Made by a program: the position numbers and the translations under genes. This document shows positions 1 through 64,000 of a DNA stretch of 64,000 nucleotides, one piece after another. Below the pieces are notes generated by a model, which was not told where the DNA came from, searched no databases, and saw only the letters and a program-made list of their open reading frames with translations. Numbering within the stretch: the first letter of the stretch is position 1; the number at the start of each line of letters is the position of its first letter. Origin of the DNA: Sphingomonas sp. PAMC26645 (GTDB lineage Bacteria > Pseudomonadota > Alphaproteobacteria > Sphingomonadales > Sphingomonadaceae). Where the stretch lies: positions 1,918,501 through 1,982,500 of the forward strand of contig NZ_CP039249.1 of assembly GCF_004795835.1 (NCBI RefSeq). Reading direction: 5' to 3'.

Positions 1-1345
<1,345 letters not shown>

Positions 1346-1464
1346 ATCTGAACGCTTTCGGCTTGTTGCGGTATGATGACACACCTTAGCCGAGGGGGGG
1401 CACCTTGCTACCCCCGCGCACGCGTACGCACGCGAGGGAGAAGGGTTTCATCGTTAATTACGGG

Positions 1465-1746
1465 TTATTTGCAGGCGGTCTTGGTCTTGTTGCCGGCAAG
1501 CGAGCAATTGTAGGTGACGGACTTGCCGTTCGCGAGTTTGGCGGTGACCATGCGGCCCTTGGCGACGGTCGTGGTGCGCTTGGCGACCTTGGTGTTGCCG
1601 GCGGGCGTGGTGGTCTTGGTCGTGGTGGTGTGCGTCGCGACGGTCTTCGGCTTGACGCTGGTCTGCGCTTGGGTCGCGGCGACGGCTGCGGTGCCGGACA
1701 GCAGCGTAGCGCCGGCGAGGATCGCGAGGGGGAGGGACTTGATCAT
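1465..1746 (-). CDS. Small secreted Thr/Lys-rich protein of unknown function
   Basis: This predicts 93 residues. The start was placed at MIKSLPLAILAG because a GAGAGGA Shine-Dalgarno lies just upstream and a classic signal peptide with a hydrophobic core and an AVAA-type cleavage region follows. The longest open frame starts 32 codons earlier but adds only an Arg/Pro-rich tract. The mature part has a threonine run (THTTTTKTTTP) and ends in a lysine-rich segment with two cysteines (YNCSL and TACK) that could form a disulfide. I do not recognise the family. It lies in the same direction as the SDR gene upstream and gyrA downstream, but the gaps suggest its own promoter. Confidence 0.7.
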   Translation of the reverse strand: MIKSLPLAILAGATLLSGTAAVAATQAQTSVKPKTVATHTTTTKTTTPAGNTKVAKRTTTVAKGRMVTAKLANGKSVTYNCSLAGNKTKTACK

Positions 1747-1865
1747 GCGGGTATCCTCTCGTTTCGGCCTTGGTGGACGATGCGGAGAGACTGCGCCGGG
1801 GGACCTGAACGGACTGTGGCGGGCAGGTGAAATCGGCGTCATGGATCGGGTTACGGACGTCGACG

Positions 1866-1889
1866 ATCCTCCCCCTGGCGGGGGAGGAT
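1866..1889. repeat. Short palindromic repeat, half-unit of the 124-bp element
   Basis: The sequence atcctcccc-ctggcg-ggggaggat is a 9-bp inverted repeat around a 6-base loop. It equals the terminal hairpin of the 124-bp elements near 12.3, 55.2 and 57.1 kb. It sits just past the stop codon of the SDR gene and may act as a transcript-end hairpin there, although there is no T-run. Confidence 0.8.
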
Positions 1890-1898
1890 TGTAGTCCG

Positions 1899-2585
1899 TT
1901 ACGGCGTGACCTCGACGCCGTCCCAGGCGAACAGCTTCCCGCTATCCGGCGCGCGCAGGCCGTCGATGACGTCGAGCAACTGCACCGCTGCGCGGTCCGG
2001 CTTGAACAGGTTGCCGGGCGTGACGTTGCCCTGGAACGGCTTCGACAGGCCGGTGTCGACCGTCCCCGGATGCAGGCCGACGACGATGCCGCTGGAGTTC
2101 CGGCGCTTGTCCTCGATCGAGATCGTCTTGACCAACTGGTTCAGCGCCGCCTTCGACGCACGATAGCCGTACCAGCCGCCAAGCTTGTTATCGCCGATGC
2201 TACCTACGCGAGCAGACAGCACGGCAAACACGATCCGCCCCGCCTTCGGCATAGTCGGCAGAAAGTGCTTGGCCACCAGTGCCGGCCCAATCGCATTGAT
2301 CGCGAAACTGCGCGCCATCCACGCCGGATCGAGCTCGCGCATCGCCTTTTCCGGGCCCTTGTCGCCGTCGTGCAGCAACCCGGTCGCGACGATCACCAGC
2401 GCCGGCGAGCCGACCCGTGAAGCCGCTGCCGCAATGCTAGCCTCGTCCTCCAGATCGAGATGCCGATCGCCGCTCTCCGACCGCGCGAACCCGTAGACCT
2501 TGTCGAAAGCCCCTTCCTCGATCAGCGCTTCCTCAAGCGCCTTGCCGATCCCACCCGACACACCGATGACGACCGCGCTGCTCAC
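1899..2585 (-). CDS. SDR-family oxidoreductase, CsgA-like
   Basis: This 228-residue protein is a classical-size short-chain dehydrogenase/reductase. The nucleotide-binding glycine motif GVSGGIG is at residues 8-14, the conserved Asn is in the FAINAIGP stretch (about 97), Ser is near 124, and the catalytic Tyr-x3-Lys is Tyr141/Lys145 in YRASK. It resembles the CsgA/YnfB-type SDRs often found beside yaaA. Its start codon overlaps the stop of the upstream yaaA by 4 bases, so the two are translationally coupled. The substrate cannot be told from sequence. Confidence 0.85.
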   Translation of the reverse strand: MSSAVVIGVSGGIGKALEEALIEEGAFDKVYGFARSESGDRHLDLEDEASIAAAASRVGSPALVIVATGLLHDGDKGPEKAMRELDPAWMARSFAINAIGPALVAKHFLPTMPKAGRIVFAVLSARVGSIGDNKLGGWYGYRASKAALNQLVKTISIEDKRRNSSGIVVGLHPGTVDTGLSKPFQGNVTPGNLFKPDRAAVQLLDVIDGLRAPDSGKLFAWDGVEVTP

Positions 2586-3331
2586 TTGCGTACGAACCGG
2601 AACTGCGCGTCGCTGCTGCCCGCCGCGTCATAGGCATAGCCGTCGCTGTCGAACCCCTTGATCCCCTCGATGTCGTCGAAGCGGTGCTCGACCAGCCACC
2701 GCGCGACCATGCCGCGGGCTTTCTTCGCGTGGAAGCTGACGAACTTCTGCGCCTCGCCCTCGCGGAAATCGATCGCGACGACGCGTATGGACGAAGGTAA
2801 TTTCCCTTCCGCCGCCGCCCAATATTCCTGGCTCGCGAGGTTGAGGATCGTCCCAGATCCCTCCGCCTCGACGTCGTCCGCGAGCAGCTTGGCGATCCGG
2901 TCGCCCCACCAGTCGGTCAGCTTCGTCTTCCGCGGCGCCCAGCGCGTACCCATTTCCAACCGGTAAGGGCGCATCAGGTCGAGCGGCCGCAACAACCCGT
3001 ACAAGCCCGACAGCATCCGCACGTGATCCTGCGCGTAATCCACCGCGGCCTCGTCGAGGGTCTTCGCCTCGAGCCCGGTATAGACGTCGCCGGCGAACGC
3101 GAACATCGCCGGCCGCTCGGGCAGCGTGTCGAAATCGCGATACCGGTCCGCATTGAGCTTCGCCAGCGCGGGCGAGATATGCATCAGCTCGGACAGCTTC
3201 TTCTGCGTCAGGTGCGCGGCGGCATGCGCCAGCGTCTTTGCCTCGTCGGCGAAGCGCGGCGTGGTCGGGTCGAGCTTGGGGAGCGCGCTCTCGTAATTGA
3301 GCGTCTTGGCGGGCGATAGGACAGCGATCAT
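2582..3331 (-). CDS. yaaA: Peroxide stress protein YaaA (UPF0246 family)
   Basis: This 249-residue protein begins MIAVLSPAKTLNYE, the diagnostic N-terminus of the YaaA/DUF328 family, and has the usual length. In E. coli, YaaA lowers intracellular free iron during peroxide stress and so limits Fenton damage; it binds DNA in vitro. Conserved blocks seen here include LYGLLRPLDLMRPYRLEMGT and the C-terminal NLASQEYW region. It is the first gene of a two-gene unit with the SDR downstream (4-base overlap). No OxyR site was recognised upstream. Confidence 0.93.
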   Translation of the reverse strand: MIAVLSPAKTLNYESALPKLDPTTPRFADEAKTLAHAAAHLTQKKLSELMHISPALAKLNADRYRDFDTLPERPAMFAFAGDVYTGLEAKTLDEAAVDYAQDHVRMLSGLYGLLRPLDLMRPYRLEMGTRWAPRKTKLTDWWGDRIAKLLADDVEAEGSGTILNLASQEYWAAAEGKLPSSIRVVAIDFREGEAQKFVSFHAKKARGMVARWLVEHRFDDIEGIKGFDSDGYAYDAAGSSDAQFRFVRK

Positions 3332-3494
3332 CGTCGCGATCTAGCGTTGGCGGGGAGCGCGTTCAATTGACGTTCACCCGCTAATTTGCAGGCAGGGGAT
3401 CCGGACCGCTTGCTTGAACGTATGCACCACGGACCATATAGCGTCGCGGCGCGCCACTTACGTAAGCGGGCCGACGCAGAGGGAGAGTTTCCGC

Positions 3495-4787
3495 ATGAAG
3501 ACCATTTCCAAGCTTGCACTGATTGCGGCGTTTGCCACCGGCACGAGCGGCCTCGCGCTGTCGGCGCCTGCGTTCGCCAAGGAGAAGAAGGCCGAAGAGG
3601 CACCGGCCATGAAGCTGAGCCCCGAAGTCCAGAAGCCCGGCATTGCCGCGCAGACTGCGCTGACCGCCAAGGATTACGCCGGCGCGCAGACCGCGATCGA
3701 CCAGATCGATGCCGCCGCCAAGACCGACTATGAAAAGTATATCGGCGCCGCGCTTCGCTATCAGCTCGAGAACGAGAAGCTGGTCGCCGCGCAGACCGCC
3801 AACCCGAACGCCCCGATGAACGAGACGACGCTGGCAAAGCCGCTCGACGCGCTGATCGCCAACCCGGCGACGCCGGCTGCCGATCGCGGCAAATACGCAT
3901 ATCGCCGCGGTGCACTCGCGTTCAACGGCAAGCAGTATCCGATCGCGCTCCAGTATTTCGCGAAGGCCAAGGAACTCGGATATACCAACCCGGACCTCGG
4001 GTTGCAGATCGTCAAGGCGAAGATGGAAAGCGGCGACGTGACCGGTGCCACCGCCGATCTCGACGCTTCGATCACGCAGATGACCGCGGCGGGCCAGAAG
4101 GCTCCCGAGGATTATTATCGCTATGCGATCGCCAAGTCCTACGCCGCCAAGCGCAACGCCGACACAATGGCGTGGCTGAAGAAGTGGATCGCGGCATATC
4201 CGTCGGCAAAGAACTGGCGCGACGTGCTGATCCTGTCGGGGATCCAGGCCAACGCGCTGATCCCGCTCGACGAGGCACAGAAGGTCGACGTGTTCCGCCT
4301 GATGCGTGCGACCAATTCGCTCGCCGATCAGACCGACTATCTCCAGTATGCCGACAGCGTAAACCGTCGCGGCCTGCCGAGCGAAGCACAGGCGGTGATC
4401 AAGGAAGGCCTCGCCGCGGGGAAAATCCCGGCGTCGAACACGATGGCCAAGGGCCTGCTGGCGGACGCGAGCAAGAACATCGCCAACGACGGTCCGTTGT
4501 CGGGCCTCGAGAAGCGCGCTGCGGCTGCTCCGAACGGCAAGCTCGCCGCGGGTACGGCCGATGCCTATCTTGGCCAGAACAACTACGCCAAGTCGATCGA
4601 GCTGTATCGCTTGGCGCTGACCAAGGGCGGCGTCGATGCCGACGACGTCAACCTGCATATGGGCATCGCACTCGCGCGGTCGGGCGACAAGGCTGGCGCC
4701 ACGACGGCGTTCTCGGCGGTCAAGGCTTCGCCCAAGGCCGACGTTGCCGGTCTGTGGACGACCTGGCTCGGCGCACCGGCTGCCTAA
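3495..4787 (+). CDS. Secreted TPR-like repeat protein
   Basis: This predicts 430 residues. The start at MKTISKLALIAAF is preceded by GAGGGAGAG and begins a clear signal peptide ending in APAFAKEKK; the frame opens 27 codons earlier but that part looks non-coding. The mature protein is helical and Ala-rich with degenerate tetratricopeptide-like units, for example YRRGALAFNGKQYPIALQYF and LGQNNYAKSIELYRLALTKG. A periplasmic or outer-membrane-associated scaffold is inferred; no enzymatic motif is visible. It is monocistronic and followed by a strong intrinsic terminator. Confidence 0.8.
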   Translation: MKTISKLALIAAFATGTSGLALSAPAFAKEKKAEEAPAMKLSPEVQKPGIAAQTALTAKDYAGAQTAIDQIDAAAKTDYEKYIGAALRYQLENEKLVAAQTANPNAPMNETTLAKPLDALIANPATPAADRGKYAYRRGALAFNGKQYPIALQYFAKAKELGYTNPDLGLQIVKAKMESGDVTGATADLDASITQMTAAGQKAPEDYYRYAIAKSYAAKRNADTMAWLKKWIAAYPSAKNWRDVLILSGIQANALIPLDEAQKVDVFRLMRATNSLADQTDYLQYADSVNRRGLPSEAQAVIKEGLAAGKIPASNTMAKGLLADASKNIANDGPLSGLEKRAAAAPNGKLAAGTADAYLGQNNYAKSIELYRLALTKGGVDADDVNLHMGIALARSGDKAGATTAFSAVKASPKADVAGLWTTWLGAPAA

Positions 4788-4808
4788 GCTGCGGCGTCTT
4801 GAATAAGG

Positions 4809-4843
4809 AAACGGGGCGGCAGAAATGCCGCCCCGTTTTCGTT
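4809..4843 (+). terminator. Rho-independent terminator
   Basis: Two arms, aaacggggcggca and tgccgccccgttt, form a 13-bp perfect stem around the loop gaaa, followed by a T-containing tail. It lies 21 bases after the stop of the secreted TPR-like protein. Confidence 0.92.
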
Positions 4844-4877
4844 TGCAGGTATGGCTAGCCAATCACGGCGTCCGAAC

Positions 4878-4987
4878 TCCCCTCCCTGAAAGGGAGGGGC
4901 AGGGGGTGGGTAGGCCGGCTGGTGTCTCGAAGGTCAGAACCCAGCGGAACCCGACCCACCCCCAACCCCTCCCTTCCAGGGAGGGGC
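4878..4987. repeat. Intergenic inverted repeat
   Basis: Each end carries a short palindrome (ctcccctccctgaaagggaggggc and cccctcccttccagggaggggc). The inner flanks, gggggtgggt and acccacccccaacc, are also complementary, so the whole segment can fold into a long double hairpin. A related half-unit is found at 8698-8720. No open frame of interest lies inside. Confidence 0.8.
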
Positions 4988-5007
4988 GAAGACTGGAAGT
5001 CAGAAGG

Positions 5008-5475
5008 CTAGTCCACCACCACCGGGATGCCCGACAACGCCTTCGCCGTCCGGATCGTCAGCGACGTCTTTACGCTGGCCACGTTCGGCGCGGGCGTCAG
5101 GTGCGTCGTCAGGATTTCCTGGAAGCTCTTCAGGTCGGCGGCGACGATCTTCAGGATGAAGTCGATCTCGCCGTTGAGCATGTGGCATTCGCGGATTTCG
5201 GGAATGTCGGCGATGTGATGCTCGAACGCGGCGAGGTCGTGCTCGGCCTGGCTGCGTAGCGACACCATCGCGAACACGGTGATCGGGAAGCCCAGGCGGC
5301 TGGCATCGAGATCGGCGTGATAGCCACGAATGGCACCCGCTTCCTCGAGTGCGCGGACACGGCGGAGGCACGGCGGCGCAGTGAGCCCCACCTGGTCGGC
5401 CAGGTCGACATTGGTCATCCGACCGTCGGCCTGCAACAGCGACAGGATCTGCCGATCGATCCGGTCAAAACTCAT
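5008..5475 (-). CDS. Lrp/AsnC family transcriptional regulator
   Basis: This predicts 155 residues with the start at MSFDRIDRQIL, chosen because AGGAG lies 8 bases upstream; the frame extends 14 codons further. The N-terminal third is a winged helix-turn-helix (RIDRQILSLLQADGR...NVDLADQVGL...CLRRVRALEEAG), followed by a RAM ligand-binding domain (FAMVSLRSQAEHDLAAFE ... GEIDFILKIVA). Proteins of this family bind amino acids and act as octamers or dimers. The target gene is unknown; the gene is divergent from the histidine kinase gene, with about 200 bases between them. Confidence 0.93.
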   Translation of the reverse strand: MSFDRIDRQILSLLQADGRMTNVDLADQVGLTAPPCLRRVRALEEAGAIRGYHADLDASRLGFPITVFAMVSLRSQAEHDLAAFEHHIADIPEIRECHMLNGEIDFILKIVAADLKSFQEILTTHLTPAPNVASVKTSLTIRTAKALSGIPVVVD

Positions 5476-5672
5476 TTCACGCAACTCCTGATGGGCATCG
5501 CAAACCAAGCGATTCATTCCTCATAGCGATAAGATTGTTGCGGCGAAACGCAATTGTCCCACAATGCGACGAAGGCCTTTGCTTACCGAAATGGGTTGTT
5601 CCTTCGCATCGCCGCGCGCGTTAAGGAATCGGTACGGAGAGCGTGCTAAGCCCGCTGAAGCCGGGGAACGAT

Positions 5673-7532
5673 GTGCGGTTCGACGATAGCCTGAAGACGA
5701 TCCTTGCCGCCGACATGGCCACCGATTTCGGTGCGCAATCGGCATGGCGGCAGCTGGTCGACCTGATGGGACGTGGTCGTGCGGTCGTCGACGAGCCGGC
5801 GATCGCGCGGTTGCGGCTGTTGCGGCAGGCGGTACGGGTCGAGGTCCGTGCCGCGAGTGCGCGGGCGCTGGCGTTTGCCAAGCCCGATGCGCGGCTCGTT
5901 GGGTTCTTCGCGGAAGACGTGCTGGCGATCGCCGCACCGGTGTTGCGGACGGCGACGCTGGAGCCGAACGACTGGCTCGCGCTTCTCCCGCGACTGACAC
6001 CACCCAGTCGATCCGTCCTGCGTCATCGACGTGATCTGCCCGCCGAGGTCCAGCGTGGGTTGCAGAGCTTCGGTCCGACCGACTTCGTGTTGCCGGAACC
6101 CGAAGCGCCAGTCGAGATCGAGGTGGCCGAGGCGGAACCGGTTGCGCCCGAGCCCATCGCCCTCGAGCCGGCGCTGAGCAAAAAGGCGCCAGTCCGCGAT
6201 GAACAGATCGCGAAGCTCTCCGAACCGGCTCCCGCCGACATTCCCGAGCTGTCCCTCTACGCAGCGCCGCTCAGCGAAACCCCGTTCATGGCGCTCGGCG
6301 CGGTCGCACGCGGGCTGCCGTTCGTCGCCGAGGCGTTTCGCCACGCCAAGCTAGCCGAAACCGAACCGCCCGTTCCGGCACCCGAGGATGCAGCCCCGGC
6401 GGATCGGTTCGAAATTTCTGACCTCGTCGCGCGTATCGAAGCGTTCAATCGCGACCGCACCGTCGATGCTGCTACGCCAGCGCCCGTAGCGGCTGAGATC
6501 GAGGGCTTCCGTTTCGAGACCGATGCGCAAGGGATCATCCGGATGGTCGACGGCGTCGCGCGCTCGGCACTGGTCGGCGTGTCGCTCGCCTATGCCGCGC
6601 AACAGGGCGAGGCGCATCTCGACGGAGTCGCGGCGGGCGCGTTCCGCCGCCGCTCGCGGTTCAGCGATGCGCGGCTCGAAGTAGGCGGCCTGTCCGATGC
6701 GTTCGGATCGTGGCGGCTTTCGGGCGTGCCGGCGTTCGAGCACGCGTCGGGCCGATTCATCGGTTTCCGCGGAACGGGGCGTCGCCCGCGTCGCGACGAG
6801 ACGGCCGAGCCGGTTCGTGTCTCGTCGCCGGTGTCCGACTCGCTCCGCCAGCTCGTTCACGAACTGCGCACGCCCACCAATGCGATCGCCGGGTTCGCGG
6901 AGCTGATCGAGACGCAGTTGCTGGGTCCGGTCTCGCCGACCTACCGCGACCGTGCGACCACGATTCGCACGCAAGCGGGCGACCTGCTCGCGGCGATCGA
7001 CGATCTCGATACTGCCGCGCGGATCGAAGGGCGTGCGCTCGACCTGCGCCCGACGACGGTGCCGGTTCGTGCGTTGCTCGACCGGGTCGCGCGGGATCTC
7101 CAGCCGCTCGCGACGCTGCGTGGTACGAGCCTGGTCGTGGCGATGCCGGCGGGCGACTGCGACATTCGCGGCGACGATCGTGCGGTCGAGCGGTTGATCG
7201 GCCGGTTGCTCGCCGCGCTGGTTTCGGCCGGGCGGAAGGGCGAGCAGCTTGGCGTGGTCGTGCGGCCGGTCGTCGAGACGGTGACGATCGAGTTCGACCG
7301 ACCCGCCGCGCTCGCCGCGCATGCCACCGATGTCCTGCTGAGCATCGATGCCGAACATGAGAGCGACGGCGATGGCGCGCCCTTGCTCGGGACCGGGTTC
7401 GCGTTGCGGCTGGCACAGAACCTCGCGGTCGAACTGGGCGGCGTGCTGACGATCGGCGCCGACCGCCTGGCCCTTCAGCTTCCGGCTGCCGATACTGTCG
7501 ATGCGGAGCGGACCGCCGACGAACAGCGGTGA
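5673..7532 (+). CDS. Histidine-kinase-like protein with degenerate ATP-binding domain
   Basis: This predicts 619 residues. The GTG start (V/M-RFDDSLKTIL) has GGGGAA at proper spacing; a GTG 10 codons upstream and an ATG 14 codons downstream are alternatives. A long Ala/Glu/Pro-rich N-terminal region without membrane segments is followed by a PAS-like part and a HisKA phosphoacceptor helix, VHELRTPTNAIAGFAEL, with His396. The C-terminal region keeps a G2-like GTGFALRLAQNLAVELGG but lacks a recognisable N-box asparagine and a DxGxG box. The stop overlaps the start of the downstream deacetylase by 4 bases (GTGA), so the pair forms an operon. Confidence 0.82.
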   Translation: MRFDDSLKTILAADMATDFGAQSAWRQLVDLMGRGRAVVDEPAIARLRLLRQAVRVEVRAASARALAFAKPDARLVGFFAEDVLAIAAPVLRTATLEPNDWLALLPRLTPPSRSVLRHRRDLPAEVQRGLQSFGPTDFVLPEPEAPVEIEVAEAEPVAPEPIALEPALSKKAPVRDEQIAKLSEPAPADIPELSLYAAPLSETPFMALGAVARGLPFVAEAFRHAKLAETEPPVPAPEDAAPADRFEISDLVARIEAFNRDRTVDAATPAPVAAEIEGFRFETDAQGIIRMVDGVARSALVGVSLAYAAQQGEAHLDGVAAGAFRRRSRFSDARLEVGGLSDAFGSWRLSGVPAFEHASGRFIGFRGTGRRPRRDETAEPVRVSSPVSDSLRQLVHELRTPTNAIAGFAELIETQLLGPVSPTYRDRATTIRTQAGDLLAAIDDLDTAARIEGRALDLRPTTVPVRALLDRVARDLQPLATLRGTSLVVAMPAGDCDIRGDDRAVERLIGRLLAALVSAGRKGEQLGVVVRPVVETVTIEFDRPAALAAHATDVLLSIDAEHESDGDGAPLLGTGFALRLAQNLAVELGGVLTIGADRLALQLPAADTVDAERTADEQR

Positions 7533-8512
7533 CGTATCGCCCCCCGCGCCCGACCGACGCACAACGCGTGGTATGGCCCGAGGAATTCGGCACGCGCTTC
7601 ACCGTCTTCGCGGACGTCGAAGAGGAATTCGACTGGAACGCCCCGCTGGATCGCCGCAACCGCGCGACGACCGCGATGGCGGCCTTTCCTGACGCGCATC
7701 GCCGGTTCGCCGAACGGGGCGTCGCGCTGGCCTGCATGGTCGATTACCCAGTCGCCACCGATCCGGCAGCCGTCGCGATCTTGTCGCGTGTCGTCGAGGA
7801 CGGACGGTCGGAGATCGGCACGCAGCTTCATGCCTGGGTCAATCCGCCGTTCCCGGACAGCGCGCCGCCGGGATCGAGTTACGCCGGCAACCTGCCGCGC
7901 GCATCGGAGGCCGCCAAGCTCGAAACGCTGACCCGGGCCATCACGACCGCATTCGGCCGCACTCCATGCGCCTATCGCGCCGGACGCTACGGTATCGGTC
8001 CGAACAGTTTCGCGCTGCTCGCTAGGCTTGGTTACCGGATCGATAGCTCGGTTCGTCCCGGCTATGATTACAGTGCTGACGGAGGTCCAGATTTCTCGAT
8101 GGCCGACGCCGGCGCTTATCGCGCGGAGGGGATCGTCGAACTGCCGTTGACGACGGTTTTCACAGGCTATGCCCGGAAGGGCGGCGCGCATCTGTACCGG
8201 GCGCTCGGGCGAGTTCCGAAGGGCAGGGGCCTCTTCGCGCGCGTGCACCTGCTGTCCCGGATCGCGCTGACGCCCGAGGACATGCCGATCGCCGATGCTT
8301 TGGAGGCTGTCGCGGTGGCGGCTGGTGAAGGTCTGCGGTTGCTGAACCTGTCCTTCCACTCGCCGTCTTTGGTCCCGGGCCACACGCCCTATGTTCGCGA
8401 CGCGGCGGATTTGAAGCGTTTCCACGACTGGTGGACTGCGATGCTGGACGAGTTCGAGCGGCGTGGGATTCGCAACGCCTCGCTCGACGAGATCATTGCG
8501 GCGTTGGGGTAA
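7529..8512 (+). CDS. WalW-type polysaccharide deacetylase family protein
   Basis: This 327-residue protein with a GTG start has the fold signature of NodB-like deacetylases of the WalW branch. An acidic FADVEEEFDW motif lies near residue 27. ACMVDYPVATDP, IGTQLHAWVNPP (candidate metal His), AYRAGRYGIG and SSVRPGYDY follow, and LSFHSPSLVPGHTPY is near the C-terminus. No signal peptide is visible, so it is probably cytoplasmic. It is translationally coupled to the kinase-like gene upstream, a pairing that suggests a shared role in surface polysaccharide. The substrate is unknown. Confidence 0.85.
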   Translation: MTYRPPRPTDAQRVVWPEEFGTRFTVFADVEEEFDWNAPLDRRNRATTAMAAFPDAHRRFAERGVALACMVDYPVATDPAAVAILSRVVEDGRSEIGTQLHAWVNPPFPDSAPPGSSYAGNLPRASEAAKLETLTRAITTAFGRTPCAYRAGRYGIGPNSFALLARLGYRIDSSVRPGYDYSADGGPDFSMADAGAYRAEGIVELPLTTVFTGYARKGGAHLYRALGRVPKGRGLFARVHLLSRIALTPEDMPIADALEAVAVAAGEGLRLLNLSFHSPSLVPGHTPYVRDAADLKRFHDWWTAMLDEFERRGIRNASLDEIIAALG

Positions 8513-8523
8513 GGCGTCGATTG

Positions 8524-8575
8524 TTTCCCCGCGAAGGCGGGGACCCAGACTGGGCTCCCGCCTTCGCGGGAGAAC
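8524..8575. repeat. 52-bp palindromic repeat, family B, copy 1
   Basis: The unit tttccccgcgaaggcgggga...cccagactggg...ctcccgccttcgcgggagaac is an imperfect palindrome made of nested inverted repeats. Near-identical copies are at 46321-46372 (same orientation) and 11175-11227 (opposite orientation). It occupies part of the 330-base gap between the deacetylase and rpsI. The rest of that gap holds a half-unit of another palindrome (8698-8720) and the rpsI terminator; no gene is seen. Confidence 0.85.
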
Positions 8576-8697
8576 AAGAAACGGCCGCGCCGCTGCGGCT
8601 TTGGCGCGCTTTCGTATCTGGCGGGAACATCAACGTTCGACAAGTTCGACCGCCGTGGCATCTGCAATAGCCACGCTGCGCGCCAACTCCAACAGGC

Positions 8698-8720
8698 TCC
8701 CCTCCCTGGAAGGGAGGGGG
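8698..8720. repeat. Half-unit of the 4.9-kb intergenic palindrome
   Basis: The sequence ctcccctccctggaagggaggggg is a palindrome related to the outer arms of the element at 4878-4987. Confidence 0.65.
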
Positions 8721-8789
8721 GATCGTTGGGGTTTGGGCTTCGTTGCAGCTCTCACCCTGGCGTCATCACGCTGCACCCCAAAACCAGAA

Positions 8790-8815
8790 AGGGCGGCCCG
8801 TTGCCGGACCGCCCT
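8790..8815 (-). terminator. Intrinsic terminator of the rplM-rpsI operon
   Basis: Arms agggcggcccg and cggaccgccct form an 11-bp stem with one mismatch around ttgc. On the minus strand it is followed by ttctggttttgg. It lies about 28 bases beyond the rpsI stop. Confidence 0.75.
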
Positions 8816-8842
8816 TCTGATACGCAGATACTGAAAGCGAGA

Positions 8843-9400
8843 TTAGCGCTTCGAGAACTGGAAGCTGCGACGGGCCTTCGCCTTGCCGTACTTCTTGCGC
8901 TCGACGACGCGGCTGTCGCGGGTCAGGAAGCCTGCTGCCTTCACCGATGCGCGGAGCACCGGCTCGAAGCGGGTCAGTGCCTGGCTGATGCCGTGCTTGA
9001 CCGCGCCGGCCTGGCCCGAAAGGCCACCGCCCTTGACGGTGCAGACGACGTCGTACTGACCTTCGCGCTCGGTGATGCCGAACACCTGGTTGATGACGAG
9101 ACGCAGCGTCGGACGTGCGAAATACACTTCCTGGTCACGACCGTTGATCGTGATCTTGCCGGTGCCGGGCTTGACCCAGACGCGCGCGACGGCGTCCTTA
9201 CGACGGCCGGTCGCATAGGCGCGGCCCTGCTTGTCGAGGATCTGCTCGCGCAGCGGCATCGGCTCGCGGACGGGCTCGTTCGAGACCGGCGCTGCGATAT
9301 CGCCTTCGCTGGTCGGCAGAGCCTGCTCGGCGGGGGCAGCCGGCGCGGGCTGGTTGGTCAGGCTCGCGAGATCGGCGAGCGACTGGCGGTTGTCGGACAT
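8843..9400 (-). CDS. rpsI: 30S ribosomal protein S9
   Basis: This 185-residue protein carries the S9 core from about residue 57 ([21 protein letters not shown]) to the canonical basic C-terminus ending [11 protein letters not shown], whose tail reaches the P-site tRNA in the ribosome. The roughly 55-residue Ala/Pro/Glu-rich N-terminal extension is not part of the E. coli protein but is common in Sphingomonadales. Its ATG overlaps the rplM stop by one base (TAATG), as expected for the conserved L13-S9 operon. Confidence 0.98.
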
Positions 9401-9879
9401 TATGCGCCCACCTTGTTCTTGCGGTTCATGCTGCCGATGTCGAGCACGGCAGGGTTCTGTGCCTCGTGCGGATGCTCGGTGCCCTTGAAGATACGCAGGT
9501 TGCGCATCTGCTCACGACCCAGCGGGCCCCGCGGGATCATGCGCTCGACAGCCTTTTCGAGAACGCGCTCCGGGAAGCGGCCATCGAGGACCTTAGCGGC
9601 AGTGATGCCCTTGATGCCGCCGGCGTAACCGGTGTGCTTGTAATAGATCTTCTTCGCAGCCTTGTTGCCGGTGAAGCGGATCTTGTCGGCGTTGATCACG
9701 ACGACGTTGTCACCGCAATCGACATGCGGGGTGAACGACACCTTGTGCTTGCCGCGCAGGACGTTGGCGATGATCGATGCGGCACGGCCGACGACGAGAC
9801 CTTCCGCGTCGACGATATGCCACTGCTTGTCCACCTCTGCCGGCTTTGCCGACTTGGTGGTCTTCATGAGCGCCTTCAT
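9400..9879 (-). CDS. rplM: 50S ribosomal protein L13
   Basis: This 159-residue protein shows the L13 signature blocks [45 protein letters not shown] and [21 protein letters not shown]13 is an early assembly protein of the large subunit. GGAAGG lies about 11 bases upstream of the annotated ATG; an internal ATG four codons in is possible. It is the first gene of the rplM-rpsI operon. Confidence 0.98.
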
Positions 9880-10003
9880 GGGCGTTAGACCTTCCAGATT
9901 GAATGCAAGCGCACCAAGGGGAAGCCCCGCAGCGCGAATGCCGGCCTAATGCTGAAAGGGGGGCTTCAAGTCAAGCTTTCCGCCGGTTTCCTGACGGGTA
10001 TTA

Positions 10004-11056
10004 TTATACCCGCTGTGTAATGCGGGGTGCTGTGCCGACAGCATGGGCGGCGAACATCGCGGCGATCAGCAGCAGCGCGGCGTTGCCCTGGTGTGCGACC
10101 GCGACGTCGATCTGCACGCCGGTCATCAGCGTGGCGATGCCGAGCATGATCTGGAGCGTGACCAACCCGACGACGAAGAAGCCAGCGCTGCTGCCCGTCT
10201 TGGTCGCCTTGATCGCCAGCCAGATGAGTCCGGCGGCGGCGGCGAACGCGAACCAGCGGTGGATGAACTGGACGACGATTGGGTTGTCGACCGCGTTGCT
10301 CCAGGCCGGGTTCACCATCGGCACGTCGGCTGGGAACAGCCCGTCGCCCATCAGCGGCCAGCTTGCGAACGCGTACCCCGCGTCGAGCCCGGCGGTGAAC
10401 GCGCCGTAGACGAGTTGTACGAACAACAGTGCCAGCGCGAGGATCGCGACCGGGGCGAGCCGGGCAGGGGCGGCTAGCGGGTTGCGGTGCAGCGCCATCA
10501 GGTCGAGCGCGGTCCACACGATCCCCGCGAGGATCGTCAGCGCGGTCAGCAGATGCACGGCGAGTCGGATGTGACTCACATCGGTTCGCACCGACAGTCC
10601 GGAGGCGACCATCCACCAGCCGATGGCGCCCTGGAACGCACCGAGCGCCAGCAACGCCGACAGCCGCCAGCCATAGCCGACCGGGATACGTTTGCGCACC
10701 GCGAACCAGATCAGCGGCACCGCGAACACGAGCCCGATCACGCGGCCCCATAGCCGGTGGAGGTATTCCCAGAAGAAGATCGCCTTGAACCCGCCGACCG
10801 TCATGTCGGCGTTGAACGCGGCGTATTCGGGGATGCGCTTGTAGGCGTCGAACTCGGCCTGCCACTGCGCGTCGTTGAGTGGCGGGATGATTCCGCTGAT
10901 CGGCTTCCACTGCGTGATCGACAGCCCCGACTCGGTCAGCCGCGTGATCCCGCCGATGACGACCATCGCGACGATCAGACCGGCGACCGTGACCAGCCAC
11001 AGGGCGACGGAACGAGGACGGGCCTTGCTGAGGAAGGCGGCGCTGGGTTGAAGCAT
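10004..11056 (-). CDS. ctaA: Heme A synthase, COX15/CtaA family
   Basis: This 350-residue integral membrane protein oxidises the heme O methyl group to the formyl group of heme A for aa3-type oxidases. Eight membrane segments are apparent. The four conserved heme-ligand histidines are in EYLHRLWGR, RLAVHLLTA, QFIHRWFAF and VAVAHQGNA. The family motif GGITRLTESGLSITQWKP is near residue 35. The start at MLQPSAAFLSK was chosen on length; no strong ribosome site is visible and the frame extends 29 codons upstream. The stop codon lies in the loop of a 6-bp hairpin (cgggta-ttatta-tacccg). Confidence 0.94.
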   Translation of the reverse strand: MLQPSAAFLSKARPRSVALWLVTVAGLIVAMVVIGGITRLTESGLSITQWKPISGIIPPLNDAQWQAEFDAYKRIPEYAAFNADMTVGGFKAIFFWEYLHRLWGRVIGLVFAVPLIWFAVRKRIPVGYGWRLSALLALGAFQGAIGWWMVASGLSVRTDVSHIRLAVHLLTALTILAGIVWTALDLMALHRNPLAAPARLAPVAILALALLFVQLVYGAFTAGLDAGYAFASWPLMGDGLFPADVPMVNPAWSNAVDNPIVVQFIHRWFAFAAAAGLIWLAIKATKTGSSAGFFVVGLVTLQIMLGIATLMTGVQIDVAVAHQGNAALLLIAAMFAAHAVGTAPRITQRV

Positions 11057-11174
11057 GGTGAGGAGATAGTGGTTTGCGCGGCGGGGCGCCATCGGTTCGT
11101 GGTGCGCCGTTGCTTCATGTTGCTGGATCCGGTCGGGGACCAAGACCCCAGTAGCCGCAGCGCTCTGCTTCGTT

Positions 11175-11227
11175 GTTCTCCCGCGAAGGCGGGAGCCCAG
11201 GCTGGGTCCCCGCCTTCGCGGGGAAAC
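11175..11227. repeat. 52-bp palindromic repeat, family B, copy 2 (inverted)
   Basis: This is the reverse complement of the copies at 8.5 and 46.3 kb with only a few differences (gttctcccgcgaaggcggg...cccaggctggg...ccccgccttcgcggggaaac). It lies between ctaA and the MerC-domain gene, which are divergent. Confidence 0.85.
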
Positions 11228-11355
11228 AAGTGAGGAGGGCGCGACGTTGCATGGTCAGGGCCTGCTGGACGGCGACGAAAAACCACCCCAGCACCCAACA
11301 AAATCTGCAATGTAATGTTGTATCCTTTCAACCACCCATCTATATCCGACGAACG

Positions 11356-11739
11356 ATGACGCCCTCGGCCACGCATACCCACCGCTTCGCCGGGCTCGAT
11401 CGCTACGCGATCGGGCTGTCGGGCCTGTGCATGGTGCATTGCCTGGCGACCTCCGTGCTGGTTGCGCTGATGTCGACCGCGGGCGGTTTCCTGCTCGACC
11501 CGATCTTCCACGAAATCGGCCTGACGATCGCGATCGCTTTGGGCGCGCTCGCGCTCGGTCGCGGCGTGCTGAACCACGGCTATATGATGCCTGCCGCGAT
11601 GGGCGCGCTCGGACTCGGCATCATGGCGGGCGCGATGACGCTGCCGCACGACAGCGGTGGCGGCGAGACGTTGTGGACGATCGTCGGCGTCGGGCTGCTC
11701 GCATTCGGCCACGATCTCAACCGCCGCGCGGAAAGCTGA
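11356..11739 (+). CDS. MerC-domain membrane protein
   Basis: This predicts 127 residues with the start at MTPSATHTHRF. Four hydrophobic helices are visible. The MerC-type Cys-x3-His-Cys motif is in GLCMVHCLATS of the first helix, where MerC mercury transporters keep their vicinal metal-binding residues. A second Cys pair typical of mercury-resistance MerC is not present, and no mer genes are nearby. The gene ends 41 bases before a Fur/Zur-family regulator gene, so a role in zinc or another divalent metal is a better guess than mercury. Confidence 0.83.
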   Translation: MTPSATHTHRFAGLDRYAIGLSGLCMVHCLATSVLVALMSTAGGFLLDPIFHEIGLTIAIALGALALGRGVLNHGYMMPAAMGALGLGIMAGAMTLPHDSGGGETLWTIVGVGLLAFGHDLNRRAES

Positions 11740-11780
11740 GCGGGTTGCTGGAACTGTTCCGGCATCCTACTTCACCCAGC

Positions 11781-12248
11781 ATGGCGCACGCTCACACCCA
11801 CACCGAACCGCAGGGCGCCGATCTCACCGTCGCAGCACAGACGACGCTCGAAAAGGCTGGCGAGCAATGGACGACGATGCGCGCCAGCGTGTTCGCAGCC
11901 CTCGCCAGCTTCGAGAAGCCGGCGTCGGCGTACGATATCGCCGAGGCCGTCTCGAAATCTGAAGGTCGTCGGGTCGCCGCGAACAGCGTGTACCGCATCC
12001 TCGACCTGTTCGTCGGCGCGAACCTCGCGCGGCGAGTCGAGAGCGCGAACGCCTATGTCGCGAACGCGCACCCGGATTGCTTGCACGACTGCATCTTCCT
12101 GGTCTGCGACTCGTGCGGCCAGACGACGCATCTCGATAACGACACGATCACCAAGGGTGTGCGGAACGCGGCGGAGGCGGCGGGCTTCTCGCCCGTGAGG
12201 CCAGTGATCGAGGTCCGCGGTCGCTGCGCGGAGTGCGAGGCGAAGTAG
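11781..12248 (+). CDS. zur: Fur-family transcriptional repressor, Zur-like
   Basis: This predicts 155 residues. The N-terminus is His-rich (MAHAHTHTE), then a winged helix (TTMRASVFAALAS ... PASAYDIAEAVSK ... VAANSVYRILDLFV) and a dimerisation and metal-binding half. The structural zinc site is visible as two Cys-x2-Cys pairs, CDSCGQ near 110 and CAEC at the C-terminus; HPDCLHDC is another metal-ligand candidate. The Zur rather than Fur assignment rests on the short CAEC end and the MerC partner gene, and is an inference. An AT-rich stretch near 11310 (gtaatgttgtatc) could hold an operator but is not a good palindrome. Confidence 0.82.
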   Translation: MAHAHTHTEPQGADLTVAAQTTLEKAGEQWTTMRASVFAALASFEKPASAYDIAEAVSKSEGRRVAANSVYRILDLFVGANLARRVESANAYVANAHPDCLHDCIFLVCDSCGQTTHLDNDTITKGVRNAAEAAGFSPVRPVIEVRGRCAECEAK

Positions 12249-12261
12249 CTTCGACCGCTTA

Positions 12262-12385
12262 ATCCTCCCCCGTAAGGGGGAGGTGGCTGGCGCTTGCCAG
12301 TCGGAGGGGGAGGAAGGGTAAACCGCTGTTCCGTGTCCTCCCCCTCCGTCACCTTCGGTGCCACCTCCCCCTGGCGGGGGAGGAT
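12262..12385. repeat. 124-bp intergenic repeat element, family A, copy 1
   Basis: Both ends are atcctcccc...ggggaggat hairpins, with inner complementary blocks (tggctggcgcttgccag and a cggagggggagg/cctccccctccg pair). Its reverse complement matches the copy at 55179-55302 over most of its length. It lies between zur and the acetyltransferase gene and encodes nothing obvious. Confidence 0.85.
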
Positions 12386-12391
12386 CAAGTT

Positions 12392-12922
12392 CTACCCCAG
12401 ATCCTTCCCCATCCGGATCATCGGCACAGGCACGTCGCCCGGCGTCTCGATCCGCTCGATCGGCAGATACCCGCAGGCCTGATACAGCGGCTCCCCGGCC
12501 AGCGTCGCCATCATCTCCGCCCGCGCAAACCCGGCCTCCCGTGCTGCGGCCTCGCAAACCGATAACACCAGCCGCCCGACACCCCGCCGCGTAAAGTCCG
12601 GATCGGTATACATCGCCCGAATCCGCGCCGCGTCGCGCGCCGGGTCGAGTAGCGCCGCATCGCGCAACGCCGTGCTGTGATCGCCGCCATAGAGCGTCGC
12701 GCGCCGACTCCACCCGCCACATCCGGCCAGCCGACCGTCCGCCTCGACCAGCAGATACGTCCCGTCCGCGATCAACTGCGTATCTAGCCCCATCACCGCG
12801 CGGCTCGCCTCGACTTGGGCCGGCGTGAGGAAGTCCCCCTGCAACGCGCCGATCGAACGGGCCATCAGCGCCGAGATCGCGGGAATATCCGCCGCCACGG
12901 CCACACGGTGCGTAAAGTTCAT
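12392..12922 (-). CDS. GNAT-family N-acetyltransferase
   Basis: This predicts 176 residues with the start at MNFTHRVAVAADIP; the frame runs 38 codons further upstream into the dxs promoter region. The GNAT fold is supported by an N-terminal ADIPAISALMARSI helix and the acetyl-CoA pyrophosphate-binding loop RRGVGRLVL after YTDPDF, and a C-terminal EPLYQACGYLPIE motif. The acceptor is unknown. It is divergent from dxs, with about 90 bases between starts. Confidence 0.85.
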   Translation of the reverse strand: MNFTHRVAVAADIPAISALMARSIGALQGDFLTPAQVEASRAVMGLDTQLIADGTYLLVEADGRLAGCGGWSRRATLYGGDHSTALRDAALLDPARDAARIRAMYTDPDFTRRGVGRLVLSVCEAAAREAGFARAEMMATLAGEPLYQACGYLPIERIETPGDVPVPMIRMGKDLG

Positions 12923-13014
12923 AATTGTGCACTTTCCGAGCGACTCCAGCGCGAATGCTACGTCAAGACACGGTAACAATCGACACGATACGCGCGCTGC
13001 ATTAAGCCCGTCCG

Positions 13015-14937
13015 ATGGCCGACCTTCCCTCGACACCGCTGCTCGACACCGTTTCGACGCCCGACGACCTCCGCAAGTTGCGCCCGGACCAGCTCCGCCA
13101 ACTCGCCGACGAACTGCGTACCGAGACGATTTCCGCGGTCGGCACCACCGGTGGGCATCTCGGCTCGGGCCTCGGCGTGGTCGAGCTGACCACCGCGATC
13201 CACTATGTCTTCGATACCCCGCGCGACCGCCTCGTCTGGGACGTCGGCCACCAGTGTTATCCGCACAAGATCCTCACCGGACGCCGCGATCGGATTCGCA
13301 CGCTGCGGCAGGGCGGGGGGCTCAGCGGCTTCACCAAGCGCAGCGAGAGCGAATACGATCCGTTCGGCGCGGCGCATTCCTCGACGTCGATCTCGGCCGC
13401 GCTCGGCTTTGCGATCGCCAACAAGATTGCAGGCGCCCCCGGCAAGGGCATCGCTGTGATCGGCGACGGCGCTATGTCCGCGGGCATGGCGTACGAGGCG
13501 ATGAACAACGCCGCGCAGGCGGGTAACCGCCTCGTCGTGATCCTCAACGACAACGACATGTCGATCGCCCCGCCGGTCGGTGGATTGTCGGCGTATCTGA
13601 GCCGTATTGTATCGAGTCGCGAGTTCCTCGGCTTTCGCGATCTGGCACGCAAACTCGCCAAGCGGCTGCCACGGCCGATCGCCAGCGGCATGCGCAAGAC
13701 CGACGAGTTCGCGCGCGGCATGACGATGGGCGGCACGTTGTTCGAGGAACTGGGCTTTTATTATGTCGGCCCGATCGACGGTCATAACCTCGAACATCTG
13801 ATCCCGGTGCTCGAGAATGTTCGCGATGCCGAAGAGGGCCCGATCCTCGTCCACGTCGTCACCAAGAAGGGCAAGGGCTACGGCCCCGCCGAGGCTGCCG
13901 CGGACAAGTATCACGGCGTCCAGAAGTTCGACGTGATCTCCGGCGTGCAGACCAAGGCGCCGCCGGGACCACCGCAATACCAGAACGTGTTCGGCGCGCA
14001 GCTCGTTGCCGAGGCCGCCAACGACCCGCGGATCTGCGCGATCACCGCGGCGATGCCGTCGGGTACCGGGCTCGATGCGTTCGCCAAGGCGTATCCCGAC
14101 CGCTTCTTCGACGTCGGCATCGCCGAGCAGCATGGCGTGACCTTCGCCGCCGGCCTTGCCGCGCAGGGGATGCGGCCGTTCTGTGCGATCTACTCGACGT
14201 TCCTTCAGCGCGCATACGATCAGGTCGTGCATGACGTCGCGATCCAGAACCTGCCGGTCCGGTTCGCGATCGACCGCGCGGGTCTGGTCGGTGCGGATGG
14301 TGCGACTCACGCCGGATCGTTCGACGTCACGTACCTCGCGACGCTGCCGAACTTCGTCGTGATGGCGGCGGCGGACGAGGCGGAACTGGTCCACATGACG
14401 CACACCGCGGCGCAGTACGACACCGGCCCGATCGCGGTGCGCTATCCGCGCGGCAACGGCACCGGCGTTGCGCTGCCCGAGACTCCGCAACTGCTGGAGA
14501 TCGGCAAGGGTCGCGTCGTGCGCGAAGGCAAGAAGATCGCGATCTTGTCGCTCGGTACGCGTCTCGAGGAAGCGCTCAAGGCCGCCGAGGTTCTCGAAGC
14601 CAAGGGGCTGAGCACCACGGTCGCCGATCTTCGTTTCGCCAAGCCGCTCGACGTCGACCTGATTCGGAAGCTGCTCACCACGCACGAAGTCGCGGTGACG
14701 ATCGAGGAGAACTCGGTTGGTGGCTTCGGCGCGCACGTGCTGACGATGGCATCTGACGAGGGCTTGATCGACGGTGGGCTCAAGCTGCGTACGTTGCGTC
14801 TGCCCGACGTGTATCAGGACCAGGACAAGCCCGAAGTCCAGTATGCCGAAGCCGGCCTCGATGCGACCGCGCTGGTGGATACCGTGCTCAAGGCGCTCCG
14901 TCACAATTCGGGCGGGGTTGCCGAAGCGCGCGCATGA
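13015..14937 (+). CDS. dxs: 1-deoxy-D-xylulose-5-phosphate synthase
   Basis: This 640-residue enzyme condenses pyruvate and glyceraldehyde 3-phosphate, the first step of the MEP isoprenoid pathway and a feed into thiamine and pyridoxal synthesis. The thiamine-diphosphate motif runs from [15 protein letters not shown] (about residue 150) to [12 protein letters not shown]. The transketolase middle domain has [15 protein letters not shown] and the N-terminus has [13 protein letters not shown]. Length is normal for the family. It leads an operon with a 55-residue membrane protein (4-base overlap), and tlyA lies about 1 kb downstream. Confidence 0.98.
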
Positions 14938-15101
14938 CCGGGCCGACCAAGGGTCTTGTGATCATCGCGCTGGCGGTGATCGTGATGGTGTCGCTCAATA
15001 TTGCGATGTGGCGGCGGATGCGGGGTGGGCTCGCAGCGGCGAAGGCTGAGCAGGCGGCGAACCCCGAACTGTTCGATGAAGATGGTTCGCGGATTTCATA
15101 A
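14934..15101 (+). CDS. Small single-pass membrane protein coupled to dxs
   Basis: This short gene encodes 55 residues: [20 protein letters not shown] gives one N-terminal hydrophobic helix of about 18 residues. A basic patch MWRRMRGG and an acidic tail ending [13 protein letters not shown] follow. Its ATG overlaps the dxs stop (ATGA), the arrangement expected of a coupled gene, and the frame keeps the codon bias of the region. Function is unknown. A large inverted repeat follows a few bases after its stop. Confidence 0.75.
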
Positions 15102-15108
15102 CTGAGAA

Positions 15109-15212
15109 CCACCCCGGCGCAGGCCGGGGCCCAATTGGGAAAAGTTGGTAACGGAGCGCGGTGCCTCGTTACTGTGACCTCACCAATTGGGCCCCGGCCT
15201 TCGCCGGGGTGG
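15109..15212. repeat. Large inverted repeat, family C
   Basis: The left arm ccaccccggcgcaggccggggcccaattgg and right arm ccaattgggccccggccttcgccggggtgg are almost perfectly complementary over 30 bases. About 44 bases separate them. Each arm also contains its own small palindrome. It lies between the two convergent genes for the dxs-linked membrane protein and the hydrolase, where it could serve as a bidirectional terminator. Confidence 0.85.
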
Positions 15213-15233
15213 TGTATTGTTGGGTGCGTACGG

Positions 15234-15905
15234 TTAGCCGCCCAGGTAGTGTGTTTGTGCAGCGTCCGTTGCGCTGACCGCAAGGATCGAGCGGGCTTTG
15301 CTTGGCGGTAAAGCCTGTCCCCTGCCATCGCCACTTGCGGCGATGACGCGCTCCAGCAAATCCTGCCCTTCACGCCACCAGCCGATCCCGCTCGCGGCAT
15401 TCAGATGCCCTTGTGGTCCCGCATCGACGAAGTGGCTGCCCCAGTCCGCCGCCATGCTGTGCGCGCGCTCGGGCGTGACCCAGGGGTCGTCGCTGCTCGC
15501 CACCACGATCGACGGGAATGGCAAGGGCGTGCGCGGAGTCGGCGAGAAGCCTTTCAGTTCGGCCTGCGCGCCGCCGCGATCGACGTCCGCTGGCGCTACC
15601 AACAACGCGCCCGCTACCGGCCACCCATAAGGCTGCGGGCTGAGTTCGGCCCACCACGCCACTGCGAGGCACCCGAGGCTGTGTGCGGCGAGGATCACCG
15701 GCGCCTGTGCCTGCCGGATCGCCTCGTCGAGACGAGTCACCCAGGCATTGCGGTGCGGCGTGTTCCACATGCCGAGTTCGACGCGCACCGTGTCGGGCCG
15801 CGCCTCTTCCCATAACGTCTGCCAGTGCGAAGGACCCGATCCACCAAGGCCGGGCACGGTCAGGATCGTCGGCTGGACGGAATCATACGGTGCGAAAGAA
15901 CCCAC
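15234..15905 (-). CDS. Alpha/beta hydrolase, RBBP9/YdeN-like
   Basis: This 223-residue protein has the RBBP9/YdeN serine hydrolase pattern. VPGLGGSGPSHWQTLWE at the N-terminus carries the oxyanion-loop WQ. The nucleophile is Ser76 in AAHSLGC, the acid is Asp139 or Asp140 in SSDDPWV, and the base is His167 in GHLNAASG. There is no signal peptide. The substrate is unknown. It interrupts the dxs-tlyA neighbourhood on the opposite strand. Confidence 0.88.
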   Translation of the reverse strand: MGSFAPYDSVQPTILTVPGLGGSGPSHWQTLWEEARPDTVRVELGMWNTPHRNAWVTRLDEAIRQAQAPVILAAHSLGCLAVAWWAELSPQPYGWPVAGALLVAPADVDRGGAQAELKGFSPTPRTPLPFPSIVVASSDDPWVTPERAHSMAADWGSHFVDAGPQGHLNAASGIGWWREGQDLLERVIAASGDGRGQALPPSKARSILAVSATDAAQTHYLGG

Positions 15906-16090
15906 AGCGCTTCTCCTTCTCCAAAACCTCGTTCTTCGAGGTCGGGAGCGTGGCCGAAGGACGCTCTAGGGCACGCCATCCGGTCACGATCCCATGACTT
16001 CAACGTAATCCTACTTGTTCGGTAGGCAATGGCATTGCGGCGAAAGGAAGGCAGCTTGCGGCAATCGGATCGGACCGCGATAGCGGGCGC

Positions 16091-16891
16091 ATGGTGAAGG
16101 TACGTGCAGACCAGATGCTGGTCGACAGAGGGCTGGTCGAGTCGCGGACGCGCGCACAGGCGCTGATCATGGCGGGCCTCGTGTTCGCGGGGACGAAGAA
16201 GGTCGACAAGCCCGGACAGACGCTCGCAGACGACGTGCAGCTCGACGTGCGCGGTCGTGATCATCCCTGGGTTTCGCGCGGCGGGATCAAGCTGGCGCAC
16301 GGCTTTGCGCATTTCGGTTGGGACGTGACCGGTGCGGTGGCGATCGACGTCGGCTCCTCGACTGGAGGTTTTACCGACGTCATGTTGAAGAACGGCGCGG
16401 CGAAGGTCTACGCGGTCGACAGTGGGACCAACCAGCTTGCCTGGTCGCTGCGGCAGGATGAACGCGTCATCGTCCACGAACAGACCAGCGCGCGGATCCT
16501 CACGCCCGCGCATATCCCAGAGCCGATCGACCTGATCGTCTGCGATGCGAGCTTTATCGGTTTGGCGAAGGTGCTGGAGCGGCCGATGTCCTTCGCCAAG
16601 CCGGACGCGCGGCTGATGGCGCTGGTGAAGCCGCAGTTCGAGGCGGGACGCGGCGAAGTGGGGAAAGGCGGTGTCGTCCGCGATACCGCGATCCACCAGC
16701 GCGTCTGCGACGAGGTCGCGGCGTGGTTGACGGGGCAGGGGTGGAGTGTGGTCGGTGTGGTCGAGAGCCCGATCACGGGGCCCGAGGGCAATGTCGAGTT
16801 CCTGATTGCGGCTTTGCATGACGAGAGTCTAACGGTGGAACAGCCTGCCTCGGACGCGCCAAACGATCCCGAAACGCCTCTGTCATCCTGA
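16091..16891 (+). CDS. tlyA: TlyA-family rRNA methyltransferase
   Basis: This 266-residue protein has an S4 RNA-binding domain at about 4-65 (RADQMLVDRGLVESRTRAQA) and an FtsJ-type methyltransferase domain with the SAM motif IDVGSSTGGFTDVML. The K-D-K-E set is represented by GGIKLAH, VCDASFIG, LVKPQFE and EGNVEF. In mycobacteria TlyA makes 2'-O-methylcytidines in 16S and 23S rRNA; the hemolysin name is historical. The C-terminal 20 residues are Ser/Pro/Asp-rich. The stop codon falls within the inverted repeat that follows. Confidence 0.94.
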   Translation: MVKVRADQMLVDRGLVESRTRAQALIMAGLVFAGTKKVDKPGQTLADDVQLDVRGRDHPWVSRGGIKLAHGFAHFGWDVTGAVAIDVGSSTGGFTDVMLKNGAAKVYAVDSGTNQLAWSLRQDERVIVHEQTSARILTPAHIPEPIDLIVCDASFIGLAKVLERPMSFAKPDARLMALVKPQFEAGRGEVGKGGVVRDTAIHQRVCDEVAAWLTGQGWSVVGVVESPITGPEGNVEFLIAALHDESLTVEQPASDAPNDPETPLSS

Positions 16892-16959
16892 CAAACGTCA
16901 GGACCCAGAGCCACACTGGGTGCGCTCGGTATCCTGGATACTGACTTTCGTCAGGATGA
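16883..16959. repeat. Intergenic inverted repeat, family D
   Basis: The ends tcatcctgacaaacgtcagga and actttcgtcaggatga are complementary, with the inner cccagagccacactgggt also forming a hairpin. It overlaps the tlyA stop codon and probably folds at the 3' end of that mRNA. Confidence 0.75.
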
Positions 16960-17078
16960 CGGCGTGGGGAGGTGGCGTACCGGAATGAACCACTAGCGGA
17001 ACGATTAACCACCAAACTCGGTTTACCGATCGCAAAATGCGCGCCAGGACGAGCGCGCTTAGAGGCGGAAGGATTTGT

Positions 17079-17630
17079 GTGGGCGGTATCGCTTCGAAGG
17101 GCCAGTTGAGGATGTCGTTCCTCCGCTGGGCGGTCGTGACCGTGCCCCTGATCCTGTTGCTGGGCTTCGTCTCGGGGCGTTCGGTCAGCGTCGGCAGCGA
17201 GAATGCTTGGTACATGGCGCTCGCCAAGCCGGCGCTGAACCCGCCGGGCTGGGTATTCCCGGTCGTGTGGACCACGCTCTACGTCCTGATCGGGCTAGCG
17301 CTCGCGATGATCCTCAACGCGCGCGGCGCTCGGTTGCGCGGGCTGGCCGTCGCTTTGTTCGTTGGCCAGTTCCTGCTCAACCTCGCCTGGACGCCGATGT
17401 TCTTCGGCGCGCACAGGATCGGGCTGTCGGTACTGGTGATCGTCGCGATGCTCGCGCTGTCGATCGCTGCAACCTTCGTATTCGCGCGCATCCGCCCCGC
17501 CGCGGCGTGGCTGATGGTGCCGTACATGGTGTGGATCAGCTTTGCCGGCGTGCTCGCGTTCAGCATCGGGCGGTTGAACCCCGATGCCGAAACCCTTGCA
17601 CCCGCGCCGCATACGTCCCAAATGCTGTGA
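17079..17630 (+). CDS. tspO: TspO/MBR family membrane protein
   Basis: This predicts 183 residues. I chose the GTG start because GGAAGGA lies 5 bases upstream. The five-helix TspO signature is clear: WYMALAKPALNPPGWVFPVVW, then LNLAWTPMFFGAHRIGLS with the conserved Trp and Pro, and VPYMVWISFAGVLAFSIGRLNP at the C-terminus. Family members bind porphyrins and cholesterol-like ligands; in Rhodobacter TspO modulates tetrapyrrole and photosynthesis gene expression. It is followed after about 50 bases by ubiK. Confidence 0.95.
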   Translation: MGGIASKGQLRMSFLRWAVVTVPLILLLGFVSGRSVSVGSENAWYMALAKPALNPPGWVFPVVWTTLYVLIGLALAMILNARGARLRGLAVALFVGQFLLNLAWTPMFFGAHRIGLSVLVIVAMLALSIAATFVFARIRPAAAWLMVPYMVWISFAGVLAFSIGRLNPDAETLAPAPHTSQML

Positions 17631-17681
17631 CGCAGCAGTCACTGTAACAGTCACTGCGACAGTCTTTGGGATTTTGAAGCA

Positions 17682-17969
17682 ATGCAGTCCGAAAACCGCG
17701 TGTTCGACGATATCGTCAAGGTCTTGAACGGTGCTGCCGGTACGCTTGCGGGCGTTGGTCGCGAAGCCGGTTCAGGTGCGCGGGAACGCGCGCGCGAATG
17801 GCTCGGCGGGCTGGACTTCGTCAGCCGCGAAGAGTTCGATGCCGTGAAGGCGATGGCATCGGCCGCACGCGATGAGAACGACGCGTTGAAGACTCGGCTT
17901 GATGCGCTTGAGGCCAAGTTTGCGGCACAATCGACGGTAAATGCACCGCTCGGGGCGTCGGTCGACTGA
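17682..17969 (+). CDS. ubiK: Ubiquinone biosynthesis accessory factor UbiK
   Basis: This 95-residue protein of the BMFP/DUF526 family has an N-terminal amphipathic helix (MQSENRVFDDIVKVLNGAAG) and a C-terminal coiled coil (REEFDAVKAMASAARDENDAL...RLDALEAKF) ending in a flexible tail. In E. coli UbiK forms a complex with UbiJ and helps aerobic ubiquinone synthesis, probably by presenting lipid intermediates. Length fits. It may share a transcript with tspO and the YbjN-proC pair. Confidence 0.88.
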   Translation: MQSENRVFDDIVKVLNGAAGTLAGVGREAGSGARERAREWLGGLDFVSREEFDAVKAMASAARDENDALKTRLDALEAKFAAQSTVNAPLGASVD

Positions 17970-18066
17970 CTTTTCCACAGTTTTCCGCAGAATTGGGGCC
18001 GATGGGGTTGTCGGGGCGTTTTTGCCTCGGCACCCTTTGTCGTGCGATAAGGACCGCCAGGACCCT

Positions 18067-18573
18067 ATGATGCTTGAACACGCCGACCACGACCACGAAG
18101 ACGCCGCCCCGATCGACATGCTCGAGAGCTATTACGCTGCGCATGGCTGGGAGCATGAGCGTCACGACGACGAGATCGTCGCGACCGTCAAGGGAAGCTG
18201 GGCGACCTACGAGCTGCGCGCGCTGTGGCGCGAAGACGATAGCGTCCTGCAATTTCTCGCTTTTCCCGACATCAAGGTGCCCGACGAACGCCGTCAGGCC
18301 GTGTACGAGACGATCGGGCTGGTCAACGAACAGCTCTGGATCGGGCATTTCGAACTCTGGTCGTCGAGCGGCATTCTGCTGTTCCGGCACGCGGCGATGG
18401 TCGACGGGGGTGACGACGGCACGATGTCGCTCGACGCGGCGGAACTGCTGGTCGAATCGGCGATCGAGGAGTGCGAGCGCTTCTATCCCGTGTTCCAGTT
18501 CGTGCTGTGGGGTGGGAAGAGCCCCAAGGAAGCAATCGCCGCGGCACTGATCGAAACGCACGGCGAGGCATGA
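18067..18573 (+). CDS. YbjN-domain protein
   Basis: This 168-residue acidic protein starts at MMLEHADHDHED, where AGGA lies upstream (an adjacent ATG is equally possible). It carries the YbjN fold: IDMLESYYAAHGW, a central DSVLQFLAFPDIKVPDERR strand-helix region, and a C-terminal PVFQFVLWGGKSPKEAI. YbjN proteins resemble type III secretion chaperones, but their function is unclear. The stop overlaps the proC start by 4 bases, so the two are translationally coupled. Confidence 0.85.
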   Translation: MMLEHADHDHEDAAPIDMLESYYAAHGWEHERHDDEIVATVKGSWATYELRALWREDDSVLQFLAFPDIKVPDERRQAVYETIGLVNEQLWIGHFELWSSSGILLFRHAAMVDGGDDGTMSLDAAELLVESAIEECERFYPVFQFVLWGGKSPKEAIAAALIETHGEA

Positions 18574-19373
18574 GCTTTCCGGCGGGTCCGCTGTGGCTGA
18601 TCGGTTGCGGCAACATGGGCGGGGCGATGCTGCGGCGGTGGATCGCCGCCGGGCTTGATCCGGCGACCGTCACGGTGATCACGCGGAGCGGGCAGGGCGC
18701 ACCCGAAGGTGTCCGTTCGCTGACCGCGCTTCCCGACGAAGAGGCGCCCGCGACGGTGATGCTCGCGCTGAAGCCGCAACAGATCGATGCGGCGCAGGCT
18801 TTGCTGGCGCCCATGCGAGGTACGCCGCAGCTTCTCCTGTCGATCCTCGCCGGTGTCGACCAAGCGGCACTCTCCCAGCGGTTTGCGGCTGACACGATCG
18901 TCCGCGCGATGCCCAACCTTCCGGTGGCGATCGGCAAGGGCGTGACGTCGCTCTACACCGCTGGTGCGTCGGAAGAGGCGATCGCGGCGGCGGAAGCGTT
19001 CGCAGCGCCGCTCGGTCATTACGAATGGATCGCCGACGAAGCGCATTTCGATGCGGTGACCGCGCTCGCGGGGTCCGGCCCCGGGTTCGTGTTCCGATTC
19101 GCCGATGCGCTCGCCAGGGCAGGTGCGGCGCTCGGGCTGCCAGCGGACCAGGCGGCGCGTCTCGCTATCGCAACTCTGGAGGGTTCTGCGATCATGGCGG
19201 CCGAGGCGGACGTATCGCCCGGCATACTCGCCGACCGCGTCGCCAGCCCCGGCGGATCGACCCGCGAGGGCCTGAACGTCCTCGACCGCGACGATGCCTT
19301 GGTCGCGCTGCTTACCGCGACGCTGGCCGCCTCCGAACGCCGCAACGCCGAAATGGCGGCTGCGGCGCGCTAG
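18570..19373 (+). CDS. proC: Pyrroline-5-carboxylate reductase
   Basis: This 267-residue enzyme reduces 1-pyrroline-5-carboxylate to proline using NAD(P)H. The Rossmann motif IGCGNMGGAML is near residue 8. ALKPQQ, RAMPNLPVAIGKG, TALAGSGPGFVF and the signature DRVASPGGSTREGL follow in order. Length is normal. It overlaps the YbjN gene by ATGA and converges on the xylanase gene. Confidence 0.96.
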   Translation: MSFPAGPLWLIGCGNMGGAMLRRWIAAGLDPATVTVITRSGQGAPEGVRSLTALPDEEAPATVMLALKPQQIDAAQALLAPMRGTPQLLLSILAGVDQAALSQRFAADTIVRAMPNLPVAIGKGVTSLYTAGASEEAIAAAEAFAAPLGHYEWIADEAHFDAVTALAGSGPGFVFRFADALARAGAALGLPADQAARLAIATLEGSAIMAAEADVSPGILADRVASPGGSTREGLNVLDRDDALVALLTATLAASERRNAEMAAAAR

Positions 19374-19398
19374 AGGTGGCGTCGAATGTCGTGAGTCG

Positions 19399-20562
19399 CT
19401 AGCCGCGCGGTGCTGCCGCGGTGAAGGCCGCGGCGATTGCGGCGTGCATCGGCTTGGCGGCGAATGCGGCGTCATACGGGCAGGGGCGGCGGCGGGCCTT
19501 GTCCTTGCGCGGCTCGAAACCCTCGATCCAGCTGTAGCGGTCGGTCATGCCCCACAACAACACGTCCTTCAGCGCCGGGTAGGCGAACATCAGGTCTAGA
19601 TAGCCGCGCGTGAAGTCGGCCACTCCCTGATCGCGTGCGGCGACGTCGGCGGGGAGATTATTGTCGCGGACGTCGAGTTCGGTGATGACGATGGCATAGC
19701 CCATCGCGGTGACGGCATCGACGAAACGGCGCCATTCGCCTTCGAGCGCGGCGATCGTGGCGCGGGTGTCGGTGCCTTGCGTGACGAGGTGCGACTGGAC
19801 GCCGAGTGCGTCGACCGGAACGCCGCGGGCCTTGAACCCCTCCAGCAGTTTGAGGACGCCGGCGTGGTGCTGTGCGTTGCCCGGCTCCCAGCTCATATAG
19901 TCGTTATAGACGAGTTGCGCGTGCGGGGCTGCGGTGCGCGCAGTGTGGAAGGCTAGATCGAGCGTCGCCTCGGGACTGCCGAGTGCGCGGGACAGGGCGG
20001 TCGTGTACAGCGTGCCGTCGGCGGGAGTGACCGCCTCGTTGACGACGTCGTAGCTGCAGATACGCGTGCCATAGCGCTGGCATACCGTGGTGATGTGCCG
20101 GACGAGCAACTGTTCCGCCGCACGCGCGGGCGTTGCGCCGAAATCGTAGGTCTCTTCCCATTTCGGCATCCATTTCGGCTGGTGCCACAGGAGGTTGTGG
20201 CCGCGGACGGGCAGCGCGTTGGCATCGGCCCACGCCATCATCGCGTCGAACCGCGTGAAGTCGAAGGTCGTGGCACTGGGGCGGAGCGCCTGCCACTTCA
20301 TCTCGTTTTCGGGCACCAGCAGCCCGCAGTCGCGCTTCAACAGTCTCGCATAGGCCGGGTTGGCGAACGAGCCGCGGTCCGCGCCGGGTTCGCTCCACGC
20401 GAAACAGGAGCCGAGGCGCATGCCCTTGGCTGCTGCCAGTGATTGCAGGCTCCCGTCGGCGCCCGTCGGGCGCAGGATCGATCGCGCCTGAGCATTCGCC
20501 GTAGCGCCGGCAGCCGCGAGCCCCGCCAGCATGCCCAGTCCGTCCCGTCGTGTAATGTCCAC
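19399..20562 (-). CDS. Endo-1,4-beta-xylanase, glycoside hydrolase family 10
   Basis: This 387-residue retaining xylanase has the acid/base Glu176 in VVNEAV and the nucleophile Glu295 in ITELDVRD. Other GH10 markers are VPENEMKW, RGHNLLWHQPKW and the C-terminal LLWGMTDRYSW. The N-terminus has a twin-arginine-like TRRDGLGMLAGLAAAGA segment, so export by Tat to the periplasm or outside is likely. There is no carbohydrate-binding module. It lies alone, with no xylose genes next to it. A perfect 12-bp palindrome sits 25 bases upstream of the start. Confidence 0.95.
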   Translation of the reverse strand: MDITRRDGLGMLAGLAAAGATANAQARSILRPTGADGSLQSLAAAKGMRLGSCFAWSEPGADRGSFANPAYARLLKRDCGLLVPENEMKWQALRPSATTFDFTRFDAMMAWADANALPVRGHNLLWHQPKWMPKWEETYDFGATPARAAEQLLVRHITTVCQRYGTRICSYDVVNEAVTPADGTLYTTALSRALGSPEATLDLAFHTARTAAPHAQLVYNDYMSWEPGNAQHHAGVLKLLEGFKARGVPVDALGVQSHLVTQGTDTRATIAALEGEWRRFVDAVTAMGYAIVITELDVRDNNLPADVAARDQGVADFTRGYLDLMFAYPALKDVLLWGMTDRYSWIEGFEPRKDKARRRPCPYDAAFAAKPMHAAIAAAFTAAAPRG

Positions 20563-20586
20563 GAAGCATCCTCATTATATTTTTGT

Positions 20587-20598
20587 GATAGCGCTATC
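20587..20598. promoter_or_regulatory. LacI-type operator palindrome upstream of the xylanase
   Basis: The sequence gatagcgctatc is a perfect 12-bp palindrome centred on CG, the typical half-site pattern of LacI/GalR-family operators. It is 25 bases before the xylanase start, within a short AT-rich stretch. Repression relieved by a xylan breakdown product is inferred; the regulator gene is not in the window. Confidence 0.6.
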
Positions 20599-20679
20599 GT
20601 TGTTAGATATCGGGACGATGTCAATCGCTTACCGGGCTGCCAAGGCCTGCGCGCCGCCAGATCGCAGGCGGGTGACTCA

Positions 20680-20727
20680 GGCGAGTGATGGGGCGAGTGA
20701 TGGGGCGGGTGACGGGGCGGGTGACGT
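20680..20727. repeat. 12-bp tandem repeat, four units
   Basis: Two units of ggcgagtgatgg are followed by ggcgggtgacgg and ggcgggtgacgt, immediately upstream of the ClC gene. The copies pair off as two plus two, as expected from stepwise slippage. Confidence 0.8.
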
Positions 20728-20755
20728 GGCGGCCGGCATCAACTAGATCGACATC

Positions 20756-22090
20756 ATGCCTGGGCTCTTCGATCATCTTATGCCGGCGAAACGCTGGACG
20801 CCGTCGCGGTACCGTGCGTTGCTGCGTGCACGGGGGCCGCGGTCCGTGCAGTTCCGCACTCGTGCGGCGATCCTGACGGGCGCGATCCTGATCGGGGTGG
20901 TCGCGACGCTGTTCGCCGAAGCGGCGGATTGGGCGGCGGGGGTGTTCGCCAGGTACGCGCAGAGCTGGCACTGGCTGCCGCTGTTGACGACGCCGCTGAC
21001 GTTCATGGCGCTGGTCTGGCTGACCCGGCGGTACGCACCGTTCGCGCGGGGATCGGGTATTCCGCAGGTGATCGCGGCACAGGCCGATCCGAACGAGGCG
21101 ACGCGGACGCTGATCTCGCCGCGCACCGTCGCCGCCAAGGCCGTGCTGACGATCGGCGCGGTGCTGGGCGGGGCGTCGGTCGGGCGCGAGGGACCGACCG
21201 TCCAGCTTGCCGCGGCGGTGATGGGCGCGACGCACCGGCTGGTCCGCGTGCCGTTGCGGGGCGGCGTGCTGATCGCCGGTGGCGCGGCGGGTGTCGCAGC
21301 CGCGTTCAACACGCCGCTCGCCGGGTTGTTGTTCGCGATCGAAGAACTGGCGTCGGCGTACGAGCAGCGCGTGACGCTGCTGGTCCTCGCCGCGATCGTC
21401 ATCGCCGGGATGGTCGCGCAGTCGGTGCAGGGCGACTACATCTATTTCGGCGCGATCGGCGCGCATATGCCGTTGCTGTCGGCGCTGCTGGTAGCACCGG
21501 TCGCCGGGATCGCCGGCGGGATGGCGGGCGGTCTGTTTTCCCGCACGCTGCTGGCGATGGCGCAGAGTCGCAACCGCATGACGACCTGGACCCGCGCCAA
21601 TCCGGTCAAGTTCGCGGGGGCGTGCGGTGCCGTCGTCGCGGTGCTGGGCGTGTTCACCGGCCTGACCTGGGGAACCGGCTATTCCGCGGCGCGCGCGATG
21701 ATCGTCGGTGTCGATGCACCCTTGTGGTTCGGACCCGCCAAGTTCGTGGCGACCGCCGCGACCGCGATCGCGGGGTTGCCCGGCGGGATCTTCGCGCCGT
21801 CGCTCGCGGTCGGGGCCGGCGTCGGCAATTTGCTCCGCGAAGTGTTTCCCGGCGAACCCGCAAGCGCGATCGTGATCCTGGGGATGGTCGCGTATTTCGC
21901 AGGCGTCGTCCGCGCGCCGCTGACCGCGGTCATCATCCTGTCGGAGACGACCGCCAGCCGCGGGCTGATGCTGCCCATGTTCGCGACCGCGTTCATCGCC
22001 GATGCGGCCAGCCAATGGGTCTGCCGCGAGAAGCTGTACCACGGGTTGTCGAAGACGTTCGCGATGCCCGCAACGCCGAAAGTCCCTTAA
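20756..22090 (+). CDS. ClC-family chloride channel/antiporter
   Basis: This 444-residue membrane protein has all three anion-filter motifs: GSGIPQV, GREGPTVQ and GGIFAPSLAVGA. The gating glutamate is Glu145 (equivalent to E. coli Glu148) and a proton-path glutamate is Glu196 in FAIEEL (equivalent to Glu203), so an H+/Cl- exchanger is more likely than a passive channel. There is no cytoplasmic CBS domain. Its stop overlaps that of the convergent L,D-transpeptidase gene by 3 to 4 bases. Confidence 0.93.
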   Translation: MPGLFDHLMPAKRWTPSRYRALLRARGPRSVQFRTRAAILTGAILIGVVATLFAEAADWAAGVFARYAQSWHWLPLLTTPLTFMALVWLTRRYAPFARGSGIPQVIAAQADPNEATRTLISPRTVAAKAVLTIGAVLGGASVGREGPTVQLAAAVMGATHRLVRVPLRGGVLIAGGAAGVAAAFNTPLAGLLFAIEELASAYEQRVTLLVLAAIVIAGMVAQSVQGDYIYFGAIGAHMPLLSALLVAPVAGIAGGMAGGLFSRTLLAMAQSRNRMTTWTRANPVKFAGACGAVVAVLGVFTGLTWGTGYSAARAMIVGVDAPLWFGPAKFVATAATAIAGLPGGIFAPSLAVGAGVGNLLREVFPGEPASAIVILGMVAYFAGVVRAPLTAVIILSETTASRGLMLPMFATAFIADAASQWVCREKLYHGLSKTFAMPATPKVP

Positions 22091-23667
22091 GGCCCGATAT
22101 CGATCGCCTGCGCCTCGGCGCGTTTGGCGGATGCCTTGGCGAAGCCGAGTTGCTCCGCGATCGGATCGTTCCAACCGTAAGGATCGGTCCGAAACGCGAT
22201 CTTGCCGGCATCGTCGACATAGACGTTGTGGTACAGCAGCCGGACCGGAATGCGGCGGGGCAGGGGGACGAAGCTCGTCTCGCCCGAATCCTGCGCCGTC
22301 TGCCAAGCCTCGCCGACGCCTTCATCCTCTGCGAGTATGCGCGCGAACCCCAACGCATCCTCGACGCGGACGCAACCATGGCTCAGATGACGCTGGCTGC
22401 GGTCGAACAGCCCCGGCGCGGACGTGTCGTGCAGATAGATCGCCTGATCGTTGGCCATGTCGAACTTGACCATGCCTAGCGCGTTGCTCGGCCCCGGCTG
22501 CTGGACGATCCAGCCATCGCGGACGACCATGTTGTGCGCGGTCAGATACTCCTCGCCGACATTGGCCATCTCGCCGTTCTGGATCGATTTGGGCACGGTC
22601 CAGGTGGGATTGGCAACCAGCCGATAGATCGGCGACGAGAGCGCCGGCGTCTCGCGGCCGGGTTCGCCGACGATCACCTTGCGCTGATCGATCATCGTGC
22701 CGTCGCGGTAGTAGCGAAGCTGTGCGGCGGCGGTGTTGACGTCGATCCGCGTGGGCGGTGGCGTTCGTGCCAGCCACCGCCGCCGTTCGAGCCCGACCGC
22801 GAGCGCGCGAGCACGGTCGCCCGCACCAAGGTTCAGCACCTTCAACGTCTCGGGTCCGACCACGCCGTCTGCGGCGATGCCGTAGTCGGTCTGGAGCCCT
22901 TTCAGCGCCTCGGCCACTGCCTGCGTGTAGATCATTGGTGCCGCGGTCGTCGGCGTGGTCGCTGTCGGCGAAAATGGCGTCGGTACGGGCGCCACGGCGA
23001 GCGGGTCGGTCGACGAGGGAAGATATCCGCTCTCAGCTAGCTGTTCGACGATCGTGGCGATACGCGGGTCGCGGTTGCCGACGCGGATGACGCCGGAGGG
23101 TATAGCCTGGACCGGCGTTGCGGTCGACGCCTTGGCGCTGAACGCGAGATACGCGTCGGAGAGTTGTTTATACTCGGCATCCTGCGGCGCGAGGCCGTCG
23201 AACCAGACGACGAGGTCGCCCTTGGCCAGCGCGCGCGACAGCCCGGTGGTAAGGTCGACCTTGGGGCGGGGCAGCGTGTAGACCTGATGCAGCGAGGCGG
23301 GGTCGACGCGGCCCTGTGCGAGTGCGCCGGCATAGTCGAGTGCGGCCTTGGTTCGCGCGGCATCGTCGACGGGCGGAGCGCCGTCGGCGGGTGCGGGAAG
23401 GAACTCGACCCGATCGAGGCCGTGGCGCGCACGGTCGGCAAGGATTTGATCGAAGGCTGCGATGTTTGCTGCGGTCCAAGTTGCCTTGGTCGGAGTGGCC
23501 TTGCCAACTGCCCTTGGTGCCGACTTCGATGCGGTGCGGGACGGGCTCTCCGCTGCGGTTTTTGTCGGGGCGATGGGCTTGGGCGCCGGGGCAAATCCAC
23601 CGAGCGCCAGAGCCAGGACCGGCATGCAACCCGAAGCGAGCCGCACCCGTAAAGTTCGTACTGTCAT
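22087..23667 (-). CDS. Murein L,D-transpeptidase, YcbB-like
   Basis: This 526-residue protein has an N-terminal signal segment, a Thr/Pro-rich linker, a peptidoglycan-binding domain (ALKGLQTDYGIAADGVVGPETLKVLN) and a YkuD catalytic domain. The active site is SHGCVR with His430 and Cys432. The upstream His of the YkuD motif is in IYLHDTSAPGLF, which with the FDRSQRHLS segment marks the YcbB/LdtD class. Such enzymes form 3-3 crosslinks between diaminopimelate residues. It acts in the periplasm and is the target of carbapenems. Confidence 0.92.
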   Translation of the reverse strand: MTVRTLRVRLASGCMPVLALALGGFAPAPKPIAPTKTAAESPSRTASKSAPRAVGKATPTKATWTAANIAAFDQILADRARHGLDRVEFLPAPADGAPPVDDAARTKAALDYAGALAQGRVDPASLHQVYTLPRPKVDLTTGLSRALAKGDLVVWFDGLAPQDAEYKQLSDAYLAFSAKASTATPVQAIPSGVIRVGNRDPRIATIVEQLAESGYLPSSTDPLAVAPVPTPFSPTATTPTTAAPMIYTQAVAEALKGLQTDYGIAADGVVGPETLKVLNLGAGDRARALAVGLERRRWLARTPPPTRIDVNTAAAQLRYYRDGTMIDQRKVIVGEPGRETPALSSPIYRLVANPTWTVPKSIQNGEMANVGEEYLTAHNMVVRDGWIVQQPGPSNALGMVKFDMANDQAIYLHDTSAPGLFDRSQRHLSHGCVRVEDALGFARILAEDEGVGEAWQTAQDSGETSFVPLPRRIPVRLLYHNVYVDDAGKIAFRTDPYGWNDPIAEQLGFAKASAKRAEAQAIDIGP

Positions 23668-23745
23668 CGGTGGATAACGTTTGGACCGTTCGATGGGCTC
23701 ACATGAGCGGCAGATTTCTCGGTTCCTAGGTTCGGCTCTCGTCGA

Positions 23746-24726
23746 TCAGCCGAAATCGAAGACGCCGCCGGGTGGTGCCGCGACAAACTTCTCGCGGGGT
23801 ATCGTCGCTGCGTCCAGCGCCTCGGCCAGCGCGATTTGCGGCGCGTCGCGCGCCTCGTCGGTCAGCTGGAACGTGCCCCAGTGGATGCCGAGCGCCCGTT
23901 TCGCATCGACCTTGTCGAAGATGCGCACCGCCTCGGCGGGATCGACATGCTGCCCGGCCATGAACCAGCGCGGGGCGTAGGCGCCGATCGGGATCAGCGC
24001 GACGTCGGGCGCGCCGATACGCTCGCGGATCTGGCCGAAGATCGCGCCATTGCCGTACGCGGTATCGCCCGCAAACCAGATCGCTCCGGCGGGCGTGTCG
24101 AGCCAGTGCCCTGCCCATAGCGCCATCCGGACGTCGCTCGGCCAGCGGTTCGCCCAGTGATAGGCGGGCGTGATCGTGGTTGAGATGCCGTCGCCGATCG
24201 GCAGGCGATCCCACCAGTCGCCGACGACGCATCTGGCGTCGGGCACCGCGGCGCGCAGGATCGTATCGTTGCCGAGCGGGAGGACGAACAGGGGCGTATG
24301 CGGCACCTGAAGCCTGCGCAAAGTGGTGACGTCGAAATGATCGTAATGGCAATGGCTGATGAGGACGACGTCGATCGGCGGCAGGTCGTCGAAGGCGATA
24401 CCGGGCGCGGTGACGCGCTTTGGCCCGGCGAACGAGACCGGGCTCGCGCGCTCCGACCAGATCGGGTCGGTCAGGATGTTGAGCCCGGCCACCTGGATCA
24501 GCATCGAGGCGTGCCCAATCATCGTGATGCGGATCCCGTCGACGCGCGCGTCGGGCTTGGCCGGCGTGACCGGCACCGAGCGCGGCCATTTGGCAACACC
24601 GCGCGCTAGCTTCCACCGCAGCACGTCTTTCAGGCCGCGGTCGGTCGGTGCCTGTTCCGGATTGAAAAACCGGAGACCATCGAAATGGTCGGACGAGGGA
24701 CCCTGGTAATAACGGTTCTGCGGCAT
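23746..24726 (-). CDS. Metallo-beta-lactamase-fold hydrolase, NAPE-PLD/UlaG-like
   Basis: This predicts 326 residues with the start at MPQNRYYQGPSSDHFDG; the open frame runs 63 codons upstream into the neighbouring peptidase gene and that part is non-coding. The dinuclear metal motif SHCHYDHFD is in the first half, then WFAGDTAYG supplies the bridging Asp and GIHWGTFQL the last His. The N-terminal FDGLRFFNPE and the IGHASMLIQV motif match the NAPE-PLD-like branch. Substrate unknown. It follows the S9 peptidase gene by about 40 bases and may be cotranscribed. Confidence 0.88.
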   Translation of the reverse strand: MPQNRYYQGPSSDHFDGLRFFNPEQAPTDRGLKDVLRWKLARGVAKWPRSVPVTPAKPDARVDGIRITMIGHASMLIQVAGLNILTDPIWSERASPVSFAGPKRVTAPGIAFDDLPPIDVVLISHCHYDHFDVTTLRRLQVPHTPLFVLPLGNDTILRAAVPDARCVVGDWWDRLPIGDGISTTITPAYHWANRWPSDVRMALWAGHWLDTPAGAIWFAGDTAYGNGAIFGQIRERIGAPDVALIPIGAYAPRWFMAGQHVDPAEAVRIFDKVDAKRALGIHWGTFQLTDEARDAPQIALAEALDAATIPREKFVAAPPGGVFDFG

Positions 24727-24764
24727 GTGCCTGCCTAGCCCGAAGCCCCCCGGCCGCCCAGATG

Positions 24765-26687
24765 CTACTTCGCGTTCTTCACGTATTTGTCGAACCACGC
24801 GATCGACCGCTGGCGGACGTCCGCGGACTGTTCGGGGCCCGTCACGCAGTGGCCGGCGTCGGGATAGATCACCAGGCTGACGGGGACGTTGCGATCCTTC
24901 AGTGCGTGCCACCATTCGATCGACTGGGTCGGCGGCACTTCGATATCGCGCTCGCCGACATAGATGAACGTCGGCGTCCGGGCGGTCTTCGCGTGATAGA
25001 TCGCGGAGACGTCCTCATACGCCTTCATGTCGTCGTACATCGACTTGCCGAAGAACGGCAACAGCCACTGGTCGATGCCGTTGGTGCCGTAATAGCTGAC
25101 CCAGTTCGACAGGCCGGCCCCGGCGACGATGCCCTTGAAGCGGTTGGTCTGCGTATTGGCCCACATCGCCATGAACCCGCCATAGCTGCACCCGGCGAGG
25201 CCGAGGCGCTTGTCGTCGACCGGCGCGACGCGCTCGACCGCATCGACGCCGGCCAGCACGTCGCGCAGGTCGCCACCGCCGAAGTCGCGCTTGTTCGCGG
25301 CGGTGAATGCCTCGCCCTGGCCGTAACTCCCGCGCGGATTGGGCAGGAAGACGTAATAGCCCGCCTTGACCAGCGCAGCGTTGAGCGAGGTCGGATAGAG
25401 ATAGCCGGGGGTCGAGGCCGCCGATGGGCCGCCGTGGACGATCGTGATCATCGGCGCCTTGCCGGTCGGCGCGGTGCCCGAGGTGGGGCGGGGCGCGAGG
25501 AGCCAGCCTTGCACGTCGAAGCCCTCGTTCTTCCAGCTGATGCTCCGTGCGGCGGCGAGCGCGGGCATCGCGTCGTTGTCGTGCGTGATCTGTTTCACGC
25601 CCTGTCCCTGGGGGTTGAGCGGACCTGCGTAGATCGCCGGTGCGTGCTCGAAATCCTGGACCACGGCGGCAGCGATCCGCCCGTCCGCTGAGAACACGGC
25701 GCGGCCATCGCCTGCGCTCGAGCTTGCCGGCTTGGCAAACCCCGGCGCGACCGACTGGCCGGGCGTGAGCGTGCCGAACTGCATCTGGTCGCCGGCCAGC
25801 GTCACGGTGCGCAAGCCACCGCGGGTCCAGGCGATCGTCGTCACCGTGGACTTTGCGCCGGCGGTGACGTTGCGCGGGGTGCCGCCCTCCAGTCCGACCG
25901 TAAAGACGTCGCCGCCGATCGAGCCGAAATCGCTCATCAGGCCGCCGACATAGGCGACGGTGCGGCCATCGGGGGACACGCGCGGTTGGTTGATCTGCGT
26001 CGTCGGCTTGGCGATCGAGCGGACCGCGCCGGTCTGCGCGTCGATCGCGTCGAGCGTCGCCACCCACCAGTTGTTGTCGCCATTGCCGAGCGCGGTCGTC
26101 GCGACGAACCCGCGGCCGTCGGGCGTCCAGTCATATTCATAGACATAGCGACCCGCAGGCGAGAGCGGCGTCACCGTCGTCGTCGCCTTGGCGATATCGA
26201 ACACGGCGAGGCGTTGCTCGTCGCTCTTCTCACCGATCTCGCCGATCATCCGGACGCCGGCCTGCGTCGCGCCCGATTCCTTGGCCGCGCCGAGCGTCAC
26301 CAGCAGCGCGATCCGCTTGCCGTCGGGCGACACGCGCGGGGTCTGGGCGATACCGGCGATGGTCGCGACGGTGCGCGTCGTCCTGGCGTCGGCATAGGTC
26401 AGCCGGACATTGCCCGCCGCGGTGTCGCGGACCAGAAACACCAGGTCACCATTGGGCGCGAAGGTCAGCCCCCCATAGCTGCACGTCGCGCACGGATCGA
26501 TGGTCCGCAGCACGTGCCCGTCGGCGACGTTGCGGAGGGTTATGACACCATGCGCGCCGCTGCTTTCAATGGTCGCGGTGCGATCGCCCGCAGGCGACAG
26601 CGCGAGCCCACCATATTGGTGAAGCGTCTGCGCGGACGCAGGCGCGGCGGTCGCGAGAAGAAGGGCGGCGGTGACGGTAAGACGCAT
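24765..26687 (-). CDS. S9-family prolyl oligopeptidase-like secreted peptidase
   Basis: This 640-residue protein has a signal peptide ending in PASAQ, a beta-propeller-like N-terminal half with repeated SPDGK/SPDGR motifs, and a C-terminal alpha/beta hydrolase. The nucleophile is Ser501 in GCSYGGFMAM; the Asp is in GERDIEVP and the His in DAGHCVTG. Such periplasmic peptidases cleave oligopeptides, often after Ala or Pro, or act as dipeptidyl peptidases. It is the first gene of the probable pair with the metallo-hydrolase. Confidence 0.93.
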   Translation of the reverse strand: MRLTVTAALLLATAAPASAQTLHQYGGLALSPAGDRTATIESSGAHGVITLRNVADGHVLRTIDPCATCSYGGLTFAPNGDLVFLVRDTAAGNVRLTYADARTTRTVATIAGIAQTPRVSPDGKRIALLVTLGAAKESGATQAGVRMIGEIGEKSDEQRLAVFDIAKATTTVTPLSPAGRYVYEYDWTPDGRGFVATTALGNGDNNWWVATLDAIDAQTGAVRSIAKPTTQINQPRVSPDGRTVAYVGGLMSDFGSIGGDVFTVGLEGGTPRNVTAGAKSTVTTIAWTRGGLRTVTLAGDQMQFGTLTPGQSVAPGFAKPASSSAGDGRAVFSADGRIAAAVVQDFEHAPAIYAGPLNPQGQGVKQITHDNDAMPALAAARSISWKNEGFDVQGWLLAPRPTSGTAPTGKAPMITIVHGGPSAASTPGYLYPTSLNAALVKAGYYVFLPNPRGSYGQGEAFTAANKRDFGGGDLRDVLAGVDAVERVAPVDDKRLGLAGCSYGGFMAMWANTQTNRFKGIVAGAGLSNWVSYYGTNGIDQWLLPFFGKSMYDDMKAYEDVSAIYHAKTARTPTFIYVGERDIEVPPTQSIEWWHALKDRNVPVSLVIYPDAGHCVTGPEQSADVRQRSIAWFDKYVKNAK

Positions 26688-26897
26688 CGGGGGCTCCGGC
26701 AGAACAGCGGTTGCCCCTGCTTAACGCGTGGCGGACCTGCGGCAAGCCGGTGTCGTGACTACGCCGTCCAAAGACCTCGCGCCGCGACCGCCAGGCATCC
26801 GTAGCGGGCCGAAATCGTCCGTGATCGCGGGTTCGTACCTGCTAGCTCGGGCAGTGAAATCCACGAGACGCGCTTAAGCCTATTTTTGCCCCAGTCA

Positions 26898-27437
26898 CTA
26901 GCGCTGACGCTTCACCAAAACCGGTCGTTCGCCGTCGATCAACGCTTTAAACCCGCCGAAACCAGACTGCTTGATGATGACCGCGGTGCCGGGACGCGGT
27001 GCGAGCGTCAAAGGCTCGATTGTCTCCCACGCCGTATTGTTGGCTAGCTGGATTAAGTAACGCGCGTAACTCGACGCCCTTACACCGGTGATCGTCGTCT
27101 TCACCTCGGTAACCCTTGTAAGCCGGTCGGCCTCGCCGCCGCCAAGGGGGTTTTTTGCCGCATCTGCGAGCCCGAACCGCTGCTGTTTACGCTCGACGAC
27201 GGCCGCGCGGTCCAGCGCCAGCAAACTGCCGGACTTGCGCGCGCTCGCGATCTCGCGAGCGGCTGCGTCGAAGCATGACAGCCGAGCAGCATCGGTCGCA
27301 ACCTGCTGGCATTCCGCAAGAACGTCCAATGTTCGCGACGAGGTGCGATCGGGGGCGGCGGTTGCCGGTTCACCGCAGGAGACGCCCGCCAGAGCGAGGA
27401 GTGCAAACGGAACGCAATAGGCACGCAAATCACGCAT
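26898..27437 (-). CDS. Hypothetical exported protein with CxxxxxDxxRLxCFD motif
   Basis: This 179-residue protein has a hydrophobic N-terminus (LRAYCVPFALLALAGVSC) that could be a signal peptide or lipobox. The motif CQQVATDAARLSCFDAAA, also found in many proteobacterial periplasmic proteins and in the VasI-like group, follows, and the C-terminal half is beta-rich (TRVTEVKTTITGV... LIQLANNTAWETIEP). I do not recognise a specific function. It is divergent from the TonB-dependent receptor gene, about 220 bases away. Confidence 0.72.
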   Translation of the reverse strand: MRDLRAYCVPFALLALAGVSCGEPATAAPDRTSSRTLDVLAECQQVATDAARLSCFDAAAREIASARKSGSLLALDRAAVVERKQQRFGLADAAKNPLGGGEADRLTRVTEVKTTITGVRASSYARYLIQLANNTAWETIEPLTLAPRPGTAVIIKQSGFGGFKALIDGERPVLVKRQR

Positions 27438-27659
27438 TGGACTACCTCGAGACGAATAAAGGAAAGAATCTATCGGCCGAGACCGGCGGGGGACACTATG
27501 TTGCGCTTATGTCACGCTAATGTCGCAAACGGAACTCAAAAGGTCCGAATCGACGATATTCATTGCGGTGCGGTAATAGCGATCGATACACCCCTCCCAG
27601 AGCCGGTTCTTTTTCCGGGGGCAAATGCACGGCGATACGCCGGCAACAAGGGGGCTAAT

Positions 27660-30600
27660 ATGACATCTGCTGCTCGTTCACACCTGCTTGCGACCACGCT
27701 GCTCATGGGAGCGGCGACGCTTGCCACGCCAGCGTTAGCGCAAGTCCAGGGTGACAATTCGGGGATTCGCGCTGGGGGCGCGACCGCGACCCAAGCAACC
27801 ACGCCGGGCGCGAATGCCCAGGGCGAAGTCGGCATGACGACGTCCGAAGCGGCGCCGACCACCGAGAACAGCCAGGGCGACATCGTCGTCACCGGCTCGC
27901 TAATCAAGAATCCGGCGCTGATCGCATCGGCGCCAGTCCAGGTCATCGGCCAGGAAGAAATCCAGCTTCGCCAGTCGAACACTGCCGAAGACATCCTGCG
28001 CACCCTTCCAGGTGCCGTGCCGAGCATCGGTTCGGCCGTGAACAACGGCAACGGCGGCGCATCCTACGTCGATCTTCGCGGCCTTGGTTCGTTCCGTAAC
28101 GTCGTGCTGCTCGATGGCAACCGTCTGGCACCATCGGGCTTGGTCGGTCGCGTCGATCTCAACAACATCCCGCTCGCACTTGTCGAGCGTGTCGACACGC
28201 TGACCGGCGGCGCAGCTACCACTTACGGCGCCGACGCAGTTGCAGGCGTCGTCAACTTCATCACCCGCTCGGACTTCTCGGGCCTTGACGCATCGGTCTC
28301 GAACCAGATCACCGAGCGTGGCGACGGTTCGTACTTCCGCGGCGACATCACGATCGGAGCGAACTTCGACGACGGTCGCGGCAACGCGGTATTCTCGGTC
28401 GGCTATCAACAGTCAGACCCCGTCTATCAAGGCGATCGTGACTACTCGATCAACAACGTGAACTCGTTCAGCGGTGCACTCGGCGGTTCGGGTACTTCGG
28501 TCCCCGCAAGCCTTACCGGTACTCGGACGCTGGTGAACGGCATCGCCAACACGGCGCCGCTATATGTCCAGACCGGAACGACGGCAGCAGGCGTTCCCAT
28601 TCTCGCGTTGAACCCAGGCGGCATGGCCAATCGTGGAAACAGCCAGATTGGCTCGAACGGGCAGGCCGTTGCAGCTTATGCGCCGTTCAATTTCAACCCG
28701 TACAACATCTTCCAGACGCCGTTCGAGCGTTTCAACATGTACGGTGCGGCGCACTACGACGTTTCCGACAACATTGAGGTCTATACGCGCGGCCTGTTCT
28801 CGAAGAACACCGTGCAGACCATCGTGGCGCCATCGGGTTCGTTCGGCTCGCAGCTGGTTGTGCCCCTCAGCAATCCGTACCTGCCTGCTGCGCTCCGTAC
28901 TCAGCTCTGCGCTGCCAACATTGCACCCACAACGCTCGGCGTAACTGCAGCTGGTGCTTCGGTTGCCGCTCAAACTACTTATACGCCGCGCTTTACGCCA
29001 ACGGAATGCGCGGCCGCCGCGATCGCGACAAGCCCGACGGATCCAAACTTCCGGACTGCGACGACGACCCTGTCGCGTCGTACTCCAGAAGTCGGTCCGC
29101 GTATCTCAAACTTCCAAACCACGATTTTCGATTATCGAGCCGGCGTTAAGCTGGGCATCACCGAGGGCATCAAGCTGGACGTGTCGGGTGGTTACGGTGA
29201 ATCCGAGAACACGCAGACGCTGCAGGGCTACGTCCTGACGTCGCGCTTGCGCTCGGCAGCGTATGCTACAAACACCACGACCTGCCTGGCTGGCGCTCCC
29301 GGGGGTGCTGCGCTCGGTGCAGGGACGGGTTGCGTTCCCGTTAACCTGTTCGGCGCGGAGGGGACGCTCACACCAGCGCAGGTTCCCTACCTGCTCGGCG
29401 AGAGCACCACGACGATCAAGACATCGCTTGCTCAGGCTCGTGCAGTATTGAACGGCGACTTCGGCTTCGCATCGCCGTTCGCAACCGACTCGGTCGGTTT
29501 CGCGGCCGGTTCCGAATATCGTAAATATCGTGCGTCGCAGCGCTCGGATACGCTGGCTCAAACGGCTGGCGAACTCGGTGGCGCCGGTGGTGCTGCTCCG
29601 AATGTCGATGGCGGGTATGAGGTTGTCGAGGGTTTCGGCGAAATCATTGCGCCGCTCGTCCAGGATAAGCCTTTCTTCCAAAGTTTGACGTTGGAAGTCG
29701 GTGGGCGCTATTCGCATTATAAAGTGCTCGTTCCCACCTCGCCGACCTACAATACGACGACCTACAAGGCTGGTGGTAGCTGGGAGCCAGTTGTCGGCGT
29801 AAAGCTGCGTGGGAACTATCAGCGTGCGGTTCGCGCTCCGAACATCAGCGAACTGTTCTCACCGCTGACCACCGGACTGACCAATCTGGCGACCGATCCA
29901 TGCGCTGGGACCGCGCCTGTTTCGAACGTCGTGTTGCGCAACGTCTGCGTAGCGCAGGGCGCACCGGTCAGCACGATCGGGACGATCCAAGCGGATCCTG
30001 CTGGTCAGCCGAACGTCACGACCGGCGGAAACCTCAACGTCCGGCCGGAAAAGTCCGACTCGTACACGTTTGGTGTTGTTCTCCAGCCTACTCAGCTGAT
30101 CCCGGGTTTCTCGGTCACGGTCGATTACTACAACATCAAGGTGAAGGGCGCGATTTCGAGCCAGACGCCTGACGATGCGATCAACGCCTGCTTTGGTCCT
30201 TCCTTGAGCGCGGCTAGCGCAACTTCAGCTGCCTGCACTGTCATTCGCCGTAATCCTGCGACGGGCAATCTCTACGGCGATAGCGCCACTACTCCCGGCC
30301 TGTTCTCGCCGCTGTCCAACCTTGGCCAGATCAAGACGGACGGTATCGATCTCGGCATCAATTATCGTCGCGATATCGGATTTGCGAAGATGGCATTGTC
30401 GTTCCAAGGCAACTGGACGCATGACTCCAAGTTCCAAGCAACGCCAACCTCGATCAACCGCGAATGCACCGGCTATTATTCGGTCAGCTGCGCATCGATC
30501 CAGCCGGAGTTCTATTGGAATACCCGGGCGACCTTCACGTTTGCCGACAGCGTCGATGTATCGCTCATGTGGCGCCATATCGACGGTGTTAAGCAAGAGC

Positions 30601-30887
30601 CTTACGACGTGACGGACGGTAGCGGTCCTGCATTCGCAGGTACGTTCGGCGGCGACACGGTCAACTTCGGTCGCATCAAGGCGCACGACTATTTCGATCT
30701 GACCACGCGTATCGCCGTTGCAGAGAACTTCGACTTCACCGTCACGGTTCAGAACCTGCTCGACAAGGAGCCGCCGATCGTTGGTTCGACTGTTGGTTCG
30801 ACCTCGTACAACAGCGGCAACACCTATCCGTCGACGTACGACGCGCTGGGCCGTCGCTTTGCGGTCGGGGCACGACTGCACTTCTAG
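27660..30887 (+). CDS. TonB-dependent outer membrane receptor
   Basis: This is 1075 residues with the start at MTSAARSHLLATT, preceded by AAGGGGG. A signal peptide ends at PALAQ. A TonB-box-like DIVVTGSLI is near residue 73, then the plug (VQVIGQEEIQLRQSNTAED...VDLRGLG...VLLDGNRLAP...VERVDTLTGGAATTYGADA), then a 22-strand barrel ending FAVGARLHF. The SLI-KN-P variant and the large size suit the oligosaccharide- or peptide-type receptors of sphingomonads. The extracellular loops include a 4-Cys set. The ligand is unknown. Downstream genes encode modification-type enzymes. Confidence 0.94.
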   Translation: MTSAARSHLLATTLLMGAATLATPALAQVQGDNSGIRAGGATATQATTPGANAQGEVGMTTSEAAPTTENSQGDIVVTGSLIKNPALIASAPVQVIGQEEIQLRQSNTAEDILRTLPGAVPSIGSAVNNGNGGASYVDLRGLGSFRNVVLLDGNRLAPSGLVGRVDLNNIPLALVERVDTLTGGAATTYGADAVAGVVNFITRSDFSGLDASVSNQITERGDGSYFRGDITIGANFDDGRGNAVFSVGYQQSDPVYQGDRDYSINNVNSFSGALGGSGTSVPASLTGTRTLVNGIANTAPLYVQTGTTAAGVPILALNPGGMANRGNSQIGSNGQAVAAYAPFNFNPYNIFQTPFERFNMYGAAHYDVSDNIEVYTRGLFSKNTVQTIVAPSGSFGSQLVVPLSNPYLPAALRTQLCAANIAPTTLGVTAAGASVAAQTTYTPRFTPTECAAAAIATSPTDPNFRTATTTLSRRTPEVGPRISNFQTTIFDYRAGVKLGITEGIKLDVSGGYGESENTQTLQGYVLTSRLRSAAYATNTTTCLAGAPGGAALGAGTGCVPVNLFGAEGTLTPAQVPYLLGESTTTIKTSLAQARAVLNGDFGFASPFATDSVGFAAGSEYRKYRASQRSDTLAQTAGELGGAGGAAPNVDGGYEVVEGFGEIIAPLVQDKPFFQSLTLEVGGRYSHYKVLVPTSPTYNTTTYKAGGSWEPVVGVKLRGNYQRAVRAPNISELFSPLTTGLTNLATDPCAGTAPVSNVVLRNVCVAQGAPVSTIGTIQADPAGQPNVTTGGNLNVRPEKSDSYTFGVVLQPTQLIPGFSVTVDYYNIKVKGAISSQTPDDAINACFGPSLSAASATSAACTVIRRNPATGNLYGDSATTPGLFSPLSNLGQIKTDGIDLGINYRRDIGFAKMALSFQGNWTHDSKFQATPTSINRECTGYYSVSCASIQPEFYWNTRATFTFADSVDVSLMWRHIDGVKQEPYDVTDGSGPAFAGTFGGDTVNFGRIKAHDYFDLTTRIAVAENFDFTVTVQNLLDKEPPIVGSTVGSTSYNSGNTYPSTYDALGRRFAVGARLHF

Positions 30888-30908
30888 GATCTCGACGATC
30901 CGATCTCG

Positions 30909-30938
30909 GGGCGGCTCTTCGGAGTCGCCCTTTTTTTT
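30909..30938 (+). terminator. Intrinsic terminator of the receptor gene
   Basis: A 9-bp stem, gggcggctc paired with gagtcgccc, encloses a ttcg tetraloop and is followed by eight T residues. It lies about 21 bases past the receptor stop codon. Confidence 0.95.
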
Positions 30939-31087
30939 GCCCGTGGGGGGCGTGATTGGGGTCGCAACCTTCGTGCTGCGCGGGGCCGGCTGGTTGGCGC
31001 GAAGGAAGACGCTGCGTCTCAGTTTGACATGACGGGGTACGCAGGGTCCCAGCCATCGGCGGCGTGAAGCTCCGCTCCGCCTCGTGC

Positions 31088-32152
31088 TCAGTCGAGAAGC
31101 GGCGCCGGTGGATCGAGTGCTACGCCGGCCCCGCGGGCGACCGCTTCGGCCCAGACCAGCACCTTGTCGATTTCTTCGGCATGGAATGCCGCACCGTCGA
31201 TCTGTTCGCGCGTGCGGTCGGCAGCACGGTACGCCTTGCCGTCCTTGGCGTTGCGCCCGAACGCCTCGCTTGCCGCCAACGCGTCGATCGTCGCGGGATC
31301 GTCGGCTAAGCCGAACAGGGTACAGAGTGCGGCCAGCGCCGGGCGGGGCGTGGCGAGCAGCGTCTCGCTCTGCAACGATCGCACGCGTCCCGGAAACCGC
31401 GTCACGAGCCCGGCGAACAGGTCGGCCTGTGCGATCCAGCCGACCGCCGCGACCTGCAGGTCGGTCAGCCGGAAATAATCCTCGGGCGCGAATCCAAGGT
31501 CGACCATGCCGTCCGCTAACTGTTTGGCAAGCAGTTCGCGTACCCACAAACGCCCCCACATGCCCTTGCGCGCGATCGACGTAAGGAAGACCCGCAGTGG
31601 CGCGTACAGGAGCACCGCGTGTGCCTCTGGACGAAGCGTCATCATCGTCGGAGCCAGTGCATTGACCACGTTGGACGGCTTCACGATCACCGCCTCGCCC
31701 GGCACGAATGCGCGCGACAGCAGCGTGAGTGCGCTGTCGAGCCGGTCGGCAACCTGTGCCGGGTTGCCGCCGCGGTGGCGCCAGCCGACAAGGTCGTTGA
31801 GAATCAGCGGTTCCTTCAGCGTCGACGCAAGTCCTGCACGGTCGAGGACCTGCGCGAGCAGGGTCGAACAGCAATAGGCCGAGTGGAAGATGAAATGAAC
31901 CGGATCGATCCGCGGGATCATGGCGATCGCCTGCTGGCGGGGGACCACGACCGGCGCTGCCGCAGTCGGCAGGAATTCATCGGTCAGGAACGTCGCAGCA
32001 CTTCGCATGGTGCGGTCCGCGGCGATCAGGTGAACTGCGTCGTGACCGGGATCGTAGCGATGCGCGAGCCATTGCGGGTCGGCGATCCGAGCGGCGGGGA
32101 GCGTGCCGGCGCCTATGTTATTAGTCGAAGGATATGGCGCAGAGATGCTCAT
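31088..32152 (-). CDS. Sulfotransferase-like P-loop protein
   Basis: This predicts 354 residues with the start at MSISAPYPSTNN (an ATG six codons upstream is possible). The block FIFHSAYCCSTLLAQVLDRAG is a good match to the 5'-phosphosulfate-binding loop of sulfotransferases (usually FxFHxxxCxSTLL). It is followed by VIVKPSNVVNAL and a YAPLRVFLTSIARKG segment, which resembles the 3'-phosphate-binding region. The N-terminal part could hold a small cupin-like or unrelated domain. The rest is helical. It lies between the TonB receptor and the two TPR/beta-hydroxylase genes. The acceptor is unknown and catalysis is unproven. Confidence 0.68.
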   Translation of the reverse strand: MSISAPYPSTNNIGAGTLPAARIADPQWLAHRYDPGHDAVHLIAADRTMRSAATFLTDEFLPTAAAPVVVPRQQAIAMIPRIDPVHFIFHSAYCCSTLLAQVLDRAGLASTLKEPLILNDLVGWRHRGGNPAQVADRLDSALTLLSRAFVPGEAVIVKPSNVVNALAPTMMTLRPEAHAVLLYAPLRVFLTSIARKGMWGRLWVRELLAKQLADGMVDLGFAPEDYFRLTDLQVAAVGWIAQADLFAGLVTRFPGRVRSLQSETLLATPRPALAALCTLFGLADDPATIDALAASEAFGRNAKDGKAYRAADRTREQIDGAAFHAEEIDKVLVWAEAVARGAGVALDPPAPLLD

Positions 32153-32280
32153 GCGGCAAAGGGATCGCATATCACGGCGCTGATCGCCACCTGCGAGGCG
32201 CGATCATGCGATTTCCGATTGTGCCTGCGGGCGAATGCGGCATGATACTGCGAAGAACACGATGCCCGGGAGGTTATGCG

Positions 32281-32541
32281 ATGATGAAGCGGATTGCGTT
32301 TGGTCTGGCGACGATTGTCATCGCGACATCCTCTGTAGTCGCGCAGCAACCCGAACCGGTGGCACCGGCGAAGGCGGTTGCCAAGCCGGAGCGGCCGATC
32401 TGCAAACGCTCCGCACCGTCGGGCTCGCTGGTCGAGACCCGGCGCGAATGCCATACGCGTGCCGAATGGAACCGGCTCGCCCAGGAGGGGCGCGCGGCGG
32501 GCCAGGACGTGGTGGATCGCGCGGCGATGGGCGGTCAATAA
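32281..32541 (+). CDS. Small secreted protein with two-cysteine motif
   Basis: This 86-residue protein has a GGGAGG ribosome site 7 bases before MMKRIAFGLATIVIATSS, a signal peptide ending near VVAQ. The mature part of about 65 residues begins Pro/Ala/Lys-rich and contains CKRSAPSGSLVETRRECHTR, a conserved-looking motif with two cysteines 15 residues apart, and ends acidic. I recall this motif from other sphingomonad small proteins, but no function. It overlaps the divergent sulfotransferase-like neighbourhood and ends 18 bases before the TPR/beta-hydroxylase gene, so could be its partner or substrate. Confidence 0.72.
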   Translation: MMKRIAFGLATIVIATSSVVAQQPEPVAPAKAVAKPERPICKRSAPSGSLVETRRECHTRAEWNRLAQEGRAAGQDVVDRAAMGGQ

Positions 32542-32559
32542 GCGCGCTTGGCGATCGGC

Positions 32560-33849
32560 GTGAGCAGTCAACTGGCACAACGGGTCGACGCGCTGCTGCG
32601 TGACGGCGACCAGGCACACCGGTCGGGCGATGCCGCGCGGTCGGGGGCGGCGTACCGGGAGATCCTGGCGATCGCGCCAGATCATCCCGTAGCGCTCAAC
32701 GCGCTGGGGATGGCCGCGCTGGGGCGGGACGACCAGGCCGCCGCCGAGTATTTCGCGCGTGCGGCAAATGCCGATCCCGCCGCCGCGCCGCTGTGGATGA
32801 ACCTGGCGAGTGCGCACCGCGGGTTGGGCGATGCGACGGCGGAGCGGACCGCGCTGGAGCGCGCGCTGGCGCTCGACCAGCGCAACCTGATGGCGAACGT
32901 GCGCCTCGCCGAACTGCACGACCGGACCGGCGATGCGGCGCAGGCGGCGTTCCGCTGGGGCGGGGTGGCGACGATCGTCCAATCGATGGCCGATCGATCG
33001 CCACCGCTCGATCAACTGCTGGCGCGCGCGTCGGACCGGATCGCATTCCACGCGCGTGCGCTGTCGGACGATGTCGATACCGCTATGCAGCCATTGCGGG
33101 CGGGTGTGAGCCCCGCACGGCGTCGCCGGTTCGATGCCTGCGTCGATGCGATGCTGGGGCGTCGGACGATCTACGCACCCGCGCCGCACGGGATGCATTT
33201 CCCGTTCCTTCCGGCCGACGAGTTCTTCGCGCGCGACCATTTCGCATGGTTGACCGAATTCGAGGCGGCGACACCCGTCATCCTCGCCGAACTGAAGGCG
33301 CTGCTCGCCGAACCGTCGGCGGGCTTCACGCCTTATGTGGCGATGCCGCTCGGGACGCCGGCCAATCTGTGGAGTCCGCTCGATCGCTCGGACCAGTGGA
33401 GCGCACGCTATCTGTGGCGCTACGGTGTCCGCGACGACGCGGTCTGCGCTCGGTGTCCGCAGACCGCGGCGATCCTCGATGCGTTGCCGCTGGCGGATAT
33501 TCCGGGCCGCGCGCCGACCGCATTCTTCTCGGTCCTCAAACCGGGCACGCATTTGCCGCCGCATACGGGGGTCAGCAACATCCGCTCGGTCGTGCACCTG
33601 CCGCTGATCGTGCCCGACAAATGCGGCTTCCGCGTCGGCGGCGAGACCCGCGAATGGCGCGTCGGCGAGGCGTTCGTGTTCGACGATACGATCGAGCACG
33701 AGGCCTGGAACGACAGCGACACGATCCGGGCCGTCCTGATCGTCGATGTCTGGAACCCGCATCTGACGCCTGACGAGACGACCATGCTGCGCCGCCTGTT
33801 CGGGGCGCTCGGCAACAAGCTCGGCAATAGCGGAGACGTTGCCGACTGA
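32560..33849 (+). CDS. TPR-domain aspartyl/asparaginyl beta-hydroxylase, copy 1
   Basis: This predicts 429 residues from a GTG start (a TTG 4 codons earlier is possible; neither has a good ribosome site). The N-terminal half has tetratricopeptide repeats (AYREILAIAPDHPVALNALGMA, YFARAANADPAAAPLWMNLA). The C-terminal part is the AspH fold: LPPHTGVSN supplies Fe ligand His335 and FDDTIEHEAWN supplies His380, 45 residues later, close to human AspH spacing. Arg in TIRAVL is the 2-oxoglutarate anchor. The substrate is unknown. It converges on a paralog. Confidence 0.88.
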   Translation: MSSQLAQRVDALLRDGDQAHRSGDAARSGAAYREILAIAPDHPVALNALGMAALGRDDQAAAEYFARAANADPAAAPLWMNLASAHRGLGDATAERTALERALALDQRNLMANVRLAELHDRTGDAAQAAFRWGGVATIVQSMADRSPPLDQLLARASDRIAFHARALSDDVDTAMQPLRAGVSPARRRRFDACVDAMLGRRTIYAPAPHGMHFPFLPADEFFARDHFAWLTEFEAATPVILAELKALLAEPSAGFTPYVAMPLGTPANLWSPLDRSDQWSARYLWRYGVRDDAVCARCPQTAAILDALPLADIPGRAPTAFFSVLKPGTHLPPHTGVSNIRSVVHLPLIVPDKCGFRVGGETREWRVGEAFVFDDTIEHEAWNDSDTIRAVLIVDVWNPHLTPDETTMLRRLFGALGNKLGNSGDVAD

Positions 33850-33883
33850 AGCCGGTGCCGACGGGCTGCCCGCAGCGTTCTGC

Positions 33884-35062
33884 TCAGCCCGTGTCGATCG
33901 CCACGCCCTGATAGGTGTCGATAGCCTCGAAGATGTCGGTCAACGCGGCGCGTTCGTCGGCGGTCAGTTCGGGTCGCCAGACCTCGAACAGCAGGACGAT
34001 CCGGGTTTCCGTGCCACGGTTCCACGCCTCGTGCTCGAACGAATCGTCGAAGATGAGCATCTCGCCGGCCCGCCACACGCGCGTTTCCGCCCCGACCCGC
34101 AGTGCGCATCCTTCGGGTGCGATCAGCGGCAGATGACAGATCAGCCGCGTGTTGAGCATCCCGTGATGCGGCCGAATGTGCGTGCCGGGCTTCAGCAGCG
34201 AAAAGATCGCCATCGGCGAGCGGCCCGCGATCAGCGGTATCGGTGCCTTCTCCAGCGCGGCCATGGTATGCGGACAGGAGGATGCGTTGGGTTCCACGCG
34301 CTCGCCACCGCGCCACAACTGGAACGCGCTCCAGCTTGGATCGTCGAGCAACGGGTTGGCCGGCGCTGGCCGGTCTGGCGTCGACTGGACATAGGGCGCA
34401 AAGCCCTTCTCGGCCGCGACGACGCTTTGCAGTTCGGCACGCATGTCTGCGGTCGCGGCCTCCATGGCTGCAACCCACGCGAACTCGTCGCGCTCGAAGA
34501 ACGCACGCTGCGCAAGTCCGGCAAAATAGAACATCGACGGGTGTTGCAGATACAGTTCACGCCGTCCGAGCAGCAGGTCGAGCGCGTACCGCGTACGCCC
34601 CCCCGATACGCCAGCGGCAAGACCCGTCCCCGCCAGCGCATCGCCGAGATGTGCGGCAAACCGTTTCGCGCAATCCGCCAGGAACGCTTCACCCGCCTTC
34701 AGCATTGGCACCAGCACGGGCGCTATCGTGGCATCCGGCAGCGTGGCGACGTTCAGTGCAGTACGATAAAAGGATTGCGCCGCGCGCTCGTCGCCGCGTC
34801 GGACCTTCAGCGCGGCCATCGTCAACAGCGCAGCCAGGTGGCGTGGTTCTGCTGCCAGGAAATGCACCAGCGCGGTTTCCGCCTCGTCGTCGCGGCCAAG
34901 CGACTGTGCGGCTTGTGCGATCAGGAACCAAGGCGCGGGCATGCCCGGTGCCCCGTCGCGTAGAAGGGACAGCATTTCATAGGCGCGTGCCGCGTTACCG
35001 TTGCGGAGCGCAGCCATCCCGTCGCGCGCGAGAGTTTCTGCTTGAGGCCGAGTCAGTTGCAT
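33884..35062 (-). CDS. TPR-domain aspartyl/asparaginyl beta-hydroxylase, copy 2
   Basis: This 392-residue paralog of the convergent neighbour has N-terminal TPR units (GMAALRNGNAARAYEMLSLL, LGRDDEAETALVHFLAAEPRH) and an AspH C-terminal half. Fe ligands are His299 in RPHHGMLN and His344 in FDDSFEHEAWN, also 45 apart; Arg follows in ETRIVL. The two proteins share KPGTH, HLPLI.P and W..GE..(I/V)FDD blocks. Both keep the Asp-less two-histidine site of AspH. Intracellular location is likely since no signal peptide is seen. Confidence 0.88.
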   Translation of the reverse strand: MQLTRPQAETLARDGMAALRNGNAARAYEMLSLLRDGAPGMPAPWFLIAQAAQSLGRDDEAETALVHFLAAEPRHLAALLTMAALKVRRGDERAAQSFYRTALNVATLPDATIAPVLVPMLKAGEAFLADCAKRFAAHLGDALAGTGLAAGVSGGRTRYALDLLLGRRELYLQHPSMFYFAGLAQRAFFERDEFAWVAAMEAATADMRAELQSVVAAEKGFAPYVQSTPDRPAPANPLLDDPSWSAFQLWRGGERVEPNASSCPHTMAALEKAPIPLIAGRSPMAIFSLLKPGTHIRPHHGMLNTRLICHLPLIAPEGCALRVGAETRVWRAGEMLIFDDSFEHEAWNRGTETRIVLLFEVWRPELTADERAALTDIFEAIDTYQGVAIDTG

Positions 35063-35324
35063 TCCTCCAGCGTAACGAAGTGGAGGCGGATGCCAAGTGT
35101 ACGGGGCTCGCCTGGCCTAGGCGGGGCATGCTCCGGCCCATGAATGCCCTGTGACCATGATAGCCGAATTTCGAAGTGTCGATAATCGATCAGGCGACGC
35201 GGTGATAAGCGACCTGGAGCTAAGCCAAGGCTGTGACCAGTCCGCGGCCACGCCGTTGGCAGTCGGCCGTGCTACTGGCGGCGGCTCGCCAATAAATACG
35301 GCAGATCGACAATTAGGTAATAAT

Positions 35325-35399
35325 TGGCTGGGGCGGCAGGGTTCGAACCTGCGCATGGCGGCATCAAAAGCCGCTGCCTTACCACTTGGCGACGCCCCA
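35325..35399 (-). tRNA. tRNA-Gln (UUG anticodon), CCA encoded
   Basis: Read on the minus strand the sequence starts TGGGGCG and pairs with CGCCCCA at the 3' end. The D-arm is GCCAAGTGGTAAGGC. The anticodon stem-loop is GCGGC-TTTTGAT-GCCGC with anticodon TTG, and the T-arm is GCAGG-TTCGAAC-CCTGC. The discriminator G and an encoded CCA complete the 75-base gene. It lies between the second beta-hydroxylase and ilvE. Confidence 0.97.
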
Positions 35400-35451
35400 A
35401 CAGAGGCGGCCTTATAGCGGGGCAGCGGCGTGTGAAAAGCCCTTGCGGACG

Positions 35452-36561
35452 TCAATCCGCGAGATGGTGCAGCCAGTTGTTCTCGTCGGGTGCAGTGCCG
35501 CGCTGGATCGACACGAGCGCATCGCGCATCCGCATCGTCAGTGCGCCCGGAGCACCGTCGCCGATCGTGAAGCGGCCCTCGGGGCTTGCGACCGTGCCGA
35601 TCGGCGTGACGACCGCCGCGGTACCGCAGGCGAATGCCTCGACCAGACGACCGCTCGCCGCGTCTGCGCGCCACTGGTCGATGGTGTAGCCTTCCTCGCG
35701 GACCGTAATGCCGTTCGCGCGGGCGAGCGTCAGGATCGAGTCGCGAGTGATGCCGGGCAGGATCGTTCCGGTCAGGGCAGGGGTCGCCATGCTGCCGTCG
35801 TCTAACACGAAGAAGATGTTCATGCCGCCGAGTTCCTCGACCCAGCGCCGCTCGGCCGCATCGAGGAAGACGACCTGGTCGCAACCGTTGCGGATCGCCT
35901 CGGACTGCGCAAGCAGGCTGGCGGCGTAGTTGCCGCCGCACTTGGCAGCACCGGTGCCGCCCTGCGCTGCCCGCGTGTATTGCTGGCTTACCCAGATCGA
36001 CACGGTGGGGGCGCCGCCCTTGAAGTATGCGCCAACCGACGAGGCGAGCACCATGTAGAGATATTCCGCGGACGGCTTCACGCCGAGGAACACTTCGCTC
36101 GCGAACATGAACGGCCGCAGGTACAGCGCGCCGCCATCGCTCTCGGGGATCCAGTTCGCGTCTGTCTTCACGAGGCGCTCGACCGATTCGAGGAACAGCT
36201 CGGTCGGCAGCTCGGGCATCGCCAGGCGCCGTGCCGAATCCTGGAAACGGCGCGCATTCGCCTCCGGACGGAACAGCGCAGTGCCCCCATCGGCGAGTCG
36301 ATACGCCTTCATCCCCTCGAAGATCTCCTGCGCGTAATGCAGGACGGACGACGCCGGATCGATCGTCAGCGGCGCGCGGGCGGTGATGCGCGCGTCATGC
36401 CAGCCCTCGGTCTCGCTGTAGCGGATCATCGCCATGTGATCGGTGAAGACTCGTCCGAATCCGGGATCGATCAGCCGCTTCGCCCGCTCGTTCGCCTCGA
36501 CCGGAGTCGCGTTCGGCTCATGGCGGAAGGCGGAAGACGGCGTAAAAGCTGGAACGGACAT
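35452..36561 (-). CDS. ilvE: Branched-chain amino acid aminotransferase
   Basis: This 369-residue PLP enzyme of fold type IV transfers amino groups between glutamate and branched-chain 2-oxoacids, the last step in valine, leucine and isoleucine synthesis. The Schiff-base Lys207 is in GTGAAKCGGNYAAS. LHYAQEIFEGMKAYR, LYLRPFMFASE and VEELGGMNIFFV fit the class-IV transaminase pattern of the eukaryotic-type (BCAT) subfamily. It is divergent from a MarR regulator gene with 41 bases between the starts. Confidence 0.95.
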   Translation of the reverse strand: MSVPAFTPSSAFRHEPNATPVEANERAKRLIDPGFGRVFTDHMAMIRYSETEGWHDARITARAPLTIDPASSVLHYAQEIFEGMKAYRLADGGTALFRPEANARRFQDSARRLAMPELPTELFLESVERLVKTDANWIPESDGGALYLRPFMFASEVFLGVKPSAEYLYMVLASSVGAYFKGGAPTVSIWVSQQYTRAAQGGTGAAKCGGNYAASLLAQSEAIRNGCDQVVFLDAAERRWVEELGGMNIFFVLDDGSMATPALTGTILPGITRDSILTLARANGITVREEGYTIDQWRADAASGRLVEAFACGTAAVVTPIGTVASPEGRFTIGDGAPGALTMRMRDALVSIQRGTAPDENNWLHHLAD

Positions 36562-36602
36562 CGAAAATCTCTCTCGTTGCGGGTTGCCGACGACTACGGG
36601 CG

Positions 36603-37109
36603 ATGTCTAAACCGGTCAACATGCCTGCCACTCCGTCTTCTGCTTCACCCCTGTTCCTTCGCGAACCCGAACTCCGCCGCGGCATGGAGCTGCTGTACTT
36701 CGGTTATAGCCACCTGACGCGGTCGATCGACCAGGGTCTTGCCGAAGAGGGGCTGGGCCGCGCGCACCACCGAGCGCTGTATTTCATCGCGCGAAAGCCC
36801 GACATGACGGTGAGCGAGCTGCTGTCGCTGCTGGCGATCACGAAGCAGTCGCTGGGACGCGTGCTGAACGAACTGGCGGACCGCAAGCTGGTCGAGACGC
36901 GACCCGGCGAGCGCGACCGGCGGCAGCGTTTGCTGCGGTTGACGGCCGAGGGCTCGAAGATGGAGCGCGAACTGTTCGAGGCTGCGCGGATCCGGATGGC
37001 CGAGGCGTATGCGAGCGCCGGGCAAAGCGCGGTATCGGGGTTCTGGGCGGTGCTCGAGGGACTGGTGCCGGAGGCGGACCGTTCGCAGGTGTTCGGCCTG
37101 CGCGGCTAG
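36603..37109 (+). CDS. MarR-family transcriptional regulator
   Basis: This 168-residue protein has a winged helix with HRALYFIARKPDMTVSELLSLLAITKQSLGRVLNELADRKLVETRPGERDRRQRLLRLT, the recognition helix being ITKQSLGRVLNEL and the wing the RPGERDRRQR loop, flanked by helices that form the dimer interface. It resembles the PetP/MarR group of alphaproteobacteria. It shares a short divergent promoter region with ilvE and may control it, but this is only inferred from position. Confidence 0.92.
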   Translation: MSKPVNMPATPSSASPLFLREPELRRGMELLYFGYSHLTRSIDQGLAEEGLGRAHHRALYFIARKPDMTVSELLSLLAITKQSLGRVLNELADRKLVETRPGERDRRQRLLRLTAEGSKMERELFEAARIRMAEAYASAGQSAVSGFWAVLEGLVPEADRSQVFGLRG

Positions 37110-37219
37110 TCGGCTCACGCGGGACGATTTGGCGTTGACGTCGCCGCAAGGACTGTGGCACTCGGCCGGTCATCGAGAGCCGGTGCAAGACCCGGACCGA
37201 CAGGCGTAGATCGCCGTTA

Positions 37220-37293
37220 GCGGGTGTAGCTCAATGGTAGAGCTTTTGCTTCCCAAGCAAGTGACGAGGGTTCGATTCCCTTCACCCGCTCCA
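37220..37293 (+). tRNA. tRNA-Gly (CCC anticodon), CCA encoded
   Basis: GCGGGTG pairs with CACCCGC, the D-arm is GCTCAATGGTAGAGC, and the anticodon loop is TTCCCAA with anticodon CCC. The T-arm is GAGGG-TTCGATT-CCCTT, ending in discriminator T and CCA. The anticodon stem TTTGC/GCAAG contains one G-U pair. The gene is 74 bases. Confidence 0.97.
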
Positions 37294-37348
37294 CGTTTTC
37301 GCTGAAGTCCTGAATGTCGCCGTTCCGCGTCCGCGTATGGCCGCCCTT

Positions 37349-38338
37349 CTACATCGGCTCCGCGAGTTGCGTACGGTTCCTGCCGCCGGACTTCGCTGCG
37401 TAGAGCATCGTGTCGGCACGTTCGAGCCAGGCGGTTAGCGTGTTGAAGGATGCGGACAGCTCAGCCACGCCGAAGCTCGCGGTTACGTGGATCGTACCGC
37501 CGCCATGGAGCGTCATCGGATGTTCGGCGATGGTATTCCGAAGTCGCTCCGCGACGACGAGAGCTGCCGCGCCGCTGGTTTCCGGCATCAGGAGGGCGAA
37601 TTCCTCGCCGCCGAGACGACCGAACAGGTCGCAAGGGCGTAACGTCGTTTCGGCGATGCTGGCGATCTGCTTCAGGACCTGATCGCCGATCGAGTGGCCG
37701 TAAGTATCGTTCACCCGCTTGAAATGGTCGACATCCATCATGATCAGCGAACTTGCCCGCCCGTAGCGAAGCGTACGCTCCATTTCCCGTTGCGCCTGAT
37801 CCACGAAGCCACGTCGAGTCAGCGCGCCGGTAAGGTGATCGACCTGTGCGATCAGCCGCAGTTCGAGTTCGTCGCAAACGATGTTGGCGAAATTGCTGAG
37901 AATGGCGATGTCCGCAGGGCTGAACCGTCTGGGCCGGGTATCCATTGCGCACAGCGCCCCGACATTATATCCTTCGGGCGTGCGCAGGGGGATGCCCGCA
38001 TAGCTCCGCACATAGGGTGGGCCGACGACGAGCGGACTATCGGCGAACCTCGGGTCGTCCAGCGCGTTTTCGATGATCAACGGGTCGCGTTGCTGGATCG
38101 TATGCGTGCAGAAAGATACCGCGCGGGGCGTTTCGCTCTGCTCCATGCCGCGTCGCGCCATGAACCATTGCCGATCGCGATCGACGAGCGTCACGGTCGC
38201 TACGGGTACCGCGAGCACCGTGCGGACGAGCGTGACGATCTTTTCGAACGGCTCTTCGACCGCGGTGTCGAGCACGTCGAGGCGACGCAAGGCTGCGACC
38301 CGGCCATCGTCGTCGTCGAGCAGCAGGGCGTTATCCAT
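37349..38338 (-). CDS. GAF-GGDEF diguanylate cyclase
   Basis: This 329-residue protein makes the second messenger cyclic di-GMP. An N-terminal GAF domain at about 15-160 is followed by a GGDEF domain with the active-site motif GGEEF at 243-247 and the product-inhibition I-site RPCD at 234-237, exactly five residues before it. DHFKRVNDTYGHSIGD is the substrate-binding block. It has no membrane segments, so it is cytoplasmic. Its start overlaps the end of a small upstream gene by 8 bases. Confidence 0.95.
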   Translation of the reverse strand: MDNALLLDDDDGRVAALRRLDVLDTAVEEPFEKIVTLVRTVLAVPVATVTLVDRDRQWFMARRGMEQSETPRAVSFCTHTIQQRDPLIIENALDDPRFADSPLVVGPPYVRSYAGIPLRTPEGYNVGALCAMDTRPRRFSPADIAILSNFANIVCDELELRLIAQVDHLTGALTRRGFVDQAQREMERTLRYGRASSLIMMDVDHFKRVNDTYGHSIGDQVLKQIASIAETTLRPCDLFGRLGGEEFALLMPETSGAAALVVAERLRNTIAEHPMTLHGGGTIHVTASFGVAELSASFNTLTAWLERADTMLYAAKSGGRNRTQLAEPM

Positions 38339-38570
38339 GATCCGGTGCCTTCATCATCGCGCGGATTGCTACGGTGAGATCGTCGGCATAGCTGTCGACC
38401 AGAGTGCGGATGCTCGCATCGACGACGTCCTCGCCGAGTCCCGCCGCCCGCAGGCTGACGATCAGTTCGGCAAGATGTGCCTGGTGACGTTGTACGCTAG
38501 CCAGCAACTCCGCGGGGATCTCGAGCGGTTCCGCCACGGTGGGGGTAGGCTGAAGTTGATCGATGCGCAC
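38331..38570 (-). CDS. Small helical protein upstream of the diguanylate cyclase
   Basis: This predicts 79 residues from a GTG (MRIDQLQPTPTVAEPLEI) with GAGAGG 7 bases upstream; a longer frame begins at TTG 19 codons further up but lacks any support. It has two helices, AELLASVQRHQAHLAELIVSLRAAG and VDASIRTLVDSYADDLTVAIRAM. It overlaps the cyclase gene by 8 bases, so it is likely to be cotranscribed and could be a regulatory partner. No known family was recognised. Confidence 0.65.
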   Translation of the reverse strand: MRIDQLQPTPTVAEPLEIPAELLASVQRHQAHLAELIVSLRAAGLGEDVVDASIRTLVDSYADDLTVAIRAMMKAPDHG

Positions 38571-38674
38571 GTTCGGCCTCTCATTGCAGCACCGAGTCTT
38601 TACAGCCGAACGGTTAACAGAGCTCAAACGCGCGTGTTCGACACTCTCGACGATTCCCGGCTCCAGATAAAAAG

Positions 38675-38706
38675 ATGCCCTGCCGGATCAAGGATCGGCA
38701 GGGCAT
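38675..38706 (-). terminator. Intrinsic terminator downstream of the entericidin-like gene
   Basis: Arms atgccctgccg and cggcagggcat form an 11-bp perfect stem; on the minus strand it is followed by ctttttatctgg. It lies about 100 bases beyond the stop of the lipoprotein gene. The remaining gap holds no gene. Confidence 0.8.
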
Positions 38707-38806
38707 TCCGAGGTTTCACCGTCCGTCGCGAATATCGCCGGATGTTCGTGCCAGCACTGAAAGTCCTGGCGAAAGTCGATTCAAATTGCGGACGGTGCCG
38801 TGCCCG

Positions 38807-38950
38807 TTACTTCTTCTTGCCGCTCTCACCCGAGGCGCTCGAGACAGCCGTTCCAGCGGACTTCACATCCTTGCCGACGCCGTTCACCGTGTGACATCCC
38901 GTCAGCGCTAGGCCTGCAGCAAGTAGTGCCAGTGCAAATACGTTCTTCAT
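38807..38950 (-). CDS. Entericidin A/B-like lipoprotein
   Basis: This short gene encodes 47 residues beginning MKNVFALALLAAG, with the lipobox ALTGC and mature CHTVNGVGKDVKSAGTAVSS, the entericidin signature. GAGAGAG lies at the proper distance upstream. E. coli EcnA and EcnB act as antidote/toxin and are induced in stationary phase; here only one copy is present. The tail ends in lysines (SGKKK). It follows the frameshifted gene at 39.0 kb by about 20 bases. Confidence 0.88.
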   Translation of the reverse strand: MKNVFALALLAAGLALTGCHTVNGVGKDVKSAGTAVSSASGESGKKK

Positions 38951-38968
38951 ACTTGGTCTCTCTCATGT

Positions 38969-39150
38969 TCAGTGTTTGAGGTGGATGGTGCCGGTGCGAC
39001 GAGTGCGGCCGACCGCCGGTGAAGTTTTCGGGATACGAGCGGCCTTGGCGTCGACGTCAGCCTCGGACGGGGTTGCCCCGGTGAGCTTGAAGATCGCCTC
39101 CGCAACCGAGCTCTGGCCTTGTCGGCAAAATCATCGGTATCATCACTCAT
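38969..39150 (-). pseudogene. Frameshifted small acidic/basic protein gene
   Basis: From ATG 39150 the frame reads MSDDTDDFADKARAR and then becomes Arg/Ser-rich nonsense overlapping the next gene. The -1 frame from the same point reads VAEAIFKLTGATPSEADVD... and ends naturally TGTIHLKH-stop. A single missing base near CTCGG would give one continuous 60-residue protein in the middle of this gap. This could be a sequencing error, a genuine pseudogene or, less likely, programmed frameshifting. Family not recognised. Confidence 0.55.
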
Positions 39151-39333
39151 GAGGACCCATTCTCCATCCGGGGTTGGTCAAGTCCCGCGATTTAGCGTGA
39201 TCCGAATGACGGCAACAGATCGCGTTGTATCAACCCGATAGTATTTTCGACATCTCGCACGGATACTGTCGGAGAGGCGGCACCTGCTTGGTTCGATCAA
39301 TATCAGCGGCGTCATCGATCAGGCCAATGCCGA

Positions 39334-40464
39334 TCAGGGCTGTAGCGTCACGACCGGGACGGGGCCCGGCAGCAGCGTCTTGCGATCGGCCCCATCGCCG
39401 AACCCGCGGGCACGCGCCCAGGCCGCCGCCGCCACCCTGCGATTGACGCCGATCTTGCTGTAGACGCGCGCGACATGGTTGCGGACGGTGTTGCCGCTGA
39501 CGTTCAATGTGCGCGCCATCGTCTTGTCGTCCATGCCCTCGCAAATCAGCGCCAGGACATCGCGTTCGCGAGCGGTCAGGTCGTTCAGGCCTGATGGCGT
39601 AACGTCTCGCGGTGGTTCGGACTGTAGCGCAAGATTGTCCAGGATGGCGTGGCTGAGCCATTTGGATTCCGCGATCGTCGCCTCGATCGCGGCGGCCAGA
39701 TTGCGCTCGTCGATCCGACGATTGGTGACGTCCTGAAAGGTCCAGAGCGCGTAGGCCTTGTCGGCGATCATGATCGTGGCCTCGGAAATCCGGCATTCGA
39801 GACGTTGCCCGCACTTGGTGCGGACGAAGCCGGATGCAATTCCCGATGGCCAGATCTCGATGTCGTCGGTCGATCGCCCGGACAGGTCACTCCGCGAATA
39901 CCCGATCAGAGAACAAAAACTGTCATTCGCGACGGTCACGAAATTGTCGGCCGGATCGACGATCATCATACACGCCGTCGACGTCGCGAACGCGGTTTCG
40001 ACGCTTGTTCGGAGTTGATCGTAATGGCGTTCGGTCTGCTGCCATGCTTCGATATCCGTCAGCGTAAACAGCATGCACGGCTGGCCGGCGACGGTGATGG
40101 GCTGGCCGGTAACGATCACGGGCCGGCTTGTACCGTCAGGCATCGCCAGGCTGGCCCGGGTCTGCGGTATCGTCTGCGCGTCGACGAGCGCGCGCTTTAC
40201 CGCCGCGTAGTTCGCGACGCCCTCGAGGATGTTGCGCTCGTACATCGAGCGTCTCAGCCAATCCTCATCCGCGCTATCGGTGAGCGCGAGGAATCTACGA
40301 TTGACCATGACGTAGCGCAGGTCTCGCAAGCCGCAGACGATGGCGGGGGCGGGGTGCGACTCGATCGAGCATTCGAGCCGCGCGATACGATCTGGCGCAT
40401 GCCACACGGTGCTCGCGAGCGTATGGTGGGGCCGTGTAAAGATATCCAGGCAGTCGTTCGTCAT
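39334..40464 (-). CDS. PAS-PAS-LuxR-type response regulator without receiver domain
   Basis: This 376-residue protein has an N-terminal PAS-like domain (ESHPAPAIVCGLRDLRYVMVNRRFLALT) and a second PAS/PAC domain (CMMIVDPADNFVTVANDSFCSLIGYSRSDL, WTFQDVTNRR). A C-terminal GerE/LuxR helix-turn-helix follows: LTARERDVLALICEGMDDKTMARTLNVSGNTVRNHVARVYSKIG. No kinase or receiver domain is present. It probably senses a small molecule or redox state and binds DNA directly. The gap downstream to the entericidin region (about 180 bases) and the 280-base gap upstream hold no gene that I can see. Confidence 0.9.
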   Translation of the reverse strand: MTNDCLDIFTRPHHTLASTVWHAPDRIARLECSIESHPAPAIVCGLRDLRYVMVNRRFLALTDSADEDWLRRSMYERNILEGVANYAAVKRALVDAQTIPQTRASLAMPDGTSRPVIVTGQPITVAGQPCMLFTLTDIEAWQQTERHYDQLRTSVETAFATSTACMMIVDPADNFVTVANDSFCSLIGYSRSDLSGRSTDDIEIWPSGIASGFVRTKCGQRLECRISEATIMIADKAYALWTFQDVTNRRIDERNLAAAIEATIAESKWLSHAILDNLALQSEPPRDVTPSGLNDLTARERDVLALICEGMDDKTMARTLNVSGNTVRNHVARVYSKIGVNRRVAAAAWARARGFGDGADRKTLLPGPVPVVTLQP

Positions 40465-40747
40465 GGTCGTTCCTCGTCGTCACGAAGATACGCTTTAGTT
40501 GATCGATAGATGGAGTGAAAAATTCGTCATACCAGGAGCTCCCCATTTTGATACTAGATAGATCTGTATATTGGCGCGCAATCTGTATGACAGATAAGTC
40601 GAAAGGTCAGGGTTGGTTACTTAAGTCGATATTGACGGTATTAACTACAATATTATCTTAGACCGGTTCTTGTGTTGATGCTCCAGGTGACGCGTTGTTG
40701 TTGACCACGTAAACTACTGCTTCCCATTCTCGCGGCTGCCGAACTGG

Positions 40748-41611
40748 CTATCCCTCACGCGGTGCAGTATTGCGGTCATCGCCGACCATCAGTTCGACGG
40801 GGGTATCGCCGATCGGGCCAGGTGATTGATCTTCGTCGGTATGCGCGAAGAGCCAGCGACCAAGAAGGCCAGCTACCGCTGCGCCGCTCAGTGGTGCGAT
40901 CCAGAACAGCCAGAGCTGCGACAGCGCCCACCCGCCGACGAACAGCGCCGGACCCGTGCTGCGCGCCGGGTTCACCGACGTATTGTCGATCGGGATCGAG
41001 ATGAGATGGATCAGCGTCAACGCCAGACCGATCGATAGCGGCGCGAACGCGGCCGGAGAGCGCTCGTCGGTCGCGCCGAGGATTACCGTCAGGAAACCGG
41101 CGGTTAGCAGTGCCTCCGAAAGGAACGCGGTTGCCGCGCCGTATCCGCCCGGCGAATGCACGCCGTAGCCATTCGCGGCGAACCCGCTGGCCACCAGATC
41201 GAACCCTGCGGTACCCGACGCCAGTGCAGCGAGTGCCGCGCTACCCAATATGCCGCCGATGACCTGCGCGATGACGTAGCCCGGCAGGTCGCGAGCGGGA
41301 AAGCGGCCGGCGACCGTCAAGCCGACGCTGACGGCCGGATTGAAATGGCCGCCCGAGATGAAACCGACGGCAAACGCCATCGTGAAGACGGTAAGGCCGA
41401 ACGCCAGTGCCACCCCAGCCATGCCAATCGTGCCGGGGACGCCCGTGCCCGCCGCCAGTACTGCAGCACCGCAACCACCCAGGACCAGCCAGAACGTGCC
41501 GATGACTTCGGCGGCCAACCGTCGCGCGGTAGCGATACGGCGGGGTCGGGCTGCCTGACCGGCGGGCGTACCGATGGTCGATGCGCGCTGGAGGTTTGGA
41601 CTGTCGGCCAT
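40748..41611 (-). CDS. aqpZ: Aquaporin Z-like water channel
   Basis: This 287-residue membrane protein has two NPA motifs, HFNPAVS (Asn91) and SVNPARS (Asn214). His202 in IHLISI and Arg217 lie at the selectivity filter positions, as in water-selective AqpZ. The N-terminal 30 residues and C-terminal 30 residues are hydrophilic extensions. The start at [12 protein letters not shown] was chosen because the open frame otherwise runs through the CsbD gene. It lies downstream of CsbD and an MscS-type channel in the same direction. Confidence 0.94.
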
Positions 41612-41714
41612 GTCTTTCGTGCCTAACTGGGGTGTATCGATGAGCGCTCGTCGGTCTTTGGGGTGGCGGGCAGGGCACATCGATCGCTGCCCCGCCCGCG
41701 GCGTCTCTGGCGGC

Positions 41715-41999
41715 TTACTTGCCGCGCAGGGTGTTGATGACCGCGATGCCGAGCACGCCGGCCACGGCGGCTGCGGTGAAGGGGCGTTCCTTCGAGAACT
41801 GGCGGACATAGTCGAGCAGCGGGCGGATATTGTCCTCGACGACATCCTTGGCCTGGCCAACGGTCTTCTGGATCGTGCCGCCAAGCTGGTCCGCGGCGCC
41901 TTCGCTCTGCAACGACGTGTCGCTGATCGCGCCGCCGAGCGTTTCCTTGAGCTTGCCGCCGACGTTGGTGGCTGCGCCATTGAGGGTATCGGTGTTCAT
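41715..41999 (-). CDS. CsbD-family stress-response protein
   Basis: This 94-residue protein begins with a CsbD-like repeat ([46 protein letters not shown]), a pattern of spaced Gly-x-Lys helices. A hydrophobic C-terminal [16 protein letters not shown] segment may sit at the membrane, as in the YqjD/DUF883 group. Many CsbD genes are general stress genes. It is 33 bases downstream of the mechanosensitive channel gene. Confidence 0.86.
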
Positions 42000-42032
42000 G
42001 AGAGTTTCCTTTGATTGTCTAGGGAAGGACGG

Positions 42033-43403
42033 TCAGATCAGGGGGCGGTCGGTGAGGTCCCGCACGTCGCCGCGGCCATCCTGACGGGCGAAGTTTCCGT
42101 CGATGGCCGGGTTGGTGTGGTCGTCGGTCGACTTGGCACCGTCGAGCATCCGCTTGACGGCATTGCCTGCCGCATCGCGACCACCCAGGCCGAATGCCAG
42201 CGCAAAGGCGACCGCGATCGCACCGAGCAGCAACCCGAACGCCAGGTTGATGATGTCGTCGGCCAGACCCATGAAGCGCAGGCCGATAGCGGTGCCGAGC
42301 ACGATGATCGCGATCCGCACGACAGGGGCGGCAACGCGCGTGCCCTGGTCGCCGTTACGCTCGATCGCGTGCGCCACGAAGCGGGCGATGACGACCGATG
42401 CGAAGATGATGATCGCACCGAACACGACCTGCCCGAACAGCGTCAGCACCTCCGCCATGATCTGCGAGCCATAGGCGAAGTTCAGCTGGCGGAACGCTTC
42501 CATCAGGCCGAAGATCAGGATCGCGACGAACGCGCCGGTGCCGACCGTCTTCGATGGCACGAACGACGGACCGGTCGACTGGCCTGGGGCGCCGAGTTCG
42601 CGGTTTTCCGTATTGCCGAAGATGCCGATCGACCCGATCGTCCGGTCGAAGCCGGTCGTTGCCAGGAACTGCGTCAACAGACGCGACGCGAACTTGGCGA
42701 TGACATAGGCCACGGCGAGGATCATGCCGGCGGCGATGACGTGCGGGATGGCGTCGAGGATGATGCGCAGCATGGCGGTTGCCGGCCGCGAGATCGCCGC
42801 GATGTTGAGCGTGTCGAGTGCAGCGATCGAGACCGGGATGATGATCAACGCGAACACGATGCCGCCGATGGTACGCGGCAGCATCGTCGGGTCGGTCGGC
42901 GTGGTCGCGCCGACATGCGTCGAGAAGCGCTCGACATGGCTGGCCGTAATGAACGCCTCGACCGCCTTCTTAGCGACCTTGGCGAGGACATAGCCGAGGA
43001 AGAAGATCAGCGCCGCGCCGATGATCCGCGGGATGGCCGTGCCGAAGCCCTGCAGCATGTCGCCGAGCGGGCCGGTTGCGCCGGCGAGACCCAGCGGCTG
43101 CGTCGCGAGGAACAGCGCGATCAGGAGGACCACCCAGTAGGCGGCATCACCAACCTGCGCGCCGATCGTGGTCGGGTTGCGCGGGTTTGCGTTCGGCTCG
43201 TTGGCGTGGATCGCGAGCGGCGTCTTGTTGACGAGCTTGGCGACGCCCCACTTCACGGCACGCGCGATCGCCCAGCCGATGACGAGGATGATCAGCGCCG
43301 CGATGATCCGGGGTGTCCAGATCTCGACATAGCTCCAGGCTTGCGCCCCGAAATCGCGGGTGTTCGATACCACCGTATCGCCCGCATAGGTTACGTCTTG
43401 CAT
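42033..43403 (-). CDS. MscS-like mechanosensitive channel with TM-helix repeats
   Basis: This 456-residue protein has about five long hydrophobic segments arranged as repeated "conserved TM helix" units (IWTPRIIAALIILVIGWAIAR, FGTAIPRIIGAALIFFLGYVLAK, LDAIPHVIAAGMILAVAYVIAK). A C-terminal Arg/Asp-rich cytoplasmic tail follows. These belong to the TM_helix (Pfam PF05552) family, which includes cyanobacterial and bacterial MscS-related channels. A full MscS beta domain is not obvious, so the conducting property is uncertain. It leads the CsbD-aqpZ group. Confidence 0.85.
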   Translation of the reverse strand: MQDVTYAGDTVVSNTRDFGAQAWSYVEIWTPRIIAALIILVIGWAIARAVKWGVAKLVNKTPLAIHANEPNANPRNPTTIGAQVGDAAYWVVLLIALFLATQPLGLAGATGPLGDMLQGFGTAIPRIIGAALIFFLGYVLAKVAKKAVEAFITASHVERFSTHVGATTPTDPTMLPRTIGGIVFALIIIPVSIAALDTLNIAAISRPATAMLRIILDAIPHVIAAGMILAVAYVIAKFASRLLTQFLATTGFDRTIGSIGIFGNTENRELGAPGQSTGPSFVPSKTVGTGAFVAILIFGLMEAFRQLNFAYGSQIMAEVLTLFGQVVFGAIIIFASVVIARFVAHAIERNGDQGTRVAAPVVRIAIIVLGTAIGLRFMGLADDIINLAFGLLLGAIAVAFALAFGLGGRDAAGNAVKRMLDGAKSTDDHTNPAIDGNFARQDGRGDVRDLTDRPLI

Positions 43404-43499
43404 GTTTGTGTCCCTTGAAACCCTCTACGGGGCCTGACGTCTGCCGTTCGCGGCGCCGTGTGCCTTGGGTGCGCCTTGACCTCGATGCCGCGGTCCGGA

Positions 43500-43865
43500 T
43501 TAGAGTGGTGATGCGGGATCGGTCAGGATGCCGCACGCAGCAGCGGCCTTGCCGACCTCGAGCGGTACCTTGGGATCCTTGACCTGCCCCGACACCCGAA
43601 CGAAGTCGCTGGCCGTCAGGCGGCCCGGCGTGGTGTCGCCTTCGCGCGACGCCTTGGCCGCGCGACCGAGCTGCTGGAGCTGGCCAAGCGACAGGTTCGC
43701 CTCGAGCCGGTCGCCGACGCACTGCGACTGCGTGGGCTGGAAGCCATACCCCTCGAGCGAGGTGGCGATCTTGGCCGACGGATTGACGCACGCAGCGAGC
43801 GACAGCGTGGTGATGCCGACGACAGCGAGCGTCGCAACGCGTGAAAAACTGGGATGCCGAGTCAT
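43500..43865 (-). CDS. Hypothetical lipoprotein
   Basis: This 121-residue protein begins MTRHPSFSRVATLAV with GAGGGG at the ribosome site and a lipobox TTLSLAAC. The mature part has one more cysteine pair (QSQCVGD, AAACGIL), a helical GQLQQLGRAAKASREGD segment, and TASDFVRVSGQVKDPKVP. The same Cys/VGD/LQL pattern is common in sphingomonad hypothetical proteins. I do not know a function. About 300 bases upstream to the IclR gene hold no gene; they contain only an AT-rich stretch around 43960-44000. Confidence 0.78.
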   Translation of the reverse strand: MTRHPSFSRVATLAVVGITTLSLAACVNPSAKIATSLEGYGFQPTQSQCVGDRLEANLSLGQLQQLGRAAKASREGDTTPGRLTASDFVRVSGQVKDPKVPLEVGKAAAACGILTDPASPL

Positions 43866-44173
43866 GAAAAGCCCCTCTTGTCGGGGCCATGACATCAGGC
43901 CGGAGTGGCCCGCGATCCGATGATCCCAAGCGCCAAACCCTTCAATTCATTCAAAAGTTTCTAGTATTGTTAACCAGTCGCCAGGTAGATAAATACTATT
44001 ATACCCGGATGAGCGGACAGCGGATTAGCGCTGAAACACCTTTTCAGAACGACCTTCCATGCGACTCGGCCCACGCCGTCTGGCTGGTCGATATGGGCCT
44101 ACGTTCGACGCACTCAGCCGCGGATCAGGGTGGCAAGCGACAGGAATGCGGCTCACGATCATGGCCGCAGACG

Positions 44174-44989
44174 TCAGGCGGACGCTGCGTTCGGTGCGTA
44201 CCAACCTAGCGCTTGCGAAATCTGCGTTGAAGTGCGCTTCAGCGCGACCAGTGCTTCTTCGGCGGAGATATGCGGAGTCTCGTCGATGACCTCGAGGAAC
44301 GGGATGGTCAGCGCGGCGACGACGTGGCCGTCAAAGCCGAAGATCGGGCAACTGATGTCGGAAATGCCGCCCATTCGTGCGCTGCGGATCGATTCATAGC
44401 CGCGTTCGCGAATGGCGGCGAAGGCGGCATCGAGCGCGTCGCGGGCCGCCGGGGCCATCGTTTGGTCGAGTATCGCGGATCGGGCCTCGTCGGCCATGAA
44501 GGCGAGCAGGACGTGACCCGAGCAGTTTGTCGCCAAGGCTATGCTGGTACCCAGCCGGACGGCAAAACCGGTCGGACCGGGGCTTTCTTGTCGAAGGATG
44601 ATCAGCCCGGACGTGCCGTTGACGACGACGAGATGGCAGGATTGCATCGCGGTCGCCGCCAAGGTCTGCATCAGCGGCGCGGCGACGTGCGTCAGTTCCT
44701 GCGCAGGGGTCGCGCGGTGCGCCGTTTCGAGCAGCCTGTAGGTCACGCGGTAGCGATCGCTGCCGGGATCCTTGTGCAGCCAGCCGCGCCGGTCGAGCAC
44801 GACGATAACGCGGAAGAGTTCGCTGATCGACCGTGCGAGGCGCGTGGCGATCTCGCTTACCGTCAGGCCGTTCGGTTCGCGCGCGAGCAGTTCGATGATG
44901 TCGATCGCCTTTTCCAGCGCGGGTGCGGAATAGACGCGCGGGCTGGCGCTGTTGGTGTCTGGCGGAGACGGCGGCGAGGGAAGCGGCAT
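44174..44989 (-). CDS. IclR-family transcriptional regulator of the fucose locus
   Basis: This 271-residue protein has an N-terminal winged helix (VYSAPALEKAIDIIELLAREPNGLTVSEIATRLARSISELFRVIVVLDRRGWL) and a C-terminal GAF-like effector domain (MQSCHLVVVNGTSGLIILRQESPGPTGFAVRLG, AIRERGYESIRSARMGGISDISCPIF). IclR proteins respond to small acids. The gene is divergent from the lactate dehydrogenase gene and lies next to the fucose genes, so a sugar-acid effector is the likely choice. A palindrome between the two starts is its probable operator. Confidence 0.9.
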   Translation of the reverse strand: MPLPSPPSPPDTNSASPRVYSAPALEKAIDIIELLAREPNGLTVSEIATRLARSISELFRVIVVLDRRGWLHKDPGSDRYRVTYRLLETAHRATPAQELTHVAAPLMQTLAATAMQSCHLVVVNGTSGLIILRQESPGPTGFAVRLGTSIALATNCSGHVLLAFMADEARSAILDQTMAPAARDALDAAFAAIRERGYESIRSARMGGISDISCPIFGFDGHVVAALTIPFLEVIDETPHISAEEALVALKRTSTQISQALGWYAPNAASA

Positions 44990-45052
44990 GGTCGAAGCTA
45001 ACGTGATTGCGGGCGCGACCCTTATGCCGCAAGCGCGCGGTCGCGGAACAAC

Positions 45053-45075
45053 AATCTTTCATATCTGAAAGTTGC
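45053..45075. promoter_or_regulatory. Candidate IclR operator
   Basis: The sequence caatctttca-tatc-tgaaagttg is an inverted repeat with a 6-bp core pair (ctttca/tgaaag) and near-complementary flanks. It sits midway between the divergent iclR-type and lldD-type starts, 64 bases from the former and 78 from the latter, where a shared regulator would bind. Confidence 0.5.
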
Positions 45076-45153
45076 TGGCGGGGGCGTTGGCTTGCTAGAG
45101 AACGCCGTACGCGGCGACCTAGGGATCGATGCGCAGACCATTGGAGACGCCGC

Positions 45154-46287
45154 ATGACGATCGCCTCGACGCTCGATTTCCGCGAGGCTGCACGCAAGCG
45201 GCTGCCGCGATTCCTGTTCGAGTATGCCGATGGCGGCTCCTATGCGGAGGCAACCCTGGCGCGCAACGTGAGCGACCTGTCGGGGATCGCGCTGCGCCAG
45301 CGCGTGTTGCGCGACGTGTCCGATATCGATCTGTCGACGACGCTGTTCGGCCAGCATCAGGCGCTGCCGGTCGGGCTTGGGCCGGTTGGGATCGCGGGCA
45401 TGTACCATCGCCGCGGCGAGACGCAGGCGGCGCGTGCCGCGCATGCCGCGGGCGTGCCGTTCTGCCTGTCGACGGTGTCGCTCTGTTCGCTTGGCGAGGT
45501 GGTGAAGGCGGCGCCGACCGGGCCGACCTGGTTTCAGCTCTATGTCATTCGCGACCGCGCGTTCATGCGCGATCTGCTCGCCACGGCGAAGGCGGAAGGT
45601 GCGAAGGCGCTGGTGTTCACGGTCGACATGCCGGTGCCGGGCGCGCGCTACCGAGATCAGCATTCGGGAATGTCGGGGCCGCGCGCGCCGCTGCGCCGGA
45701 TGTTGCAGGCGATGGGCCGGCCTGGCTGGGCGTGGGACGTGGGCTTGCACGGGCGGCCGCACCAACTCGGCAATCTCGAGCCGGTGCTGGGCAAGGCGAG
45801 CGGGCTGAACGATTACATGGGCTGGCTTGGCAGCAATTTCGATCCGTCGATCGCGTGGAAAGACCTCGAATGGATCCGCGACGGCTGGGACGGGCCGCTG
45901 ATCATCAAGGGCATCCTAGATCCGGATGACGCGCGCGAGGCGGCGGCGATCGGAGCGGACGGGATCGTCGTGTCGAACCATGGCGGCCGGCAGCTCGACG
46001 GCGTGCTGTCAAGCGCGGCGGCACTGCCGGCGATCGCGGAGGCGGTGAAGGGACAGCTCACGGTGCTGGCGGATTCGGGCGTGCGGTCGGGGCTCGACGT
46101 GGTGCGGATGCTGGCGCTTGGGGCGGATGGCGTGTTGCTCGGTCGAGCGTGGCTGTATGCGCTGGCGGCGCGGGGGGAGGCGGGGGTGACCCAGTTGCTG
46201 ACGCTGATCGAGCGCGAGATGCGCGTGGCGATGGCGCTGACCGGGGTGCGGTCTATCGCCGAGATCGACCGGGGTATTCTGGTCTAG
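45154..46287 (+). CDS. lldD: FMN-dependent L-lactate dehydrogenase (alpha-hydroxy-acid oxidase family)
   Basis: This 377-residue flavoenzyme oxidises L-lactate to pyruvate, passing electrons to the respiratory chain. Tyr24 is in [11 protein letters not shown], and the catalytic base is His276 in [33 protein letters not shown] and GVLLGRAW complete the FMN-binding barrel. The start at [14 protein letters not shown] fits the family; the frame opens 49 codons earlier. It is convergent with the fucose operon, whose pathway releases L-lactate, so its place here makes sense. Confidence 0.94.
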
Positions 46288-46320
46288 GTTTCACGCGCCT
46301 TTCCTCCCGAAAGAGGCATG

Positions 46321-46372
46321 TTTCCCCGCGAAGGCGGGGACCCAGACTGGGCTCCCGCCTTCGCGGGAGAAC
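46321..46372. repeat. 52-bp palindromic repeat, family B, copy 3
   Basis: This copy is nearly identical to the 8524-8575 copy and in the same orientation. It lies between the convergent lldD and fucP ends, where it could act as a shared terminator. Confidence 0.88.
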
Positions 46373-46399
46373 AAGGAGGTGGGTGGCGCACCAGGTTGC

Positions 46400-47677
46400 T
46401 CAGTGGATCGTCGGTGGCACCATCTCGCCCGACAGCGTCCGCCCGGCCTTCACCGCGAACGCCAGCACCACCAGGAAGCACACGGCCGGTACCAGCATCG
46501 CGGTATCGATCCCGGCGAGGTCGGAGATATGCCCCATCAGCCCGGTCAGCACCGCGCCACCGATGATCGCCATGATGATCAGCGACGCGCCCGCGCGGCG
46601 GAGCGGTCCCAGCCCGTCCATGCCGAGCGCGAAGATCGTCGGGAACTGGATCGACATGAACAGGCTCGCAAGCACCAGCGCGTAGAGCCCGACCTGTCCC
46701 CCAACGAAGCCCGCAACCCCGGCGAGCACAGCACTCAACACCGCGAAGATCGCCAGCAGGCGAGGGGGCGCAATCCGCCCCATCAGCGCCGTGCCGACGA
46801 ACCGGCCGATCCCGAACAGCACGAGGCTGGCGAACAGATAATCCGCGGCATCGTGCTCGGCCATGCCGGGCACGTTCGCCTGCGCATAGCGGATCGTGTA
46901 GCTCCACATCCCCACCTGCGCGCCGACGTAGAAGAACTGCGTCACCGTCGCGAAGATCAGCCGCGGGTGGCGGAAAACGTCGACGAACCGCGAAGGTGCG
47001 CCGACGGTCTCTTCGGCGCGGTGCTCTGGAAAGCGGATCACCGCGGCGGCGACCGCGAACAGCAGCACGACGAGGCCGATCACCAGATACGGCGTCTGTA
47101 CCGCGACGACTTCGCTGCGATAGAAGGCTTCGCGCGCCGCCGGGCTCATCGCGGCGACCGTCGCCTCGTCGTGGACGATCGCCGACAGGATGAAATACTT
47201 GCCGATCAGCACGCCCGCGACGGTACCGACCGGGTTCGCCGCCTGCGCCCAGTTGAGCCGCTTGGCCGCGGTCGCCGGGTCGCCGAGTTCGGTCATCAGC
47301 GGGTTCGCCGACGTCTCGAGGAATGCCAGCCCGCACGCGATTACGAACAGCGCCGCGAGGAAATACAGGTACTCGCCGTAATGCGCGGCGGGATAGAAGA
47401 GCAGCGCCCCCGCCGCATACAGCACCAGCCCGGTGACGATCGCGGTCTTGTAGCCCTTCGCGCGCGTCACCAGCGCGGCCGGCACCGCGAGCAGGAAATA
47501 GCCCATGTAGAAGGCCTGCTGGACGAAGCTGGTCTGGAAGTCGGTGAGCGTGAACGCCTTCTTGAACTGCGCGATCAGGATGTCGTTGAGATTGTTCGCC
47601 ATCCCCCAGAGGAAGAACAGCGCGACCGTCAGCACGATCGCCGGCACATATTTCCTGTCGGCGGTCGTTCCGCTCAT
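46400..47677 (-). CDS. fucP: L-fucose:proton symporter, FucP-like
   Basis: This 425-residue 12-helix major facilitator protein has FFLWGMANNLNDILIAQFKKAF, the N-terminal signature of the FucP/sugar-H+ symporter group, with QTSFVQQAFYMGYFLLAVPAA and CGLAFLETSANPLMTELG. The acidic residue in the ANNLND helix and the Asn/Glu in the fourth helix fit the sugar- and proton-binding positions of E. coli FucP. It is the last gene of the fucose operon. Confidence 0.93.
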   Translation of the reverse strand: MSGTTADRKYVPAIVLTVALFFLWGMANNLNDILIAQFKKAFTLTDFQTSFVQQAFYMGYFLLAVPAALVTRAKGYKTAIVTGLVLYAAGALLFYPAAHYGEYLYFLAALFVIACGLAFLETSANPLMTELGDPATAAKRLNWAQAANPVGTVAGVLIGKYFILSAIVHDEATVAAMSPAAREAFYRSEVVAVQTPYLVIGLVVLLFAVAAAVIRFPEHRAEETVGAPSRFVDVFRHPRLIFATVTQFFYVGAQVGMWSYTIRYAQANVPGMAEHDAADYLFASLVLFGIGRFVGTALMGRIAPPRLLAIFAVLSAVLAGVAGFVGGQVGLYALVLASLFMSIQFPTIFALGMDGLGPLRRAGASLIIMAIIGGAVLTGLMGHISDLAGIDTAMLVPAVCFLVVLAFAVKAGRTLSGEMVPPTIH

Positions 47678-47705
47678 GATCCACTCCTGATTATGTTTAT
47701 GTTTG

Positions 47706-49728
<2,023 letters not shown>

Positions 49729-49732
<4 letters not shown>

Positions 49733-50574
49733 GCGGCGGCGACCATCGTCTGCGTCTGCTCGCCGAGGCCATCGATGCCGAGGCGGACCGTCTGGCCCGC
49801 ACGCAGATAGACCGGTGGCTTCTGGCCGAGACCGACGCCGGCGGGGGTGCCGGTCGAGATGATGTCGCCGGCTTCGAGCGTGCAGAAGTCGCTGAGGTAG
49901 GAGACGATCGTCGCGACGTCGAAGATCATGTTGGCGGTGGTGCCGTCCTGATAGCGGTGACCGTCGACTTCGAGCCAGAGGCCCAGCTTTTGGGGATCGC
50001 CGACCTCGTCCGCGGTGACCAGCCAGGGACCGATCGGCCCGAAGGTATCACAGCCCTTGCCCTTGTCCCACGTGCCGCCACGCTCGAGCTGGAACGCACG
50101 CTCGGACACGTCGTGGACGACGCAATAGCCGGCGACGTGCGACAGCGCGTCTTCCTTGGCGATGTGGCGGCCGGGCGTGCCGATGACGACGCCGAGTTCG
50201 ACCTCCCAGTCGGTCTTTTCCGAGCCGCGCGGGATCTCGACATCGTCGTTCGGGCCCTGGATCGCGCTGGTCCATTTACCGAACACGACCGGCTCGGCGG
50301 GGAGGGCCATGTTGCTCTCGGCGGCGTGGTCCGAATAGTTCAGGCCGATGCAGATGAACTTGCCAGTCCGCGTGACGCACGGGCCGATCCGCGGCGCGCC
50401 CTCGACCTTGGGCAAGGTCGTCACGTCGAGCGCCGCGATCATCGCGAGGCCCTCGGGCGACAGCAGGTCACCGGCGATATCGCCGAGCTCCGCGGGCAAC
50501 GCGCGGATCGCGCCGTCCTGATCGAGGATACCGGGCTTTTCCTGGCCGCGCGGGCCGTAACGCAATAATTTCAT
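49729..50574 (-). CDS. FAH-family hydrolase, probable 2,4-diketo-3-deoxy-L-fuconate hydrolase
   Basis: This 281-residue fumarylacetoacetate hydrolase-fold enzyme has FICIGLNYSDHAAE, the metal-binding WEVELGVVIG, GYCVVHDVSERAFQLERGGTWDKGKGCDTFGPIGPW and a C-terminal GDIISTGTPAGVGLGQ. These are the blocks of the family that hydrolyses acylpyruvates. In the pathway it would split the diketo acid to L-lactate and pyruvate. It precedes the dehydratase by a 4-base overlap. Confidence 0.9.
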
Positions 50575-50584
50575 CGGATGATCC

Positions 50585-51325
50585 TTAGTTGACCCAGCCG
50601 CCGTCGATCACGTGGACCGCGCCGGTGGTGAAGCTCGATTCGTCGCTGGCAAGGTACAGGAACAGCGCGGCGATCTCTTCGGCGCGGCCCAGCCGGCCCA
50701 TCGGCTGGCGCGCGACGAACGCGGCGTCTGCCTCGCTGACCGAAATGCCCTGAGTCCCCGCCTGCGAGACGATCCGCTCACGCAGCGACGGGGTCTCGAT
50801 CGTGCCGGGGCACACGCAGTTGCAGCGGATTCCGCGACCGACGAAATCGGCGGCAATCGCCTTGGTCAGCCCGACCACCGCCGCCTTCGACGCGCCATAG
50901 GCGTAGCGATTGGGGATGCCCTTCACGCTCGACGCGATGCTGCTCATGTTGACGATCGCACCGCCGCCGCGCGCGAGCATGCCGGGCAGGAACGCGCGGG
51001 TCATGCGGTGCATCGCGTGGACGTTGAGGTCGAACGACAGCATCCAGTCATCGTCGCTGCCTTGCAGGATGTCGCCCGCCGCGACGAAGCCGGCGACGTT
51101 GGCGAGAATGTCGATGTCGCCGATCGTGGCGGGCAGTGCGGCGATCGCGCTGGCGTCGAGCAGGTCGACGACCAGACGTTCGACGCCGTCGATCGCCTGT
51201 AGCGCATCGCCATCACGGTCGAGCGCGAACACCCGTGCGCCCTCGTCGCGGAAGCGTTCTGCGGTGGCGCGGCCGATGCCTTGTGCGGCCGCGGTCACTA
51301 CCGCGGTCTTGCCGGACAGTCTCAT
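50585..51325 (-). CDS. SDR oxidoreductase, probable 2-keto-3-deoxy-L-fuconate dehydrogenase
   Basis: This 246-residue short-chain dehydrogenase has TAAAQGIGRATAE, NVAGFVAAGD, the Ser in VNMSSIASS, Tyr-x3-Lys in YAYGASKAAVVGLTK and the terminal MGRLGRAEEIAALFLYLASDESSFTTGAV. It resembles the KDF dehydrogenase (DHRS6-like) group more than the other SDR in this operon. It is the first gene of the five-gene minus-strand operon and is divergent from the mutarotase gene. Confidence 0.9.
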   Translation of the reverse strand: MRLSGKTAVVTAAAQGIGRATAERFRDEGARVFALDRDGDALQAIDGVERLVVDLLDASAIAALPATIGDIDILANVAGFVAAGDILQGSDDDWMLSFDLNVHAMHRMTRAFLPGMLARGGGAIVNMSSIASSVKGIPNRYAYGASKAAVVGLTKAIAADFVGRGIRCNCVCPGTIETPSLRERIVSQAGTQGISVSEADAAFVARQPMGRLGRAEEIAALFLYLASDESSFTTGAVHVIDGGWVN

Positions 51326-51366
51326 TCCATCTCCTGCGCGTCGTTGTGCGTTTCGTCGGTTTTATT

Positions 51367-51379
51367 AGTCAAAGTGACT
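51367..51379. promoter_or_regulatory. Candidate operator between the divergent fucose promoters
   Basis: The sequence agtca-aag-tgact is a small perfect inverted repeat 41 bases upstream of the fucose operon start and 58 before the mutarotase start. It differs from the palindrome near 45.06 kb, so a shared regulator is not certain. Confidence 0.3.
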
Positions 51380-51437
51380 TTTGAAAAGGGGCGGCGGCGC
51401 TATTGTCGCGGGAGTACGCCGTATCGAAGGAATTTCC

Positions 51438-51779
51438 GTGACGTATCGCATCGTGACCGCATTGGACCTCGTCGACGACGCAGCGCTGATTGCCGCTTAT
51501 CGCGAACGACACGCGCTGGGTGCCGTGTGGCCCGAGGTCGTGCGCGACATCGTCCAGCGGGGGTATCGAGAGATGGAGATCTGGCGGGTCGCGGACCGGC
51601 TCGTGATGATCGCCGAGGTCGAGGACGATTTTCCACGCGCGGTCGACCCGGCGTTGCAGCCGGTCGTCGCGTCTTGGGAGACCGCGATGGACGTGTATCA
51701 GAAGCCGATCGAGGCGACCGGGCCGAAATGGGCGGTGATGGAGCGGATCTTCTCGCTTGCCGATCAGACCGCCGGCTGA
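51438..51779 (+). CDS. L-rhamnose/L-fucose mutarotase family protein
   Basis: This 113-residue protein starts at GTG with GAAGGAA 7 bases upstream; the longer frame upstream is not supported. It matches the RhaM/DUF718 ferredoxin-like fold: YRIVTALDLVDDAALIAAYRERHALGAVWPEVVRDI, then YREMEIWRVADRLVMIAEVEDDF and the C-terminal ETAMDVYQKPIEATGPKWAVMERIF. It equilibrates the alpha and beta forms of an L-sugar. Given its position, fucose is the likely substrate. Confidence 0.9.
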   Translation: MTYRIVTALDLVDDAALIAAYRERHALGAVWPEVVRDIVQRGYREMEIWRVADRLVMIAEVEDDFPRAVDPALQPVVASWETAMDVYQKPIEATGPKWAVMERIFSLADQTAG

Positions 51780-51800
51780 TCGTTTTCCCGGTTAATGCCG

Positions 51801-54110
51801 TTAAGGCGTGAGCGTCACGAAGCTGTCCATCACGCGCTTGCGGCCGGACTGTTCGAAGTCGATCTCCAGCTTGTTGCCTTCGATCTCGGCGATCGCGCCG
51901 TAGCCGAACTTCTGGTGGAACACGCGCATGCCGAGCGACAGGTCGTCGCGGCCCTTGTTGCCGAGACTGATCGCGCTCGATCGGCTTTCGACGACGCGGG
52001 CGGGTTTGGTGGAGAAGGTGCTGCCGGTGCCTGACGCGCGCTGCCAACCGGGGCCGCGGCCGGTGCCGCGGGCGACGTCGGCGAACGGATCGGCGCGGTC
52101 GGACCAATTGGCCTGCCAGAGGCTCGCGCCGCCCGACATCGTGGTTTCGGTGTCGATGTGCTCAGGCGGGAGTTCGGCGACGAAGCGCGAGGGGATCGAC
52201 GAGTTCCACTGGCCGTAGATGCGGCGATTAGCAGCGTGGATGATGACCGCCAGTCGCCGTGCACGCGTGATCGCGACATAGGCCAGGCGGCGTTCCTCTT
52301 CGAGGCTCTTCACGCCGCCTTCGTCGAGCGAGCGCTGCGACGGGAACAGGCCTTCCTCCCAGCCGACCAGGAACACCGTGTCGTATTCGAGGCCTTTGGC
52401 GGCGTGGATGGTCATGATCGTGACCTGCGGGTCCTGCGCGCCGCCCTCGTTGTCCATCACCAGCGAGACGTGTTCGAGGAACGCGCCAAGCGAGTCGTAC
52501 TCCTCCATCGCGCGGACGAGCTCGCTGAGGTTCTCCAGGCGACCGGTAGCCTCGACCGACTTTTCGGCCTGGTACATCGCGGTGTAGCCGCTCTCGTCGA
52601 GCAACTGGCGGGCGAGTTCGGCGTGCGGCAGGCTGGTCGCCATGTCGCGCCAGCGGGCGATGTCGCCGACCAAGCGTCCGAGCGACTTCTTGGCGGCGCC
52701 GGTCAGTTCGTCGGTGTCGAGGATGCGCGCCGCGGCGGTGGTCAGCGGTGTGCCGGTGGCGCGCGCGAGCTGGTGGATGCGTGCGACTGCCTTGTCGCCA
52801 AGGCCCCGCTTCGGCACGTTGACGATGCGTTCGAAGGCGAGGTCGTCGGCCGGTTGGTTGACGACGCGGAGGTACGCGAGCGCATCGCGGATTTCGGCGC
52901 GTTCGTAGAAGCGGAAGCCGCCGACGATCTTGTACGGCATGCCGATCGCGATGAAGCGGTCCTCGAACTCGCGCGTCTGGTGCTGCGCGCGGACCAGGAT
53001 GGCGACCTCGTCGAGCGACTTGCCGGCCCCCTCTTTCTGAAAAAGGCGCCGGACGACGTCTATCTCCTCGCCGACCCGGCGCGCTTCCTCGGGGCCGTCC
53101 CAGACGCCGATGACCTTCACCTTCTCGCCGACGTCGCGCTCGGTCCAGAGCTGCTTGCCGAGGCGGCCGCCATTGTTGGCGATCACGCCCGATGCGGCGC
53201 CGAGGATATGCGGCGTGCTGCGGTAATTCTGTTCGAGGCGGATGACCTTCGCGCCGGGGAAGTCGCGCTCGAACTTCAGGATGTTCTCGACCTGCGCGCC
53301 GCGCCAAGAATAGATCGACTGGTCGTCGTCCCCGACGCAGGCGATGTTCTTGCGCTCCTGCGCGAGCAGCCGCAGCCAGAGATATTGCGACGAGTTGGTG
53401 TCCTGATACTCGTCGACCATGATGTATTTGAAGCGCTGTTGATACTGCGCCAGCACGTCGCGGTGCGTCTTCAGGATGACCAGCATGTGGAGCAACAGGT
53501 CGCCGAAATCGCAGGCGTTGAGCGCGATCAGCCGGGTCTGGTATTGCTGGTACAACTCGCCGCCGCGGCCGTTGGCGTAACGCTCAGACTCGCCCGCATC
53601 GATGTCGGCGGGGACGAGGCCCTTGTTCTTCCACTGGTCGATCAGCCCGGCGAGGCTGCGCGTCGGAAAGCGCTTCTCGTCGATGTCGGCGGCAAGGATC
53701 AACTGCTTCAGCAACCGCAACTGGTCGTCGGTATCGAGGATCGTGAAGTTCGACTGCAGCCCGACCAGTTCAGCGTGGCGACGCAGCATCTTGGCCGCAA
53801 TCGCGTGGAAGGTGCCGAGCCACGGCATGCCCTCGACCGCATCGCCAACCAGACGACCGACGCGCTCGCGCATCTCGCGCGCGGCCTTGTTGGTGAAGGT
53901 GACCGAGAGAATTTCCGACGGCCACGCCTTCTTGGTGAAGATCAGGTGCGCGAGCCGTGCCGTCAGCGCCGCGGTCTTGCCGGTGCCGGCGCCGGCGATG
54001 ATCAGGACGGGCCCGTCGGTGGTCAGCACCGCCTCGCGCTGCGGCGGGTTGAGACCGCGCAGATAGGGAGGCTCTGCTTGCGGCGCGGACGTTTGGGCGA
54101 TCTGGTTCAC
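51801..54110 (-). CDS. uvrD: UvrD/PcrA-type DNA helicase
   Basis: This is 769 residues from a GTG start (MNQIAQTSAPQAEPPYLRGL); the frame extends 34 codons upstream into the divergent gene and that part is unlikely. It is a superfamily 1A 3'-5' helicase with Walker A GAGTGKTAAL, motif II VDEYQDTN, motif III GDDDQSIYSWRGA, motif IV LEQNYRS and motif V/VI VAITRARR. The C-terminal Tudor-like tail is KFGYGAIAEIEGNKLEIDF. It acts in excision repair, mismatch repair and removal of recombination filaments. Confidence 0.96.
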   Translation of the reverse strand: MNQIAQTSAPQAEPPYLRGLNPPQREAVLTTDGPVLIIAGAGTGKTAALTARLAHLIFTKKAWPSEILSVTFTNKAAREMRERVGRLVGDAVEGMPWLGTFHAIAAKMLRRHAELVGLQSNFTILDTDDQLRLLKQLILAADIDEKRFPTRSLAGLIDQWKNKGLVPADIDAGESERYANGRGGELYQQYQTRLIALNACDFGDLLLHMLVILKTHRDVLAQYQQRFKYIMVDEYQDTNSSQYLWLRLLAQERKNIACVGDDDQSIYSWRGAQVENILKFERDFPGAKVIRLEQNYRSTPHILGAASGVIANNGGRLGKQLWTERDVGEKVKVIGVWDGPEEARRVGEEIDVVRRLFQKEGAGKSLDEVAILVRAQHQTREFEDRFIAIGMPYKIVGGFRFYERAEIRDALAYLRVVNQPADDLAFERIVNVPKRGLGDKAVARIHQLARATGTPLTTAAARILDTDELTGAAKKSLGRLVGDIARWRDMATSLPHAELARQLLDESGYTAMYQAEKSVEATGRLENLSELVRAMEEYDSLGAFLEHVSLVMDNEGGAQDPQVTIMTIHAAKGLEYDTVFLVGWEEGLFPSQRSLDEGGVKSLEEERRLAYVAITRARRLAVIIHAANRRIYGQWNSSIPSRFVAELPPEHIDTETTMSGGASLWQANWSDRADPFADVARGTGRGPGWQRASGTGSTFSTKPARVVESRSSAISLGNKGRDDLSLGMRVFHQKFGYGAIAEIEGNKLEIDFEQSGRKRVMDSFVTLTP

Positions 54111-54118
54111 CGGTGAAC
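54105..54118. promoter_or_regulatory. Perfect palindrome over the uvrD start codon
   Basis: gttcaccggtgaac is a 14-bp perfect palindrome that overlaps the annotated GTG start codon of uvrD. It would be a good operator or RNA hairpin for self-regulation. The layout GTTC-N6-GAAC is not the usual alphaproteobacterial LexA box (GTTC-N7-GTTC). Confidence 0.4.
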
Positions 54119-54210
54119 AGGTAGGGAACGGGGGCCGAAGGGGCAAGCGGGTATGGCTTGCGCGGTTCGACGATACGTGGAACAAGTTGAGAACATAGAG
54201 GGAGGCGGGC

Positions 54211-54606
54211 ATGCTGGCGGGACGATGTCATTGCGGAGCGATCAGCTATGTCGCGGAGGGCGAGCCCGAGCATCACGCGCTGTGCCATTGCGGCGATTGC
54301 CGGCGAAGCGCGGGTGCGCCGATGGTAGGCTGGATCGCATTCAGGTCCGAGCAGGTGACCATCGCGGGCGATCCGGTGACGTATGAATCGTCGGCAAGCG
54401 GTCGGCGTCAATTCTGCGGACGGTGCGGGACAGGACTATTCTATACCAATGCCGAGTATCTGCCGGGGATCATTGACGTGCAATCCTGTACGCTGGACGA
54501 TCCCGAGGCGGTCGCGCCGGGTGCGCATATCCAGGTGGCCGACCGATTGGCGTGGATGGCGAATGTGGCCGCTTTGCCTGCGTTCGAGCGATATCCGGGG
54601 ATGTGA
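54211..54606 (+). CDS. GFA-family zinc-binding protein
   Basis: This 131-residue protein belongs to the glutathione-dependent formaldehyde-activating-like family. Zinc ligands appear as GRCHCGAI (Cys6, Cys8), CHCGDCRRSAGAP (Cys25, Cys27, Cys30) and FCGRCGT (Cys69, Cys72). A beta-rich core ends with LPAFERYPGM. Despite the name, most members have no proven enzymatic activity. It is divergent from uvrD with about 100 bases between starts. The 200-base gap that follows holds no gene. Confidence 0.93.
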   Translation: MLAGRCHCGAISYVAEGEPEHHALCHCGDCRRSAGAPMVGWIAFRSEQVTIAGDPVTYESSASGRRQFCGRCGTGLFYTNAEYLPGIIDVQSCTLDDPEAVAPGAHIQVADRLAWMANVAALPAFERYPGM

Positions 54607-54808
54607 CCTAACGCCTCATCTAGAGTTTCGGCGCGTCGTCGGACCGTCGCCAAACCGTCGCGCGAGCGTAACGAACGACGGGTAGGGGATGCGCAGCGAC
54701 GTGGTTCGTGGTCGGAGATGCCGCACCCAGAAAGGTGTCCCGACGCGCTGACGCCGTCGCCCGCAGGCATCGCCTTGCGGACCGCAGGACCATTTGAGGA
54801 ACATCATC

Positions 54809-55138
54809 ATGAAGCTTTTCATCAGCGTCGCTTCGGCGGCGATCGTCGGCGCTTGCCTGTTTTCCACAGGTGCTTCCGCGAGTTCCGGGCGCGACCCGGT
54901 ATCGGTGCGCGTGTCGCGCGCCGGGCTCGACCTGACCAGCGACGCCGGGCGCACCGCGTTCCAGCGCCGGCTGCGTTCGGCGATCGCCGGCGCCTGCCAA
55001 TCGCACGGTGTCGGCCTCGCGGCGCTCGCCGATGCGCAGCAGTGCCGCAAGGAAATGACTGCGGATGCGGACGTGAAGATGGCCACTTTGTTCGGCCGCA
55101 ATGGCATGCAGCTCGCGAGCATCGGTGAAGCTCGGTGA
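54809..55138 (+). CDS. UrcA-family secreted protein
   Basis: This 109-residue protein starts at MKLFISVASAAIVGA with GAGGAA upstream, and has a signal peptide followed by the UrcA pattern: VRVSRAGLDLTSDAGRTAFQRRLRSAIAGACQSHG...DAQQCRKEM, with two cysteines. The family is specific to alphaproteobacteria and often occurs in several copies; function unknown. It lies alone, upstream of the family A repeat and the Pit gene. Confidence 0.88.
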   Translation: MKLFISVASAAIVGACLFSTGASASSGRDPVSVRVSRAGLDLTSDAGRTAFQRRLRSAIAGACQSHGVGLAALADAQQCRKEMTADADVKMATLFGRNGMQLASIGEAR

Positions 55139-55178
55139 ATTAACTCGCTGATTAAGGTCGAGGAGGTCGGTTCCGAAC

Positions 55179-55302
55179 ATCCTCCCCCGCAGGGGGGAGA
55201 TGGCGCCGAAGGCGACGGAGGGGGAGGACACGGAACGCACGTTGTCCTCTGCCTCCCCTCCGTCTGGCGAGGGCCAGCCACCTCCCCCTGGCGGGGGAGG
55301 AT
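55179..55302. repeat. 124-bp intergenic repeat element, family A, copy 2
   Basis: This copy ends in the same atcctcccc...ggggaggat hairpins. Its sequence matches the reverse complement of the 12262-12385 copy over nearly its full length (cggagggggaggacacggaac is shared). Confidence 0.85.
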
Positions 55303-55351
55303 TGTAGGGGGCGACGTCCCAAATAGGGTCGAACGATCGCTTGATTTACAT

Positions 55352-55369
55352 CTGTCATAAGATTGTCAT
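55352..55369 (+). promoter_or_regulatory. Pho box (PhoB operator) upstream of pit
   Basis: ctgtcat-aaga-ttgtcat shows two 7-base direct repeats separated by 4 bases, 18 bases in all, against the consensus CTGTCAT-N4-CTGTCAT; only one base of the second repeat differs. It lies 24 bases upstream of the Pit start. This is the classic arrangement for activation or repression by PhoB under phosphate limitation. Confidence 0.9.
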
Positions 55370-55393
55370 CGTAAGGGCCGACTGCACATTCCT

Positions 55394-57061
55394 ATGGCAA
55401 CCTCCACATTTGCACCCGATGCGGTGACGGCTGATTCGAGCGCTACCGCTGCGCCGCATACCGGTCCCAAACTCGATCATTCGCTGCATCCGTCCGGGCG
55501 CTGGATATTCCTTGCCGTGCTGATCGGCGGGCTTGCCTATGCCGGGTTCAGCATCGCGTTCGACACCGCGCAGGTCGGCGAGAGCCTGGCGGGCGGGGCG
55601 TTCGCGTTCCTCGCGCTGGCGCTGCTGATCGCGCTCGGGTTCGAGTTCGTGAACGGGTTCCACGACACCGCCAACGCGGTCGCCACCGTCATCTACACGC
55701 ACTCGATGCCCGCACCGCTCGCGGTCGTCTGGTCGGGATTCTTCAACTTCCTCGGCGTGATGTTGTCGTCCGGCGCGGTAGCGTATTCGATCGTCACATT
55801 GCTGCCGGTCGACCTGATCCTGAACGTCGGCAGCGTCGGCGGGTTCGCGATGATCTTTGCGCTGCTGCTAGCGGCGATCCTGTGGAACCTCGCGACTTGG
55901 GCGGTCGGGCTGCCCAATTCGTCGAGCCATGCGCTGATCGGTTCGATCCTCGGCGTCGGCCTTGCCAACCAACTCATCAACGGCGGCGGCGCGGACGGCA
56001 CGTCGGGCGTCGACATGGTGCAAGTCTGGAAAGTTCTCTCCGCGCTCGCATTCAGCCCGATCGTCGGCTTCGTCGGCGCGCTGTTGCTGCTGCTCGTGAT
56101 GAAGCGGTTCCTGCGCGACAAGAAGCTGTACGAGGCGCCCGAGGGCCAGACGCCACCGCCGCGCGGCATCCGTGCGCTGCTGATCGGCACCTGCACCGCG
56201 GTCAGCTTCGCGCATGGCAGCAATGACGGTCAAAAGGGCATGGGGCTGATCATGCTCATTTTGATCGGCTGCGCGCCGACCGCCTATGCGCTGAACCGGA
56301 CGATGCCCGAGAGCGCGATGCCGGCGTTCGTGCAAAGCGCGCAGGCGGCATCGGCCGCGTACCGCGCGCATGCCGACGGCGCACCCGCCGACGTGGCGAC
56401 CTCGCGTGCGCAGGTCACCAAGGCGCTGAAGAGCAAGCATGTCGCCGACCCTGTCATCTATGGCGCGCTGGCGACGTTGTCGGACGACGTGTCGAGCCGG
56501 ATCGAAAGCTACGGGTCGCTGGGCAAGGTGCCCGCCGCGGCGACGCCGAACCTGCGCAACGACATGTACCTCGTGCTCGATACGACCAAGCTGATCGCCG
56601 AGGACAAGTCCGCGCAGAGCCGCTTCACCGCGCGGGAGATCACGACGCTCAAGAGCTATAATAGCGGGCTCGAACAGGGCACGCGGTATATCCCGACCTG
56701 GGTGAAGGTGACCGTCGCGCTGGCGCTGGGCCTGGGGACGATGGTCGGATGGAAGCGGATCGTCGTCACGGTGGGTGAGCGGATCGGCAAGACGCATTTG
56801 ACCTACGGCATGGGCGCGTCGGCCGAACTGGTCGCGGCGGCGACGATCCTGCTGGCGGTGCGATACGGCATGCCGGTGTCGACCACGCATATCCTGTCCT
56901 CGGGTGTGGCCGGTGCTAGTGTCGCCAATGGCGCCGGGTTGCAGCGCCGGACCGTGATGAACATGGCGTTGGCCTGGGTAATGACCCTGCCGGTGGCGAT
57001 GCTGCTGTCGGGCGGGCTGTATTGGCTGCTGCTGACGCTGGCGCATAGTTTCGGGTATTGA
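55394..57061 (+). CDS. pit: Inorganic phosphate transporter, Pit family
   Basis: This 555-residue membrane protein transports phosphate, or metal-phosphate complexes, coupled to protons. The duplicated signature is GFHDTANAVATVIYT (about residue 88) and SFAHGSNDGQKGMG (about residue 272), with LPNSSSHALIGSILG and PVSTTHILSSGVAG. A cytoplasmic insert of roughly 170 residues (AFVQSAQAASAAYRAHAD...) lies between the halves and is a feature of the longer Pit/PitH group. The gene has a Pho box in its promoter. Confidence 0.96.
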   Translation: MATSTFAPDAVTADSSATAAPHTGPKLDHSLHPSGRWIFLAVLIGGLAYAGFSIAFDTAQVGESLAGGAFAFLALALLIALGFEFVNGFHDTANAVATVIYTHSMPAPLAVVWSGFFNFLGVMLSSGAVAYSIVTLLPVDLILNVGSVGGFAMIFALLLAAILWNLATWAVGLPNSSSHALIGSILGVGLANQLINGGGADGTSGVDMVQVWKVLSALAFSPIVGFVGALLLLLVMKRFLRDKKLYEAPEGQTPPPRGIRALLIGTCTAVSFAHGSNDGQKGMGLIMLILIGCAPTAYALNRTMPESAMPAFVQSAQAASAAYRAHADGAPADVATSRAQVTKALKSKHVADPVIYGALATLSDDVSSRIESYGSLGKVPAAATPNLRNDMYLVLDTTKLIAEDKSAQSRFTAREITTLKSYNSGLEQGTRYIPTWVKVTVALALGLGTMVGWKRIVVTVGERIGKTHLTYGMGASAELVAAATILLAVRYGMPVSTTHILSSGVAGASVANGAGLQRRTVMNMALAWVMTLPVAMLLSGGLYWLLLTLAHSFGY

Positions 57062-57072
57062 GCGGGCGCTTG

Positions 57073-57194
57073 ATCCTCCCCTGTAAGGGGAGGTGGCTGG
57101 CTCTTGCCAGACGGAGGGGTGTCGCCCTGAGTTGATCGCGGATACCCCTCCGCCAGTCCCTGCGGGCCTGCCACCTCCCCCGATGGGGGAGGAT
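57073..57194. repeat. 124-bp intergenic repeat element, family A, copy 3
   Basis: The ends atcctccccttgt... and gatgggggaggat again carry hairpins, with tggctggctcttgccag as an inner palindrome. It resembles copy 1 in the left part but differs in the centre. It lies between pit and the zinc-ribbon glycosyltransferase gene. Confidence 0.8.
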
Positions 57195-57240
57195 TTAGAT
57201 CAGGCGGAACCTGTCCTTGGCGCCGCGGGTTGCCGGAGCC

Positions 57241-58188
57241 ATGCAATTACGATGCTCGATCTGTGGGAACTGGGACTGGCTCGTGCGCGAGGATTGGTTC
57301 GAGTGTAGCCACTGCCGCCTGCTTGTTCGCGACGCGAACGAGGTCGGTGCGGTTGCCGACGAGATCGTCGCTCGGTTGGGAAGCGGGCTTGTTGACCTAC
57401 AGCGCGATCCTGCGGAGCGCTGGATGCTCGACCCAGCCGGTTTGCGGAACGCGGCGTGGCGGTTCGGGTTCGAGGTGGAGCCGGTCGCCGTTGCGCGGGG
57501 CGATGTCCGCTTTCCTCCCGATTACCGTCCAGCCCAGGCGCACTCGACCCCCACGACGACTGTGCCGCACGGGATAGGGCTCGGCATCATGGCGCGGCCC
57601 GCCGACGCCAGCGACATCGTCGAGATCGCGACACACTATCGCACCGCATTTGCCCGTATCGTCGTCCTGCTCGACGGCACGGCAGACGAGGCAGGCGAAA
57701 TCGCAGTGCGGGTCCCGTGGATCGAGGTCGCTCACCACCCCCTCGCAAACGATTTCGCCGCACAACGCAACCGCCTCCAGGACGCGATGCAGACCCGCTG
57801 GGTGCTGCAGATCGATACCGACGAGCGCCCCGACACCGCTTTGCTCGCCGCGCTCGGCTGGCTGGTCGCGGCGGCGGATCGCGACGGGTTGCGCTCGCTC
57901 GGGCTGCCGCGCCGCAACCTTGTCGATGGGGTGCAGTCCGCGTCCTATCCGGACATCCAGTACCGCCTCAACCGTAGCGATATCCGTTTTTCCGGCCGCG
58001 TCCACGAGCGTCCGGTCGTACCGTTCGTCGAGAGTTCGCTGGCACTGGCCGGTGCGCTCGAACATCGGCTCGATGGCGAGCGGGTGCGCGAGCGGACGCG
58101 AATCTACGAGGCGATGTCGACCGGCGCGGGCAGGCCGGAGGACGAGGCGTTGCTGCTCGCCCCCTTCGATCCGATCGCGGTGCGATAG
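57241..58188 (+). CDS. Zinc-ribbon plus GT2-like (WaaE-type) glycosyltransferase
   Basis: This 315-residue protein starts at MQLRCSICGNWDW. An N-terminal zinc ribbon is formed by Cys5, Cys8, Cys22 and Cys25. The remainder resembles WaaE/KdtX-type GT2 enzymes: GLGIMARPADASDIVEIA near 115, DFAAQRNRLQDAMQTRWVLQIDTDERPD with the DxDE motif at Asp192-Glu195, and an acceptor part RFSGRVHERP with a conserved HE. Fusion of a zinc ribbon to a GT2 is unusual. The 3' end overlaps the convergent GT4 gene by about 85 bases. Confidence 0.78.
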   Translation: MQLRCSICGNWDWLVREDWFECSHCRLLVRDANEVGAVADEIVARLGSGLVDLQRDPAERWMLDPAGLRNAAWRFGFEVEPVAVARGDVRFPPDYRPAQAHSTPTTTVPHGIGLGIMARPADASDIVEIATHYRTAFARIVVLLDGTADEAGEIAVRVPWIEVAHHPLANDFAAQRNRLQDAMQTRWVLQIDTDERPDTALLAALGWLVAAADRDGLRSLGLPRRNLVDGVQSASYPDIQYRLNRSDIRFSGRVHERPVVPFVESSLALAGALEHRLDGERVRERTRIYEAMSTGAGRPEDEALLLAPFDPIAVR

Positions 58189-59348
58189 ACCGCGGTCGTC
58201 TGCGCGGACAGGGTATCGCGCGTGAACATCCCCGACGCCCGCCGGCTCGCCGCAGCGTAATGCGCACGCAAGGCCGGGTCTTTGATCAGCCGCTGGATCT
58301 GCGTGGCGAGGTCGTCGCCGGCGCAGGTCTTGGCCAGCAACCCGGCGCCGCTCTCGCCGATGAACAGTCGTGCGCTCGGGTCCTCGGCGCACGCGACGAC
58401 CGGTCGGCCGAACATCATCGCTTCCTGGTACACCAGCCCGAAGCTTTCATAGCGCGAGGGTGCGACGATGACGTGCGCCGCGCTCATCAGGTCGTGCAAC
58501 GTCGGTTCGTCGACCCGGTGATGGCAGCGCAGTCGCGCTCGCGCGGTGGACGGAAGCGCTTTCACATCGTCCGCATGCACGCCAACGATCGTGAGGCGGA
58601 AATCGCGCATCCCGGCATCCGCACGCCGGGCAAGGATCCTCAGCGCCATGATGAGCGCATCGAACCCCTTGCGGTGCTCGTCACGTCCGACGAACAGCAG
58701 TTCGATCGGCTGGTCCTCGGGGACATCGTCGGGATAGGCTGCGGCCGTTCCTCGGGCCACGATCTCCGGTGGCAGGCTAAGGCCGATGACCGCGTGATGG
58801 CCGGCTGGTCCTGGAGCTTCGACGCCGTACAGATGGGCGATCTTCTCGCCGTGGAGCTGCGTGTTCGAGATCAGTGCCTTGCTGAAGCGCGCTGCGATCA
58901 GCTCCGCGAGCATCGCCGCGCGCCGATCGAACCGGTCGCGTAGACTCGTAACCGTCTCTGCCGAGGTCGCTGCCGGGGTCGAGTTGCGCGTCACGAGCGG
59001 CGCAGGACCGGTGAGCGCGATCGCCAGCCCTGGCGCATACCAGTTGGTCGCCTCGACCACGTCGAACGGCTCGCGTCGGTGCTCGCGAGCGACCGCTCGG
59101 CGGAACGCGAACGGCGCAACCAGATGCCCGATCCCCGCAATCTTGCGGAGGCGCGGGGCGAACGATCCCTCGCGCAGACCGCAACCGATGACCGACACCC
59201 GGCCGTCGTGGCTGTCTTCGCGACGGTCCATAGTGAAGACACAGACGTCGTTGCCAGACTGTGCCAACGACTGCGCGATCTCACGCGCGGCGCGAGTAAG
59301 TCCGCTCTTTTCAGGAGGATAGGCCCAGGTGAGTAGAGCGATCCTCAC
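58104..59348 (-). CDS. Glycosyltransferase family 4 (GT-B)
   Basis: This 414-residue protein has MRIALLTWAYPPEKSGLTRAAREIA, the typical GT4 N-terminus, ELLFVGRDEHRKGFDALIMA for the donor domain and the signature APSRYESFGLVYQEAMMFGRPVVA with the nucleotide-sugar-binding Glu. It may act on a surface glycan. It is divergent from the sucrose-phosphate synthase gene (100 bases between starts) and convergent and overlapping with the zinc-ribbon GT2 gene. Acceptor and donor are unknown. Confidence 0.9.
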   Translation of the reverse strand: MRIALLTWAYPPEKSGLTRAAREIAQSLAQSGNDVCVFTMDRREDSHDGRVSVIGCGLREGSFAPRLRKIAGIGHLVAPFAFRRAVAREHRREPFDVVEATNWYAPGLAIALTGPAPLVTRNSTPAATSAETVTSLRDRFDRRAAMLAELIAARFSKALISNTQLHGEKIAHLYGVEAPGPAGHHAVIGLSLPPEIVARGTAAAYPDDVPEDQPIELLFVGRDEHRKGFDALIMALRILARRADAGMRDFRLTIVGVHADDVKALPSTARARLRCHHRVDEPTLHDLMSAAHVIVAPSRYESFGLVYQEAMMFGRPVVACAEDPSARLFIGESGAGLLAKTCAGDDLATQIQRLIKDPALRAHYAAASRRASGMFTRDTLSAQTTAVYRTAIGSKGASSNASSSGLPAPVDIAS

Positions 59349-59447
59349 AGCGATCGATCACCGAGCGAACGAGGCGCCGCAGGGAACGTAATAACCTGCG
59401 TCAATACCGGCATGTAAAGTATCATCGGCCCGGAACTCGGCAACCCC

Positions 59448-61583
59448 GTGAGCGGTTCCTTACGTGAATTGCAGGTGAACGGGGGAAGGGTGTTCGTACT
59501 ACATATCGCGTTGCAGGGGTGTTTACGCGCAACCGACGTCGAATACGGAATCACCGCGGATACCGGGGGCCATATCCGGTACCTTCTCGATCTCGTCGCT
59601 GCCAGCGGCCGCAATCCGGCTATCGACCGGATGGAAATCGTTACCCGTGCATTCCATCATGCGGCTTATGCGGAATGCTATGCCGAGCCGATCGAGACGA
59701 TCGACGGCACGACGCGTATCGTCCGCCTGCTGACCGCGTCCGATGCGTATCTCGTCAAGGAAGACCTGTGGACCGAGCATGACAGCCTGGTCGAGGCTTT
59801 GGTCGCGCATATCGCCACGCTAGATCGCGCGCCCGACGTCATGCACGCGCACTATGCCGATGCCGGACTGATCGCGGCGCGGGTTTGGGCGCGTACCGGC
59901 ATCCCCTATGTGTTCACCGCACATTCGCTCGGCCGGGTGAAGCTGGCCGCGTTCGATCGTGAGTGTGCGGAAACCGCGGGCCTCGATCGCCGGATCGCGA
60001 TCGAAGAGGAAGCCATCGCCGGGGCGGCCGCGATCATTGCCTCGTCGCGCGACGAGGCCGAAGTCCAGTATGCAGATTATGATGCATATGACCCCGGCCG
60101 CATCCGCGTGTTCGCGCCGGGTAGCGATCTCAAGCAGTTCGCGAACTGTGGCACCGATGCCCGCGTCGATGCGCTGATCAACCGGTTCCTGGACGATCCC
60201 GCCAAGCCGGTAATCCTCGCGATTGCTCGCCCGGTGACCAAGAAGAACCTCGCGGCGCTCGTCCATGCTTATGGCCGGTCACCCGCGCTCCAGGCCGCGG
60301 CGAACCTCGTGATCCTGGCGGGCACGCGCGACGACAGTGCGACGTTGGAACCCGAGATCCGCGACAACATCGCCGAACTTCTCCAGTTGATCGACCGCTA
60401 CGACCTGTACGGCAAGATCGCTTATCCCAAGCAGCACCGGCCGGACGATATCGCCGCGGTCTATGCCCATGCCCGCATCCGGCGGGGCGTGTTCGTCAAT
60501 CCGGCGCTCAATGAACCGTTCGGGCTGACTTTGCTCGAAGCGGCGGCGAGCGGGTTACCCGTGGTCGCGACCGACAGCGGCGGTCCGAACGATATCGTCG
60601 AGACCTGCGGCAACGGCATTCTCGTCGATCCGCGTTCACCTAGCGCCATCACCGATGCGATCCAGAAGATACTAGACGATCCGGCGCTGTGGTCGCGCTA
60701 CTCAGCGGCAGGATCGGTAGCGATCCGCGCCTATGACTGGGACCGGCACGTACAGCTTTATACCGGGTTGCTGGCGGAGGTCGTGAACGCCGCGCCTGCG
60801 GTCCCGGATCGGAAGCCGGAATTGTTGCTGGTGTCGGATATTGACGGAACGCTGCTCGGTTGTGCCAAGGACGTCGACGATTTCACCGCGTGGCACGATG
60901 CGCAGACCGATGTCACGTTTGCGATCGCAACGGGGCGCAGCTTCCACAGCGCCATGGCGGTGCTTGGGCAGCATGATGCGCCGCGGCCCGAAATCCTGAT
61001 CACCTCGGTCGGCTCGGAGATCTATTACCGGACGGTGCGCGGGGCGGTGTACGACCGCGATACCGAATGGGACGGGATCATCGCCGCCGGTTGGGACCGC
61101 GAGGCGGTTGCCGCGCTGATCGGGCAACATGCCGGCCTGACGCCGCAAAGCCCGCTCGAACAGCGCCGGTTCAAGCTCAGCTATTTCGCCGATGGCGACA
61201 TGGCGGCGGCCGAGCGGGTGCGCGCGCTGCTGGCGGAACACGGGCATAGCTGCTCGATCATCCAGAGCCATGGCCGCTATCTCGACATCCTGCCACATGC
61301 CGCGTCGAAGGGTACGGCGGTCGAGCACGTCCGCCGCCGCCTCGGTCTCGAACCGCGGCAGGTGATCGTCGCGGGCGACAGCGGCAACGACATCGAGATG
61401 TTGCGGTCGTCGCGTCATGCGATCATCGTCGGCAATTATTCGGACGGCCTGGGATCGCGGGCGGACCTTGCGCACGGCTATGTCGCGATCGGCCATCATG
61501 CGCGCGGCGTGATCGAAGGCGTGGCGTTCTTCCGCGATGCGGCAGCCGGGATAGACGTCGAGGGAATCAGGAAAGCATCGTGA
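59448..61583 (+). CDS. Bifunctional sucrose-phosphate synthase/sucrose-phosphatase
   Basis: This 711-residue GTG-start protein joins a GT4 domain and a HAD phosphatase. The first 460 residues carry the SPS signature (HIALQGCLRATDVEYGITADTGGHIRYLLDL, YADAGLIAARVW, AHSLGRVKLAA, NPALNEPFGLTLLEAAASGLPVVAT). From about 460 on there is DIDGTLLG (Asp464 nucleophile), ATGRSFHSA, and VAGDSGNDIEML of the S6PP domain. It would make sucrose from UDP-glucose and fructose 6-phosphate, perhaps as a compatible solute or glycan precursor. It overlaps the next gene by GTGA. Confidence 0.92.
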   Translation: MSGSLRELQVNGGRVFVLHIALQGCLRATDVEYGITADTGGHIRYLLDLVAASGRNPAIDRMEIVTRAFHHAAYAECYAEPIETIDGTTRIVRLLTASDAYLVKEDLWTEHDSLVEALVAHIATLDRAPDVMHAHYADAGLIAARVWARTGIPYVFTAHSLGRVKLAAFDRECAETAGLDRRIAIEEEAIAGAAAIIASSRDEAEVQYADYDAYDPGRIRVFAPGSDLKQFANCGTDARVDALINRFLDDPAKPVILAIARPVTKKNLAALVHAYGRSPALQAAANLVILAGTRDDSATLEPEIRDNIAELLQLIDRYDLYGKIAYPKQHRPDDIAAVYAHARIRRGVFVNPALNEPFGLTLLEAAASGLPVVATDSGGPNDIVETCGNGILVDPRSPSAITDAIQKILDDPALWSRYSAAGSVAIRAYDWDRHVQLYTGLLAEVVNAAPAVPDRKPELLLVSDIDGTLLGCAKDVDDFTAWHDAQTDVTFAIATGRSFHSAMAVLGQHDAPRPEILITSVGSEIYYRTVRGAVYDRDTEWDGIIAAGWDREAVAALIGQHAGLTPQSPLEQRRFKLSYFADGDMAAAERVRALLAEHGHSCSIIQSHGRYLDILPHAASKGTAVEHVRRRLGLEPRQVIVAGDSGNDIEMLRSSRHAIIVGNYSDGLGSRADLAHGYVAIGHHARGVIEGVAFFRDAAAGIDVEGIRKAS

Positions 61584-62446
61584 CGTCCTCGACGGTCAGC
61601 GTGCTGACGCTGGTACGCGGACGTCGCGCGCACCTGGTGAACTTGATCGCCGGCCTCAACGCAGCGACGCGCAAGCCCGACGAACTCGTGATCGCGTACA
61701 TGCAGGACGCGCCGCACGCCGATCTCCCGCCGACCGACTTTCCGATGCACGCGGTGTTCGTCGAGGGCGACGCGATGCCGCTGGCGGCGGCGCGCAACCG
61801 TGCGGCGGCGGCTGCGAGTGGGGATCAGTTGATCTTCCTGGATGTCGATTGCCTCCCTGCGCCGACGTTGGTCGAGCGCTACGCGGCTACGGCGATCGAG
61901 CCGGGCGGAATCCGATTGGGCGAGGTCTTGTATTTGCCGTTCGGCGTGCTGGATGCCGGGCTGGACTGGGACGCGCTTGACCGCGCCGGCGTGCGTCACC
62001 CGGCCAAGCCGCCGATCGCGTCCGACGCCATCGTGCCGACGCCGAGCCATGGCGAGCTCTGGGGCCTGTCGTTCGCGATCTCCGCGGCGGACTGGGCGCG
62101 GGCAGGGGGGATGGACGAGCGCTATGTCGGCTATGGCGGGGAGGAAACCGACTTCGCCGCGCGACTCGAGCGCGCCGTGGTGCCGATGTGGTGGGTCGGC
62201 GGCGCGCGGGCGTATCACCAGCATCATGTCGTCCACACGCCTGCGTACCAGCATTTCGACGCGATCATCCGCAATGCGCGGTTGTTTCGCGGCACCTGGG
62301 GGCGGTGGTGCATGGACTATTGGCTGGGGCATTTCGCCGAGCGCGGGCTGATCGCCTGGGATGCGGATACGATTACGGTGTTGCGGGGGCCGACCGCAGA
62401 AGAGGTGGCCGCGTCGAAAATGCCTCCGGAGGTTTTGTTTAGCTGA
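61580..62446 (+). CDS. GT2-like glycosyltransferase with GT7C-type C-terminus
   Basis: This 288-residue protein starts by GTGA overlap with the sucrose-phosphate synthase gene. The N-terminal GT-A part has VSVLTLVRGRRAHLVNLIAGL, AAARNRAAAAASGDQLIFLDVDCLP (DxD metal site) and the C-terminal part GLSFAISAADWARAGGMDERYVGYGGEETDFAARL, as in the galactosyltransferase-type GT7C domain. The acceptor is unknown. Coupling to SPS suggests it uses or extends a sucrose- or hexose-containing product. Confidence 0.88.
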   Translation: MTSSTVSVLTLVRGRRAHLVNLIAGLNAATRKPDELVIAYMQDAPHADLPPTDFPMHAVFVEGDAMPLAAARNRAAAAASGDQLIFLDVDCLPAPTLVERYAATAIEPGGIRLGEVLYLPFGVLDAGLDWDALDRAGVRHPAKPPIASDAIVPTPSHGELWGLSFAISAADWARAGGMDERYVGYGGEETDFAARLERAVVPMWWVGGARAYHQHHVVHTPAYQHFDAIIRNARLFRGTWGRWCMDYWLGHFAERGLIAWDADTITVLRGPTAEEVAASKMPPEVLFS

Positions 62447-62465
62447 GATGCTGCGCAACGTGTCG

Positions 62466-62488
62466 ATCCTCCCCTGGCGGGGGAGGAT
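62466..62488. repeat. Short palindrome, half-unit of family A
   Basis: atcctcccctggcgggggaggat lies between the convergent glycosyltransferase genes, just before the stop of the MGT-like gene, and may end both transcripts. Confidence 0.75.
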
Positions 62489-62499
62489 CGACTAGCGCT

Positions 62500-63606
62500 C
62501 TATTTCGAAGCGGGCGCCCAAAGCGAGACCGCCAGTCCTTCCAGATAGTCCGCGGCGACCTTGGCTGCATCCGCGTCGTACAGGTCCGCGAGCGCGGCAG
62601 AATCGAGCGCTTTCGCGGCGTCGAGTATCCCCCGCCACGGTGCCAGCGCCCCCGGCCATGATGGCAGCGCGACCGCGGCGCCAAGCTCGGCAAGACGCTC
62701 CGCCTTCCGGGTCTGCTCACCGAAATACCGCCATTCGGGCGCGCAGACATAAGGCCGACCGACGCGTGCGATCTCATGCACGGTGTTGTCGCCGGCCGAT
62801 GCGATGACGACGTCGGCGGCGGCGATATGGTCGGTGACGCCGGGCACCCAGCCGAGCTCGACGAGATTGCCGAAGTCGGTCTCATGTCCCTCGCGGTGGA
62901 CCGGCCCGAGCACCAGCCATAGCGCATCCGGCACCGCGCGCGCCGCCATCGTCAGCGGCGCATAGGGCGTGCCCGCACCGCCACCGCCGGTGAGGACGAC
63001 GATGATTTCCTTGGTCGGATCGAGGCCGAGTTTCGCGCGCGCCTCGGCCTTGGTCGGGACGGGGTCGACGGTGGTGCAAAGGCCGCCTGCGTAACACGTG
63101 TTCGCGCGGACCCAGTCCGGCGTGTCCGCCTGTTCGAGCGCCTCGCCGAAGGGTGCGAGCAAGCCGACGCTCGCCTGGTAGGCGCCCAGATGACCGGGAT
63201 CGAGGCGGTCGCCGTGCATGCGGATGCTGATCGCGGGCACGCTCGCGATCCGGGCGAGCAGCGCGATCTCGGCGGAAACGTCGACCACGAACAGCGCCGG
63301 ATCGACGTCGTCGAGATGGTCGATGATCGTCCGCATCGTCGCGCGGGTCTTCGCGACGCCGAGCGGAACGCAGTGCATCACCTCGGGCGTCGCCTGCGCG
63401 AACAGGCCGGGCGTCGGCACTGGCGCGCCGATCATGTCGGGCAGCGCGGCGATCGTGATCGGTCGCTCGAACCCGTCGAACAGCGACGGCTTGGCGGTCA
63501 GGATCGTCACCGCGCGCTCGGCCGGCAGTTCGCGGATGATCGCCATCGCGCGGTTGGCGTGGCCGCGACCCTGGTGATGGATGAAGAACGTGATCGGCTT
63601 GGTCAT
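62500..63606 (-). CDS. MGT/GT28-like glycosyltransferase
   Basis: This 368-residue GT-B-fold protein starts MTKPITFFIHHQGRGHANRAMAII; the HHQGRGHANR motif resembles the GHxxR of MurG-like enzymes. The C-terminal half has VVLTGGGGAGTPYAPL (nucleotide-binding) and DVVIASAGDNTVHEIARVGRPYVCAPEWRYFGEQ, equivalent to the MGT/UDP-glycosyltransferase signature. It may move a sugar to a lipid or natural product. Its start overlaps the following gene's stop by 3 to 4 bases (ATGA), so it belongs to an operon that continues out of the window. Confidence 0.87.
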   Translation of the reverse strand: MTKPITFFIHHQGRGHANRAMAIIRELPAERAVTILTAKPSLFDGFERPITIAALPDMIGAPVPTPGLFAQATPEVMHCVPLGVAKTRATMRTIIDHLDDVDPALFVVDVSAEIALLARIASVPAISIRMHGDRLDPGHLGAYQASVGLLAPFGEALEQADTPDWVRANTCYAGGLCTTVDPVPTKAEARAKLGLDPTKEIIVVLTGGGGAGTPYAPLTMAARAVPDALWLVLGPVHREGHETDFGNLVELGWVPGVTDHIAAADVVIASAGDNTVHEIARVGRPYVCAPEWRYFGEQTRKAERLAELGAAVALPSWPGALAPWRGILDAAKALDSAALADLYDADAAKVAADYLEGLAVSLWAPASK

Positions 63607-64000
63607 GCCGAACGTTGTACCGATCCGGCCTCCGAAGGCGACTGATATCGATCAGCATAGTTCGCGCTCAGTCCGAATGCCGCCTCGACCTCGGGATCGA
63701 GCCACGCGGTGATGTGTTCGGCATCAGCAGGCGCGAGTTCGGGATAAGCCGTCGGAACGTAGGGCGCATAGCCTTGTCCCTTGTAGCTGGTGATCGGCAC
63801 ATATTCTTCGCGCCGCGGGATCCCGGTCGCCTCGGACAACGCCTCGACGAACGCCGACGGAGCGCGCGCGAACGCATCATAGCCGAGCAACGCGACGTTG
63901 TGCGTCCGGTTGGTCAACGACGCCCAGTGGCGAAGCTTCGCGGTGCGCTTGGCGATGCAATTGGCGAAGCGTTCGCCGGTTTCCGGATCGCGCTCGTGCA
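63603..64000 (-). CDS. Unknown protein, C-terminal part (truncated by window edge)
   Basis: About 132 residues are present; the 5' end lies beyond the window. The readable part runs HERDPETGERFANCIAKRTAK..., then NVALLGYDAFARAPSAFVEALSEATGIPRREEYVPITSYKGQGYAPYVPTAYPELAPADAEHITAWLDPEVEAAFG. I recognise no family with confidence; the ending (GYDAFARAPSAFVEALSEATGIP) is reminiscent of sulfotransferase-type C-termini, but the P-loop would lie outside the window. It overlaps the MGT-like gene and is probably cotranscribed. Confidence 0.6.
   Translation of the reverse strand, partial: HERDPETGERFANCIAKRTAKLRHWASLTNRTHNVALLGYDAFARAPSAFVEALSEATGIPRREEYVPITSYKGQGYAPYVPTAYPELAPADAEHITAWLDPEVEAAFGLSANYADRYQSPSEAGSVQRSA

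Follow-up and report, generated by a model that had tools for sequence, protein, structure and literature searches.

In the window, by which we mean the whole 64,000-nucleotide stretch of Sphingomonas sp. PAMC26645 DNA analyzed here, a gene for a TonB-dependent receptor lies next to a sulfotransferase-like gene (SULF), a gene for a small Cys-containing protein (SMALL) and two genes joining TPR repeats to an AspH-type domain (ASPH1 and ASPH2). An earlier note on this DNA had listed a receptor, a sulfotransferase-like protein, an 86-residue protein and two TPR-AspH proteins, and all five were found as it described them. Its list did not contain UP179, which is nevertheless part of the gene group. 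The features are as follows.

26898..27437, minus strand: UP179, an exported protein encoded divergently from the receptor gene and placed in the group by its linkage to SULF loci
27657..30887, plus strand: TonB-dependent receptor, 1076 aa, or 1075 if translation begins at the next ATG; Pfam Plug and barrel
27870..27914, plus strand: TonB-box segment SQGDIVVTGSLIKNP, receptor residues 72-86, from a phmmer alignment to BtuB, the vitamin B12 transporter, at SPDTLVVTANRFEQP
31088..32170, minus strand: SULF, 360 aa, sulfotransferase-like, with a TPST fold in the predicted structure
31862..31885, minus strand: P-loop-like motif HSAYCCST of SULF, residues 96-103, aligned to PRSGTT of TPR-sulfotransferases
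32281..32541, plus strand: SMALL, 86 aa, exported, from the family profile and a signal-peptide-like N-terminus (hydropathy only)
32401..32469, plus strand: conserved motif of SMALL, CKRSAPSGSLVETRRECHTRAEW (C-x15-C-x5-W), from an alignment of 22 members
32548..33849, plus strand: ASPH1, TPR and Asp/Asn hydroxylase domain (Pfam), receptor-linked clade in the tree
33884..35062, minus strand: ASPH2, TPR and Asp/Asn hydroxylase domain (Pfam), second clade in the tree

ASPH1 starts 6 bases past SMALL on the same strand, and the two genes are probably co-transcribed. SULF is divergent from SMALL and ASPH1 and convergent with the receptor gene, and ASPH1 and ASPH2 converge on each other. Judged by hydropathy, the receptor, SMALL and UP179 carry export signals and ASPH1, ASPH2 and SULF do not. 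PMC11006600 concerns lasso peptides in a Sphingomonas. An S9 peptidase gene (24765-26687) was considered as a possible lasso-peptide isopeptidase and rejected; since its matches were S9 and acylaminoacyl peptidases and none was found in the loci of 40 relatives, it was kept outside the module.

The receptor matches Pfam Plug (E 4e-21) and barrel (E 2e-28) models. Plug and beta-barrel both score above the Pfam cut-offs and a TonB box lies ahead of the plug, the features by which TonB-dependent receptors are assigned. UP179 gave a weak VasI-like match at its N-terminus and nothing stronger.

Both hydroxylases match PF05118 well above the cut-off of 22.6 bits (ASPH1: E 8e-44, 149.7 bits; ASPH2: E 3e-45, 154.5 bits), and they are 41% identical to each other over 387 columns. 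Human-type AspH entries were matched with E down to 6e-31 by ASPH1, and AspH entries with E down to 8e-33 by ASPH2. The human enzyme, whose substrates are EGF-like domains, has the same arrangement of a TPR region followed by this oxygenase domain, and its active-site motifs PGTH..PH.G and FDD...HEAW (HxG...H iron-site motifs) are retained in both window proteins, which differ from it in being bacterial and in having no export signal. In the AspH proteins of relatives the first motif was found in the form PG....H.G in 35 of 68 and the second in 66 of 68.

SULF had no match in Pfam, NCBIfam or PDB sequences (the last searched up to E 5). When its relatives were compared with Pfam, seven families appeared, each in one of 32 members and with a best E of 0.0097, and these were taken as chance. 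The predicted structure of SULF is confident, and its nearest folds are tyrosylprotein sulfotransferases (TPSTs), with glycan sulfotransferases ranking lower; on this model SULF has a sulfotransferase fold, as the PAPS sulfotransferase superfamily requires. The earlier description of the protein as sulfotransferase-like is therefore carried by structure and not by any family match. SULF keeps a P-loop-like motif, which was found in a loosened form in 79 of 79 relatives, and the Glu, and Ser198 is present. It differs from TPST-1 and TPST-2, its nearest folds, in having neither a sequence match nor the usual 3′-phosphate Arg. That site is Ala190, and across relatives it is Ala in 62 of the 70 readable rows and Arg in none, so that use of PAPS is not assured.

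These comparisons bear on the possibility that the substrates of the hydroxylases and SULF are membrane lipids or surface glycans in the receptor's vicinity, by analogy with LpxO and OlsC. LpxO and OlsC share the PF05118-type domain, and both window hydroxylases match the OlsC model (E 8e-29 and 5e-28) and the LpxO model (E 2e-14 and 4e-15). The scores, however, are far below the curated cut-offs (98-100 bits against 450 for OlsC; 54-56 bits against 500 for LpxO), the fusion to TPR repeats and the similarity to human AspH better fit a protein substrate, and the order of the SULF folds also speaks against a glycan. We regard a lipid or glycan substrate as rather improbable.

To define the linkage of these genes, SULF was searched in 149 genomes of the family, including the window's own; 55 of them had a match, giving 65 matches, one of which is the window's. 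Forty of the 64 outside matches were taken, with loci of about 20 kb or reaching to the contig end; G037 and 23 weaker matches were omitted, so linkage may be lower in distant relatives. In this one-per-species set, and with profiles derived from the loci, a receptor lies within 5 kb of SULF in 30 of 40 loci (23 of 31 genera), compared with an expectation of about one in five for a random gene, as estimated from the 67 plug matches in the 4.28 Mb of the window's genome. AspH was found within the same distance in 21 of 40, SMALL in 22 and UP179 in 17; receptor, AspH and SMALL occur together in 15 loci from 12 of the 31 genera. The earlier note had made its reading depend on co-occurrence beyond chance and on conserved synteny, and the gene types do co-occur across genera, above the expected rate.

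A wider set, which includes near relatives, was made of these 40 loci, 50 named loci and the window, less four duplicates (L084, L086, L106, L111), 87 in all. Sixty-nine carry a receptor of the main type, 5 one of a second type and 2 a BtuB-like one; the other 11 have none. Full 5-kb flanks were available for 78 loci: 71 contain a receptor (only BtuB-like in two, L070 and L072), 58 AspH, 58 SMALL and 52 UP179, and receptor, SMALL and AspH are together in 51. A 2OG oxygenase of some type lies within 5 kb of SULF in 68 of the 78, seven of these being of the 2OG-FeII_Oxy_4 type. No receptor was found within 5 kb in seven full-flank loci (L055, L056, L065-L069), two of which (L066, L069) have no detected partner at all. 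Some 2OG oxygenase accompanies SULF, and it is natural to guess that a hydroxyl is added first and then sulfonated.

The genes might also stand together by history rather than function, as parts of an old chromosomal block. In many relatives the group lies, as judged by eye, between clpB and xseA/purD, and the shared position could simply be inherited. Against this, the window's genus carries the same set away from clpB, and SMALL, UP179, AspH and other TPR enzymes regroup at other receptors. Of the explanations considered, we think common history the least probable. In two genomes of one genus (G001 and G095) SULF, AspH and SMALL are together, and a 59-70% identical receptor is located elsewhere with UP179; in split loci (L290, L291) it is UP179 that remains beside the receptor. 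In the G001/G095 arrangement it is SMALL, and not the receptor, with which the enzymes are associated, and this points to SMALL as the substrate.

A tree was made of 79 TPR-AspH proteins, omitting 14 loci that were duplicates or nearly so, genes of the SULF locus with products outside 340-560 aa, and one weak hit (L215). It contains two clades with support of 100/99. The ASPH1 clade has 55 rows, three of them solitary and most of them linked to a receptor or SULF; the ASPH2 clade has 24 rows, 11 of them solitary. For TPR-AspH genes outside the SULF locus, a receptor was detected within about 6 kb in at least 5 of 20, and none in 15 of 20. The same profiles found a receptor in 0 of 20 random control regions, where roughly one in five would be expected; receptors of other types therefore escape these profiles, and the true number may exceed 5 of 20. 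Of the 15 genes without a detected receptor 14 were placed in the tree, and 11 of the 14 fall within the ASPH2 clade. A lack of receptor linkage of the hydroxylases in most relatives, which the earlier note had named as fatal to its reading, is half borne out, by these 15 genes but not by the ASPH1 clade. From the clade split and the receptor linkage we take ASPH1 to be the enzyme of the module and ASPH2 a recruited relative. SMALL was not found at any of the five receptor-linked loci, away from SULF, that had been picked by AspH; what stays constant there is the receptor, which points to the receptor as the substrate. SMALL is present at other receptor-linked AspH loci, picked by SMALL (L174, L191, L198, L200).

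An alignment of 22 members of the SMALL family shows no variation at two Cys, a Gly and a Trp and very little at the Ser following the Gly; the motif contains no conserved Asp or Asn. The window's genome has two members, and the profile matched in at least 101 of the 149 family genomes and in 8 of 190 across the class. Forty copies away from the SULF locus, drawn from the upper part of the matches listed, were analyzed. A receptor lies within 5 kb of 19 of them, with UP179 at 12 of the 19. Twelve of the 19 also have varying sets of TPR-2OG-FeII_Oxy_5, TPR-Sulfotransfer_3 and TPR-AspH; the first two are other TPR-fused modifiers that fill the slots at these receptors. No such enzyme was detected at the remaining seven (L168, L169, L173, L180, L184, L196, L202). 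Further copies are in housekeeping surroundings where no receptor was detected.

The earlier note had also suggested that the locus may produce, alter and take up a small peptide. Put fully, the enzymes would synthesize or decorate a diffusible ligand, either a peptide or a siderophore-like compound, which the receptor recaptures, as at methanobactin and lasso-peptide loci. A receptor, a sulfotransferase and a small ORF do recall the methanobactin (mbn) operons, in which a TonB transporter is accompanied by a small ORF and sometimes by a sulfotransferase (PMC3621798). A gene list for Pontixanthobacter/Allopontixanthobacter (PMC10040529) gives neighbouring cluster numbers to a lasso-peptide B2 gene, an ABC transporter, a sulfotransferase, an aspartyl beta-hydroxylase, a second sulfotransferase, PqqD and an asparagine-synthase-like gene, and shows that in this bacterial order enzymes of these kinds can be found within clusters that make peptides. 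The present locus differs from mbn operons in having AspH, in the Sec-type N-terminus of SMALL, which looks exported by that route, and in lying in a genome with 0 matches to the MbnB family PF05114; a control search found that family in 2 of 14 genomes, and a methanobactin operon was rejected. An exporter, a B1/B2 gene or other peptide-maturation genes were not noticed by eye among the conserved neighbours, and SMALL occurs both at the seven receptors without a detected enzyme and at loci where no receptor was detected. These points argue against the locus as a peptide-biosynthesis system, and we consider a recaptured ligand unlikely. In RaxX/RaxST a bacterial sulfotransferase is dedicated to a small exported protein, on which it sulfates a tyrosine; that system is not known to include a receptor or hydroxylase module.

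Comparison of SMALL with the receptor revealed a resemblance to the TonB box. When the segment between the two Cys was scored along the receptor (about 1000 positions), the top score fell at the TonB-box site in 20 of 35 receptor clusters, and for 86% of the 35 the site ranked among the best 1% of positions, compared with 12% for shuffled segments. For analysis of co-variation, from which the four duplicate loci were likewise excluded, 129 SMALL rows gave 72 pairs; seven were dropped because the TonB box of the nearest receptor was unreadable and two because they had no motif. L038 and L104 were later removed, their nearest receptor being a second one, and L098, likely mis-paired in the same way, was retained here and in the TonB-box scoring. 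At the last position Arg in SMALL accompanies Arg in the receptor (two-by-two counts 11, 4 and 0, 47). Taken without control for the tree, this gives p values of 3e-6, 5e-4 and 0.07 at 75, 60 and 50% clustering, for an R/not-R split that was picked after inspection of the data. The split used first, L/not-L, gives 3e-4 unclustered and 0.006, 0.13 and 1.0 at the same three levels. SMALL and receptor agree at the residue following G-S more than under permutation, and the score of all six residues gives p 3e-4 (75% clustering) and 0.006 (50%), with L045 and L048 read at the wrong Cys. On the receptor tree, for which these two rows were read correctly, there are four changes each in SMALL and in the receptor, two of them on shared branches, one of which is doubtfully paired. 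About one or two shared changes are all that the tree needs, so the match could reflect common descent within each lineage; as support, co-variation is strong without the tree and weak once the tree is considered.

In three loci (L080, L087, L093) a TonB_C protein encoded between ASPH2 and ASPH1 carries the SMALL motif at its C-terminus. The AF2 model of this fusion is poor (pLDDT 61.5, pTM 0.42); what it suggests is a hairpin whose two Cys face each other, with G-S-L at the turn and a helix after it. Whether the SMALL part of this natural fusion docks onto its TonB_C part was also considered, and the model is too poor to show such docking.

One way to read the resemblance is that SMALL imitates the TonB-box region in soluble form in the periplasm, as a disulfide-clamped hairpin with G-S-[L/R] at its turn matching V-T-G-[S/T]-[L/R]-I of the receptor. 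It would compete for or regulate TonB or another partner of the tail, and its state would be set through hydroxylation and sulfation by the AspH and TPST-like enzymes. The TonB-box scores, the TonB_C fusions and the Arg-Arg pairing speak for such a mimic; the occurrence of SMALL away from receptors, the weak tree support, the poor fusion model and a Pro in the window's SMALL where the TonB-box strand would pair speak against it. We judge such a mimic improbable. The resemblance is a lead that offers a concrete binding hypothesis.

The explanation to which we give most weight, while holding it at somewhat under an even chance, is that the enzymes hydroxylate and sulfonate an exported protein of the module, either the receptor or SMALL (both named as candidates in the earlier note), in the cytosol, and that SMALL acts at the receptor. 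The presence at receptors of TPR-fused AspH, 2OG oxygenase and sulfotransferase suggests that protein chains are modified while still in the cytosol. What is observed is the gene linkage, the domain content, the fold of SULF, the catalytic motifs and the likeness between SMALL's segment and the TonB-box region; enzyme activity, substrate, step order and an effect on uptake are inferred. The receptor, SMALL and UP179 would be exported, and the TPR-AspH proteins and SULF would act in the cytosol. The TPR part may grip the unfolded chain and AspH hydroxylate an Asp or Asn ahead of export; SULF would sulfonate a hydroxyl, perhaps the one newly added, and SMALL would then operate in the periplasm at the TonB-box side of the receptor. 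Against cytosolic modification stand the seven full-flank SULF loci in which no receptor was found, the 15 TPR-AspH genes elsewhere for which none was detected, the G001/G095 split, Ala190 of SULF, the variation of the first AspH motif in relatives, and a SMALL motif that offers no conserved Asp or Asn. A conserved Asn past the TonB box, considered as the AspH target, proved uninformative since, by eye, it is also present in receptors of AspH-less loci.

No description of the locus was found in the literature searched, which mostly did not extend to subscription papers. The components are each of a known kind; neither SULF nor SMALL has a model in the libraries searched. Hydroxylation of AspH type and sulfation of TPST type are known mainly from the eukaryotic secretory pathway. 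If cytosolic modification is true, bacteria apply both to their own uptake machinery. The gene group occurs in many sphingomonads and, as far as sequence can indicate, hints at chemical modification of parts of an uptake system. SULF and SMALL are two families that have no model and have clear genetic partners, which makes their function open to genetic and mass-spectrometric testing. The absence of a SMALL model applies to the libraries searched. One SMALL relative (P0222, one of 120 among the matches listed) carries a precomputed PF28279 that was not matched in our Pfam copy, and a model covering SMALL may exist in a later Pfam release.

Of the 67 plug matches in the window's genome 30 receptors were examined, and a readable TonB-box motif was present in 16. 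Among these, V-T-G-S-L occurs only in the window's receptor and V-T-G-S-R in four.

The TonB_C domain (PF03544) was found fused to the motif of SMALL, the 86-residue exported protein, in three relatives' loci, each time between ASPH2 and ASPH1, the genes for two TPR-Asp/Asn hydroxylases:

L080, 7549-8184, TonB_C-SMALL motif fusion
L087, 8018-8605, TonB_C-SMALL motif fusion
L093, 7913-8497, TonB_C-SMALL motif fusion

SMALL homologues are surrounded by housekeeping genes in L159, L185, L187 and L193; in the last three, an ORF resembling ribosomal S4 or a SpoU-type methyltransferase (named by eye) lies nearby.

Divergent relatives of SULF, the TPST-fold sulfotransferase-like protein, are partnered by a 2OG-FeII_Oxy_4 oxygenase in L065, L067, L068 and L121, and no receptor was detected within 5 kb of them at these loci (L121 is a short contig). 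The pair is possibly a two-enzyme unit for hydroxylation-sulfonation.

A table of Pontixanthobacter/Allopontixanthobacter genes in PMC10040529 gives neighbouring cluster numbers to a lasso-peptide B2 gene, to sulfotransferases and an aspartyl beta-hydroxylase, and to PqqD.

An exported peptidase lies upstream of UP179, the exported protein divergent from the receptor; it had no matches among the 40 relatives' loci searched:

window 24765-26687, S9 peptidase, exported

In L191, L198, L200, L220 and L226, a receptor lies amid closely packed modifier genes with TPR fusions, of the AspH, 2OG-FeII_Oxy_5 and Sulfotransfer_3 types. Solitary ASPH2-clade TPR-AspH genes stand among housekeeping genes in L209, L211, L222 and L223, adjoined in the last three by a UvrD/PcrA-like helicase ORF (named by eye).
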